DNA of 64,000 bases from Mya arenaria (Eukaryota; Mollusca; Bivalvia; Myida; Myidae). The notes under the pieces were generated by a model. It did not search any database. It was given only the letters and a program-made list of their open reading frames with translations, and was not told the DNA's origin. Position 1 is the stretch's first letter. Each line of letters opens with the position of its first letter. Positions 1-64,000 of the stretch are shown piece after piece. The position numbers and the translations under genes were made by a program. The stretch covers positions 32,100,678-32,164,677 of the forward strand of contig NC_069123.1 of NCBI RefSeq assembly GCF_026914265.1, read 5' to 3'.

Positions 1-211
1 TTTATACCGAGCACGTAAAAGAACCAATGGGTCTCTTTGAAAAACAGTGCTAGGGTATCGCACCCGGACTTCCTTGTATCCCACCACTTTCTCTTCCGCG
101 TGCTGTCCCTTCAGCAATAACAAAAGGACCCCGTTGGAAATAAGTCCTTGCACTTTCACGGAGAGCAGGGGGTGAATTTAACATTCCGGTATGTAGTATG
201 TTTGTTGTTTG

Positions 212-640
212 CATTCGGAGCTCCTCGGCCATTTTATTGAAAACAACCTCGGATGTATGTGGACGGTTTACAAACTCAAAAACATTCGGAACTCCTCGGC
301 CATTTGTTTTTAAAAAATGGCCGAGGAGCTCCGAATGACTCAAAAAGTGGTACGTTTAAGTCCGCTGCAAGTAGATCGCGTAGTAATTTTATTTAGCAGT
401 TAAACTTTGTGACTTAACTCTTGGGATTCGTAATTATGTCTGCAATAATACAATTCAATGGCAATCAATTTAATCTTACATCAATAAATACAACTCTGAA
501 ACATTACATTTAATTAATGATATAATTCAAAATTTTACGAACTACTTCAACTGATCATGGACCTTTATAGGTCCGTGAACTGATGTACCTGCATACATCC
601 GAGGTTGTTTTTGAAAAAAATGGCCGAGGAGTTCCGAATG
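212..640. mobile_element. MULE-like MITE with 9-bp target duplication (contains a nested copy)
   Basis: Inverted ends CATTCGGAGCTCCTCGGCCA ... TGGCCGAGGAGTTCCGAATG, flanked by TGTTGTTTG at 203-211 and TGTTGTTTA at 641-649. Inner motif ACCTCGGATGTATG and its complement. A 9-bp target site fits the Mutator superfamily. No transposase. Confidence 0.8.
283..337. mobile_element. Minimal 55-bp MULE-like MITE nested in the 212-640 element
   Basis: Nothing but the two inverted ends, a near-perfect palindrome (CATTCGGAACTCCTCGGCCA ... TGGCCGAGGAGCTCCGAATG), flanked by perfect 9-bp repeats ACTCAAAAA (274-282 and 338-346). Confidence 0.8.
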
Positions 641-723
641 TGTTGTTTATCGTCCACGGAATGGAACTACTTTATCAGCGGCCGAATCATGCGGTTGTCA
701 AACATGTAAATAACCGTTGACCA

Positions 724-830
724 CATCACCGATAGACTGTGGTAATACCCACTAGGCTATTATAGGTTCCGTATTATAGGTTCCGATAGACTGTGGTAAA
801 TACCCACTAAGCTATTATAGGTTCCGTTTC
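724..830. repeat. Short tandem duplication
   Basis: GATAGACTGTGGTAA...TACCCACTA(G/A)GCTATTATAGGTTCCG occurs twice with a short extra TATTATAGGTTCCG between. Non-coding. Confidence 0.7.
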
Positions 831-972
831 TGCGAAAAGTATATGTGAACAATTAGCCAACAATATATGTGGTCACATATGTGTTAAACTATACGAATAT
901 TCATAATTGTAAAAAACGAAGGATCAATACATGTGAATGAAACGTGAACTCGAAAATGTGTGCAAATAAGAG

Positions 973-1216
973 TACTGTAAATTGCGATAACTTGAACAGG
1001 GGACAACTCGAGACCTGCGGATTGGTCGAGGACGTGGCTAAGTGCAGACCTTTATTCCCATTATTTTCATGTTAAATATGCTTGACTTAAAATTTTGAAA
1101 ACAAGGCATTTATTAAAGGACCCAATTGGAAACTCACAGGGATAACTCGAGACATCGGTTAACTCGAGGTTTAAGGTCGGGCCATGACATGCTCGAGTTA
1201 TCGCAGATTTACTGTT
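973..1216. mobile_element. Palindromic MITE with CTCGAGTTATCGC ends
   Basis: Left TACTGTAAATTGCGATAACT, right GAGTTATCGCAGATTTACTG, in inverted orientation; internal AACTCGAG repeats. TSD not resolved. Confidence 0.5.
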
Positions 1217-2116
1217 TACACTTTTTTTGTAATGTAAGGCCTCCAGCTCATAATAAAGTTCTTCATACATAATAATTGATAAAACATATTATCTAAGAAA
1301 TGGAAACAGTTTTAATACAGTTTATTCAAACACTATATATATTAAGTAATTGTTAACAAACATAATATACATATACATGCACCTGTTACCAAACAATCAC
1401 AGTTTCATCATTCACGGAACGATGGGTGCCTATTTACCACACTGGTACCGGATTTTCAAACTAAAAGTCTTATTTTTGAAAAAAAATAAAATCGTATACT
1501 TCCAAACCGAATAATTTTGTGAATATATAGACAAAACAAAACAAAGTTCATATTTATGAAAACAAATGGTTTTCAATGCATTTTTACACTTTTGGCCTCG
1601 CAATTGAAGTTTGGAATTTTAATATACGACGATTCTTTTTTTTAATTCAGTTGGAAAATTCGGTGCCAGTGGTATACCCTTTGTTTATTTTAAACATATA
1701 AGCTTAAGACTAGATATTTGCAACATGTACTGATGTATATTGATACTTGTAAGCTTTACAAATACAAACACAAATGATATAAAGAACATACAACAAAACT
1801 TAACAAAAGAGGCAGTGCATTGCATGGTAATTTGAATCAGGCTGATAAGCCTAGTGATATATATACATGCATTCTGGGAGCTGTCAAATGTATCTCTTAC
1901 AGATGCATTGGAAGCTATTGATTCGATATTGACCATAAAACAATGTATTTTTGTGAAACGGACTTACAAGTACGCCTTAATGAAAAACAACAACAACACA
2001 CACTTACACAAGAAAAAAGAGCGTTGCAGACATATACAAGTCCTCCTCTATTGGTAAAGAAACATGAATATTGTACCCATGTTACTTATGCGTAAAAATG
2101 TTTCCTTATATACTCC

Positions 2117-2142
2117 CCCCCCCCCCACACACACACACATCC
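2117..2142. repeat. C-tract and (AC)n microsatellite
   Basis: A run of C followed by ACACACACACACA. Confidence 0.85.
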
Positions 2143-2365
2143 TTATCCTTTTTATTGCTTTCTGAAATATTTATTTTTATCATTTGTTCGATTTTGAAAT
2201 GAAGTGTTGTTTTCGTCTTACAAAAAAATCCAATAATGCAAATACTGAATTTATAGATGTTCTTAACCATTTATAGTTTTTGGTAACAGAATTTTTTCAT
2301 GGAACAATTTAGCAAATAAAAAAATATTTACCGACCTACCTACCCTATTTATTTATTTTTACCTT

Positions 2366-2379
2366 GGGTGTGTGTGCGA

Positions 2380-2414
<35 letters not shown>

Positions 2415-2432
2415 TGTGTGAGAGAGAGAAAG
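2366..2432. repeat. (GCGT)n microsatellite
   Basis: About nine GCGT units followed by GTGTGAGAGAGAGA. The open frame across it (VRACVRACVRA...) is a repeat artefact. Confidence 0.88.
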
Positions 2433-3475
2433 AGCGTGAAACCGGAAACAAATCTACATCATTTTTTACGCCTTACCATAAAATGTTATTGTAAGTGGTT
2501 AAAAGGGATACAACTAAAAATTTTCAAACAAAACGCAACTTGTATGTGTTAGACAGCAACTATGCAATGCAAACGTAAATGGTAAATTGACAAGATTCCG
2601 AGTAAGTATTTGTACATAAAAACGAACTAATAAGTACGCCGAACGTTATCTTGAGTCGGTAATGAATAAGGTTTTTGATATGATATCTGTTAATGGCGAA
2701 TATATTAATACTTTGAAAGACAAAGATTATTTTGAATGAGCTTACATTTGCTTTTTCATTTACACAGGTGAACATGTTTACAACGAATTTTCAGATAAAA
2801 GCTGTAGTAAGAATATCATATGATAGTTACTTACAACAATGATATACAATGTTCAGAAATTCACAAAAGCTACAGGAAAGTAAAAGGTTCTCCACAGTTT
2901 TGCATTTGAACAAATATTTTATTTGTATCATTAGCAATTAAGTAGTTAAGTGATATTCTTAAGCAACATTTAACATATAACATAACCTTAATCTTGAGGA
3001 AATAATATGAATAAATATAAAACAAGAAGATAGAAAGTGTCATAATTGTCATAGGAATGAAAATGAATATCACGTTTTGTTAGCGAGGATGTATTAAAGT
3101 GACTTACATACACACTAAATACCCAGATATCAAAATTATATAAACTCGCCAAATATGAAAAAATAACAACTTTTTTGGTGACTATGATAAACTATTAAAT
3201 AATATTGCTCCTTATTCTTCATTTACTACAGAATAAAGAAAATAATGATTGTCTTAACGCTAAAAAAAATTCTAAACATGATTTTATAGTTGTGTCATAT
3301 CTATATTGTACTCGATTTATATTGTTATAATAATGATGGTTGAACTACTGAGATAGAAATTATTTTTTTCAAAATATTCGAATTTTTAACTTCATATATA
3401 TCGATGTGTAAGTTGCCTTGGCCAAAATAGATGTTGACGTGTAATCATTGACTTACATACGAGCGTTGTCATATA

Positions 3476-3624
3476 CAGTCAAAATTCGTTATGTCGAAGT
3501 CGTATGGACCTAACGGGAGATAACGAACATTCGATATAACCGAAAAACAATCTAAGTATAACCGAAAAGTTCGACATATCCAGACAATCGAGATAACATA
3601 GTTCGACATAGCGAGTTTCGACTG
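3476..3624. mobile_element. pogo-like palindromic MITE
   Basis: Ends CAGTCAAAATTCGTTATGTC ... GACATAGCGAGTTTCGACTG; TA precedes the left end. The TTCGATATAACCGAAAA inner repeats are typical of this widespread type. Confidence 0.65.
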
Positions 3625-3949
3625 TTTATGCAATGCTCTTGTTTATTAGTGTACCATTTTGGCATACACAGCTATAGAAGTGAGACGCTTACGTCATAAA
3701 ATAATCAGACAAATGAGTTCTCACACAAACCATAACCTAACCAAATGACATCTGGTATGTTATTTTCTAGCTGAATATTACAATAAAACTTTGTGTTTAC
3801 TCAGGTGAAGATTCGTATTAAATGATGGGAGTAGTCTTTAATTGTTTTGATCAATTTTCATTTTGATGCCGGCAACACAAACACCATTGTAATACATAAG
3901 AAATGTGCAAACCAACTAATAAATCCATGATCTTTGGTCGAACTATTCA

Positions 3950-4775
3950 AGTAAATTAATCCGTTCTGAAAGCTACAATCTTTGGTCGAACTATTATAGA
4001 AAATGAATCAGTTCTGGAAGCAACCATCTTTGGTAGAATTATTATAGTAAATGAATCAGTTCTGGAAGCAACCATCTTTGGTAGAATTATTATAGTAAAT
4101 GAATCAGTTCTGGAAGCAACCATCTTTGGTAGAATTATTATAGTAAATGAATCAGTTCTGGAAGCAACCATCTTTGGTAGAACTATTATAGTAAATGAAT
4201 CAGTTCTGGAAGCAACCATCTTTGGTAGAACTATTATAGTAAATGAATCAGTTCTGGAAGCAACCATCTTTGGTAGAATTATTATAGTAAATGAATCAGT
4301 TCTGGAAGCAACCATCTTTGGTAGAATTATTATAGTAAATGAATCAGTTCTGGAAGCAACCATCTTTGGTAGAATTATTATAGTAAATGAATCAGTTCTG
4401 GAAGCAACCATCTTTGGTAGAATTATTATAGTAAATGAATCAGTTCTGGAAGCAACCATCTTTGGTAGAATTATTATAGTAAATAAATAAGTTCTGGAAG
4501 CAACCATCTTTGGTAGAACTATTATAGTAAATGAATCAGTTCTGGAAGCAACCATCTTTGGTAGAATTATTATAGTAAATGAATCAGTTCTGGAAGCAAC
4601 CATCTTTGGTAGAATTATTATAGTAAATGAATCAGTTCTGGAAGCAACCATCTTTGGTAGAACTATTATAGTAAATGAATCAGTTCTGGAAGCAACCATC
4701 TTTGGTAGAATTATTATAGTAAATGAATCAGTTCTGGAAGCAACCATCTTTGGTAGAATTATTATAGTAAATGAA
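3950..4775. repeat. 48-bp minisatellite, open on the minus strand
   Basis: About 17 copies of a 48-bp unit containing TTCTGGAAGCAACCATCTTT and TAGAATTATTATAG. On the minus strand the frame MVASRTDSFTIIILPK repeats without a stop for 263 codons (4747-3956). There is no evident promoter, signal peptide or homology, so I treat it as a repeat rather than a gene. Confidence 0.9.
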
Positions 4776-5260
4776 TAAGTTCTGCTAAATGTATCAGTTC
4801 TTCTGAACTTGGATCCATTTGAGTCGATATGAAGTAAACAGAATCAAATAAGAATCTATCAGACATTGTCACACAATGCAATCGTAAATAAACAGTTAAC
4901 ACATCTGAACACGACATTCTTGCATCACAATTAATTGGCTGTCAATAATATATCCATAAACATTTTATAATACAAGTTTAAAAGAAGTATGTTTGTTTAC
5001 AAAATTCCAATTCGTTAATGCCATTCCTTTATCTACCATAAGGCCCAAAAATGTCTTTGTTTCCACAAAAACCTCCAAAAAATAGGTTAGGTAGGTAGGC
5101 ATATCTTTCTTATTTCTTTTTTTTGAGAAACGAGCTTTTGTACCGAACCGACCTATATCGGGGTATATCACTATTGCAGCAAGTTTTGAATACAAAATGT
5201 AAAGAATAAAATATAAAAAGTATAATATATATTAACATGTTCACTAATATAATTCGTTTA

Positions 5261-5435
5261 CAGTAGAACCCCGTTGACTAGAACTCGCTTGGCTCGAACT
5301 CCTCGTTGGCTCGAACTGGATATAAAGAACCGGTTTCTTTACACTGAATGTCAGCATTTCCGCTTGGCTCGAATTTTCCGAGGCTCGAGGTATTTTCGCC
5401 GGTCCCTGGGAATTCGAGCGAACGGGGTTCGACTG
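5261..5435. mobile_element. pogo-like MITE with TA flanks, 3' flank of the p55-like gene
   Basis: Ends CAGTAGAACCCCGTTGACTA ... GCGAACGGGGTTCGACTG, flanked by TA. Internal GGCTCGAACT repeats. 140 bp downstream of the p55-like stop codon. Confidence 0.72.
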
Positions 5436-5576
5436 TATTTAGAAAATTACTGAAAAAAATCATCATTTCGGTCAAAACGAAAAAAAAAGTGTAGGGCCGG
5501 AATTAAAAGAAAATAGGGTTCGTCGGGTTAGTGGGAACAAAGATAGTTTTACGCCTAAGGTACACACATTATTTAT

Positions 5577-5799
5577 CTACCCATATATTGGCTCAGCTTC
5601 GTAATATTTAAATGAATCTGCTCGCTTATACGGATACTTCAATGGAATTCTCAAATTGCTATAAAATTCAGATAATGGGGTTTCTTCATATTGAAGGACG
5701 AGGTCCATTAGAGATGGGTGCACAAGCTTTTCTTTGACTAAACCGAACCCAAGTTCTTTACTGAAGTGTATCTTGATATGCGACACATTGTTCTCGTAT
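5577..5799 (-). CDS. p55-like exon 5: C-terminal half of cSH2 and stop
   Basis: The acceptor CATTTTCAG completes Val, followed by [12 protein letters not shown], then [19 protein letters not shown], matching the GYGFAEPYNLYSSLKEL part of vertebrate cSH2, and ending EAEPIYG with TAG at 5579-5577. The tail past the SH2 is about ten residues and includes acidic and tyrosine residues. Confidence 0.9.
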
Positions 5800-8700
5800 C
5801 TGAAAATGAAAACAAAATATCGGGTCAGTGTACTAATACTAGTGTTTGCAAAGCATCGAATGCCCGTGGCTTCAATAAGAAAATTTCCAATCTCACACGC
5901 AGTGATCTCCTCTGGCAAGCAAAATCCTAGATATATGCCACCATGAGCTGGTATAGTAAATGTTGTTGTTTTTCCGATCTCCTTCTGGGATAGCATTTTT
6001 TTCAAATTTCAAATATACAAGGTGCTTCGAGGTTAAAATAAAAAAATAAATAAAAAAGAGGATAATTTACAGTCTTTACCGATATGATATTTTATGTATC
6101 TATGGTCACGTGATTTGCATGGTGACAATGATTACTGTATTCTAAGGCAAGTAATACTGCGTGGAGTTTGGTGAATTCCGAATTCATTGCAATTTCTAGG
6201 GCCTGTCAATCAACTTTTTTTGGAGATTTGGCGTCTCCTTGTACACTTGGAACTAATGCACCAGTCAATTGAAGCCATGCCCCCCCCCCCCGGTTAAAAT
6301 CCCCGCTATGCGAGGGCGAACTGCTGGTAAAATCCCCGCCAAATGCCCCCGCACCCTAGGGACCCTAGGTAAGGCCCATTTCCTGATATATTTGGCGCGA
6401 AGGCAAAACCACCGCATTCACCCGGCACTGCGGTGCCACCTGGAAGGTAAAAACACGGTCCATTTCTCTTTCACTTAAATCGAAGCGCAAGAACGACGGA
6501 CGAAATGCATGATATATTTTTTAAAACCGAGTATAATTCGTGGGCAAACAGATGCGAACTCGGCGCGACTCTTAAAGCTGCACTCTCACATATTTACCGT
6601 TTTTCCAATTTTTTTTTTTTTTTTGTCTTGGAATAAGAAAAAATTGCGTAAATATCTGCTAACCAGTGATGAAAGACTGCTGACAAAAATCTTAGTTTAA
6701 ACACTCCTGATGATTTGAAACTCGTTTAAATTACGTATTTTGACAACGAGTAAAACGCTTAAAAGGTATATATAAACAGTATACACATTGTTTTCGGTCT
6801 TGATTGTTTTTTTTTATGTAATAAGGTACTGTTTTAGTTTTCTGCTTTGCGTTGAGACCTAATTGAAAACTTGATTTCGGGTCGTTCTGAAGTGCTGACC
6901 AATTCGCTGACGATATAGAAATAGAGAAATACTGCTGACCAATTGCTGACCATATAGATAAAGAATGAAATGAAAAGTTATTTTAGGTTTCATTATGTAC
7001 TATTACTTTGTTAAATATTAATGTCAAAAGGATAATTTATTTAAGTTGATATGTTTTTTATGCTTTACAAAAATGTTTATTTGAAAGCCACACGCAAACT
7101 GGCTTACTTCGTTAAAGGTCGATTATTTTAGTCTAAGCGAATGTTGTTCTCAAGTACTCAGTTCTTGTTGGTCGTAAATATTGACGCCTCGCAAAAATAA
7201 AACAATACAACCGTGACATATCGCTTCGTTACCTTTTTAGAGGTGAAAACATTTCTGTATTGAAAAATTACACGTGTTTAGTCAAACATTGGAATATTCT
7301 GTAATACTGTGCATGGCCAAGTTATGATATTCTTTAAAAAAAATGCATTGACTCAGGAATTACCGAACAGTGGTTAAACCAAAAATAAGCTCTATTAAGT
7401 GTCGAACATTCAAACCATTCAGAGACTTGTCATCCCGCTAGTTTATCACGGCCGGGTATCTTTTAGAGATACTTCTTGCCATCTTTAACGAAGTACTTAC
7501 CGCAATGCAAAGCAAACATACACATCACATTTTTTAGAATCTGGAAGAACGCGGTGTGGGGAGTTAAAATCGCTCATTTAACTCGCGAAACTTATGAAAG
7601 TTATTCATTTCATAACGCGATCCATTCGGAGAACCTCGTCATTTTTCCACCGAAAACGATCCGAACACATTGACCATTATCCATGGAAAACAACCTCGGA
7701 TGTATGCCGGTATATCAGAGGAAGTAGTTTGTAAAATTTGAAATAAAAGCATTTGTTATTTCTTGTGTTTGAACGAGTATTTCCAATTACTTCAATTACT
7801 TTAATAATTAAAATTTATTCTGGCAGTGAGATTTATTATTACATACATAATTAAGATTCCCAAGAGAAACTTCCTAAGGTTTTACTGCTATGTTGAAATC
7901 ACTACGCGATCTACTTACAGCGTAGTTAAATGTAAAGAATTCTGACATCGTTAACCATCCATATACATCTCAGGTTGTTTTCGATGGAAAATGGCAGAGG
8001 TGTTGCGATTCGGAACGTGATCTGTCTGGGTAAAATTCGATACGACGAGTTAAAAGCGCGGTCTTACCGGATGATTTTGCATTAAAACATAGTTAAAGTA
8101 TTTGTAACATATCGGACTGGCCCTAAAAGAGAGGTAACAGTACAATAAATAAAAACATTTGACTTCACTTACACAATAGAAAGCGCATATTTTTCGCCAT
8201 CGTCGGAGGCAGTTTTCCGTATAAGAAAGGTGCCGTTTTCTGGCGGTTTCCGGTATTCGTACTCGGAAATAAGGAGGCGCTGGGCTTCCGCACGATCGCA
8301 CTCGACTAACCAGGTCTCCTCAACACAATGGGGAAGGATAAACGTCTCCACAAGCCATCTATAGGTTGGAAGGAAACAGAGAGGGATAACAGTTATCAAT
8401 AGGCACAGAAAAGATAACTTCAAAATGTCAGATGTTAGATTCACTGCTCTGGTCGACCAATTTAGAGGACCCGGTATAAAACACAAATAATTCATTATAT
8501 ATATATATATATATATCAAGACCGTTTTAATTTAACCGGATGTAAATATCAGACAAAAATCGGACTCAAATATGTCGGGTTTGGTGCTATATTTGTTATT
8601 TCGGATATGTCGAATGTTCGTTATCACGAATTATTTAACGAGGTCCCGACGACTTCCACATAACGAGTTGCGACTGTATATAGAGATTGTAAGATTGGTC

Positions 8701-11700
8701 TTGTGGTATAGGTGTCCGCCACTCCCCCATAGGTTGTGGGATCGATCACTAGGGGTAGTATTTTCGCATGGCCTTTCAAAAAGGACATCAGGCTCCAATA
8801 TCACGAAAATACTTAACCCAAATCGTAATCTCATTCTCAACTCATTTTACCACATAGCATCAAAAGATCCTGAAAATAATACATGTTTTTTTGCACATTT
8901 TTAAACCACATTATATCATTGAATATGTTGATTAAAAACTTTGGTCAAAATTCCAAGGGAAAACTATTTTACAGCCCAAAATGTACTTGGGTACATTTTA
9001 TTGCCTTTTAACATATACTCTAGAATTAATTTTCTTTGAATTATTGTCAATAGACAAAATCTTTTTATTAACACATTCTATGAGAAAGTAAGCTTTTAAA
9101 AGGTATAAAAATGGTAAGAATTTTAATCTATGCTTTCATGCGGTAAAATGAATTCAGATTGGGATTTGATTTGAGTTTTTTGTGATATTGGGGCCTGAAC
9201 TGGTTTTTGCCCAGGAACAAGATATCACCCCCGTCCTTCAGACTTACAGACAGACAGAATTTGTACACTGACATCGTCAATATACACGTTCAATGAAACA
9301 ATGGGCAGTTTTTGCCGCTTTCGTTTTATTACCGGAATTTGATTAGGTGATTAGTTTCCTCAAACACTTCGACAAACCTATTTCTAAAATAATGTTTAGG
9401 CAGTGCTCCATTTAATAGGCGGTGTTTTTATGAAAAGGTTTGTCGAAATGTTTAAGAAAGTAAACCCTCAATCAAACTCTGGTAAAAGACCGAAAGCGGG
9501 GCTCTGTAGGCGTCATAGACTGCGCTATTTTTCATTTAAAATGGTGAAGAAATAGTAAAGTTATCTTTGTTTAAAGTCTTCACTCGAAGCAAAATATTGC
9601 CTTCCGACGTAGCATTTATGACCATTCGGAACTCCACGGCCATTTTTATCGAAAACAACCTCGGATGTATATATATGGACGGTTTAAATACTCAGAAATC
9701 GGTATGCTCGCTGCAGGTAGATCGAGTAGTACTCAGGCGCGTAGGACCGCGAATATTTGATACCGATTTTCTTAATAATCGTATTTTAAAAAAAGGTACA
9801 CTCATATAGATCAATACCAGTCTGACACGATATTGAGTAAACAGGTCACCAGGTCATAATTAAACCTGTGACCATCTAGCTATTTGTCCTGTGACACCAT
9901 ACCGTGAAAACAGTCGGCGGATTATCAAAGACGGGTAAGTGGAAGAAGAGGCAATACAATTATTATTTGCATCGTTTTTGACCTTTCAAAGACTGTAGTT
10001 CATTGTGATGATTGGAATTACTCGTTAAAATAGAAATGTCATTAAATAGCCAGCAATATGTTACTATGTAATTTCAAACTCGCCACATTAAAGTTTGACT
10101 TTAAAATAGACTTTCCAAATGACCCTAAAGTTTCAATTTTTCAAAGAGATCTTTTGTCACTAGAAAAAATGAACACATGGCTTTTAACTCGAAATGGTTC
10201 AAAAGTCACTCGTGGTTTCACTATAAACAGGTTAACTGTGCTAATTTGTTATTTAGCATACATTGTGAGACTGCAAATATGAACACATGCTACTAAACGA
10301 TTATGGTTTTATATCCATCAACTATTTTAACCGAAAAAGGTTTAAATAAAAACATTAAAATAAAACCTGAACTCACTGGAAATTCTTGAAGTCTTTCAAT
10401 GCTTAAAATTAAAAAAAAAACATTTTGAAGGTAAGGAACATCCCTCCCGTGCCAACCCCTTCCGCGGCCCCAGAGTCAATTTCCTTCCTACGCGCCTGGT
10501 ACTTCAATTTAGCAGTTAAACTTAATGACCTTACTCTTGGTAATCTTCATTATGTTTGCAATAATACACTTCACTGACAATCAATTTAAACTTAGATCTA
10601 CACATACACGCTTAAACACTACATTTAATCAATAATATAATTTATTTTTTTACGAGCTACTTCTACTGATGTACCGGCATACATCCGAGTTTGTTTTCGA
10701 TAAAAATGGCCGAGGAGTTCCGAATGCATTTATGACGTAATTTATCACGTGGTATACACACTCTGTAACAGTTACCTTTGTCGGTGGACTTTGTCTTTCT
10801 CGAGGGCAACAACTCGCTGTTTCTGCTCCGCAATGTCCGCTCCGACGCTCCGTATATCCTGCAGGAGACTGATGTCATTGTTTTCCAGGGAGTCACGACA
10901 GTCCTGGATCTCTTTCAACCGATCCATCAGCGCCGTAAAGTTGTCTCGGACCCTGGAAGAGATGTTTGGTTTACGCTATTTAAGCAACTCGCACATCTAC
11001 ATTAACGAATTAGTCCGCCCGGTTAGCTCAGTCGGTAGAGCGTTGGACTGTTAATCGGACAACCCAGGTTCGATTCCCGGGCGGACCAGGTCACTTCTGT
11101 TGTGATTGGTTATGAAATCCTTTCTACGACCATTCCCACTGTACCACTGCTCCTGGCATGTACAGAAGTTGTCAGTTCCTTGCAGAAGTGAAGGCACCTA
11201 GTACTGGTTCACCACCCAGGATAGGTGTGCGGTGGTTGAACTGTCACTCTGGGACCCTTCAATGTGCTCACGCCGGGACCCGGAGTATAAACTACTAACA
11301 CCACCACCACATTAACGAATCTAGAGTTCTTAGATAAGTTACAAAGCTACTTGTTGGAAATAGTTTCGAAAACAGTTTGACAATGACCCAATCTGTCGCG
11401 AAAAATTGCATCGCGAAATTCCTATAAATGCATGTTGTACTTAGTAAACATTAAACTGCCGATGTATGGGTATATACATAATTATATACTGGTATGTATA
11501 TATTTAAATAGCATTATAAATAAAGCTCCATGTCTTGATATACCGACAAACTAACATGAATTGTGTGTGAATTATAAAAAGAGACGCTGGCCTTTTTTGG
11601 TATACCAACAAACATGAAGTAGGTGAAGCTCTCTGTGATTGACATGTGCCTCTTCAATATGATACATAATTCTACAGTTAAGTTAAAGGCAGTTTGACAA

Positions 11701-14700
11701 GTCGTTTGCTAAGACTATGTTATCCGGTGTCGATCGGGATATTTGTACGTAATTTGAGAATAATTGCGTTTGCATTTCCAGTACGACAGTTTGTTTACAA
11801 AGGTTAAAAAACAGACACTTTAAGTTAAATGCACCTTGCTTATAGAGACTCAGTTATAAATGAGCCATTTTACCATATTGTTAACACGATTTTCAACCAA
11901 TTTCCTCATAACGGTCGACTCACTGTGACCTGCCTAAAATTCGTTTGCTGTTCATATCTCCGACTCATTGTCACTAGCCTAAATTTCGTTTGATGTTTAA
12001 ATCTTCGACTCATTGTCACTAGCCTAAAATGCGTTTAATGTTCACGTCTTCGACTAATTGTCACTAGCCTAAAATGCGTTTGATGTTCATGTCTTCGACT
12101 CATTGTCACTAGCCTAAATTTCGTTCAATGTCCATGTCTTCGACTCTATTACTAGCTTAAATTTAATTTCGTTTGATGTTCATATCTTCGACTCATTGTC
12201 ACTAGCCTCAATTTCGTTTGATGTTCATATCTTCGACTCATTGTCACTAGCTTAAATTTCGTTTGATGTTTATTTCTTCGACTCATTGTCACTAGCCTCA
12301 ATTTCGTTTGATGTTCATATCTTCGACTCATTGTCACTAGCTTAAATTTCGTTTGATGTTCACATCTTCGACTCATTGTCACAAGCCTCAATTTCGTTAG
12401 ATGTTCATATCTTCGACTCATTGTCACTAGCCTCAATTTCGTTAGATGTTCATATCTTCGACTCATTGGCACTAGCCTAAATTTCATTCGATGTTCATAT
12501 CTCCGACTCATTGACACTAGCCTAAATTTCATTCGATGTTCATATCTTCGACTCATTGTCACTAGCCTAAATTTTGTTGACACTAGCCTAAATTTCGTTT
12601 GATGTTTATATCTTCGACTCATTGTCACTGGTCTTAAATGCGTTTGATGTTAATATCTTTGACTCATTGTCACTAGCCTAAATTTCGTTCGATGTTCATA
12701 TCTTCGACTCATTGTCACTAGCCTCAATTTCGTTAGATGTTTATATCTTCGACTCATTGTCACTAGCCTCAATTTCGTTGTCACTAGCCTTAATTTCGTT
12801 TGATGTTCATATCTTTGACTCATTGTCACTAGCCTATATTTCGTTGTCACTAGCCTACATATCGTTGTCACTAGCCTAAATTTCGTTTGATGTTCATATT
12901 TTCGACTCATGGTCACTAGCCTCAATTTCGATAGATGTTCATATCTTCGACTCATTGTCACTAGCCTTAATTTCGTTACATGTTCATATCTTCGACTCAT
13001 TGTCACTAGCCTAAATTTCGTTCAATGTTCATGTCTTCGACTCATTGTCACTAGCCTCAATTTCGTTCGATGTTTATATCTTCGACTCATTGTCACTAGC
13101 CTCAATTTCGTTAGATGTTCATATTTTCGACTCATTGTCACTAGCCTCAATTTCGTTAGATGTTCATATCTTCGACTCATTGTCACAAGCCTCAATTTCG
13201 TTAATGTTCATATCTTCGACTCATTGTCACAAGCCTAAATTTCGTTAGATGTTCATATCTTCGACTCATTTGCACTAGCCTAAATTTCGTTGTCACTAGC
13301 CTCAATTTCGTTAGATGTTCATATCTTCGACTCATTGTCACAAGCCTCAATTTCGTTAATGTTCATATCTTCGACTCATTGTCACAAGCCTAAATTTCGT
13401 TAGATGTTCATATCTTCGACTCATTTGCACTAGCCTAAATTTCGTTGTCACTAGCCTCAATTTCGTTAGATGTTCATATCTTCGACTCATTGGCACTAGC
13501 CTCAATTTCGTTCGATGTTCATATCTTCGACTCATTGGCACTAGCCTAAGTTTCGTTTGATGTTCATATCTTCGACTCATTGACACTAGCCTAAATTTCA
13601 TTCGATGTTCATATCTTCGACTCATTGTCACTAGCCTAAATTTTGTTGACACTAGCCTAAATTTCGTTTGATGTTTATATCTTCGACTCATTGTCACTGG
13701 TCTTAAATGCGTTTGATGTTAATATCTGCGACTCATTGTCACTAGCCTAAATTTCGTTCGATGTTTATATCTTCGACTCATTGTAACTAGCCTCAATTTC
13801 GTTAGATGTTTATATCTTCGACTCATTATCACTAGCCTAAATTTCGTTGTCACTAGCCTTAATTTCGTTTGATGTTCATATCTTTGACTCATTGTCACTA
13901 GCCTATATTTCGCTGTCACTAGCCTACATATCGTTGTCACTAGCCTTAATTTCGTTTGATGTTCATATTTTCGACTCATTGTCACTAGCATCAATTTCGA
14001 TAGATGTTCATATCTTCGACTCATTGTCACTAGCCTCAATTTCGTTACATGTTCATATCTTCGACTCATTGTCACTAGCCTAAATTTCGTTCAATGTTCA
14101 TGTCTTCGACTCATTGTCACTAGCCAACATTTCGTTCGATGTTCATATCTTCGACTCATTGTCACTAGCCTAAATTTCGTTGTCACTAGCCTCAATTTCG
14201 TTTGATGTTCATATCTTCGACTCATTGTCACTAGCCTCAATTTCGTTAGATGTTCATATTTTCGACTCATTGTCACTAGCCTCAATTTCGTTAGATGTTC
14301 ATATCTTTGACTCATTGTCACAAGCCTCAATTTCGTTAGATGTTCATATCTTTGACTCATTGTCACAAGCCTAAATTTCGTTAGATGTTCATATCTTCGA
14401 CTCATTTGCACTAGCCTAAATTTCGTTGTCACTAGCCTCAATTTCGTTAGATGTTCATATCTTCGACTCATTTGCACTAGCCTCAATTTCGTTAGATGTT
14501 CATATCTTCGACTCATTGGCATTAGCCTAAGTTTCGTTTGATGTTCATATCTTCGACTCATTGACACTAGCCTAAATTTCATTCGATGTTCATATCTTCG
14601 ACTCATTGTCACTAGCCTAAATTTTGTTGACACTAGCCTAAATTTCGTTTGATGTTTATATCTTCGACTCAATGTCACTGGTCTTAAATGCGTTTGATGT

Positions 14701-16770
14701 TAATATCTGCGACTCATTGTCACTAGCCTAATATTCGTTTGATGTTCATATCTTCGACTCATTGTCACTAGCCTCAATTTCGTTAGATGTTCATATCTTC
14801 GACTCATTGGCACTAGCCTCAATTTCGTTTGATGTTCATATCTTCGACTCATTGGCACTAGCTTTAAACTTCGTTTGATGTTCATATGTTTGACACACTG
14901 TTATTGGTTTAAACCTCATTTGATGTTCATATGTTTGACACACTGTTATTGGTTTAAACCTCATTTGATGTTTATATGTTTGACTCGACTCACTGTAACT
15001 AGTAGCCTCAAATTCGGAACGGAACCTAACTGGTAAACCGTCTCTTTTAGGATATGATGGGAACTACATGGACAAGAATAGAAGGTTAATATTGTATTTT
15101 TTTTAAATACAATCGAACCCCGTTCGCTCTAACTCGCAGGAACCGTCGAAAATATCTCGAGCCTCGAATATTTCGAGCCAAGCGGAAATGCTTACATTTA
15201 GTATAAAGAAACCGGTTCTTTACATCCAGTTCGAGCCAACGAGGATGTCGAACCAAGCGAGTTAGAGCCAACGGGGTTCGACTGTATATGAAAACACCTA
15301 CTGCGGCAAGTCAATGCCCGAGACCTCCCCATGAAACTGCCGGTGTAGCTCGACCTGTGCGGTGTATACTGCAAGCGTCTCGTCCAACCCTGTCACCAAC
15401 CGGTTATGGGTTGCAAGCGCCTCGTGATGCTTGCTCTGGGCGTTGTAGAGCTCCGCAAGTGTCTGTTCTTCCTGCCTTAGACGCTCGTATATTTCCCGGA
15501 AGTCGTGTTTTCGTTTGGTTTCGTCACCGAACTGAAAAACGCGCCATGTACAAGCAAGTTTCCAAATGAGCACCGTGATTATCAATCAGGAACACACTTG
15601 AATTAGAATATTTCAAAGTTTACATGTTTTTCGACATTTATTTTTTAAAGTTTCCCCATCACGCCCTATTGACTTTTTTAAACATTTAGGGAATTGCGGA
15701 ACGTTTTTATCTATAATAATAAAGACACAAATACTTAAAGACGCACTCTTACTCCCTGATAAGATTTGCCACAAATAATACAATTGTTTGATATCCTTTA
15801 AGATGCCCCCGTGGACATAAAAATGTGACCTTTGACCACTCATTTGCATCGTGATACTTATTAACACTCCAGTACCCATTATCGTCCAAAAACGAGTTCA
15901 TTTAAACTAGAAGCTACCAAGATATTTTTTGAATTTGATTTGCGAGGAATTTGTTTTGATGTGTTTAAGCTTCATATTTGTTAAAATAAACATATACTGA
16001 ATTGCAGATTGATTTAATACAAACCAGGAAAATTGAATTTGCGAGGAATCTGTTTTGAAGTGTTTAAGCTTCATATTTGTTAAAATAAACATATACTGAA
16101 TTGCAGATTGATTTAATACAAACCAGGAAAATTGAATTTGCGAGGAATCTGTTTTGAAGTGTTTAAGCTTCATATTTGTTAAAATAAACATATACTGAAT
16201 TGCAGATTGATTTAATACAAACCAGGAAAATTGAATTTGCGAGGAATTTGTTTTGAAGTGTGTAAGCTTCATATTTGTCCAAAAAAAAGATAGCAGATTG
16301 ATTTAATACAAACCTAGAAACGTGATGATTGTTGCCATGGATACCTACCGATTCTCTTTTAGGTTCTTTCGAGACGGGGTACAGCAATTTCATGTCTAGG
16401 GCGGCGTTATAGTTGACTAACGAATGTTCCTTGTGGTGTTCAATAAGGTCCTCTAAGGTTTTAAACTCAAACTGATCCGTGAACCCAAAACCCTGGGGTG
16501 ATTGATATATTTTGATTAGTTTATTTGTTCCCCCTTTTTTCAAGGTCATAGTATAATCTCCAGGGGTCGTGGCGTCGCGTACGAGAAACGATCCATCCGG
16601 TTTACCTTGCATTAAGTCGTTGACTTCTGACTTAGTAATATCACCCCAGTACCATTCAAGTTCAAGGTCAGCCGTAGTCACCCCGGAGTTTGAGTAAATT
16701 TCTTCATCACCACCGCCTCTTCCATAATTTTGCCCATAGTCTTCGCGTAATGGAGCGTACATACTTTGTC
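5577..16770 (-). CDS. PIK3R (p55-like): PI3-kinase class IA regulatory subunit, short p55-like form (5 coding exons, 409 aa)
   Basis: Adaptor that binds the p110 catalytic subunit and docks it on phosphotyrosine (YxxM) receptors at the membrane. Coding exons on the minus strand: 16762-16349, 15531-15302, 10952-10776, 8358-8173, 5799-5577. Junction phases are 0, 2, 2, 2 and every join keeps frame, giving 409 aa plus TAG. Residues 1-35 are a unique N-terminus. The nSH2 domain (about 36-135) has WYWGD at 37-41 and the phosphotyrosine-binding FLVR at 59-62, and ends LLYPVSK. The helical iSH2 is about 139-274. The cSH2 (about 290-398) has FLIR at 318-321. Vertebrate p55 subunits are about 450-460 aa; here the iSH2-cSH2 linker is much shorter. 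No SH3 or RhoGAP domain is seen upstream. An acceptor-like CAG at 16773-16771 sits 8 bases before the ATG, so a 5' non-coding or alternative upstream exon is likely. Family assignment is firm; which vertebrate paralogue it matches is not. Confidence 0.93.
6576..6720. mobile_element. Truncated TTAA-type MITE (AGCTGCACTCTCACA end)
   Basis: TTAA at 6572-6575, then AGCTGCACTCTCACATATTT and AGACTGCTGACAAAAATC. The right half is absent. Confidence 0.6.
7623..8013. mobile_element. MULE-like MITE in intron 4 of the p55-like gene
   Basis: Left end CATTCGGAGAACCTCGTCAT, right end diverged AATGGCAGAGGTGTTGCGAT. Flanks AACGCGATC (7614-7622) and AACGTGATC (8014-8022) form a 9-bp target duplication with one change, so the insertion is old. 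Ends about 160 bp from exon 4. Confidence 0.7.
8173..8358 (-). CDS. p55-like exon 4: short linker and N-terminal half of cSH2
   Basis: The acceptor CCTATAG completes an Arg codon, followed by [11 protein letters not shown] and [16 protein letters not shown]. The phosphotyrosine pocket [13 protein letters not shown] is intact. The donor is a consensus GTAAGT in phase 2. Only about 13 residues separate the iSH2 WL from the cSH2 TW, far fewer than in vertebrate p85/p55. Confidence 0.9.
8496..8516. repeat. (TA)n microsatellite
   Basis: About ten TA units upstream of exon 4 of the p55-like gene, within intron 3. Confidence 0.8.
8530..8690. mobile_element. Diverged pogo-like MITE remnant, intron 3/4 border region of the p55-like gene
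   Basis: Contains GGATATGTCGAATGTTCGTT and the right end ACATAACGAGTTGCGACTGT. A related internal part (GTTTATGTCGAATGTTCATT) recurs at about 49690-49800 in KLHL intron 9. Left end not found. Confidence 0.45.
8690..8775 (+). mobile_element. tRNA-like SINE head fragment
   Basis: TTGTGGTATAGGTGTCCGCC resembles an A-box region and GTTGTGGGATCGATCACTAG a B-box region at tRNA-like spacing. No full cloverleaf, no TSD found. Confidence 0.4.
8790..9197. mobile_element. Long-TIR MITE, copy 1
   Basis: GGCTCCAATATCACGAAAAT and AACTCATTTTACCAC at the left, inverted as GGTAAAATGAATTCAGATT and GTGATATTGGGGCCTG at the right. Inverted ends of about 65 bp; the 35440-35862 element is a second copy. Confidence 0.65.
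9623..10726. mobile_element. MULE-like MITE carrying a nested 765-bp element, intron 3 of the p55-like gene
   Basis: Ends CATTCGGAACTCCACGGCCA ... TGGCCGAGGAGTTCCGAATG with perfect 10-bp flanks CATTTATGAC (9613-9622, 10727-10736). Without the nested insert it is about 335 bp and resembles the 212-640 copy. It ends 50 bp past exon 3's donor. Confidence 0.82.
9734..10498. mobile_element. Nested inverted-repeat element, 765 bp, 5-bp target duplication
   Basis: Ends CAGGCGCGTAGGA ... TCCTACGCGCCTG, flanked by GTACT on both sides (9729-9733 and 10499-10503). It lies inside the 9623-10726 MITE. No transposase frame; superfamily not assigned. Confidence 0.7.
10776..10952 (-). CDS. p55-like exon 3: second helix of iSH2
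   Basis: The acceptor CTCTTCCAG joins in phase 2 and completes Gln; the product runs [18 protein letters not shown] ... [10 protein letters not shown] and ends at GTAACT in phase 2. From memory of human p85alpha, the helix aligns without gaps. The position of human Asn564, a p110 contact, is Ala here. That residue comparison is from recall, not a computed alignment. Confidence 0.87.
11011..11310 (+). mobile_element. tRNA-derived SINE (300 bp) with 10-12-bp target duplication
   Basis: The head (11013-11087) is tRNA-like, with A box TTAGCTCAGTCGGTAGAG, a GTT anticodon-like loop and B box GGTTCGATTCCC. It is followed by a body (CAGAAGTGAAGGCACCTAGT ... CGCCGGGACCCGGAG) and a CACCACCACCAC tail. 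ATTAACGAAT repeats on both sides (11001-11010, 11311-11320), which shows retroposition. The anticodon stem has a G-G mismatch. It is inserted in intron 2, about 58 bp upstream of the exon 3 acceptor of the minus-strand p55-like gene. Confidence 0.88.
11900..15005. repeat. 45-bp minisatellite in intron 2 of the p55-like gene
   Basis: The core unit contains CGACTCATTGTCACTAGCCT, AATTTCGTTTGATG and TTCATATCTT; about 65-70 copies with substitutions and 21-bp short units. A marked variant (CACTGGTCTTAAATGCG) recurs near 12625, 13695 and 14673, showing a higher-order repeat of about 1 kb. The right end degrades into units with GTTTGACACACTG. Confidence 0.92.
15110..15284. mobile_element. pogo-like MITE with TA flanks, abutting the exon 2 donor
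   Basis: Ends CAATCGAACCCCGTTCGCTC ... GCCAACGGGGTTCGACTG with TA on both sides. Same family as 5261-5435. Its end is 17 bp from the last base of exon 2. Confidence 0.75.
15302..15531 (-). CDS. p55-like exon 2: first helix of iSH2
   Basis: The acceptor TTTTTCAG precedes TTC GGT GAC. The product starts [11 protein letters not shown] and ends EVSGIDLP plus two bases of a Gln codon, at a GTAGGT donor. The charged heptad-like helix aligns with the first p85/p55 iSH2 helix. A pogo-like MITE ends only 17 bp beyond the exon edge. Confidence 0.9.
15935..16316. repeat. 99-bp tandem repeat in intron 1 of the p55-like gene
   Basis: Nearly four copies of a unit containing TTGCGAGGAATCTG and AAACATATACTGAATTGCAG, starting at about 15943, 16042, 16141 and 16240. 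The array ends about 33 bp from the exon 1 edge. Confidence 0.9.
16349..16770 (-). CDS. p55-like exon 1: start codon and complete nSH2 domain
   Basis: The ATG is at 16762-16760, the first in-frame Met after the acceptor-like CAG. The exon encodes MYAPLRED... through [13 protein letters not shown] and ends at a GTAGGT donor in phase 0. The nSH2 arginine of FLVRD is intact. Bases 16763-16770 would be 5' UTR if the exon begins at the CAG. Confidence 0.9.
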
Positions 16771-16812
16771 CTGCCGTTTAAATATATCAATTAGGAAACA
16801 ATAATGATTTAA

Positions 16813-19027
16813 AGTGCACTCTCACAGATTGACAGTTTTGACATTTTCTTAATTTGTTGTCTTAGAATCAGCTGATTTTGGCAGAATTCAATTCAGTCAT
16901 GAAATATCGAACAGATCTCAATTGTTCGTAAAACGGCCGGACATTTCAATTTCCTTCAAGCGTTTATAACGCTTTTAGCCATAAAACATCAACTTTCGAC
17001 CATAAATATGAAAATAACTGCGATCTCATCTTAAGTCAGCCTTCCTATATTACTAATTTCCAGACATTCGAACAAACAATTGTCTCATTCCAAGATCAAA
17101 ACTAGAAGCGCCGCATTGCGACGAAAGCAGTTTTTTTTATTTGGGCAATCAGAAAGTACAACCAATTAATATATTGAATGAGAAATGAGAAATGTAGCAG
17201 CCTTTGTCCTTACGTTTTTTTAAAAAGAGACGTAGCTGGAAATTTCTCTTATTAAGTATCTTATGTTTAGTTTTCATCAATTTTAACTTAAGTTGTTGGA
17301 CGGAAACCAGTTTTCTATTTTAAGTAACAGTGACCTTGATCTTGACTCCCTCTTAAAAGCAATCCGAAGCTAGCTCTTTACATAAGCGACCTACACATCC
17401 ACATCAACTTTCAATACTATCTTTCAATATTAACTGAATTCATTGAGTGGAAACTATTTTTTCTAATTTGAGTTACACCGAACTTCACCATTCCCTCTCG
17501 AAACAAATTCAAAGTCAGCTCTTTACATAAAATACCTACATACAAACTTTCATCACTGTCTATCAATTCTTACTTAAGTTAATGGGCGGAAACCATTTTT
17601 TCTGTTTAAAGTATCAGTTACCTTGACCCCACCCTCCTCAAAAGCAATCGCAAGCTAGCTTTTCACATAAGCTACCTACATACAAACATTTTTATTATCC
17701 ATCAGTTCTAACTTAAGTTATTGGGCAGAAACCTTTTTCCTATTTTATGCAACAGGATCCTTGACCTTGACCCCGACCTCATCAAAAGCAATCCCAAGCT
17801 AGCACTTTACATAAACTATCTACATACCAACCTTCATAACTATACATCAATTCTTACTTAAGTGAATGGTCGGAAACCATTATTCCATTTTTCGTAACAG
17901 TGACCTTGACCTTGACCACACCCTCCCCAAAAACAATCCTAAGCTAGCACTTCAAATAAGCTACATACACACAACTTGGCATAACAATCCATTAATTATA
18001 GCTTCACTTATTGAACGGAAACCAATGCTTGACGCCCGTTTCTATTTTGAGTAACAGTGACCTTGACCTTGACCCCAAACCCCCTCAAAAGTAATTCTAA
18101 GCTAGCTATTAACATTAGCTACCTTCACACCAATTTTCATCACTATCAACCAATTCTTACTTTAGTTGTTTGGCGGAAACCTTTTGTCTACTGTTAGTAA
18201 CAGTGACCTTGATCTTGACCCCCAATAATCCTAAGCTAGCTCTTCACATAAGCTATCTACACACCAACTTCCGTCACTGCCAATTCTTACTTAAGTTATT
18301 GGGCTGAAACCATTTTTCTATTTCTTTTGAACAGTGACCTTAACCTTTACCCCCCATCAAAAGCAATCCCAAACCCGCTCTTTACAAAAGAAACCTACAA
18401 ACAACTTTCTATAACTATCCACCAATGATAGTATCAGGTAGTGACGGTCGTTTCTATTTTTGTAACAGTGACCTTGACCTTGATACCACCCCCTCAATTG
18501 CAATCCCAAGGTATTCACATAAGCGACATACACACCAAATTGTATCACTATATATATATATATATTCTTCTTAAGATGTTGGTTGGAAACCTTTTTTTCT
18601 ACTTTTAGTAACAGTGACCTTCACCTTGACCCCATCCTTCATCAACAGCTATCCAAATCTAGCTCTTCACTTAAGCTTCCTACACACCAACTTTCTTCAC
18701 TATCCATCTATTCTTACTTAAGGTGTGCTGTGGAAACCTTTTTTGCTACTTTTAGTATCAGTGACCTTGACCTTGATCCCATCCCGCCTTAACAGCGATC
18801 CCAATCTAGCTCTTCACTTAAGCTACCTACACACCAACTTTCTTTACTATCCATCAATGCTAGCTTAAGTTATTGGTCGGAAACCACTGTTTGCCTCCCG
18901 ACCGAACGCCCGGACACCCGCCCGCCCGCCATCCCGCCAATCGACACCCCTAGTGTAATAACCTGGGTTTTCGTTGAAAATCTGCTTTAAAAAGTTGTTA
19001 AAAAGGTCAATCTGTGAGAGTGCAGCT
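16813..19027. mobile_element. TTAA-flanked MITE split by a satellite array
   Basis: Left end AGTGCACTCTCACAGATTGA after TTAA (16809-16812), right end TCTGTGAGAGTGCAGCT before TTAA (19028-19031). The MITE body is recognisable to about 17060; then the 17.3-18.9 kb array intervenes. Confidence 0.65.
17290..18960. repeat. Array of roughly 150-bp units with GTGACCTTGACCTTGACC
   Basis: About eleven diverged units, each with an AACAGTGACCTTGACCTTGA core, AGCTAGCTCTTCACATAAGC and ACTTAAGTTATTGGGCGGAA. It ends in a GC-rich CCGCCCGCCCGCC tract near 18920. The array interrupts the TTAA-flanked MITE at 16813-19027. Confidence 0.88.
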
Positions 19028-19031
19028 TTAA

Positions 19032-21239
19032 ATTATTTTCAAACTAAATAAAGACACGTTTGTTTTGAATGGTGTTATTATTATCTTAATACAAAACCAA
19101 CGGTTTCCCTCAATAATGCTGATCACTTCTACATACTTTAACAATTAATATTCAGTTTATAGGTATTATTTATCCATAAAATCACTGAACGTCGATGATC
19201 ACTATCAATACTTATCACAATTAACACTTCAAGTAAAATAATACATAAAGTCCTTTCGATTAAAATTGATTAAACTTTATGTATAAACAACTTACTTAAA
19301 GAGTATAGTATATAGTCACATAATACTGTAATTTAGTAAAGCACAATGAATCTTACTTATTCCAGTTAAACGATTTGAATGAGTACGAGCCTTATTCGCT
19401 TACAGCTCGTCGGCAAAAATAACTTTGTTCATGTAAATGCTTTTCAAAACTTCCTCATTCTAGACTTGAATCCGAAACTGTCATTTTATCTCATATTCTC
19501 ATGTTACTCGCTTATTTATTTCTGAAAGATACACACTTTTACTAAAAATAGTGTTCCTTTAATAAACACCACATCGTTTTAAACCGTATTTTACATCCTG
19601 TATAGTATAGATATATGAAACACTTCACACCGAATTGAAATTTACAATGAAGTTCAGTCTGGACTAGTTAAATAATACAAACAGGAAGTTTAGTTGTTTC
19701 GTTGTCAATATCATGGAGATCTAAATGCTTAGAGGCCACTCACTTTAATTATCGCATTTCAGCCATAACAGTCACAAGTTATGCGCGGTGGTGAATATCC
19801 GTAAATATATAAATAATAATTAACGAGCACTTTATTCTGAACAGTGACCTTATATTTGGTACGGAATCCGAAAAGGGACATCGCGATCCTGTCCTTCGCA
19901 TTTTGAAAATGTTGAAGAAAAAACAGCGATTTTTGTTTGCTAAAATGTCGCATTTTTTTCAATTCGTACAGTATTTAATATCGCAAAACCTCTAGGAATT
20001 CAATGGAAAAGGATCCGCCGATGCAGCAATACATATCGCCTTTTTTATCGAGATGATGCCCCGAACTAAATATTGAATCATGCATATTTTTTATCGAAAT
20101 TCAACTAAGAAACACAATGTTTTACTATACTGTATAGAGTACTGAACAATTTTTTTAAAAAGATGCGACATTTTAACATTGAAATAATTCGTTCTTCTTC
20201 TTGGACATGTTCAAAAATCTAGGGGCGGGATCGCGATGGCACAAATAGGATTCCGTACCGTACAGGGACCAAACTTCAGAATTCATTTATTGACAAATCA
20301 ATGAGACACTTCTCCAGCATTACTGATATCGCACACGTGCAAATAAGATAAAAGAATTGTTATACAAATGTACATGAAAGATTAACAAAAACTCGAAGGC
20401 GTCAAAATAGATATGTTTGTTTCATGTTTCATGCCTAAAAAATAGGGAAGGTAGGACTAAAATAAAAAAAATTATTCTTTCTTTTTATTAGGCAAATCGT
20501 TTCATGATTCTTTTCTGTATCCAATAAACTATAAAGTAAATGCTAAAAACACGTTTACAATCAGTATAAACATCACTGGTATTGTTAAAAGCCAAAAAAA
20601 CTTCATGTTTAAACTTTTAAAACAAGGAAAAATCAAACAAATAATAAAACATAATTCTCGAGGCAATAAAAGTTCTAGGGTCGGGGCAAAAACAGGGTAG
20701 GCCGGGACACCGTAAACTAACATTATTTTTTAAGCCTAAGCCATTGAGATAACAAAGCTTAAATATGTGTCCATGTTAGTGAACTTTAGATAAAGTGTAG
20801 CCAACATCCTGCGCGTACCTAGGATGTTTTATATATTTCAAATGACAAAAAGTTGCAACATTTGTATTTTATTACGCCATAAGCAACATACTTTAGTGTT
20901 GTTTTATTCTGACGGTGTGATAACATGCATGAACGAAATTAACCTAACTTATATGTATTATTAATTAAATATACAGTGTGAAAAAACCGCATATATACAT
21001 TAAACCTCACTTTAATGTACACAGTGTATTACTTCATTAAATAAACAGTACTCATATCTTAATTTAAAAATTATATACACGGAAAGAAATAGGCCGATTG
21101 TTCTGCTGTATTTATAACAATATTTAAGACAATAGTTTCAGCTGAACTTGTTTATATTTAAATATATGAGAACCTCATCAAATAGTTCACTTTTAAAAGT
21201 TAACAACAATCTCGTTAATAACGATTAACTTTAACAAAG
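19032..21239. other. Intergenic stretch upstream of the p55-like gene
   Basis: AT-rich; the MITE at 19858-20259 and a CTAAAAAATAGGGAAGGTAGG-like motif near 20440 (shorter relatives at 5085 and 5510) are all I see. A 5' exon of the p55-like gene could lie here but none is recognisable. Confidence 0.4.
19858..20259. mobile_element. MITE with GGTACGGAATCC ends
   Basis: GGTACGGAATCC and ACATCGCGATCC near the left, inverted as GGGATCGCGATGGC and GGATTCCGTACC at the right. No target duplication recognised. Confidence 0.6.
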
Positions 21240-22620
21240 TTACTGGGAACAATTAAGACCATAAAGAGTAAGTAAGAACCACTAAGAGTTACTAAGAACT
21301 AATGAGAGTTACTAAGTTATATCACTAAGAGTTACAGAGTTACTAAGACCCACAAGGAGCTACTAAGAACTTATAACAACCAAAACGAGCTACTAAGAAC
21401 CACTAAGAGTTACTAAGACCTAATGAGAGTTACTAAGTTATATCACTAAGAGTTACAGAGTTACTAAGAACCACTAGGAGCTACTAAGAACTTATAACAA
21501 CCAAAACGAGCTACTAAGAACCACTAAGAGTTACTAAGACCTATAAAAAGTTACTAAGAACCACTAAGAATTACTAGGATACTAAGAGTTACTAAAAAAC
21601 ACAAAGAGGCACTAAGAACTAATAAGAACCACTAAAAGCTATTAAGAACCACTTAGAATTACTAAGAACCATTAAGAGATATTAAGAACCACAAAGAGGT
21701 ACTAAGAACCACTTAGAACTAACAAGAGTCAAGAAGAACTAATAAGAACCATTAGAGCTATTAAGAACCACTAAGAGTTATTAAGAACCATTAAGAGTTA
21801 CTAAGAACTAATAAGAACAAATAAGAACCACTAAGAGCACTAAGAACTAATAACAGCCAAAACGAGCTAAGAAAAACCTCTAGGAGCTACTAAGAACCAC
21901 TAAGAGCTACTAAGAACCACTTATAGTTACTAAGACCTACTAAGAGCAAATAAGAGCCACTAAGAACTACTAAGAACTAAAAAGAACCACTAAGAGTTAC
22001 TAAGAACCACTAAGAGTTACTAAGAACCACTAAGAGTTACTAAGACCTACTAAGAGCAAATAAGAGCCACTAAGAACTACTAAGAACTAATAAGAACCAC
22101 TAAGAGTTACTAAGAACCACTAAGAGTTACTAAGACCTACTAAGAGCAAATAAGAGCCACTAAGAACTACTAAGAACTAATAAGAACCACTAAGAGTTAC
22201 TAAGAACCACTAAGAGTTACTAAGACCTACTAAGAGCAAATAAGAGCCACTAAGAACTACTAAGAACTAATAAGAACCACTAAGAGTTACTAAGAACCAC
22301 TAAGAGTTACTAAGAACCACTATGAGTTACTTAGACCTACTAAGAACAAATAAGAATCACGAAGAACTACTAAGAACTAATAAGAATCATGAAGAACTAC
22401 TAAGAACTAATAAGAACCACTCAGAGCTATTGAGAACCACTTAGAATTACTAAGAACCATTAAGAGTTATTTAGAACCACTAAGAGGTACTAAGAACCAC
22501 TTAGACCTAATAAGAGTCAGAATAACTAATAAGAACCACTATGAGCCACTTAGAGCCAATAAGAACTAATAAAAACGACAAAGAGTTACTAAGAACTCTA
22601 CAGAGCTACTAAGAACCAAG
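21240..22620. repeat. CTAAGA-type short tandem array
   Basis: Variants of ACTAAGAACCACTAAGAGTT follow one another for about 1.4 kb. A longer unit ending TACTAAGAGCAAATAAGAGC recurs four times between about 21930 and 22270, a higher-order pattern of roughly 110-120 bp. No reading frame of interest. Confidence 0.9.
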
Positions 22621-22939
22621 AAGTATATTTACACGCATGGAACGACACTTTATGAGTGGCATTTTATCTTTCCTTTTTTTAATCAAGGAACTTAATGTTA
22701 GAAAAAGCATTATATTTAATGCTCTATGATTTTGTTTGTGTCTGATATCGAGCTGTTCCACGTTTCGTACGTTGCTGTTGTTACTTGTTCGCTATTAAAA
22801 AAACGTTATTAAAATAATATAGCCTGAAGAAACAAGAGATCGATTTCTTGAAAAGCGCTCGTCTCACCCATTTTGTGGTCGTAGCTGAGAAATAATGAAT
22901 AATGGTCTTGAATTGCGAACATTTGGACTAGAGACAAAC

Positions 22940-23440
22940 CAACAGTGACCTTGAAAATTGACCTATTCACCCGAATTTAATAGTGTATCCATTATAAATA
23001 GAGGTCATCAACTGGTAGTTTCAAAACTGCCTACCCATGAGGAGGTTTCTAGGCCCACGTGTTTATTAGTTTTTTACCTTGACCTTCGACCAACTTATCT
23101 CAAAGTCAGTATGAGTCATCTGCTAGTCATGAAAAACTGGCATACCAAGTATGAAGTTCATAGACCCAAAGAATCATCAGTTATTGTGCGGAAACCGTTT
23201 AGTCACCTCGAGTTCACCGCGACCTTCTCCTTTGACCTACTGATCTCAAAATCAATAATCAATAGAGGCTATCTACTGGTCATGACCAACCTGCATACGA
23301 AGTATGAAGCTCCTAGATCCAAGCGTTCTATAGTTATTGAGCGGAAACGAAGAGTGTCATACAGATTGACGGTCGTACTGACTGACGGACTGGTAAAGAG
23401 GGCATATACAATGTATCCCAATGAACGGGGATGACATACT
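22940..23440. repeat. Dispersed GACCTT-type repeat
   Basis: Three diverged subunits with CCTTGACCTTCGACC or CCTTTGACCTACTGATCTC and CTACTGGTCATGACCAACCT, then a tail with GACTGACGGACTGG. Related to pieces at 33100-33840, 51180-51375 and 54310-54600. Non-coding. Confidence 0.6.
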
Positions 23441-24174
23441 TATATTTTCATGAACGCTTAAACCTACGAGAGACTTAATCTAAGCAATTCACCAAAAATG
23501 CACATTTGTGCGTCTTTTTCTTCAAAATTATGCAGAGTCATGTCTTTTGCAGTGCCAACAAAAATGGCTATCTGACACCTAAGCTATGTTGTCTGTACGT
23601 CGGCGTTCAATTCTGTACCAAGTCATTTTAAAATCCTTTCAGCGGTAGAACAGATATGAAGGGGAGATGAAGTAGGGCTATGTGACTTTTGGCCATCATA
23701 TTTGACCTTGAACTTAATTTAAGCAATATAGCTGAAGAATGAAATAGGCGCGTCGACTGAGTTGGTGAAAAATTCACTACGAAAAAGGTTTACTTATTTT
23801 TACTGACACGGTATTGAATTCTTAAGGTTATTGAAGTATTTTGGACTTTCAATATTTCCACAAAACGCTTCTTTATCCCAAAATATTATCATAATGTCTG
23901 ATACATATTGATACATATATAAGGACTATCAATTGTCGACAGGAAATTTAAGTGACCATGTCGATTAACACAACACAACCCCATAACGGTTTTGGGATTA
24001 ATTACTATTTTTAATTTTATTAAAACAACAATAAATTTGTATCTGGACTACCAACAATCCATCCTAACTCACCAGTGGTGAAATCAATCCACGGAATAAC
24101 ACAAAGACTCGGAATTGGTAACTAACGTCTACGCTATATCTGGACTACCAACAATCCATCCTAACTCATCAGAG

Positions 24175-25385
24175 GCCAGATCGACTTTGAGTATCTCACA
24201 AAGACTCGGAATCGATCAACAGTATCTTACAAAGTCTCGGAATCGATCCACAGTATCTCACAAAGGCTCGGAATCGATCCTCAGTATCTCACAAAGGCTC
24301 GGAATTGATCAACAGTATCTCACAAGGACTCGGAATCGATCCACAGTATCTCACAAAGGCTCGGAATCGATCAACAGTATCTCACAAGGACTCGGAATCG
24401 ATCCACAGTATCTCACAAAGGCTCGGAATTGATCAACAGTATCTTACAAAGGCTCGGAATTGATCAACAGTATCTCACAAGGACTCGGAATCGATCCACA
24501 GTATCTCACAAAGACTCGGAATCGATCAACAGTATCTTACAAAGGCTCGAAATCGATCCACAGTATCTCACAAAGGCTCGGAATCGATCCTCAGTATCTC
24601 ACAAAGGCTCGGAATTGATCAACAGTATCTCACAAAGGCTCGGAATCGATCAACAGTATCTCACAAAGGCTCAGAATCGATCAACAGTATCTCACAAGGA
24701 CTCGGAATCGACCCTCAGTATCTCACAAAGGGTCTGAATTGATCCACAGTATCACACAAAGGCTCGGAATCGATCCACAGTATCTCACAAAGGCTCGGAA
24801 TCGATTCTCAGTATCTCACAAAGGCTCAGAATCGATCAACAGTATCTCACAAGGACTTAGAATCGACCCTCAGTATCTCACAGAGGGTCTGAATCGATCC
24901 ACAGTATCACACAAAGGCTCGGAATCGATCCACAGTATCTCACAAGGACTTGGAATCGATCCACAGTATCACACAAAGGCTCAGAATCGATCAACAGTAT
25001 CTCACAAGGACTTGGAATCGATCCACAGTATCACATAAAGGCTCGGAATCGATCCACAGTATCTCACAAAGGCTCGGAATCGATTCTCAGTATCTCACAA
25101 AGGCTCGGAATCGATCCACAGTATCTCACAGTATCTCACAAAGGCTCGGAATCGATAAACAGTATCTCACAGTATCTCACAAAGGCTCGGAATCGCTCGG
25201 AATCGATCCACAGTATCTCACAAAGGCTCGGAATCGATCCTCAGTATCTCACAAAGGCTCGGAATCGATCCACAGTATCTCACAAAGGCTCGGAATCGAT
25301 CCACAGTGTCTCACAAAGGCTCAAAATCGATCCACAGTATCTCACAAGGACTCGGAATCGATCCACAATATCCCACAAAGACTCC
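24175..25385. repeat. 31-bp minisatellite
   Basis: About forty copies of a 31-bp unit containing GGAATCGATCCACAGTATCT. Because 31 is not a multiple of three, the encoded repeat (QRLGIDPQYLTKARNRSTVS...) cycles through all frames, and the open frames here are artefacts. Confidence 0.93.
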
Positions 25386-25389
25386 ATAT

Positions 25390-26775
25390 GAACTCAGTCA
25401 CGTTATAGATCTTCATCTTTTTTCCAACAAGACCTTAGAGTCCCCATTCCGTGACGTGTACATATTTCTACGTTATGCCTTTCAAAATGTTTTTCATACG
25501 CAGAAATACAAAAAACAACTAAAGGCATCAATATTTCCATACAATAAAACCCCACATTCATAGCCAGTGCGTGTGTTTACCCTTGGTGTGATGCAGATGG
25601 AAACATAGTCTCCTACTATTAATTTGTTCTCACACAATGCTACCCTAGACATATTTCTGCCATATATAATAAATATAGCGAAAACTTTGTATATATAGGT
25701 ATAGCTTATTATCAGCAAACCCCAACGCATGTCCATTTATGTTGTTTTGTTTTTCAGTAAAAAGGGGAATAATTCAACTATATTGAACAGTTTTGGAGTT
25801 GTCACCAAGGTAAACGGTATTGCATGACGAAGAAGCTGTCGAATACGACACCGACAATAACACAAAAGCTATGAAAATACCTTAACTTTCCGTCTTTAAA
25901 AAAACAGAAGAGCTAAAAGGACTCATTATATGTATGTTTATCCTACCTAGATCGCGTATTTAGAATTTGTCAGAAATATGTTTGATCAAGAGCATTTAAA
26001 GTATTGGCCCTGTGGTTCCCGACAAATGGACTGGGGAAAATAAACCTTGGGAATACTTAGACACCAACAGCTCGGCCACCTCCGGCAAGTTTCGGGATAT
26101 GTCAAATCTGTAGGATAAGGTCTATCTCGAAGCTTGCCGGAAATGGCCGAGTTGGTGCGATTTGGCCGAGGTGTTCCGATTGCCTAATGAACACATTCAG
26201 GTAACAGGTTCAGCCTATATTTTGTGAAAAGTGAATAGGTCGTTCTAGAATGTAAATATAAGGATATGATTCAAGATCAAGAAACCCTGTGTGTCCATAA
26301 CAAACTGACAATAACTATACCAAAATGGCAAGTGTCGTGAAATTCACGTATATAATGAAAACACACGACAAAGGTTATAGACACGACGTATGGTAAGAAG
26401 AAGTGAAACACATACCGGACATAATATATCATCATGCTACGAAACTTAACAGATCTGTGTAGCATATTTGAAATATGAGCTCATGGGATTGGGATGTGAT
26501 TTAAACAGTTTGAGTTGAAATAAGACCTGCATTTAATGCATGCTCCAAGTAACACAAACGTGCGTGATAATGGGTTAAGATTTGTGTTTTAAAGAAACTG
26601 ACAAACTTGTATCGTCTTCACGTGTTGGACTGTTGATTTTATTTGTTAATTTTGGAGTAGATAAATAATTCAAAAAAGAGTAACCACAACAAGCAAATGA
26701 ATTTATTTCATATTTCATTTTGTTTACATTATTGAAAAAATACAACTATGGAATAAGTTTAAATACAAACAAGAC
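25390..26775 (+). other. 5' flank of the cGLR gene
   Basis: AT-rich, with the inverted repeat at 26062-26157. No TATA box close to the ATG is convincing and no upstream coding exon was seen; a 5' UTR intron cannot be excluded. Confidence 0.45.
26062..26157. repeat. Inverted repeat of about 96 bp
   Basis: CACCAACAGCTCGGCCACCT and CCGGCAAG at the left pair with CTTGCCGG and AATGGCCGAGTTGGTG at the right. Perhaps a distant relative of the MULE-like ends (GGCCGAGGTGTTCCGAT follows), 600 bp upstream of the cGLR gene. Confidence 0.55.
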
Positions 26776-28854
26776 ATGGATAGTGACCGGGAGAGTGAGA
26801 GACTGTTTTCTCTGCGGCTGTCCCAGGTGATGGAGGATATCGGTGTCAACAGACGGATGATTGAGTGGAGAAGGAACACATTTCTCAGGATTGAAACATT
26901 CAGTACTATTTGTTCGATTTTAAAGTATATACCTTTAACTGATTACGTCTTTGGTAGTCAGACTGAGGCCACAACAACTTTTTGGATGGAATCGGATCAT
27001 GACACCTTGCATAGTGACGAAAGTGTCCATGTCATTCTCCACTTGAACAAATGGCAGAAAGGAAAGCCAAATCTTTTGGTTTTAAGGGATGAGCTCACTC
27101 CTCCGCAGCACTGTTACTTACAGAGACTGAGAGGTGACGTGCCACTACCAGCAGTAAAAACAGAAGGTCCTGATGATGTGCTCATTGGTGATGGGAGAGT
27201 GTTAGTGGCCAATACATGGGTTGAATGGCACAAAGCATACAGTAGTGGTTGGTTTAAAATTACTCAACACGGACCATCAATAACTGTCAATGAAGAAGCG
27301 GACAATGTTTATGCATACCAATGTGCAGAACTACCAGAGGAATGCCAGTTCATGTTTCACAGACCACGCCCTGGACATTGGCCAAGTACAGGCATAATGG
27401 AAAGGGCCAGGGAGGCTGGAGTCTTCTTTGTACCGCAGAGCTACAGAGAGAGCCCACCTCCAAAATCATGTGAACATGAAGCATTCGTTTGTAACATTCC
27501 GTCAACATTGCTAAACTACCCTTTATCGAAATTGCAGTGGCGGTTTTCAACTACATTAATGGAAAGATATTTGATGTTTGATATAACAACTGCACAAGTG
27601 AAAGCATATACACTTACCAAACTAATAAGAAAATCTGTTTTCAAACCACTGTATGAAGATCGCTTCTGCACTTTTCATATTAAAACTGCAATGATGTATA
27701 CAATAGAAAACTATCCCCCTACAATATGGAGGGAAGACAACATTGTGCAATGTGTTAGTCTCATTCTGACTACACTTTTAAGATGGTTAAAACAAAAATA
27801 CTGTCCGCATTTTACGATTTCTGGAGTCAACCTTTTTGTTGGGAAGTTGCACAAATGGGAACTTCCTAAATTGATCGGCATTATTTCAGATTTGATCAAC
27901 TCAAAACTGCAGTGTCTGAACAATTTCAGCCATATAGGCACGAGGCTGCAACAATATAAAGGAAATGAAAAAAATATATGTCACAATATAAACATGACTC
28001 CAACTGAGTGTAATGCCTTTAGGAAAATATTGTATCTAGAAATGCAATACCTCTTGAATTGCATTCCAAAACATTTCAACGATAGCAAAGTTCATGAAAT
28101 GTTATTTCACGCAACCCTTTTAAGAATGAATTCAAATTCCTTCAGTGACATAGAACAGGAAGTAGCTTCTCTCATAAACCCATTCTTTTATAGTACCATT
28201 GCCTCCAAATTTGCCTCAATCCTCCACAGTCAACCGATTACACAGCAAATTGTCGACTGGTACAAGCTGTCAATTGAAATAATGACTGACTGTGCAGCAT
28301 TACTAGGACTAGAAGTGTGGCAGTGTTGTACACATAGTGGAAGGACGGGGTCAAAACCAAGCAATGAGCTTTGCAACAAGATGGTCTCCTTCTCAAGTAA
28401 AGAGCTGCTAACAAAATACATGATGACGTGCATTACATTTACAAAAGAAGAAATAAACTGCATTCCAAAACATCTTGCTTACGAAATGTGCAGGTGTATA
28501 GAATCTAAAGACAGACCACCTTATGAAGAGTGGAAGAACAATGTAGTCATTGACTGTATCCCATTCCTTTACTACTTACAACACCTCACGTACAGGGAAC
28601 TACATCAGCCAATAAAAGCATTTACGGCACTAGATAACCTTCTGGAGTACACCAAGGGAACACGCCATGGCCATATAGACACAGCCTTCAACATACTGGG
28701 TCACTGCTTTGAACTGCAGAACAGGCTGGACCAGGCTTGGCTGTGCTACAAGAAATCATTGAAAATTTATAACAACGACAATGCAGCCATCAGGCACTTA
28801 GCAAGAATAGTACATGAGTTTATAACAAAGACAATGCCTCCATCTGGCATGTAG
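26776..28854 (+). CDS. Mab-21 / cGAS-like receptor (cGLR) nucleotidyltransferase, single exon, 692 aa
   Basis: Member of the Mab-21/cGAS-like family, heavily expanded in bivalves. Active members sense nucleic acid and make cyclic-dinucleotide-type second messengers for STING; many molluscan members are uncharacterised. The core nucleotidyltransferase motif reads FGS at 59-61 with Glu64, then SDHD at 73-76 supplying the two metal-binding Asp. Asp176 in ADNVYAY is my candidate for the third acidic residue. The family signature HRPRPGHWP is at 195-203. The Mab-21 C-terminal helical domain follows, with the diagnostic FHIKTAMMY (300-308) and CPHFTISGVNLFVGKL (343-358). The C-terminus (about 630-681) is TPR-like: FNILGHCFELQNRLDQAW, then DNAAIRHLARIVHE. 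The ATG chosen is the first of a long uninterrupted frame. The last 11 residues (682-692) are read in a shifted phase from the first unit of the flanking minisatellite, so the native C-terminus may have been rewritten. Enzymatic activity is not proven by sequence. Confidence 0.9.
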   Translation: MDSDRESERLFSLRLSQVMEDIGVNRRMIEWRRNTFLRIETFSTICSILKYIPLTDYVFGSQTEATTTFWMESDHDTLHSDESVHVILHLNKWQKGKPNLLVLRDELTPPQHCYLQRLRGDVPLPAVKTEGPDDVLIGDGRVLVANTWVEWHKAYSSGWFKITQHGPSITVNEEADNVYAYQCAELPEECQFMFHRPRPGHWPSTGIMERAREAGVFFVPQSYRESPPPKSCEHEAFVCNIPSTLLNYPLSKLQWRFSTTLMERYLMFDITTAQVKAYTLTKLIRKSVFKPLYEDRFCTFHIKTAMMYTIENYPPTIWREDNIVQCVSLILTTLLRWLKQKYCPHFTISGVNLFVGKLHKWELPKLIGIISDLINSKLQCLNNFSHIGTRLQQYKGNEKNICHNINMTPTECNAFRKILYLEMQYLLNCIPKHFNDSKVHEMLFHATLLRMNSNSFSDIEQEVASLINPFFYSTIASKFASILHSQPITQQIVDWYKLSIEIMTDCAALLGLEVWQCCTHSGRTGSKPSNELCNKMVSFSSKELLTKYMMTCITFTKEEINCIPKHLAYEMCRCIESKDRPPYEEWKNNVVIDCIPFLYYLQHLTYRELHQPIKAFTALDNLLEYTKGTRHGHIDTAFNILGHCFELQNRLDQAWLCYKKSLKIYNNDNAAIRHLARIVHEFITKTMPPSGM

Positions 28855-31660
28855 CCAGGGTAGTACATGAGTGTATAACAAAGACAACGCTGCTATCTGG
28901 CATGTAGCCAGGGTAGTACATGAGTGTATAACAAAGACAACGCTGCTATCTGGCATGTAGCCAGGATAGTACATAAGTGTATAACAAGACAATGCCTCCA
29001 TCTGACATTTAACCAGGGTAGTACATAAGTGTATAACAAAGACAATGCCATCTGGCATGTAGCCAGGATAGTACATAAGTGTATAACAAGGACAATGCCA
29101 TCTAGCATGTAGCCAGGATAGTACATAAGTGTATAACAAAGACAACGCTGCCAGATGGCATGTAGCCAGGATAGTACATAAGTGTATAACAAAGACAATG
29201 CCTACATCTGGCATGTAGCCAGGATAGTACATAAGTGTATAACAAGGACAATGCCATCTAGCATGTAGCCAGGATAGTACATAAGTGTATAACAAAGACA
29301 ATGCCTACATCTGGCATGTAGCCAGGATAGTACATGAGTGTATAACAAGGACAATGCCATCTAGCATGTAGCCAGGATAGTACATAAGTGTATAACAAAG
29401 ACAATGCCTACATCTGGCATGTAGCCAGGATAGTACATGAGTGTATAACAAGGACAATGCCATCTAGCATGTAGCCAGGATAGTACATAAGTGTATAACA
29501 AGGACAATGCCATCTAGCATGTAGCCAGGATAGTACATAAGTGTATAACAAGGACAATGCCATCTAGCATGTAGCCAGGATAGTACATAAGTGTATAACA
29601 AAGACCATGCCTCCATCCAGCATGTAGCCAGGATAGTACATAAGTGTATAACAAAGACAACGCTGCCAGATGGCATGTAGCCAGGATAGTACATAAGTGT
29701 ATAACAAAGACAATGCCTACATCTGGCATGTAGCCAGGATAGTACATAAGTGTATAACAAGGACAATGCCATCTGGCATGTAGCCAGGATAGTACATAAG
29801 TGTATAACAAGGACAATGCCATCTGGCATGTAGCCAGGATAGTACATAAGTGTATAACAAAGACAACGCCTCCATCTGGCATGTAGCCAGGATAGTACAT
29901 AAGTGTATAACAAAGACAACGCTGCCATCTGGCATGTAGCCAGGATAGTACATAAGTGTATAACAAAGACCATGCCATCTAGCATGTAGCCAGGATAGTA
30001 CATAAGTGTATAACAAAGACAACGCTGCCATCTGGCATGTAGCCAGGATAGTACATAAGTGTATAACAAAGACAACGCCTCCATCTGGCATGTAGCCAGG
30101 ATAGTACATAAGTGTATAACAAGGACAATGCCATCTGGCATGTAGCCAGGATAGTACATAAGTGTATAACAAAGACAACGCTGCCATCTGGCATGTAGCC
30201 AGGATAGTACATAAGTGTATAACAAAGACCATGCCTCCATCTGGCATGTAGCCAGGATAGTACATAAGTGTATAACAAAGACAATGCCTACATCTGGCAT
30301 GTAGCCAGGATAGTACATAAGTGTATAACAAGGACAATGCCTCCATCTGGCATGTAGCTATGATAGTACATAAGTGTATAACAAGGACAATGCCATCTGG
30401 CATGTAGCCAGGATAGTACATAAGTGTATAACAAGGACAATGCCATCTGGCATGTAGCCAGGATAGTACATAAGTGTATAACAAAGACAATGCCATTTGG
30501 CATGTAGCCAGGATAGTACATGAGTGTATAACAAGGACAATGCCATTTGGCATGTAGCCAGGATAGTACATAAGTGTATAACAAGGACAATGCCATCTGG
30601 CATGTAGCCAGGATAGTACATGAGTGTATAACAAGGACAATGCCATTTGGCATGTAGCCAGGATAGTACATAAGTGTATAACAAGGACAATGCCATCTGG
30701 CATGTAGCCAGGATAGTACATAAGTGTATAACAAGGACAATGCCATCTGGCATGTAGCCAGGATAGTACATAAGTGTATAACAAGGACAATGCCATTTGG
30801 CATGTAGCCAGGATAGTACATGAGTGTATAACAAAGACAATGGCTCCATCTGGCATGTAGCCAGGATAGTACATAAGTGTATAACAAGGACAATGCCTCC
30901 ATCTGGCATGTAGCCAGGATAGTACATGAGTGTATAACAAAGACAACGCCTCCATCTGGCATGTAGCCAGGATAGTACATGAGTGTATAACAAAGACAAT
31001 GCCATCTAGCATGTAGCCAGGATAGTACATAAGTGTATAACAAAGACAATGCCTCCATCTGGCATGTAGCCAGGATAGTACATAAGTGTATAACAAAGAC
31101 AATGCCATCTAGCATGTAGCCAGGATAGTACATAAGTGTATAACAAAGACAATGCCTCCATCTGGCATGTAGCCAGAATAGCACATGAGTGTATAACAAA
31201 GACAATGCCTCCATCTGGCATGTAGCCAGGATAGTACATGAGTGTATAACAAAGACAATGCCATCTAGCATGTAGCCAGGAAAGTACATGAGTGTATAAC
31301 AAAGACAATGCCTCCATCTGGCATGTAGCCAGGATAGTACATGAGTGTATAACAAGGACAATGCCATCTAGCATGTAGCCAGGATAGTACATAAGTGTAT
31401 AACAAAGACAATGCCTCCATCTGGGATGTAGCCAGAATAGCACATGAGTGTATAACAAAGACAATGCCTCCATCTGGCATGTAGCCAGGATAGTACATGA
31501 GTGTATAACAAAGACAATGCCGCCATCTGGCATGTAGCCAGGATAGTACATGAGTGTATAATTTAGACAATGCCTCCATCTGGAATGTAGCCAGGATAGA
31601 ACATAAATGTAGTACAAAGACAAATTATCCATCTGGCGTGTAACCATGATAGTACATAAG
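28768..31660. repeat. Minisatellite (53/50-bp units) derived from the 3' coding end of the cGLR gene
   Basis: About fifty head-to-tail units. Unit 0 is the gene's own codons for YNNDNAAIRHLARIVHE (28768 onward, 53 bp to the next unit). Units 1 to 3 are also 53 bp and align with it base for base apart from scattered substitutions; later units are 53 bp or 50 bp, the latter lacking three bases beside the CCATCTGG segment. Degenerate units continue to about 31830, with a longer duplication of roughly 175 bp near 31660-31880. All three minus-strand frames of the unit lack stops, which explains the long apparent frames there. Confidence 0.93.
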
Positions 31661-31936
31661 TGTTTGCATTGAATTGTGTTTTTCAAGTTAACTAATGTTT
31701 AACTGACTGGAATGTAGCCAGGATAGTACATGAGTGTATAATTTAGACAATGTCTCCATCTGGAATGTAGCCAGGATAGAACATGAGTGTATAACAAAGA
31801 AAAAGCCTCTATATGGCATTAAGCCAGGACAAGTGTTTGCATTAAATTGTGTTTTTCCAGTTAACTAATGTTTAACTGATTATTATAAAATTAATGTTAG
31901 TACATACTTTTAATGCATACAAGGGAATAATTCAAT

Positions 31937-31942
31937 AATAAA
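31937..31942 (+). terminator. Candidate poly(A) signal AATAAA beyond the cGLR minisatellite
   Basis: An AATAAA hexamer follows the end of the array. If used, the cGLR 3' UTR would include the whole minisatellite. A single hexamer in AT-rich DNA is weak evidence. Confidence 0.25.
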
Positions 31943-32199
31943 GAAATCAAAGCCAGATGTTTTCGCCTGTCAAAATGATGAGGCATGTTATACATGGTGT
32001 CTTCCTTTGAAATAGTATGCCTTGGCATATGTGTATTTTGCCATATAATGTGGAAGGGACTCGAACATTGTATGAAATAGCATTTTTTTAGATTAAGTAT
32101 GGCTACTTGTTTCAAGTGTTAAAACTAATGTATTGACAGCTTGCAGCCTTCTGGAACTAACGTTTTGTGTTTGGGTCAGCTGAAAACGTTGCATATTAA

Positions 32200-32556
32200 A
32201 GCTGCACTCTCACAGATTTACCATTTTTGCAACTTTTTTATTTTTTGTCTTGGAAAGATCATTTTTTTGCTTAAATGTCAGCAAACCAAATAATAGCAGA
32301 CTGCTGACAAAAAAACAGATCACGGATTTTCATATTTTTGTTAGAAAATTAATGTTTTATGGCTTAAACCGTTACTAAGTTAAAGAAAATTGCATAAAAC
32401 ATCAATGTTCGAACTTAAATCTAAAAATCTGCAACCAATTATTTTGTCTGCAGTCTTATATAACTGGTTTCCATGGATTTTCGCAAAAATTGGCTCGTTT
32501 CAAAACAAAAAATAAAAAAAAAATTGTCAAAACTTTCAATCTGTGAGTGTGCAGCT
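32200..32556. mobile_element. TTAA-type palindromic MITE, full length
   Basis: AGCTGCACTCTCACAGATTT ... CAATCTGTGAGTGTGCAGCT, flanked by TTAA and TTGA. Long internal complementarity around GCTTAAACCGTTACTAAG. A TTAA target suggests piggyBac-type mobilisation. Confidence 0.75.
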
Positions 32557-33049
32557 TTGAGGAGAGAAAATAGTTGCATGAACTATTCTAATATGTGTCA
32601 GTGACAGTAGTTCATATTTAAAGCATGTACATAATAGTTACAACACACACTAAAAGATAACTATATGTATTAAAGGGACTCGCTCATGTTTTCACCAAAA
32701 ATTATTTTTTCTGGTAATGCATCTGAAAACACTTATTGTATCATTTTTTTACTCAATGATACCGAAATGACCATTGGCATTAAAGTTTGACCCTGACCTT
32801 GAACCAAGCTGGCTGTAAGATGCCCTTTGCATATTATCTTAATATGGTGAATATTTGTTGAGAGTAATTTCAAAATCCTCCAAAGGGTTCAAGATATATG
32901 GAACGGACTCAAATAATAGTCATGTGAAGTTCATATGACCTTTGAACTCTGTGTGACCTTGATCTTAAACACAGCATGACAAAATAACTAGCACTGGGTA
33001 ACTTTTAAGTGAATGTTATATGTAAATGGCTTTATCATGTATACTACAT

Positions 33050-33845
33050 CCTGGTATCACTATTATAACTGTTCATTCACTGGTAGTATTGAAACTGCCA
33101 ACCAATGATGAGCTTCCCAGGCCGAAGTGTTCTCATGAGCTATTGACCTTCACCTTTGACCCACTGACCTAAACATTGGTGGAATTTATCACTGGTTATG
33201 ACTTAACTGGCTTCCATGTTTGAGGTCACTCAGACCAAGCGTTCTTCAGTATTTGATCGAAAACAGATTTTCAGCTCAGTATCACCACGACCTTTACCTT
33301 TGTCTCATTGACCTAACAATCACTGGAAATGGTAGGGTTCATCTTCTAGTCATGACCAACCTGCCTACCAAGTTTGAGGTCTCTGGGACAAAGTGTTTTG
33401 ATTGGAAACAGATTTTTACCACGACCTTAAACTTTGTCCCAATTACTTTAAAATCAGTTGGGTTCTACTGGTCATGCCAAACCTGCCTACCAATTCACAG
33501 GGCCCTAGCTGTATTCAGTTAGTGATCAGAAATACCACAACCCTGACCTTTGACCCAATCCTCAAAATCACTATGGTTCATGTGCTGGTCATTAACAACC
33601 TACCTACCAAGTTTGATGCAGGTCCCTTGGCCTCATCAGTTTTCTATTACTGATTGGAAACAGATTTTCAGGTCTCAAGGTCAACATTACCTTGACCTTC
33701 AACCCAATAACCTCATAATTCATAGGGTTCATCTAATGGTCACAACAAATCTGTCAACCAAGTTTGATGTCCCTGTGAATAAGAGTTCATAAATTCCGTC
33801 TGGATGGTGCGATTACTATGTGATGTCCTTTCGGGGCATAAAAAA
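33050..33845. repeat. Dispersed GACCTT-type repeat, several subunits
   Basis: Four or five subunits with ACCTTTGACCCACTGACCT, TCATGACCAACCTGCCTACC and GTTTGA(G/T)GT. It ends GTCTGGATGGTGCGATTA and TTTCGGGGCATAAAAA, the same style of right end as the satellite-cored elements. Confidence 0.6.
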
Positions 33846-34424
33846 TAACTATGTTATAGTTTACTGGATCAAGTATTATGTTGATAAGCCCTCTCACAGT
33901 CTTAGAAAGATGTGGCCATTAATGGTCAGACAAAGAACAAAACAACAAATATGAGTCTTATTTTGTTTCCAAAATTTATGATATCAATGATCTGTTTCAA
34001 CAAAAAAATGATAGCACAGTTATTTTGCAAAAAAAGACTGTAACAGAGACATTGACAGCTTGTTCAATGATTTGTGATAGTCTTTGGCTGTATATAATAA
34101 TAATGTGCAAATATTAAATCACTGTATATATACATGGTATGCTTAAAGTCACCATATTAAACTAACAACAAATAACAAAATTACACCTAAATTATGGGTA
34201 CACCATTTTTCAATTACCTTTGAGAATTTGAATGCAATATAATTATTATGCATATGCAATTATTTTTATTAAATTTCAATAAAATAAGAAAATACTCTAT
34301 TATGTGCTTGGGAATGCAGAGTTGTTTTAAATCCAATATCATGATACACTTGAAAGAATGTCAAATATGGTAAATAAAAACAAGTATAGAAGCTTATAAT
34401 ATGTATATTATTGGTTTGAAGTAG

Positions 34425-34640
34425 CTACATCAATCTGAGTGGTGATCAGTCTCAGATGAGATTTTATACTAGTGAGCATTATTGCTAAGTTTTGTAAAGA
34501 TTGGAGAAGTAATGCTGAAGTTAGAGAATATACATGAAAGTGTGACGGCACAGACACTGACAACGTGCGGGCAACTACAATGCGTATGACGCCTCCGGAC
34601 ATCATCATTCCTCCATGTCTGCCATGCGATGCAATAAATA
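34425..34640. repeat. Dispersed repeat, shared with KLHL intron 6
   Basis: TGAGATTTTATACTAGTGAGC, cut here to its motif TGAGATTT..AC, together with GATTGGAGAAGTAATGCTGA, corresponds to TTGAGATTTAACACTTAAGC and GATTAGAGAAGAAATTTCTG at 52185-52385. About 200 bp, diverged. Confidence 0.4.
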
Positions 34641-34763
34641 CATTTCTGATAATGAAAGTTTTTCATGAGTGCTGATATATGATTCATAACATTACCGTAT
34701 CTGCTGTACCGTTATGTGGATTCTGGATTATTTTGATGTCATTTGAAAGGATTTTGTTGAAAT

Positions 34764-36905
34764 AAACAAGAGGCCTATGATCTACTAGCATGACATTTTT
34801 GGTAATTTATCATGTACAGTTACAATTAGATATTAAGCATGCTCAAAATATTTGCTGTTAAAACCTTTAAACAAGAGGCCCATGAGGGCTTAGCTCTACA
34901 TGCATGACTTCTTTGATATTTGTTTTATTCAAAGCATGCACATAATAGTAATAGGCAATGATCAATACTGAAACCCACGTTCAAGGGAAGCAATCACTGA
35001 ACCATATTTGTAACAAAGATCAAAGGTAGAGTAACACTGCAATAATACAAAAGGCTGTAGTATTTCAAGGGCCATTATCCAGTTATGCATGGGAGGATCT
35101 GGTTGATTTAAATGAAAGGAACCCAGCTCTTATGGATATCTAATTAAGATACAATCAAAACTGAAGACTGTATCGCTTTCAAAAGCAATTCTATACAGAC
35201 GCAGCACAGCGTCATCCCATTAGCTCTTTGGCCAATAGAGCTTAATACTTTATCAAAAAATATCTCAAGGGTTTCTCACAATGAAAAATAAGAAAATAGG
35301 TTATTTCTAATTCCATTTCAGTTTAATAAAGAATGAAAACACAATCTGAACTAACTTTATCTATAACATTTTATTTGTTCATTTATCATAAACATTAATT
35401 ATCAGTAAAAATAAACCTTTCAAATGATACCAAATCACAAAGCCCTAATATAACAAAAATACTTAAGTCAAATCTCAATCTCAGACTCAACTCATTTTAC
35501 CACCTAAAAGCTTAGTATTTTTCAATACTTTGCGTGTTTTTTTTATATTTCTTGAAAACATATTTTTGTAATGGAATGTGTTGTTAAAATTATTGTCAAT
35601 ATTTCAAAGAAAAAATAATTCTAGTGGAAAATATATGCTTGAGTAATTGTTAAAGGTAATGGATTGAACTCAAACACTATTTTGTCTGTAGACTTTTTTT
35701 CCAATATAATCTTGACCAAAGGTTTTAATCAAGATAGTCTATGATAGAATGTGCTTTAAAAAAGTGTAAAAACCTATCTGATATTCATTAACTTTTGATG
35801 TTATATGGTAAAATGAGTTGAGATTGAGATTAGCCTTAAGTATTTTCATGATATTGGGGCCTGGCATCAAAATTTATCATTGCAGCCAATGGCACAATAA
35901 CATGAAGAAAATATTTGTACATTTAATACCTTACACAGTCATAAATTATAGTAAAGCTAAATGTATTAACATGCTACAAAAAGACTTTTTTTACAACAGA
36001 CTTTAAACAAAAACCGGACGCATCAAACAACTTTAACATTACTTATCATGATGTTTTGAAAAACAATCATGATTTTCTCTTTTCTCATTATAACATGAAA
36101 TACAAATGAGAAATGATACAAATTTGAAATGATATGGTTCATAATCTACATAAACTTGAGTTAACACAGACTGTAAAAATTGCACACAATTTGTACAACA
36201 AAAGTAAGGTTGCACGGACCCCAAAGCTCATCTGTTTTTGTTGTTTTATTTTAGTCTTACAAGGGGCATAACTGGACAATAACTGAAGCAAAAGTAGTGG
36301 GCCTTGATATGCATGTGCAAATTAATTGTCCCTTGCAAGATCAGGGATGTGACTGAGCTGGCAGCTAAAGGGCTAAAATGATTTCGGCAATGGTGTTTGA
36401 GGGCGCTTAAGGCCTCAAATGGAAACAAAGGAGGGTGAAGCACCCTGCTTATGAATAAAAACTCGCTTTTTAGAAGTCCTTTAGAGGGCTCTCCTGACTT
36501 GAGGCAAACCGGAGTGTAAATACTAACAACAAATAAAGTAATAACCAGTTAACTTTTCACAATAAGTTTTAAAAAAAAGAAGAAAAAAAAAAAGGTTTCC
36601 TCTGGCCCTTAGTAGATTCCCAGAAAAATCACATCCCTGAGGATGTGGACCAAATTTCATAAAAAACCCATGAAAGGTTTTAGAGTTATGGTAAATAATT
36701 CAATTTTGTAAATACAGGGACAAGCCCAGTTCTGAAAAAAAAAACATATTAAGAGGCACAAGGCAAGGGCCTTTAAACAACCATTACCCAGAGACACCAA
36801 TGTACAGACAACCTACAAACCGAAATACAGACACCAAACTTTTTTAATGCCGACACCAAGGCTGGGACAATACCTCAAGAAAAAAAGATGAGCTAAAAAT
36901 GGTCA
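34764..36905. repeat. Dispersed 'AAACAAGAGGCC' element, interrupted by a MITE
   Basis: Two start-like sequences, ACAAGAGGCCTATGATC at 34770 and ACAAGAGGCCCATGAGGGCT at 34871, and an end-like region with AGACACCAATGTACAGACA and AAAAAAGATGAGCTAAAAAT near 36780-36900. Resembles a common bivalve repeat. The MITE at 35440-35862 lies inside. Boundaries approximate. Confidence 0.4.
35440..35862. mobile_element. Long-TIR MITE, copy 2
   Basis: AGCCCTAATATAACAAAAAT ... AACTCATTTTACCAC inverted as GGTAAAATGAGTTGAGATTG ... CATGATATTGGGGCCTGG. The same inverted ends as 8790-9197. Confidence 0.65.
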
Positions 36906-38484
36906 TCCATCTTTCAATAGAACGACAAAAATTGAATCAAAACAACGAAATTCCCGTTCAATAATAGCCCAAATGACACATTAACTGTTGTGTAAAGAGG
37001 CCATTTAAGACCGAAGACCTTAAAAAAGCCAATTAAAAATCATTGATTACACAACAACATGATGATAGATGTCAACTTCTTTATGAATTCAAAGATAGGA
37101 CATCAGGCCAAAATTAATAACTAATGTCTTACTCACTAACCCTTCAATATCAAAAAAAAAGAAAGAAAAAAATGACCACAAGGGGTTTTTAGAATTTGGA
37201 TTGTGGGTATTTGTGTGAGTTGGTTGGAAAAAATCCCAACTATTTGTTAATCCTTGTCTAAAATTGCAATTATATTTAAAATATTAATTTCACCAAATAA
37301 CACTATTTTTGTTAAGATGACTAATATAAGTTCATGAAACAACAAACCATACAGTCTGACACAGACAAAATATATGCTAGTTTGTGAAATCACATCCATT
37401 CTTCTCAATGGAATAAAAACAAATACATTATTTTCCTCAATTTGAAATTTAGGTGAAATTTTCTTCCACATACAATTTCATCATCATAGTAATGGAGTTG
37501 GTTTGATTACCCGGAATAATTGTAAACCCCTGCCCCATCTCCCCAAAAGAGCACTCTTCTACTTATATTAACAAAAACTTAGTATATATTATTACTTTGG
37601 TTGCTTGTCCATTGTTCAAAAAACATGCTAATCTGTTTGTTACAAAAATTACTGGTCCATGAACAATCACATCCTATATATACGCTCTGCATTAGGATCT
37701 GAGGTCGGTATATAGAAGGTCACTTTTTGATGACCTTTTCATCAGCCAATCAAAGGCTGCCAATGTTACATTTGAAAAGGGGAATTAACTTCAAATGGAC
37801 GGGATCAATATGACATAACCTCGGAACATGTATTTTTTTTGGAAGAGATATAAATAGCAATTTGAGAAATGCACATCACAATATAGATTTGAATGGGTCG
37901 GTGTCAGTTCTTCCCAGAAGCAAGGAAGATTGTGCACTTAAGTCAGATTGGATCCAAGAAATAATCTACATTATGTTGTTCCTGTTGTTGATTACTACCC
38001 TTAAGACATTGAGAGCTCTAGTTTGTGAACACTTTAGTCCATGTATCTCAAATAAAACCGGTCTATTCCAAGAGAGCGAAAGCGAGCGTAGGAATAATCA
38101 AGTTAAATTTGTAATACCAGGGCTGTTCGCAAAAATTGGAAAAATACTCATTCAGGCTTTCAAGTGGCCAACATTAAAAAAGTAGGGATAAAGTAAATTA
38201 TTATTTTTAAAGTAGGGATTTTAATGACAAAACAGATGGATCGTAGGGCTCTTTACTTAATCTTTTCAAGCTAATAAAAACCTACTGAACCTTTCGCAAA
38301 TTTCTATGTACAGGATGCTTTATTATTTTTTTGTTGAACTTCAGTAATGAGGGCTACATTTCCTACATTCTCAAGGGTAGATCCAGGATTCAACGTAATC
38401 CCCCATGAAAATTTTCATAATTTCTAGTCCAAAATGGTGCATTTTGGGCTTTTTTTATTTCTTTATTTTCTTCAATATTGAAAC
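36906..38484. other. Intergenic stretch with an orphan CCAAT/TATA pair
   Basis: AGCCAATCAAAGG at about 37743 and GATATAAATAGC at about 37848 are spaced like promoter elements. The following open frame (37862-38185) begins too close to the TATA box and has no recognisable homology. Confidence 0.3.
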
Positions 38485-39775
38485 AACAAGAGCTGTCACA
38501 GTATGTGACGAATGCCCCCGAATGTGACATTGACCTACGAACAAGGTCAGTACATGAAAAGTTGATCTTGCCTTTACATGTCAAATACATACGGCAAGTT
38601 ATTTTAAATTGCCTCTGAACATAAAAAAATACCACCCATACTTGACAACCTACACTGTTATGTCCTTATATTCAGAATTCCCTTGTGAATAAACACTTTC
38701 ACCTTAGAGGTAGGGACATGGGTCTTGCACACGACACGTCGTCTTCGTATGTGGAACACATGTAGCAAGTTATTTTAAAATCTGTCCATACAAGAGAAAG
38801 TTACAGCCCGGACACGACAACCTATACTCTATGTCCTTGTATGCAGCACTCCATTGTGAATAAACACTAAGTGTGACCTTGACCTTTGAGGTAGGGACAT
38901 GGGTCTTGCACGCGACACGTCGTCTTGGTATGTGGAACACATTTGGCTGTTTTTTTAAAATCTGTCCATACAAGGGAAAGTTACAGCCCGGACACGACAA
39001 CCTATACTCTATGTCCTTATATGCAGCACTCCATTGTGAATAAACACTAAGTGTGACCTTGACCTTTGAGGCAGGGACACAGGTCTTGCACGCGACACGT
39101 CGTCTTGGTATGTGGAACACATGTGGCAAGTTATTTTAAAATCTGTCCATACAAGAGAAAGTTACAGCCCGGACACGACAACCTATACTCTATGTCCTTA
39201 TATGCACTACTCCATTGTGAATAAACACTAAGTGTGACCTTGACCTTTGAGGTAGGGACACGGGTCTTGCACGCGACACTTCGTCTTGGTATGTGGAACA
39301 CATGTGGCAAGTTATTTTAAAATCTGTCCATACAAGGGAAAGTTACAGCTCGGACACGACAACCTATACTCTATGTCCTTATATGCAGCACTCCATTGTA
39401 AATAAACACTAAGTGTGACCTTGACCTTTGAGGAAGGGACACGGGTCTTGCACGCGACACGATGTCTTGGTATGTGGAACACATGTGGCAAGTTATTTTA
39501 AAATCTGTCCATACAAGAGAAAGTTACAGCCCGGACACGACAACCTATACTCTATGTCCTTATATGCAGCACTCCATTGTGAATAAACACTAAGTGTGAC
39601 CTTGACCTTTGAGGTAGGGACACGAGTCTTGCACGCCACACGTCGTCTTGGTAAGTGGAACACATGTGGCAAGTTATTTTAAAATCTGTCCATACAAGGG
39701 AAAGTTACAGAGCCGGCCGGCCGGACAGACGGACGGACGGTGCGATTTTAATATGCCCACCTTTGGGGGCATAAA
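38485..39775. mobile_element. Satellite-cored non-autonomous element, copy 1 (pearl/HINE-like)
   Basis: Begins ACAAGAGCTGTCACAGTATG followed by GAATGCCCCCGAATG, then about six 181-bp units carrying GTGTGACCTTGACCTTTGAG and TTGCACGCGACACGTCGTCT. It ends with a GGACGGACGG tract, GTGCGATTTTAATATGCCCA and GGGGGCATAAAAA. A conserved left end, a variable tandem core and a conserved right end recall bivalve pearl/CvA elements, placed by others among non-autonomous Helentrons. Family placement is by analogy. Confidence 0.72.
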
Positions 39776-40084
39776 AAAGTAAACTTTTTTCACAAAAAAG
39801 GAGGGATAGTACTTAGACAGGCATTTCAAAGAAAAAGTAGGGAAAGGTTTAAAAACGCAAACTTCCTGATCACCTTCATTCAAATGCTAGCGAAATGCTA
39901 AATGATAGTACACTGTTCCAGCTGTGATGATGACGTCTTTCTTTTTATTGTCATTTTAAAAGCACAAAAAGTTGTTAACCATTAGAAGAAGTCAAAACTT
40001 TTCACAAAGTAACAGCAGACAAGAATTAAACTTAAGGCTTGTTAATGCAATGATTTGAGAATTAATATTCAACCACACTTATAT

Positions 40085-40985
40085 TGTACATATATACAAT
40101 TATATATAACTTGAATCATGTTGCAGATTTCATTATTTTCACCATGATCCGTTAATCTTTAATCATGTTGCAGATTTAATTATTTTCACCATGCTCCGTT
40201 AACCTTAATCATGTTACAGATTTCATTATTTTCACCATACTCCGTTAATCTTTAATCATGTTGCAGATTTCATTATTTTCACCATCCTCCGTTAACCGTA
40301 ATCATGTTGCAGATTTCATTATTTTCACCAAGATCCGTTAAACTTAATCTTGTTGCAGATTTCATTAGTTTAACCAAGCCCCATTAACCTTAATCATGTT
40401 GCAGATTTCATTATTTTCACCATGATCCGTTAACCTTAATCATGTTGCAGATTTCATTATTTTCACAATGATCCAATAACCTTAATCGTGTTGCAGATTT
40501 CATTATTTTCACCATGATCCGTTAACCTTAATCATGTTGCAGATTTCATTATTTTCACCATTATCCGTTAACCTTAATCATGTTGCAGATTTCATTATTT
40601 TCACCATGATCAGTTAACTTAATCATGTTGCAGATTTCATTATTTTCACCATGATCCGTTAACCTTAATCATGTTGCAGATTTCATTAATTTCACCATGA
40701 ACCGTTAACCTTAATCATGTTGCAGATTTCATTATTTTCACCATGATCCGTTAACTTAATCATGTTGCAGATTTCATTATTTTCACCATGATCAGTTAAC
40801 CTTAATCATGTTGCAGATTTCATTATTTTCACCATGATCCAATAACCTTAATCATGTTGCAGATTTCATTATTTTCACCATGATCCGTTAACCTTAATCA
40901 TGTTACAGATTTCATTATTTTCACCATGCTCAGTAAACCTTAATCATGTTGCAGATTTCATTATTTTTACCATGCTCAGTGAAAT
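40085..40985. repeat. 46-bp minisatellite
   Basis: About nineteen copies of a unit with CTTAATCATGTTGCAGATTT and CATTATTTTCACCATGATCC. Well conserved, no coding potential. Confidence 0.92.
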
Positions 40986-41360
40986 GCTACATAGGACACT
41001 TCTTTTCCCATTAGTACACAGGTATTTTATTACCAGTATTAGTTTGCACAACGATACAGTTTTAGTCTCAAAACTTTGCAAACCACCTTTGTACATGAAG
41101 TCCCTTTCATCTTTATTCTAACAAGCCATGTTTTCTTTCTGTTGGGATCAGTTGGAATGCTATTGAACGACAAAGTCTTGTTATAATGTGAATCATTAGC
41201 ACATGGTAGGCAGAAGTGATATGAAGCCAATTTTTGTTTGGGTTTCCGGTTAAAGATGGCCAACGCATGACATTGGCGTATTACAAGATCCTGCTTGTAA
41301 ATTATCAATAGATAAATGATATGAGAGATTCATGTCCAAAGCAGGGTTAAGGAGCTTTAA

Positions 41361-41680
41361 AGCTGCACTCTCACAGATTGAACGATTTGACAACTTTTTT
41401 GCGAAAATCCATAGAAACCAGTTATATCAGACTGCTGACAAAAAATCAGATCGCAGAGTTTAATATTTAAGAACAAAAAATGATGTTTTATGCTTTTTTC
41501 TTAAAGCGTTAGTAACGGTTTAAGCCATAAAACAATAACTTTTCGAACGGAAATATGAAAATCTATAATCTGATTTTTTGTCAGCAGTCTTATATCATTG
41601 GTTTGCGGATACCTACGCAAAAAATTGCCCTTTCTAAGACAAAAAAGTTGTAATAATGGTAAATCTGTGAGAGTGCAGCT
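41361..41680. mobile_element. TTAA-type palindromic MITE, full length
   Basis: AGCTGCACTCTCACAGATTG ... TAAATCTGTGAGAGTGCAGCT core ends with perfect TTAA on both sides (41357-41360, 41681-41684). Same family as 32200-32556. Confidence 0.8.
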
Positions 41681-42252
41681 TTAATAGACACTTTTTGAAA
41701 TTGTTTCCAAAGTCATTTATATTCATTTCAAGGTATTTCCTTCTGTTTTGATGCAAATGTCCAAACAATAGTCTGAGGTTAAAAGCTCACAAATCGGATT
41801 TTAGGACTTTTCCTGAACTTAAGAGCCCCTTGATATATTATGCCTCACTGTAAATAAATAAAATGACTTCTTTATGAAGACTAATAAATGAAATAGAAGG
41901 CATGTTACTCCTGGCCTTGAATGACCTCTTTAAACTTGCAAAAAACGAAAAATGGTCTGATTGTTCAAATCTTTGTAACAGTGTTATTTGCGAAATCCTT
42001 GTTAACTTTTAAACATGAAATATTTCATGATGTGCTTATATATTTAAAAAAAATCAGCTGAAAGAGTTGTCTCAAAACTTGTCAGGAACACTGCAGATCA
42101 CAAGTGTGTTCATTAAACTTTCAAAGCAGTGAAGATGTTAAAGAAGTTAATGATGATTAAATTTAACAAAGTTCTGAACAATCACCCCAATGTGATAAAG
42201 AATACTTTTAAGGGATTGCTTTCTTTTAATAGCCAGGTCAACTGCTCACAAG

Positions 42253-42353
42253 CACAGGGGGCAGAAACAAATTATTTTAATTATTCCTAGCCTCCATATA
42301 TATATAATGTATAGGCAAAAAATAATAAAAAATATTTGTTTCTCCCTCCTGTG
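42253..42353. mobile_element. 101-bp hAT-like MITE with perfect 8-bp target duplication
   Basis: Ends CACAGGGGGCAGAAACAAAT ... ATTTGTTTCTCCCTCCTGTG, flanked by CTCACAAG at 42245-42252 and 42354-42361. Intact ends and perfect flanks suggest a fairly recent insertion. Confidence 0.8.
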
Positions 42354-42764
42354 CTCACAAGCAGCGTCGCAAACAAAGCTGAAAGTTTTGTCTGAATGAG
42401 ATCTACTTTTGATCATGTCAATTGTAATTTTTTCAATGTCTTGAATAATCTACTATGTAGAATGATATAAAAATTCCAACTGTTCATTTTAACTGATAGG
42501 TTATAATTGACAACCAATATGGTTTTCTGTCACATGATTAAAATCAAAACCCAGTAATATATGAAGTTGATCAACCATTATTTTTTGTCCATGTTAACGA
42601 CAGAGTGATAGTGATCCACCCCTTAAATAAAACTAGAAAATGGCCTATAAACCATTGTTATGTGATAGTCAAGTAACATCAAATGTGTACAGAGTATGCT
42701 TTCTGCTCATGTTATAAATGCTTGTTTTTTTAAGAACATTTTTAAGACTATTATTATCCCAACA

Positions 42765-43790
42765 CATGGTCCATATAGCCATGAATACATGTTTTTGACA
42801 ATAACTATTGCCGATTCATATTTGTCTGAAATTATAACCCCAAACACATGGTCAATGAAGCCATGAATACATGTTTTTGTGAATAACTATTGCCCATTCA
42901 TTTATGTCTGCCCATTAATATCTCAAATGCATGGGCTATATAGCCATGAATACATGATTTTGTGAATAACTATTGCCCATTCATATATGTCTGCCCATTA
43001 TTATCCCAAATGCATGGACCATTTTGCCATGAATACATGTTTTGTGAATAACTATTGCCCATTCATTTATGTCTGCCCATTATTATCTCAAATGCATGGG
43101 CTATATAGCCATGAATACATGATTTTGTGAATAACTATTGCCCATTCATATATGTCTGCCCATTATTATCCCAAATGCATGGACCATTTTGCCATGAATA
43201 CATGTTTTGTGAATAACTATTGCCCATTCATATTTTTATGCCCATTATTTTCCCAAGGGCATTGGCCATTTAGCCATGAATACATGTTTTTTTGTGGAAA
43301 AACGATTGCCCATTCATATTTGGCTGAAACAATAATTCAAAGCCTATATAGCCATGAATACATGTTTTGTGAATAACTATTGCCCTTCATATTTTTCTGC
43401 GCATAATCATCCCAAATGCATTGGTCATTTAGCAATGAATTCATGTTTTTGTGAAAAACTGGTGCCCATTAACACTTGTCTGCCAATTATTATCTAAAAC
43501 ACATGGGCTATTTAGCCATGAATACATTATCATCCCAAGCGAATGGTCCATATAGCCATGAATACATGTTTTTGTGAATAGCTATTGCCCATTCATTTAT
43601 AATATGTCTGCCAATTATCATCCTAAGCGAATGGTCCATATAGTCATGAATACACTATAACTATTGCCCATTCATATTTGTCTGGAATTATTTTCCCAAG
43701 GGCATGGTCCATATAGCCATTAATACATGTTTTTGTGAATATCTATTGCCGATTCATATTTGTCTGCCAGTTATTATAACCAGCACATGC
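42765..43790. repeat. Diverged tandem array of roughly 85-100-bp units
   Basis: About a dozen units with GCCATGAATACATGTTTTTG, GAATAACTATTGCCCATTCA and TATTATCCCAAATGCATGG. It lies just past the 3' end of the KLHL gene (stop at 43951), so it could fall in its 3' UTR or flank. Confidence 0.88.
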
Positions 43791-43950
43791 GGCAGTAACT
43801 AATTTGTATATGTGAGTGTTGAGGCTTGAATCAACAATTGAAAGAAGAAGAATATTCCTCCTCCCTTATTATCTTTGTCTCAATCAATCATTTAAATGTT
43901 TGAGAGGATTAATATTGGAGAAATATGATTTCTCTCTCTTGTTATTATTG

Positions 43951-44126
43951 CTAGAATGTTGGCCGGTCTATAACAGTGACCCCCGCATAACTCCGCCCCG
44001 TCATCATGCTGGAAGGCAGAAGCGTCCAGATGTTAGCTTTCGGGTCGTAACACTCTACGGACCCAAGATTTGAAGAACCATCATCGCCTCCAACAACATA
44101 GATAAAGCCTCCATTTGCCAACACAC
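43951..44126 (-). CDS. KLHL exon 12: last kelch blade and stop
   Basis: Acceptor TATTTTGCAG; encodes [18 protein letters not shown] through [14 protein letters not shown], then TAG. This closes the propeller with the standard KLHL2/3 ending. Confidence 0.95.
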
Positions 44127-47100
44127 CTGCAAAATAGATCAAATAAAATGCCATTGAACCTTTTAAGGGTTTAAATGTAAGACTATACACATGGCATACT
44201 ACCAAGACATTATTCTTGTTTTTGTCAATGATATGGACATGATTACATGTACCGTATTATACTACATGTATAGGATGCACTTTTGGCCCCGGAATTCAAT
44301 GAAAAAATCTTAATTTGGTTAAATAGAGAAATAAATGGAAGAAAATGTTTTTTGTACACATTTTTAACTTCAAAGGGATGCAACTCCCATTCATAGAAAG
44401 ATTTAGCTATAATGGCAGGGTAAAATCAGGTACTGTTTGTTATCCACAGATAAGAGTTGGAAACAATAGGATTGTTATAACAACCCAACCAAACTTAGCA
44501 ACTTGAACCCACCCACCCATCCCCTATTTTTGTTTCTCCTACAACTGCATGTCAGTGGAAAGTGACAAGGTTGAACATTTTAATATAGTTCCTCACCAAC
44601 CAGTGTCACTTTTCCACGATTGTTTTCATTACCACACCCACCTTACAATATCCCCTCTACTCAAACTCCTACACCTCTACAACTTGTCACCATAGCGCAA
44701 TAACTAAACAACAGCTTCTATTTCTTTATGCAGTTATTGAGTTCTCACATTAAGGTGTTGATTATTTACTGTGCATGTTTGCTGAACGCATCCATATTAA
44801 TCATGTCAGGGTAGAACATTTCAACAAAGACCAAAACCAGTGGCCCAACAATTATACCAACTTCCCAAACCCTCCATAGTTCATACATAATACCATCAAA
44901 CCATCTAACAACCCTCCATGTGTTTCTCCTACAGCAGTGCATGTCAAACAGTTGTATACATGTGTTAGTGTCAGGGTTCAAATGAATTACACACCAGAGA
45001 CTCTTAAAGGGACTAGACACCAGATGATACAAATGCAAGGGAAAACAAGAGCTGTCACAGTATGTGACGAATGCCCCCGAATGTGACATTGACCTACGAA
45101 CAAGGTCAGTACATGAAAAGTTGATCTTGCCTTTACGTGTAAAATACATATGGCAAGTTATTTTAAATTGCCTCTGAACATAAAAAAATACCACCCATAC
45201 TTGAAAACCTACACTGTTATGTCCTTATATTCAGAATTCCCTTGTGAATAAACACTTAGTGTATCTTTCACCTTAGAGGTAGGGACATGGGTCTTGCACG
45301 CGACACGTCGTCTTGGTATGTGGAACACATGTGGCAAGTTATTTTAAAATCTGTCCATACAAGAGAAAGTTACAGCCCGGACACGACAACCTATACTCTA
45401 TGTCCTTATATGCAGCACTCCATTGTGAATAAACACTAAGTGTGACCTTGACCTTGGAGGTAGGGACACAGGTTTTGCACACGACACGTCGTCTTGGTAT
45501 GTGGAACACATGTGGCAAGTTATTTTAAAATCTGTCCATACAAGGGAAAGTTACAGCCCGGACACAACAATCTATACTCTATGTCCTTATATGCAGCACT
45601 CCATTGTGAATGAACACTAAGTGTGACCTTGACCTTTGAGGTAGGGACACAGGTCTTGCACGCGACACGTCGTCTTGGTATGTGGAACACATGTGGCAAG
45701 TTATTTTAAAATCTGTCCATACAAGGGAAAGTTACAGCCCGGACACGACAACCTATACTCTATGTCCTTATATGCAGCACTCCATTGTGAATAAACACTA
45801 AGTGTGACCTTGACCTTTGAGGTAGGGACACGGGTCTTGCACGCGACACGTCGTCTTGGTATGTGGTACACATGTAGCAAGTTATTTTAAAATCTGTCAA
45901 TACAAGAGAAAGTTACAGCCCGGACACGACAACCTATACTCTATGTCCTTATATGCAGCACTCCATTGTGAATAAACACTAAGTGTGACCTTGACCTTTG
46001 AGGTAGGGACACGGGTCTTGCACGCGACACGTCGTCTTGGTATGTGGAACACATGTGGCAAGTTATTTTAAAATCTGTCCATACAAGGGAAAGTTACAGC
46101 CTGGACACGATAACCTATACTCTATGTCCTTATATGCAGCACTCCATTGTGAATAAACACTAAGTGTGACCTTGACCTTTGAGGTAGGGACACGGGTCTT
46201 GCACGCGACACGTCGTCTTGGTATGTGGTACACATGTAGCAAGTTATTTTAAAATCTGTCAATACAAGAGAAAGTTACAGCCCGGACATGACAACCTATA
46301 CTCTATGTCCTTATATGCAGCACTCCATTGTGAAGAAACACTAAGTGTGACCTTGACCTTTGAGGTAGGGACATGGGTCTTGCACGCGACACGTCGTCTT
46401 GGTATGTGGAACACATGTGGCAAGTTATTTTAAAATCTGTCCATACAAGGGAAAGTTACAGCCCGGACACGACAACCTATACTCTATGTCCTTATATGCA
46501 GCACTCCATTGTGAATAAACACTAAGTGTGACCTTGACCTTTGAGGTAGGGACACGGGTCTTGCACGCGACACGTCGTCTTGGTATGTGGTACACATGTG
46601 GCAAGTTATTTTAAAATCTGTCTATACAGGAGAAAGTTACAGCCCGGACACCACAACCTATACTCTTATATTCTTATATGCAGCACTCCATTGTGAATAA
46701 ACACTAAGTGTGACCTTGACCTTTAAGGTAGGGACACAAGTCTTGCACGCGACACGTCGTCTTGGTATGTGGAACACATGTGGCAAGTTATTTTAAAATC
46801 TGTCCATACAAGGGAAAGTTACAGCCCGGACACGACAACCTATACTTTATGTCCTTATATGCAGCACTCCATTGTGAATAAACACTAAGTGTGACCTTGA
46901 CCTTTGAGGTAGGGACACGGGTCTTGCACGCGACACGTCGTCTTGGTATGTGGTACACATGTAGCAAGTTATTTTAAAATCTGTCAATACAAGAGAAAGT
47001 TACAGCCCGGACACGACAACCTATACTCTATGTCCTTATATGCAGCACCCCATTGTGAATAAACACTAAGTGTGACCTTGACCTTTGAGGTAGGGACACG

Positions 47101-50100
47101 GGTCTTGCACCCGACATGTCGTCTTGGTATGTGGAACACATGTGGCAAGTTATTTTAAAATCTGTCCATACAAGGGAAAGTTACAGCCCGGACACGACAA
47201 CCTATACTCTATGTCCTTATATGCAGCACTCCATTGTGAATAAACACTAAGTGTGACCTTGACCTTTGAGGTTGGGACACGGGTCTTGCATGCGACACGT
47301 CGTCTTGGTATGTGGTACACATGTGGCAAGTTATTTTAAAATCTGTCTATACAAGAGAAAGTTACAGCCCGGACACGACAACCTATACTCTTATGTTCTT
47401 ATATGCAGCACTCCATTGTGAATAAACACTAAGTGTGACCTTGACCTTTAAGGTAGGGACACGAGTCTTGCATGCCACACGTCGTCTTGGTATGTGGAAC
47501 ACATGTGGCAAGTTATTTTAAAATCTGTCCATACAAGGGAAAGTTACAGAGCCGGACGGACGGACGGATGGTGCGATTTTAATATGCCCACCTTCGGGGG
47601 CATAAAAAGAAAATTGTCAAAAACTTATGGTACATAAAAATTACATCGTTGTGTACAATGCATTGAATCTTACTTACTGATGTATCACATGGATTACCAC
47701 ACATGTATTTTACGCAGTTTTTGCATATTTTTCCAATTGGAAATTTACTTGGTTTCTAAATTTAAAATATAGCTTTGATATATATATCTGCACTAATCAT
47801 GTGACTTTCACATGCTAAATATACACACTATAAACTAGGAAACCATTATACCATTATTTTCAGCTGAGACAGCGACAAAATATTGTTTTAATCATGCAGG
47901 GCTTTTTCACCCAAAATTGTGAAGAGGCCTAGCCTTTTCATTTTGGGAAATTTAAACGCGTGAAATTCTGCAAATTGGGAAAATGCGTAAACGTCTCAAA
48001 ATGGGAAATTGATAACAATATAATTTTATGGACTACTTGGTCCTCGATTAACGTTTAAATTATTCAGCATTCTTCTTATATCAACTTAAAAGATAAAAAG
48101 AATAATTTGCTCAAACAGAATAAATTTTTATTGTAAATTTTTGAAGTAAGATCTTCCTTATTGGGAAAAATATCTGGGAATTGTGAAAAAAATATCTGGA
48201 AATTGGAAAAATATGCCATTTTTGCCAATTGTGAAGTAGCCTAATTTCGGCCCCTAGCAAAGAAGGTGAAAAAGCCCTTTCATGTAAAATGATGTATTAT
48301 CTGCCTTACATTAGTTCATATTAATATAATTCTAGGCTTGTTTTGAGGAAATACTGTATTTGCTAATTTTGGTACCATCTTGTGTCTAGTCCTTTTAAAA
48401 AACCTTCCTCAACCCCATCCATGCCCCCCTCCCCGACCCACTTATCCCAATACCTGCATTCCTTCTACAACTGTGCATGTCAGCCAGCTGTATCCACGTG
48501 TTAGTGTCAGGGTTGTACATTTCTACAGAATTGCGCACCAGTGGTCCATCATGGCCTCCGACGGCATATAATACTCCATCAATCACACCCACACCTAAAT
48601 AATTCACAATATATTTTTTTTCTACTTGCAAGATGTCATATACATGTATAATATTGGTAAAATACATTGCTCTTCATTATACAATAGGTAATCATCTCAC
48701 GAGTAAATATCTTCTAAATCATTTTACCAGTTAATTTTTCGCTATGCATATATGTGAATTGTTAAATGTTTTAAAATCAATCTATATAATAATCATTTTT
48801 GTCAATGAATGTGTGCTTGATTTTAGAACAGGTTACCAGGTATCATTAACAGATACATATAGTTTTAGGATTATTGCACTTGTAAAAGAAGTTTTAAAAC
48901 ATAATTAAACTGCATTTCTTAGTCTCGGGTCTCAAACCTTGCCATATTCTTTTTTAATCTCATCCTACCTGCCCCACTCCGTCTACAGGACATCTCCGCC
49001 ACCATACACCATGTATCGTCATTTGGATTGTAACGCTCCACTGAGCTTAAACATTGCCGTGACGAACCATCGTAACCTCCGACAGCGTAGACAAAACCTG
49101 TAAACAAGATAATAATAGTCCATGCAAATTATGATTGATAAGATATTATGATATAACAAAGGGATATTGGATTGGTAATGGTTTTTTCATAAGTTGTTTA
49201 CAATCTTCCAGTCCAATCCTATGTTTTGATATTGTACATATGACCTTGCATACTTTGTATGTTTCTTTCAATAGTAAAATATGTTTAAAGTGTCACTCTT
49301 ATTCAAAATCAATACAAACACATGTATAACAAACATCAATTTTGACTGATAAACCTTAAACTACTTACTAGATAATGCATTTATGGAAACAATTTATAAT
49401 TAATAACAAGATTGTAACTGTGTATGTAACAGCAGAAAGCGGGAAAAATATTAAATGATTGGTGAATGCTAAAAGATTAACTGTGGGCTACTATAGTCTC
49501 ATAAGGTAGGAAGACTGTGTTTTATGCTCTTTTCTTTCAAATCAAACTAGGTATCCTTCATAAGAACTATGGTTTTCGAAATCTATTAATCCATTTTGGA
49601 ATATTAAAACAAAAATATTATTAATTGTGGTAAATCTTATATAGGAGTTAGAGTGCATCTTTAAACCAATGGTGATATATAAATACTAATGAGAACAGTA
49701 TTTGGAGTCAAATGTATTGGGTTTGGTGCCACATTCTTTGTATTTCGTTTATGTCGAATGTTCATTTCTCAAAGCAAATTCCCGCGGTCCCAACTTGGAC
49801 ATGATGATGATGGGTTTCGTCTGTGGGTAAGTATGGATTTTTGGCCATCATTAGCATAACCATGATTATCATGATAGTTAAACAGATGGACAAACAGATG
49901 TTCACACTATCTACTCCTTGATTTGTACTTACCATTGAGAACGCCAACACCAACACTACTGCGACGAGTGCTCAGAGGCGATATCAATCTCCACTCTCCA
50001 CTATGGACATCAAAACACTCTGCCGTATTCAACCCTGAAAAACAAACATATACAAAGATATTGAATAATATATGCCGATCATCACTTCAAATAGAACACT

Positions 50101-53100
50101 TACACAACAATTAAGCGCTTTTTATCAACACTCAATTCCGAATATTGAAATGTATCACTCATTTATTCAGTGATAGTATTTTTGTATGTGTTAATATAAG
50201 TGCAAATTTGAGCATTTATCAGAATAACTTTCATTGCTTCGTTCAAAATACATGAAATCTGTTTTGCGTTCAAATTTAATGAAATATATATATATATAAC
50301 AGAAGTTTGCTGCATTTCACAAGGTTGGTCATTTGTCTCAACAAAAGCTGTCCCAAATGGGTGACAAATTTGCCCAATTTAGCCTTGTTGGAGTGATAGT
50401 GAATTGTCCTCTAAGCCTGACCTTGACCTTTGCAAAAGCATTAATACAATGCACAACACACCTTCCTATGCTGCTTGTGGGCATTTCTGTGAAGTTTGAT
50501 TGAAATTCCAATGAATTAAGCAAGGTAAAGCTTTGACATGATAGTAATGGACAGACAGACGAATGAAAGTCCTGTTCAACTACCAAATGCTTCCCCTCGA
50601 TGGCATAAAAAACTAACCTGATGAGCCATCAAATCCCCCTACTGCGTATATTATATCATTGAGCACAGCAACACCCAGAGTACTTCTTCTGGCCTCCATA
50701 CTCGGGCAACCAGTCCATGTGTCCTTTAGTGGGTCATACATGTCGACTGTCCTCACTCTCAGTGAGCCATTAAACCCTCCAACTGCGTATACCAGTCCGT
50801 TTATCAATGCCACACCTGAAAAAATAAGGAGAAAATTAAATCATTATACAATATGACATGATAGGCTATGTGTCTTTAAGTGGGTCATACATTTTGACTG
50901 TCATCAATTATAGCAAATCAATACACATGTGGGCTAAAAATCGCCTATGTGGAGCTTAGTAGTTCATACATGTAAACTTTCCTAATTTGTAGCTTATCAT
51001 TACCCAACATGTATATATTATTAAAAGCCTACGTGGCCTTTAGTGGTCCATATACATGTTGACTGTCCTCAACCTAGCAAACTATTACAAAACATTTGGG
51101 CTACAAAATAGCCGAAATGTGAGACAAAATTGTCAACTGACCTCAATTATAGCAAATCATCTTACCAGGGCTGCTATGATTTTGAAACTTAATCGGCCTT
51201 GGTCTGTCAACCCCACTAGGGCACTGTCATGACCAACCTGCATACCAAGTATGAAGTTCCTGGGTCTTAGCATTCTCAAGTTATTGAGTGGAAACGAAGT
51301 GTGAAATATGGACTGACTGATTGACGAACTGGGCAAAAACAATATGTCTCCTCCCTTCATTGGGAGAGACAAAAAATGAAGAGTACCGTACTTGTGTTGG
51401 TAAGACCGGCCGGCCTTCAGAGCACAATCCAGTCCATTGGCATTATATAATCAATAAGACTGATATACCCACCACATCTACATCTTCTAGAGGGCATCTC
51501 CGCGAGCTGAAACCACCGGTCCTCCTTGAAGTCAAAACACTCCACACTGCGGATGGCCTTCGGGGCCTGTCCTCCTATCACAAGCATTACCTACAATGAT
51601 TAAAATAGATCTAAAATGAATAAAGGATCAAATGGTACATTTTTCTTTCCTAAAACAGAAAGATGGATGAAACAGTCCACACTGCAGATGCCTTTGAGGC
51701 CAGTCGCATTATCTACCACAATTAAGAGATATGAGAATGAATGAAGAACTAAAGGGCATATTTTTCTTTCCAACTGAAGAAATACAGTCTGAACGCTCAA
51801 CACTATGGATCAACTTTGTTGCCTGTCCTTCTACAAGAATGACCTTGTGGGAAAAAAGAAAACAACAGGTCATTATATATTGCAAATTTTGATCTGTATG
51901 TTCAGGTAACTATAACAATTACAAAATTCCGCTTAATGTGTTATTTTGATTTTAAATGGCTTATAAGGAAAAACAGACATCATAACACAATTTACGTAAC
52001 AACATGAAACAATAGATTGTGAAAAGCCAATTTTTAAAGCAATTATAACATTCATTACTGTGACTTCTATGCTACATTTTGGCCACATTTTAGAAACGAA
52101 AACTACAATTCTGTATACTAGATGTGTCACGTGTGGAGAGACCATCATTTTGACAATTCAACAACTATGACTTTATAGAGACAATGGTGATCTGACTGGT
52201 AATGACACTCAGTTGAGATTTAACACTTAAGCATAGCTTCCAAGTGTTGTTAAGATTAGAGAAGAAATTTCTGAGTAAGAGAGTGGGAATGAAAGTGGGA
52301 AGCTGCCAGCGACATCCTTGCAGGACCACATGATCCTGTGTCTTCCATGCTATGCAGGCAACACAGAAACGCTGAATACTGATCAAGTAGGCAAGAAGAA
52401 CTTACTTTTGGTAAGCCAAGGGGGGTCCTGGGTATGGTCCGTGGGGTCACAAAGATGGCCTTCTGTTCCCCTTTCAACAAGTGGTACTTCATGGCTTCTA
52501 TGAGGAAGTCCTTACACCGGCTGTTTGTCTTCACAAGTGGCTCCTCCTCCACTCGCTGTTGGGTACAGATACGAAATGAATTACAGATATACATGAAAAT
52601 CCCCGAGAATTAAAATCCATCCTCCAAGCCGACAAGGGAAGACTACCATATTATATAAGGGATATAACTCACATCAATAATGGAATTAATTTGTATATCA
52701 ACAATGTTAAACCGAGTTCGGTCCGCATCATTCAGGGGAGTCTTAATAAACCAGTTCATTAATTCAAAAGTTGATATTGAACGATAGATTTTACGTAGGA
52801 TAATTTTGTATTAAAATAATAGATAAACATGCGTATTGTAAAGTGGCGTAGGCACTGTCAATGTGTGAATGTGTGAAAACCTCCCTCAGTCTTACACATT
52901 ATATGAAGTGTTTGTAATACCTTGCTGAAGGTGTTGACATGTTGATAACATTTATGTACAATATATGGCTGTTGCTTATACAATTTGCGTTGACAGAAAG
53001 CAACATTGAGATTGTTCTCATTGTTTTTTTATTATTGTAGTATGCTGAACTATTTAATAACCTTTGCCATTTTCACATAACAATAAATTTCCTCAAAACA

Positions 53101-56100
53101 AAAAAGGTGCTTGCTTATTTTGTCTTTTTTTTCACTGCGTCCTATATATTATATTACATATTTTTTTACCATATTTTTTTATGCCACTGTCCTATCTATG
53201 CTAGCAGCCTTTACACAGTATAATACAGTAACCCTAGGAAAACTATTTTGGTGTGTTTGATATTTGAGAATGTAGACAAGAATGTTTTGTAATTTACATT
53301 TTCTTACAACAGATTATAACTTTATAATACTGTGTTTTTAGTTAAAAGAAATGCTAGTTAAAATAAAAGGCTTTTGAAAGTACGGAAAAAAGTACCCGCA
53401 TGGTATACTGACATACCTGTACGAGATATTCCTGTGACATGAGAGGTAGTCGAACGTTCTCCATCAGTTGTGAGATCAGCTCCTGGCGGTTACTGCTGTC
53501 ATGGTTCACCCATGATAACACAGCCTCAAACACCTGAAAGTTCATCACAATTAACCCATGATAACACAGCCTCAAACTCCTGAAAGTTCATCACATTCAT
53601 TTCAAACTCATTTTTCAATGATCATAAAACATATTATTACTATGTTAAGAATTATTTAGTGTATTCTAATTCTTATAGAGGCATGCATTTGTTTGAATAA
53701 CAAATAATGTCATTGGAAGTAGATCATAAAAATTTAAATAATAGTATAAATTCAAAAGTAGTGTTTTAATGTGTATTTTGTATTACTAAGTTAAAATTGA
53801 TTGCAAATGATGTGTATTAATGCATAAATAATTAAAATTCCTAACAGTAAAGACATTAAGTTTAACTGCTAAATTGAAATTACTACGCAATCTACTTTCA
53901 GCGTAGTTAAAGATAAAGATTCTGACATAGTAAACTGTCCATATAGATCTGAGGTTGTTTTTGATGGAAAATGGCCTGAGAGTTCTGAATGCCAAACGTC
54001 CTTTAACAGAAGCACTGTTCATTATCATGATTGGAAAAAAAGATGAATACATTCCACTCATAAAACAGTACCTGTTCTTCTGTGGTGACAGTGAGTCTGT
54101 CACTACATATTAGTTTACACACGTTCTCCACTGGTAGACACAGGAACTCATCATAATGGTATAACTCCCTGAAAATAAAAGGGAAAAATAATTTTTGTTT
54201 CCTCTGTTGACTTATTTGAAGAATGTTAAATGATGTTAACTTGCTTCATTCACCCAAATGAAATAGAAATTCAGGGAATCAGATGCGTTGCCTGTCGGGA
54301 ATGCTTATAATCTGTCCTGTAAAGGTCACTGTGACCTTGACCGATTAACCTCAAGAACAATATGGATTGAATTCTGATATATCTGGATAATGTGCATACC
54401 AAGTTTGAAGACTCTATGTCAATACGAAAGTAACTGAATGAAAAGGAAACACTGATATATTCTTAAAATGGTCACCATGTTCTTGACCTTTGACCCAATA
54501 ATCAATAACCTAAGGACCATGGCCTATGGACATACCAATTGTTATGACTCTACACCAAGTCATTCAAAAGTTAGGGATCTGAAATGAAATCTCCAATACT
54601 GTTTCTATGTGCTTTCAAGTTTGAAGACTCTTCAGCAAGTAGAAAAAGTTGAAAAGTAATTAATCATTAACAAGAGTATGCAGAAGACAACAGCAGTCAA
54701 AGTAACCACTATGTTTCTGCCATGCTTCAGGCGAACAACGAATCCAAATAAAAATCTGAAATAATTTTTATGTTAGTTAAAGCTGCACTTTGTTGACAAA
54801 GGACATACGAATAAGAGATAGACAAAATGATCATAACATCATGGAGTTGGAGCCCTTCACACTCGGGTGATTTGATCTGTTTAAACCAACTCACGTAAAG
54901 TGTTGTTCACAGTATGTATTGGCATATGCATAAAGGTCAGTGCAGGCATGTAGATCAGCAAAGGCCTTTATCCCGAGCGCATTGGATGGGTGTAGCTGAG
55001 ACTGAAGGAATTCACAACATGCGTCTCGCACCTCTGTCAACTGTAGAATGTTAGCCGCTGGTAGCAACGTCTGAAAAAAAGGACATAGTTTGATATACTT
55101 TAATTCACAACACAGGTCTCACACCTCTGTAATCTGTGGAATATTGAATGCAGGTAGCAATGTCTAAAAAAATAGTAATCATTTGATACATTTTAATTGT
55201 TACAGTTCTTTACATTTTTGAATGTATAAATGGAAAAATAACACTCTTCCTGAACATTTCAAACAGGTCCCGATCATTTTTTCTTCTATTTTCATATAAT
55301 AATAAAATATACTGACTTACACTTAGTATAAGACAACCTTTGAACATATGAGCGATTCTACAATGCAACACATAATCGGGGTTGCAGTAAACAGTCGGTT
55401 TGACGACTTCCAACTTTAAATACACTGAAAGATATTTCATAACAATTGGAAAATTGAAACTCGGGTCGTTCGAAACATCGGTTTCCTGGAGGTTTCAGCT
55501 TGGACCCCGGCGTCCTCAAGCGATCGCCGTTTAACATGTCCAGACAGGGTTTTTCTAAAGCTGCTGCAGCCAAAAGTAATACCTTTGTGTCCCCATTTCA
55601 AGGGACACAGAAAATACCATATATTACATACCTGTACATTCTCCTCTGTAACTTGTATCTCTGATGTGTACACAAAGTCAATCAACAGCACAAGAGCAGA
55701 GGGGTCAATCTCCTGCAGGATTATGCGGTCAGACTTTGATTCTGCGAGATCAGCGGTGAACATGGCGTAGAAATACTGGCTACATGCACAGAGGACTACT
55801 TTGTGGCACGGTATTTCATTATTGTCTGCTACAAGTGTGACATCACATAGGATATCTTGTCTGGAATTTTAAGGAGATAAATGTGTTAGGCTGAGACATT
55901 TAATTATATAAAACAAATTAGAGCATTTTGATAAAAGAAACATTTCTTGTCCTTAAACTGATTGTTTCTTTCAATCTTAAAAGCCATTTCAATTGAGGCC
56001 TCTTAGAATAATCAGCCTGAATCACAAACATGTACTTTGCTTTTACAAATTCTTTTGATGCATTTTTTTTTATTGTCATGAAATTTTTAATTCCTAACAA

Positions 56101-56569
56101 TTCCTAATTCCTTTCTGTTGCAGGGTTTGAGGGGTGAGCGTTTTCTAAATGAAGCTATACCTGACCTGATGAAATCAATCACAATATGTATCTCATACCT
56201 GATTGTTGTGGATAATATTACCTTAAATTGACAGAAGTGCCAGATGCACTTCAAACAAATTGGGTTCTGTTGAATTTCATTGCAGTGTGCAAACGCTTTA
56301 TACTTTCTTTAATATAAATTACTATAAATATCAAACACTCCGTACTTTCTCATAATATTGAAGTACTCAAACGCCTTGTTTGTGTGCAGTGGATGCTTAT
56401 AGGCAGGTCTTGGATCACGTGTACCGATAAACATCTTTGGTTTCATCTCCACATCCATCGCTATAGTAGCCATGGCGATCCACAAAATATTGACAGTGAC
56501 AGTCTGTTCCGGTTACCATAAATTGGTTTTATGATATGTTCATTCTGAATAAAAGGTATAATGGACAAC
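43951..56569 (-). CDS. KLHL2/3: Kelch-like protein, KLHL2/KLHL3 orthologue (12 coding exons, 586 aa)
   Basis: Substrate adaptor of CUL3-RING ubiquitin ligases; in vertebrates KLHL2/KLHL3 target WNK kinases. Coding exons on the minus strand: 56473-56346, 55860-55632, 55070-54895, 54168-54072, 53533-53417, 52555-52406, 51590-51473, 50815-50618, 50034-49933, 49097-48969, 48594-48454, 44126-43951. All junctions are GT-AG and phase-consistent; the total is 586 aa, against about 587-593 in vertebrates. The BTB domain (about 25-150) contains [16 protein letters not shown] and [14 protein letters not shown] follows (about 155-290). The kelch propeller (about 300-586) has repeated VGG(F/Y/H)DG(S/P) blades and the ending [12 protein letters not shown] seen in KLHL2/3. 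Exons 8-11 have phase-1 introns on both sides, at or near blade boundaries. A 96-base 5' UTR segment precedes the ATG, behind a TATTTTCAG acceptor, so a non-coding first exon lies upstream. The last intron is 4.3 kb because of a satellite-bearing insertion. Confidence 0.96.
44515..45015 (-). pseudogene. Three decayed copies of KLHL exon 11 inside the last intron
   Basis: Reading the minus strand, 45010-44935 still spells [20 protein letters not shown], close to exon 11 [21 protein letters not shown] second block (about 44905-44780) keeps a GGGCCACTGG motif, GAAATGTTCTACCCTGACA and an ATGCACAG end. A third, weaker block (about 44650-44515) keeps the TTGTAGGAGAAAC end and the G-rich intron sequence that follows exon 11. 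None has both intact splice borders with an open frame, so they look non-functional. They are in transcription order after the true exon 11. Confidence 0.75.
45045..47607. mobile_element. Satellite-cored non-autonomous element, copy 2, in the last KLHL intron
   Basis: Same left end (ACAAGAGCTGTCACAGTATG), same 181-bp core unit in about thirteen copies, and same right end (TTCGGGGGCATAAAAA) as the element at 38485-39775. The core copy number differs twofold between the two elements, showing expansion or contraction after or during transposition. It sits directly beside the decayed exon 11 copies. Confidence 0.75.
47608..48453 (-). other. Remainder of KLHL intron 11 next to exon 11
   Basis: Contains the MITE at 47897-48278; otherwise AT-rich, no exon. 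Confidence 0.6.
47897..48278. mobile_element. MITE with CAGGGCTTTTTCACC ends in KLHL intron 11
   Basis: CAGGGCTTTTTCACCC at the left and GGTGAAAAAGCCC at the right; the interior repeats AATTGGGAAAA and TGTGAAG(A/T)(G/A)GCCTA. hAT-like ends, target duplication unclear. Confidence 0.6.
48454..48594 (-). CDS. KLHL exon 11: kelch blade
   Basis: Acceptor AATTATTTAG; encodes [18 protein letters not shown] through [10 protein letters not shown]; donor GTATTG. Phase 1 at both ends, 47 codons. Decayed copies of this exon lie 3.4-3.9 kb downstream in the same intron. Confidence 0.95.
48969..49097 (-). CDS. KLHL exon 10: kelch blade
   Basis: Acceptor TGTTTACAG; encodes [16 protein letters not shown] through EMSCRRSGA; donor GTAGGA. 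Phase 1 at both ends, 43 codons. Confidence 0.94.
49933..50034 (-). CDS. KLHL exon 9: kelch blade
   Basis: Acceptor TTTTTCAG; encodes [16 protein letters not shown] through [12 protein letters not shown]; donor GTAAGT. Phase 1 at both ends, 34 codons. Confidence 0.93.
50330..50615. repeat. Dispersed element with 'AAAAGCTGTC' start and 'GGCATAAAAA' end in KLHL intron 8
   Basis: Starts CAACAAAAGCTGTCCCAAAT, has CCTGACCTTGACCTTTGC inside and ends CTCGATGGCATAAAAAAC. A single-unit relative of the satellite-cored elements, lacking the tandem core. Confidence 0.5.
50618..50815 (-). CDS. KLHL exon 8: kelch blades ([10 protein letters not shown]...)
   Basis: Acceptor TTTTTTCAG; encodes [18 protein letters not shown] through [12 protein letters not shown]; donor GTTAGT. 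Phase 1 at both ends, 66 codons. Confidence 0.95.
50860..51160 (-). pseudogene. Three or four decayed partial copies of KLHL exon 8
   Basis: On the plus strand, exon 8 carries CCTTTAGTGGGTCATACATG followed by GACTGTCCTCA. Related blocks recur at about 50875, 50955 and 51035 with a spacing near 80 bp, with a remnant at about 51130. They lie directly upstream (in transcription order) of the true exon 8. Confidence 0.7.
51165..51375. repeat. Dispersed GACCTT-family right end in KLHL intron 7
   Basis: GTCATGACCAACCTGCATAC, AGTTATTGAGTGGAAACGAA and CAAAAACAATATGTCTCCTC with a GGGAGAGACAAAAA end. Non-coding insertion about 100 bp from exon 7. Confidence 0.55.
51473..51590 (-). CDS. KLHL exon 7: first kelch strands
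   Basis: Acceptor ATTGTAG; encodes [19 protein letters not shown] through MPSRRCRC plus one base of Gly; donor GTGGGT, phase 1. The junction restores CRCGVALING, aligning with CRAGMVYMAG in vertebrates, which fixes the donor among several GT choices. Confidence 0.92.
51595..51840 (-). pseudogene. Two decayed copies of the 5' border of KLHL exon 7
   Basis: On the plus strand, TCCACACTGCGGATGGCCTT of exon 7 recurs as TCCACACTGCAGATGCCTTT at about 51677 and, more diverged, as a CAACACTATGGATCAAC block at about 51798. The flanking intron (a CATTTTTCTTTCC block) recurs as well, giving units of about 122 bp. Confidence 0.7.
52185..52385. repeat. Dispersed repeat beside KLHL exon 6
   Basis: Second copy of the 34425-34640 repeat, ending about 20 bp before the exon 6 donor. 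Confidence 0.4.
52406..52555 (-). CDS. KLHL exon 6: end of BACK
   Basis: Acceptor CCCAACAG; encodes [17 protein letters not shown] through [10 protein letters not shown]; donor GTAAGT, phase 0. Confidence 0.95.
53417..53533 (-). CDS. KLHL exon 5: BACK segment
   Basis: Acceptor AACTTTCAG; encodes [17 protein letters not shown] through LMSQEYLVQ; donor GTATGT, phase 0. The first part of the exon plus the acceptor is tandemly duplicated immediately upstream (46-bp period). Confidence 0.95.
53495..53586 (-). repeat. 46-bp tandem duplication spanning the KLHL exon 5 acceptor
   Basis: ACCCATGATAACACAGCCTC and the following CTGAAAGTTCATCACA occur twice in a row with a 46-bp period. Both copies carry a CTTTCAG acceptor. 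Only the inner one joins in frame; 46 is not a multiple of three. Confidence 0.85.
53830..53996. mobile_element. Truncated MULE-like MITE in KLHL intron 4
   Basis: Shares AAATTACTACGCAATCTACT and the right end GGTTGTTTTTGATGGAAAAT ... GAGAGTTCTGAATG with the 7623-8013 copy. The left end is missing. Confidence 0.6.
54072..54168 (-). CDS. KLHL exon 4: BACK segment
   Basis: Acceptor TTATTTTCAG completes Thr; encodes [19 protein letters not shown] through [11 protein letters not shown]; donor GTACTG, phase 0. Confidence 0.93.
54305..54620. repeat. Dispersed GACCTT-family fragment in KLHL intron 3
   Basis: Contains GGTCACTGTGACCTTGACC, TGTGCATACCAAGTTTGAAG and CTTGACCTTTGACCC. Diverged, without clear ends. 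Confidence 0.45.
54895..55070 (-). CDS. KLHL exon 3: end of BTB, start of BACK
   Basis: Acceptor TTTTTTTCAG; encodes [19 protein letters not shown] through [10 protein letters not shown] plus two bases; donor GTGAGT, phase 2. A decayed copy of its 5' border lies about 35 bp upstream. Confidence 0.95.
55096..55170 (-). pseudogene. Decayed copy of the 5' border of KLHL exon 3
   Basis: On the plus strand, exon 3 ends CTGGTAGCAACGTCTGAAAA. About 90 bp away the related sequence CAGGTAGCAATGTCTAAAAA occurs, preceded by TTCACAACACAGGTCTCACA against TTCACAACATGCGTCTCGCA. The acceptor CAG is lost in the copy. Confidence 0.7.
55632..55860 (-). CDS. KLHL exon 2: BTB core
   Basis: Acceptor ATTCCAG; encodes [18 protein letters not shown] through [15 protein letters not shown]; donor GTATGT, phase 0. 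Near-identical in pattern to vertebrate KLHL2/3, where the same segment ends in TEENVQ. Confidence 0.95.
56346..56569 (-). CDS. KLHL exon 1: 5' UTR segment and start of protein
   Basis: Acceptor TATTTTCAG, then about 96 non-coding bases, then ATG at 56473. Encodes [15 protein letters not shown] ... [13 protein letters not shown] and two bases of Lys at a GTACGG donor (phase 2). Several in-frame Met codons lie in the first 14 residues, so the exact start is uncertain by a few codons. Confidence 0.85.
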
Positions 56570-57059
56570 CTGAAAATAGAATATAAAATCAAGTTAAATC
56601 ATTATGGGGACAACTCTAGGCACATGTCTTTAAATAATACCCCAAACTGCATCCTAGAATCAAAGCGTTTGCATTGGAAAGACCCTAGGGCCTTAGAGCC
56701 CTGTATTTTTGTTTCGACAGTTGTGGGTTAAAGTCCCGGACTTGGTGTACAATGTACTTACCCTCCAAGTTTATAACCAAACATTAACTTTTTCACACTA
56801 CATTGCCTAAAGTTTGTGCAATTTCATATCAGCGTGATCAAACAGTATCTAAATATGCACCTGAATCCTGATCTACACAAACACTTTCTTCCCGGCAACC
56901 ACTGTGTGTTGAAGCAAGTTGCTTAAAGCTGTCATTCACCAGACCAGCCTGGACACTTTCTCATTGGCTCTTGCAAGTCAACACTACCAATTGTATGAGA
57001 GGTTCCTTTTTATATTTTTATGAATGCAGCAAATTTTTATTTTATAACAAGCTGCTGGA

Positions 57060-57360
57060 AACTTGGTAGGAAGTGTGCCCAGTTTGGGCTCGAAACCATG
57101 ACCGTCACAATACTAGCACAACGCTCTAACCAAGTGAGCTAATCGGGCATCTGGTTCTTACCCCAACACTCGTCTCCTATTAACCTTAAAGGCTGACAGA
57201 GGCACTTGTGCCATTTACTGTTGCCACTATTAAAGTCAACCAGGGAGAAAATGTGCGCCTGTTGTGTGGCGTGAACCCATGACCGCTGGAACACAAGCAT
57301 GGACCTCTAACCAACTGAGTTAACTGGGAGGCTGGTTCTTACCCCGACACACTACACCAT
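57060..57360 (-). mobile_element. Two tRNA-derived SINE heads in tandem, 5' intron region of the KLHL gene
   Basis: On the minus strand, GATTAGCTCACTTGGTTAGA ... GGTTTCGAGCCCA (about 57150-57085) and AGTTAACTCAGTTGGTTAGA ... CATGGGTTCACGCC (about 57333-57265). Both are followed on the plus strand by CTGGTTCTTACCCC. They are diverged from each other and from the 11 kb SINE. Confidence 0.6.
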
Positions 57361-57407
57361 GTATATAAGGTTTAAGCCAAATTGCAAGCAGAGTGAAGCA
57401 TTCATTG

Positions 57408-57475
57408 AGATGATGATGATGATGATAGTCATGATGACGATGATGATGATGTAATGATGATGATGATGAAGATGT
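57408..57475. repeat. (GAT)n microsatellite
   Basis: Imperfect GATGATGATGAT run with GAC interruptions, in the presumed 5' intron of the KLHL gene. Confidence 0.85.
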
Positions 57476-57719
57476 TATTGCAGATGACATAAGAAAATTT
57501 TGTTGTTGTTATTTTTTATTTCAAGAGCAGATTAATCATTCATTTATAATGTTGTCAATATCGATAAAATGCGTTTTTAGTGACAAGTCACAAGGGCTGA
57601 GTCGGGAAAATTATTTCAAGCAAATGACATCCTCTTTTCTTACTAGATGAACTTACCACACTGAATACAAACCAACACAAAGAAAGAATACTCACTCAGA
57701 GGAGTGGTTTTGTATAATA

Positions 57720-57990
57720 CATTATTTTGACAGTTCTCTGTATTTACCGGAAGTGTTTTGGATTTACATTAGCATCACGCACGCGCAGTGCAAGGTGCTT
57801 TGGTTCCCCGCTTTCATTAGTGACGTATTCGTGCGTGATCTGGTTCCAAAACTATGCAATATTAACGGTAAAAACAGAGGCAATCCGTGGCGTCCTTAGC
57901 AGTCACACATGGCGGGTTATGTCAAAAGTGAAAGGAAGATTAAATAAAGTATTAACCGTTAATTTTGAGAGGATTTCGTCTTAACATGGG
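57720..57990. promoter_or_regulatory. Probable bidirectional promoter between KLHL (minus) and the CH-domain gene (plus)
   Basis: The interval separates two divergently arranged genes and is locally CpG-richer than its surroundings. It holds ACCGGAAGTG at 57746-57755, a full ETS consensus, and ACATGGCGGG near 57908, YY1-like. On the minus strand ACTTCCG|GTAAAT at about 57747 could be the donor of the non-coding first KLHL exon. The motif reading is direct; promoter function is inferred. Confidence 0.5.
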
Positions 57991-58006
57991 TGAAGATTAA
58001 GGAATT

Positions 58007-58021
58007 ATGTCTGTTTTACAG
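58007..58021 (+). CDS. Candidate first coding exon (MSVLQ) of the CH-domain gene
   Basis: ATG TCT GTT TTA CAG is followed by GTATAC, a usable donor in phase 0, just downstream of the putative promoter. It would join the phase-0 exon at 63151 to give MSVLQVYLSWANSVL, a plausible CH-domain start. An upstream ATG at 57986 stops after four codons. This exon is a proposal from position and phase only. Confidence 0.35.
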
Positions 58022-61000
58022 GTATACATTTGATTGTTTTATGTCTTCTCTTAAAACATGGTAAATAGTGTAAATTAGTTATTTATTTTTAATTGCCAAT
58101 TTGGCAATTAGCTGATTGATTTCGCTTTAATTGAAACATGAATCGACATGCAAAAGTAAACAAATTAGACGACTCAATGGTGTTTGATTTAACATGGTTA
58201 AATAAACATTTCCTTAATATTAAGGTAGTCTGCATGTCTAAGGCCTGAAGTTTGTAGTGAAAATGTTGAATACTATATTATTAATAAAATATTGCAGTTT
58301 ATAATTTTAAACCAAGCAAGCCTAAAAACAAAGTCTTTTTTTTTAAATCTGTATAAGTAAGAAAACAATAAAACAAAAAAAATGAAATAAATGCTAAACA
58401 TGTTTTTTTTGGTACAGAATACTTATGATAATTTATTGCCAAACACTTTTCTATTGCCAATCATTGTTACTTAAATGTAGATAGATTTTAAATTACAGCA
58501 TGTTGGAATACTTCCCTTTACTTTTACAGTGAAATAATGAGTAGAAAAGAGGTAAACATTTTTGAATGGGCTGTGAATATGTGTATGCATGAGTATAGAA
58601 GACTTTTAATGAAGCATGATACAATCTGATTCAAGGGATTGGGAGGTCTTGCTGCATATAAATTGTACTTAAAACAGCAGGTGGCAATAACATGGACAGC
58701 ACCCACCCTATGGCCATGCCCCCGCCCCCCCCCCCCCAAAACAATAAATAAATAAAAATGATTGGAACATGAAAAATCTAAATATCAATAAAAAAAAGTT
58801 TGTATTCTTTTTCCCCAATGTATATAATAATAGTATAAATTGGGATTTGGGTTTGATTTTTTTGTGATAAATTTTCATGTTCCAATTTTGATCTTGAAAT
58901 ATTTTTTTTATGGTGTGGCCATAGGGTGGGTCAGTCAATATGTAACTGCCAACTGTGCTTAAAACATGCTTGATACTGTTGTGTCAAAACTAATGTTTGA
59001 TTGTTTTAACAGTATTGTAGACTTTCTTTGATATGTATTTTGTGCATGTTAGCATGTTGATAACAAATTTCAATGTTTGGTGATCAATATGTATTAGATT
59101 ATAAATAATATGCATTTTCATTGGTATTGATTTTAATGGAACACAAAAGTGCAATTATAATAGTCATTATAATCTAATAATATGATTTCCATATTCCAAT
59201 ACTGTAATTGTTGAGGGTATTATTATAATAATTCTTTTGTTTGATTAATTGTATTTATAAGTAAAGATATTAATATTATGCTTTTCTGACATGTTTTAAC
59301 AAAGATTGCTATCATTGTTCTTTGAAGGTGTATTTGCAAGTTTACATATTTCACTTGCAACACATCATTTCAAACCAAAAGAAAGGAAATTGACAGTTCA
59401 AATGTGTATCTTTTTAAATGTAATGCTTTTAGTGTATTTTTTGAAGCATGGTATTATTTCTGGATATATATTGTTTGTTCTTTCAATTTATGTATTGGTG
59501 CTTATATTTGCATAGGTATTCTCTGAGGATTTCAGTGCATTAGTGTGACATGTTTAAATGTTCGCCAGATCAATCATTTTAACAGGGTATGGGTGAACAT
59601 GTCTAGATTAATTAAATGCAACTCTTCCTCAAACATTACGACTAAAACGTGATATATGTCGATCTTCCTACACCAATATTGTTTTCGCCAGGATTTAATC
59701 AAGAGCATAAACCACAAATCTCTGATGACTTTGCAAACAAAGCCTTATGGATTTTCCTCTTATGGCACAAGCCACCCTGATGAGTCTCTACCCAGATATC
59801 GATGCACTCACAGCAGTTCAACGGATCAATTTTAACTCCTGACTTACCCAGTTGCAGTGTCATACTGGGACAGATGAGCAGGTTAATAATTAATCCCGGA
59901 AGAACCTAATGAACTGATCATCATGTGTTGGTTGTTAATGGATGGGTTGAGTCCATAATGAATTGGAGCATAGATTTGTTCATTTTAGCAATATATGAGT
60001 CTGTTTGCATTAATCTTCAATTTCTCTTTTGAGCTTATTTATTTTTCAAAGAAAAATGTCTGTTTTGATAGCATTTGTCAATAGTGTCATTGTCTGCTGT
60101 ATTGTACAAGAACTTTAATCTTGTGTTTAATAACTAAAACTTTTCAAATGAAACTTGGTACTCATGTTGCTACAGACAATGCACATGTATAGCAAGGAAC
60201 ATAACTCTGGGTTTAATTATGATTGAGTTATACTTGTTTGACTAAAAATACTAAAACATACAAGCATTGGGGTTCACTTTGAAGTGCCCTTGTTTTAAAA
60301 ACTCAGTATTTTTTTCCCATTTTTTTTGTGAATGGAGCAAGGGCCCCTTAGAATTTTTAAAATAGTAAAAAAAGGCTAAAATTATGGATTTATCATAGTT
60401 TCATAGTATATTTCAAACAAAGAAACGAAGCAAAGCCCCTTTCACAGCATCCCAGGTTTTTAAGAGAATAAAACTCCATGAAAATATACTGTATATATCT
60501 GTACTAATTGATTTGTTAAGAGATGGAAAAAAGTAAGATTTTTTTCAGGATTTTAAATTTTCAAGGTCTTTTTTTGGGGATTGTGAATGAGGCTAAATTT
60601 GGCCACTTTTTCAGTTGAAAAAAAAACACTGACTGTTTATGAAATAGGGTAGAAAACATATTGCCACATGGCAAGTAAAGTTAACTATTAGAATAGAACT
60701 TGAAAGTGTTAAAGCAGTCATCATACTTATGTCACCGGGGTAGCGGAATACAACCTTTGGTATTCCGCTATTAGATACATACATAATAAGATTTATGTGG
60801 TTTTGCTCGTTGAAATGCAATTTTCTCACTGCATGATACATCCCTCAGTAGCAAGGTGATCAAGTTGTTACATCCCGGCTCTTTTATGACATTGTGTTTA
60901 AGAGTTGTAATTTAAAAAGCAGAGATTACCATATAAGATTTTCGCTATGTAGGTGGTACAAATGGTCCATACCGTTTAAATTCTTTCATGGCTAAAACAC

Positions 61001-63150
61001 TTTTCCTCAAAGTGAGTCATATCCATTTTTGATAAGAGTTTATTTCTTTTTTATCCTGTTTTTACTGTTACGTAAATTGTTTATGAAAATAGTTTGAAAA
61101 AAGCTCATTTGAAAAAACAATTTCGGTGACATAGTAATATCAATTTTTTCGTTATTATTTAAAAAGCTTTTTTGTTCAACAATGGTAAATATTATTCCAG
61201 TGATATATTGAATGTAAAAACAAGTTGAAAAGAAATTTAATGGTCACGATTTCCAGTTGAGTGTAAAATGATTTTAATATTATCTATATATACATTCATG
61301 TAGAAAAACGATTTTTTACCATTCTCAAGCAATTACTGTGAAAAACAAGTAGAGAAAACTATTAAGTGATTAATAATTTATTTTGGCAAATATTCACTTA
61401 ACCCGTTACCCTATTTACAATTGTGTCATATAACAAAGGAATAGATGTTACAAGAAATATGATATATTGACGAATTCTTGCAATGGACATAATAATTAGT
61501 TTTTCTGTTAGTTGCTCAATTATTGGTCATTGTATTAGAAATCTATATACTAGTTACGGTATTTACAATATGTCAGTTCTGCAAAATGTACAATGTAGTT
61601 AAGATAAGGGCTATCCATGATATGAAAATATATATTTAAGATGTCTTAATTTATCAGTTGGAATAATGTGGATTACTTTCATAAATCAATTAAGCACTTG
61701 AGATGATAAATATTACAACAAAATATCAATATAAAACATGTTCGATGGAACAGGAGTAAACATGGATATCGCAAGTTGCTGTGAAACCATCCGTTTATGA
61801 GGTTTTGTTTCAATTTAAAATGTTTTGGGTTGTGTTGAGGTTAATGCTAAAAGTTATAAATCAATTTATTAATAAGAATACATGATTCATGTTCTTGCAG
61901 GATACGAACAACCTAATTTTTTTTTGCTGTGTTAAAAAAAAATACATTTGTATGAGATAAGAGCATTTTTATGTTTGTGAGTGAAAAGAAATTCTACTGG
62001 ATTTATATAAAAAAATGTTAAAACTGATTCAAAAGTGTAAGGAACCCTACGTAGGATCTAGTATGCAGGTAAGTTATTATTTGGGGCTGGGGAGAAAACA
62101 GTTATACCAAAATGATATATAGTTTGAGGCTTTTAAAATACTATCATCGTCTGCAACCATTTTACTTTTTTCCACTACAGTCCATGATAAATAGCGTGGG
62201 AAAATTGACTGACAAAATCTTGTTTAATAAAATGTGCATGAGGCAGGAGAGACAACTCTTTTTCCATTGAAATGTTACAATTAAGTACACTTCAATGACC
62301 CTGTATTGTCTGTTGTATCAATAGGCGATTGGACTACAAAGCTTCTTTCAAAATTTGAAGTGATCTGGCGGAGTGAGTTCAATTACAGCAATTGCCAGAA
62401 TATGTTTTCAGTGTCTGTGCATAATTCCGCATTGGTTCATTTGGAAACAAATGAAACTGCCTCAATTGTTCATGATTTTCATAGCAATAATTTTCAAAGC
62501 AAAGCGCAGCAATGTATCGGGGGTATCTTACAATGAAATACCAGTACTACATGTTGTTACTGTTTGCTTTTTATTAAGAATAATTGAAAATTAACTGCAG
62601 AAATGGCAAATATTGTGAAAAAAATATTCAAAAATGAAAAGTAACTGGAATAATGTCATACATTTTTACATATAGACTCCTTGGCAAATCAGAAATTATG
62701 CTTTGAAATAACCATAATGGGAACATACTAAATTGAATGGACTTGAATGATACCTGTCATATAGCGGTTTGAGAACTACATGTACCTGACTCCCTGGGTA
62801 ACATAGCAGTGTTATTGCACAGGAATTTGACTCATTGTTTGGCCAGAAATGTTATAATCAAGTCATTTACATGACCAATTACTGTTACACAACAATTTCG
62901 GACAAAAACCTGGTCACTCATAATATCTTTTGAATAAAAACTGTTTTTTCCCCGTAATCTTTTTATTTGTCAGTATAAATTGTTTTTGTAAGTAACTGGT
63001 CCTAGAATGCGTTTAATGTATCATTTCTGTCCAAACAATTTGTCATATTCATGTGAGTTATGGGGGTTAGTTATCACCAAAATGTAATACCGGGTAGTTG
63101 TAATTGGGTTAGTTCACAGTGAATTCATAGTTTACCTTTCTTGTCTCCAG
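58022..63150 (+). other. Putative first intron of the CH-domain gene, AT-rich, no gene seen
   Basis: Apart from the palindromic element at 58701-58931 and a weaker segment at 60270-60600 with G/C-rich ends, I see only AT-rich sequence. The short open frames here (for example about 59306-59515, a hydrophobic 69-codon frame) lack splice or homology support. Confidence 0.4.
58701..58931. mobile_element. Palindromic MITE with ACCCACCCTATGGCCAT ends
   Basis: ACCCACCCTATGGCCAT ... GTGGCCATAGGGTGGGT, with TTGGAACATGAAAA and its complement inside. A C-tract follows the left end. Confidence 0.65.
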
Positions 63151-63297
63151 GTATACCTGAGCTGGGCCAACTCGGTGCTCAGCGGGCGTGGTGGAGGTTT
63201 GTCTTGCCCTAAGGTGGGGACAATCCAGGAGGGCAAGGTCATCTGCCAGCTCATAGACACGCTTTGTCCTGATGTCGACCTTCAGGAAAAGGCTGAG
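63151..63297 (+). CDS. Exon encoding the N-terminal part of a calponin-homology (CH) domain
   Basis: The acceptor TTGTCTCCAG and donor GTAGGA bound 49 codons in phase 0 at both ends. The product starts VYLSWANSVLSGRGGG and continues TIQEGKVICQLIDTLCP, the pattern of CH helix 1 (Y..W.N..L) and the DG.vl..LI helix. The GC content and codon regularity stand out from the AT-rich surroundings. The closest types I can recall are the single CH domains of dixin (DIXDC1) and NAV proteins, both beginning with a W.N motif, but 49 residues do not decide. The remaining exons lie beyond the window. Confidence 0.7.
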
Positions 63298-64000
63298 GTA
63301 GGATTGAGTTAACTCAAGGCGAAACGTCAATTTAATGCCAGCATGTTCCAAACGTTAAAACCACGTCAATTAAAACCAGTGCACTCTTTGTATGGTGGCT
63401 TGCGTCGGCGGTTTGTGCTTATTGTGCTGGTGGATTAACACCAATGCAGTTGGTGTATGCCAGCTTAAAACCAAAGGCATTGGTGTATACTGGCATATAT
63501 TGCCAGATAAAAATTCTGCAAAACAGGAAGTTCCCTTTTGTTATTTTTGTATATATTCATCAACAATTTGGGCCGTTCCTATTTGAAAACATTGGTAATA
63601 ATTAACATATAAGCTGATTAATTAAGTAATCATAACACATTAAGTAAATGAACTTTTGAGGATAAATAGTTGACCTTATGTAAATCATTTAACCATTCTT
63701 TGATTTCTGACGAATTTTCTACGATAAAATCTAAAGCCGTTGGTTTTTATAAATCTTCAATGAAAACCTTGTAAGTACTTTATGAGATTGTAGACAGATA
63801 AATGGGACTTTCATTCTTAACAGTTTATATACATGCTGAAAAGAATTTACTATCCTTTTGCAAGGAAGATAAGATATATAAATATTTCTTTTATAGTTTA
63901 TGGTAAGCTGTTTAAAGTTACTATTAATGATAGAGCACTTGTATGAATTGAAAGTCCTATAAAAACTCAATAAAACTTTAATACTTAACAATTTTTATAC
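63298..64000 (+). other. Downstream intron of the CH-domain gene
   Basis: AT-rich sequence with a loose repeat of 'ACCA..GCA(T/G)TGGTGTAT' between about 63430 and 63500. No further exon with good borders was recognised. Confidence 0.35.

Follow-up and report, generated by a model that had tools for sequence, protein, structure and literature searches.

The 3' UTR of the human SLC6A3/DAT1 gene carries a VNTR, for which we know of no coding source, and PRDM9 has a minisatellite in the last part of the gene. The PRDM9 repeat is a coding minisatellite (PMC3890296). The last exon of CEL (carboxyl ester lipase) contains a VNTR of 33-bp repeats which are in frame and translated; in CEL-MODY, rare disease alleles with frame shifts in the VNTR lead to an aberrant C-terminus and an early stop (PMC8692231). 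Tandem repeats of another kind, the satDNA-like arrays of oyster, are carried by Helentron elements (PMC7492417). Bivalves also possess very large families of Mab-21/cGAS-like genes; certain species have over 200 cGLR proteins (PMC9980059). Among the literature hits listed, which comprised titles and the beginnings of abstracts and few subscription journals, there was no description of the clam array reported here or of such C-terminal tails.

The gene and its C-terminal end

The window analysed was a stretch of 64,000 nt, and all coordinates are positions within it. A single unbroken ORF of 692 codons plus stop (26776-28854, + strand) encodes a protein with a Mab-21_C domain (5e-11). In phmmer searches the protein matched cGLR1 (1.5e-4) and cGAS (about 1e-3), and its alignment with the paralogues started at residue 1. 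A reading made from the sequence alone (the sequence-only reading) had called the gene cGAS-like. This is appropriate at the family level, as judged by the Mab-21_C match, but the window gene departs from the strict cGLR motif published in the methods of PMC9980059, namely G[S/G], [E/D]h[E/D] with a hydrophobic middle residue, and a third acid 50-90 residues further on. The activation-loop motif is present (G60 S61) and invariant across 18 aligned paralogues. The acids D74 and D76 are also invariant in the 18 aligned sequences; the residue between them is T, I, L, V or F in the paralogues and His (H75) in the window gene. D176, conserved in at least 90% of the 18, lies 99 residues past D76 as against the 50-90 of the rule, and D133 and D134 are in range by position alone. 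The predicted model of the protein (mean pLDDT 43.7, pTM 0.33), whose last helix comprises residues 669-686, was of too poor quality for a fold search. Viral contigs searched for relatives of the gene gave no match.

The gene is intact and constrained, with a dN/dS of 0.50-0.56 against four paralogues of its own clade, located on chromosome C2. Close to the end, residues 641-681 showed pN values of 0.05 and 0.09 vs pS values of 0.37 and 0.45 (against L002 and L005, respectively); the corresponding comparison for the tail covers 10 codons only and is uninformative.

The old coding end, unit 0 of the array, occupies 28768-28820 (+ strand) and encodes YNNDNAAIRHLARIVHE, followed by 2 nt. Because the 53 bp of this unit are not a multiple of three, the second copy is read in another frame, and translation from 28819 to 28854 (+ strand) yields the tail FITKTMPPSGM and ends at a TAG inside unit 1 (28852-28854). 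This stop was latent in the coding DNA, in which CAT TTA GCC (His-Leu-Ala) holds an out-of-frame TAG. The sequence-only reading had proposed this loss of frame, and also that the array came from coding DNA since later units are still readable in the matching frame. Both proposals hold: unit 2 (28874-28926) reads YNKDNAAIWHVARVVHE in that frame, and the outgroups code for the unit 0 segment. To call unit 0 the last coding 53 bp is less exact. Unit 0 is indeed coding, but the reading frame continues for another 31 nt into unit 1 before it reaches the stop.

The ends of related genes show which part of the C-terminus is inherited. Seven distant relatives (Mab-21 genes, 30-42% identical) possess the same end segment, NNAA.WH[IV], without the tail, and 7/7 stop 7-19 residues past NNAA.WH. 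The segment is likewise coding in the 19 paralogues outside the C2 clade with readable ends, which finish with HQFLQS*, HQFLSN*, SRYPH* and similar sequences and never with the tail (0/19). An alignment of C-termini, suggested earlier as a check and run here on the paralogues of one genome, thus found FITKTMPPSGM in none of the relatives that lack the array. Within the C2 clade comparable tails were recognisable in 8/10 other loci, seven of which have only about 3-7 units; in L004 the tail has diverged and the units are degenerate. The notion of a satellite-made C-terminus can therefore be kept in part: the tail is new and derived from a second unit, but its source is the founding duplication, which preceded amplification, and not the array.

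In a rooted tree, from which L013, L014 and L015 were left out, the C2 clade (support 75) was sister to the non-C2 clade (support 100), while a separate analysis gave a support of 60 for the grouping of L004 with the rest of the C2 clade. Support for the C2 clade may thus be regarded as moderate. The loci were picked by similarity to the window gene and not at random (64 of 880 candidates were scored), and two pairs (L014/L015 and L002/L003) consist of near duplicates, which means that counts of loci do not represent independent events.

The minisatellite and its place behind the stop codon

TRF delimited the array at 28768-31663, and wraparound segmentation divided 28768-31664 into 56 consecutive units, confirming a tandem array at the gene end for which roughly 50 copies had been estimated. 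Thirty units are 53 bp long, 24 are 50 bp, and one each 52 and 55 bp. There are 33 distinct sequences among the 56, and the mean pairwise identity without unit 0 is 0.904, far above chance. With head-to-tail units of 50-55 bp the array is a minisatellite (units of about 10-100 bp), of which units 1-55, mainly of the 53- and 50-bp types, occupy 28821-31664 (+ strand). Behind them, at 31665-31829 (+ strand), lies a flank insertion with a 49-bp flank duplicate (96% identity), followed by 2-3 more degenerate units. The window contains many tandem arrays, so that finding one close to a gene is nothing unusual; chance is excluded in the present case because the unit has coding homology. Antisense ORFs of up to 463 aa cross the array; antisense stops are scarce in every frame of the unit, and a translated antisense array is unsupported as a gene.

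A poly(A)-signal block (31918-32003, + strand) with AATAAA at 31937-31942 is common to the C2 paralogues, being 80-89% identical in 8/10 other loci, with AATAAA retained in 7/8. In L051 no such block was present within about 760 bp past the array, and the L053 sequence analysed reached no further than about 170 bp behind the units. Judged by sequence, the array is situated between the stop (28854) and AATAAA (31937). Since the shared block follows the array, the latter is probably part of the 3' UTR, which would have been lengthened from 0.24-0.48 to 3.1 kb.

Unit number varies among the paralogues of this one assembly from 3 to about 113, and three arrays are long (56, about 113 and about 49 units). 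Unit identity is 0.904-0.909 within arrays vs 0.867-0.885 between arrays. The best match lies in the own array for 52/55 units of the window, 85/110 of L051 and 32/46 of L052, and in another array for 25/110 units of L051 and 14/46 of L052; the length types of units differ by array. The long arrays apparently arose later than the founding duplication and grew separately in three loci, although, with less probability, an old long array may have shrunk since in most paralogues. Owing to 9-10 further degenerate copies, the exact first breakpoints are unreadable. The possibility that genes with long arrays tend to be broken was considered and dropped, as the numbers are too few (intact genes with 1/3 long vs 6/8 short arrays).

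Repeat number had been suspected of altering the tail of the protein. Changes behind the stop cannot do so, but events at the 5' edge can, and one was seen in L051, an otherwise broken paralogue in which the tail is lost. Since copies behind the stop escape coding constraint, we regard the window array as probably a neutral 3' UTR minisatellite. That the units instead bind a factor or extend the 3' UTR and so tune expression of the gene seems unlikely. An intact, constrained gene whose array is placed downstream of the stop and ahead of the shared poly(A)-signal block would suit such an element, but four units (209 nt) showed no special RNA fold (z 0.01; 93/200 shuffles fold at least as well), and the wide range of copy numbers, together with the location of two of the three long arrays behind broken genes, speaks against it. 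A CTGGC-N3-7-GCCAG stem occurs in 32/56, 67/111 and 35/47 units of the long arrays and is rare in short arrays (the count for L055, 3/12, took in non-repeat segments). As a conserved RNA structure it was given no weight, because the units of long arrays share recent ancestry.

Terminal repeats of the sister clade and the origin of the array

An out-of-frame terminal repeat was also found in 17/19 loci of the sister clade, with another unit of about 166 bp. L006, whose frame breaks before the end, was left out of the terminal-repeat counts, and the broken L051, L052, L053 and L055 out of one of them. The spacing to the first copy was 166-167 bp in nine of the 17 loci and 143, 151 or 155 bp in eight. 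The second copy provides the stop in two of these genes, and in L058 and L060 parts of the second copies are still in the frame of the gene. The latter observation and the coincidence of the copied segments with weak TPR matches could indicate relics of a longer, once translated in-frame TPR array which was cut short by frame loss. We consider this very unlikely, as the spacings of the 17 loci (143-167 bp) and of the C2 clade (53 bp) are never multiples of three and 7/7 outgroup genes end shortly past the segment.

A genome search, in which all numbers are lower bounds, found unit arrays only behind 11 related genes on C2. With the unit as query there were at least 75 matches, 75/75 on C2; inclusion of unit 0 gave at least 87, of which 75 were on C2 and the other 12 were single hits of 38-62 bp. 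An array elsewhere without the gene would have contradicted an origin from the gene end, and none was present among the genome-wide matches listed. Nor were units dispersed in the genome in the manner of Helentron-type repeats, array matches among those listed being all behind C2 paralogues, so that a mobile-element origin is unsupported. That the gene acquired its 3' end by capturing a minisatellite which already existed or was carried by a mobile element is scarcely credible. The Helentron repeats of oyster (PMC7492417) and the abundance of arrays in the window might be invoked in its favour, but the unit arrays listed are confined to this gene clade, and genes devoid of an array have the source segment as coding sequence.

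An origin by duplication within the gene, followed by neutral growth of a 3' UTR minisatellite, is in our view the probable history as a whole. Comparison of the genes suggests that the last inherited coding segment underwent a 53-bp tandem duplication in the ancestor of the C2 clade. The second copy would have entered out of frame, whereby the latent TAG was reached and the old C-terminus was swapped for about 11 residues. The remaining copies, visible in the DNA between stop and poly(A)-signal block and presumably transcribed, would have been left untranslated and, free of coding constraint, may have multiplied by slippage or unequal exchange. Amplification appears to have been separate in three paralogues. 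Unit 0 would have been kept by purifying selection, and the protein would be reachable only via events at the 5' edge of the array. The sister clade would have experienced an out-of-frame terminal duplication of its own.

Significance and comparison with known systems

The birth of a minisatellite can be followed here with the source in place, since the coding copy survives in the same genome as three long arrays and as paralogues that carry only a few units. A protein can acquire a new C-terminus and stop by a simple route, when a tandem duplication does not comprise a whole number of codons and a stop latent in another frame is thereby exposed. The sister clade's own repeat, with its different unit, makes repeated C-terminus renewal in this fast-growing cGAS-like family a testable idea. 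A more far-reaching version, which we offer as speculation and think rather doubtful, is that out-of-frame gene-end duplication is a recurrent and perhaps selected means of renewing the C-terminus in an expanded immune-type family. It would have acted separately in the two sister clades, on units of 53 bp and about 166 bp, respectively. The second copy would be able to give tail and stop, and the leftover copies would turn into 3' UTR repeats, which may tune expression through their length.

The clam array resembles that of SLC6A3/DAT1 in being a 3' UTR minisatellite but differs in retaining the coding unit from which it arose. As in the bivalve cGLR expansions (PMC9980059), the gene belongs to a very large Mab-21/cGAS-like family; what is drawn from that paper, however, concerns enzymes and numbers, whereas the present finding relates to gene ends, and the window gene lacks the strict motif. 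Tandem arrays in a bivalve genome are shared with oyster (PMC7492417), but those of oyster are dispersed by mobile elements and the clam unit arrays were found behind one gene clade only. Like the minisatellite of PRDM9 (PMC3890296), the array is built of coding units; the PRDM9 units are in frame and form zinc fingers under selection, whereas the clam copies left the frame at once. CEL (PMC8692231) offers the parallel of a gene-end tandem repeat in which a frame shift gives an altered C-terminus and a stop, but the clam unit is 53 bp long and the array is translated only at its start, and the shifted tail is what the genes of this clade normally carry.

Origin of the repeat unit

The minisatellite at the 3' end of the window gene (28768-31664, + strand) consists of 56 units, 33 of them distinct, with lengths of 53 bp (30 units), 50 bp (24), 52 bp (one) and 55 bp (one). 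In a search of the assembly (1,216,080,610 bases, 18 contigs), where the window occupies C2:32100678-32164677, the array DNA gave at least 75 matches, and all 75 lay on chromosome C2. A query that included unit 0, the coding first repeat, gave at least 87, namely the 75 on C2 and 12 single matches of 38-62 bp on C7, C11, C13 and C17. Nine of these 12 fell inside coding-end matches of the paralogue search and one (C13) directly 3' of a paralogue; C7:34940126 and C11:65658272 were absent from the paralogue list. All C2 unit sites were located 3' of a paralogue and in the orientation of the gene, at 11 loci. Counting partial units, long arrays were present at the window gene (56), L051 (about 113) and L052 (about 49), and short ones at L002 and L003 (3 each), L053 (4), L005 (5), L008 and L054 (7 each). 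L055 possessed 3 plus 2 units and L004 degenerate ones.

The coding segment homologous to unit 0 (e.g. DRDNVSIWHAARIL) was present in 19 non-C2 paralogues, each with another ending (HQFLQS, HQFLSN, HQFLNS, HQFL, NQFLQS, SRYPH, HWVFM, HQVFM, GQFSY or YKFLHS, followed by the stop); the frame of the twentieth, L006, breaks earlier, and it stands outside the 19. All seven outgroup Mab-21 genes, which share 30-42% identity with the window protein, showed NNAA.WH[IV] with a stop 7-19 residues on, and comparison of the gene ends revealed the tail FITKTMPPSGM in none of the seven. A rooted 35-gene tree placed the C2 clade (support 75) as sister to the non-C2 clade (support 100) and nested both in a 28-gene group (support 99). 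An unrooted tree of 31 genes gave the same split, with a support of 60 for the placement of L004. From these endings and trees it follows that the segment represents the original end of the coding sequence, with the array as the derived state. The sequence-only reading, in which the array was born from the coding end of the gene, was thus right, as the segment is coding in the 19 non-C2 paralogues and in the outgroup genes.

The new C-terminus and repeats at gene ends

Two bases are left over where the gene frame exits unit 0, and unit 1 is read as FITKTMPPSGM followed by the TAG stop at 28852-28854. The tail was recognisable in eight of the ten other C2 loci, as CISKTMLPSCW (twice), CIRKTMSPSGM, YITKTMLPSGM, YITKTTPPFGM, CITKTTPPSGM, YIKNTTPPSGMLQLK and YVKNTTPPSGTLQLK; it was diverged in L004 and lost in L051. 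The proposal of a satellite-made C-terminus holds in that the tail is new, but not in its timing: seven of the eight tail-bearing loci have just about 3-7 units, and therefore the tail is older than the long arrays. CAT TTA GCC (His-Leu-Ala) in the C2 coding segment holds TAG in the shifted frame. If each gene's own segment is copied and read out of frame, the stop comes after 11 residues in the window gene, L002, L005, L052 and L053, and immediately in L008 and L054, which differ in their first codon. Among 16 non-C2 segments it came after 11 residues in two (L010, L058) and later in 14. In L051 unit 0 is lost, and the coding sequence passes from ...CYRNS straight into the array (TGG TAG). 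Since this gene also carries frame changes and an insertion it is a relic, yet its edge event shows a route by which an array edge can reach the protein.

In 17 of the 19 testable non-C2 loci, namely L007, L009-L020 and L058-L061 (on C3, C7, C8, C11, C13 and C17), the terminal stretch of the gene recurs behind it, out of frame, as a repeat of about 166 bp; L062 and L063 lack such a copy. The spacing was 166-167 bp in nine loci and 143, 151 or 155 bp in eight. Copy 2 itself provides the stop in L058 and L059, where its CAC ATT GAC, read out of frame, yields TGA; in the remaining loci TGA, TAG or TAA lies just upstream of copy 2. Where no break in the gene is known (26 genes, of which 7 are C2 and 19 non-C2), a repeat started in the last ~160 coding bp in 24 and within the preceding 1.4-1.5 kb in none. 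Selection alone can explain this terminal bias, duplications persisting just where the gene stays unbroken. Repeats 3' of the stop also occurred in some outgroup genes (L064-L067), starting at or behind the stop, in L067 10 bp before it.

Growth of the long arrays and the predicted 3' UTR

Mean unit identity was 0.904-0.909 within the three long arrays versus 0.867-0.885 between them. The best match of a unit lay in its own array for 52 of 55 units in the window, 85 of 110 in L051 and 32 of 46 in L052, and in another array for 3, 25 and 14, respectively. Length variants were also distributed unevenly (window, L051, L052): 24, 1 and 0 units of 50 bp, 1, 19 and 0 of 52 bp, and 0, 0 and 16 of 54 bp. 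The three genes were not mutual nearest relatives in the rooted tree. The simplest reading of these sequences is that the three arrays grew separately; an old long array that shrank in the other loci keeps a small residual probability.

A block with AATAAA at 31937 was 80-89% identical in eight of the ten other C2 loci, seven of which kept AATAAA (TATAAA in L004). Between the window gene's stop and 31937 the scan found no AATAAA; other signal-like words were ATTAAA at 31841 and TATAAA at 31884. The candidate poly(A) signal lies 3083 bp behind the stop in the window, and the homologous signal 243-479 bp behind it in six intact paralogues (L002, L003, L004, L005, L008, L054), with an earlier AATAAA at ~270 bp in L002 and L003 and at 103 bp in L004. 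The array, lying between stop and shared block, would thus belong to the predicted 3' UTR. The effect on function proposed in the sequence-only reading is hypothetical.

The trailing units lie between two directly repeated 49-bp copies of the 3' flank (31658-31706 and 31831-31879, 96% identity). The minus strand of the array (28768-31698) has many long antisense open frames (maximum 463 aa), a by-product of the few antisense stops in the unit. Separate arrays at 38701-39710 (5.6 copies) and 45206-47557 (13 copies) apparently share one 181-bp unit. Another at 3930-4784 (17.8 copies, 97% matches) has a 48-bp unit, a multiple of three, and long open frames on both strands (295 and 176 aa).

The gene and its relatives

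The window gene is a single unbroken frame of 692 codons. With the final codon omitted in all comparisons, dN/dS of the window gene was 0.56 against L002, 0.53 against L005, 0.55 against L008 and 0.50 against L004. Against L002/L005, pN was 0.05/0.09 versus a pS of 0.37/0.45 in residues 641-681, and 0.30/0.29 in residues 361-640. The close pairs L002/L003 (0.86) and L008/L054 (1.00, with L054 read from an inner Met) showed ratios of relaxed or diversifying selection after duplication. Relative to the consensus of 18 aligned paralogues, about 30 residues are missing from the window protein around residues 500-510, a TPR-like stretch near 'RLKFASMLYCRGQYEEAAEVL'.

Genome-wide there were at least 150 Mab-21_C matches (150 scored of 454 candidates), a very large cGAS-like family. 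The window protein matched Mab-21_C (5e-11), and its TPR matches were under the curated cut-off. Its closest solved structure by sequence is cGAS-like receptor 1 (8gjy, E 1.5e-4), followed among solved relatives by cGAS chains (E ~1e-3).
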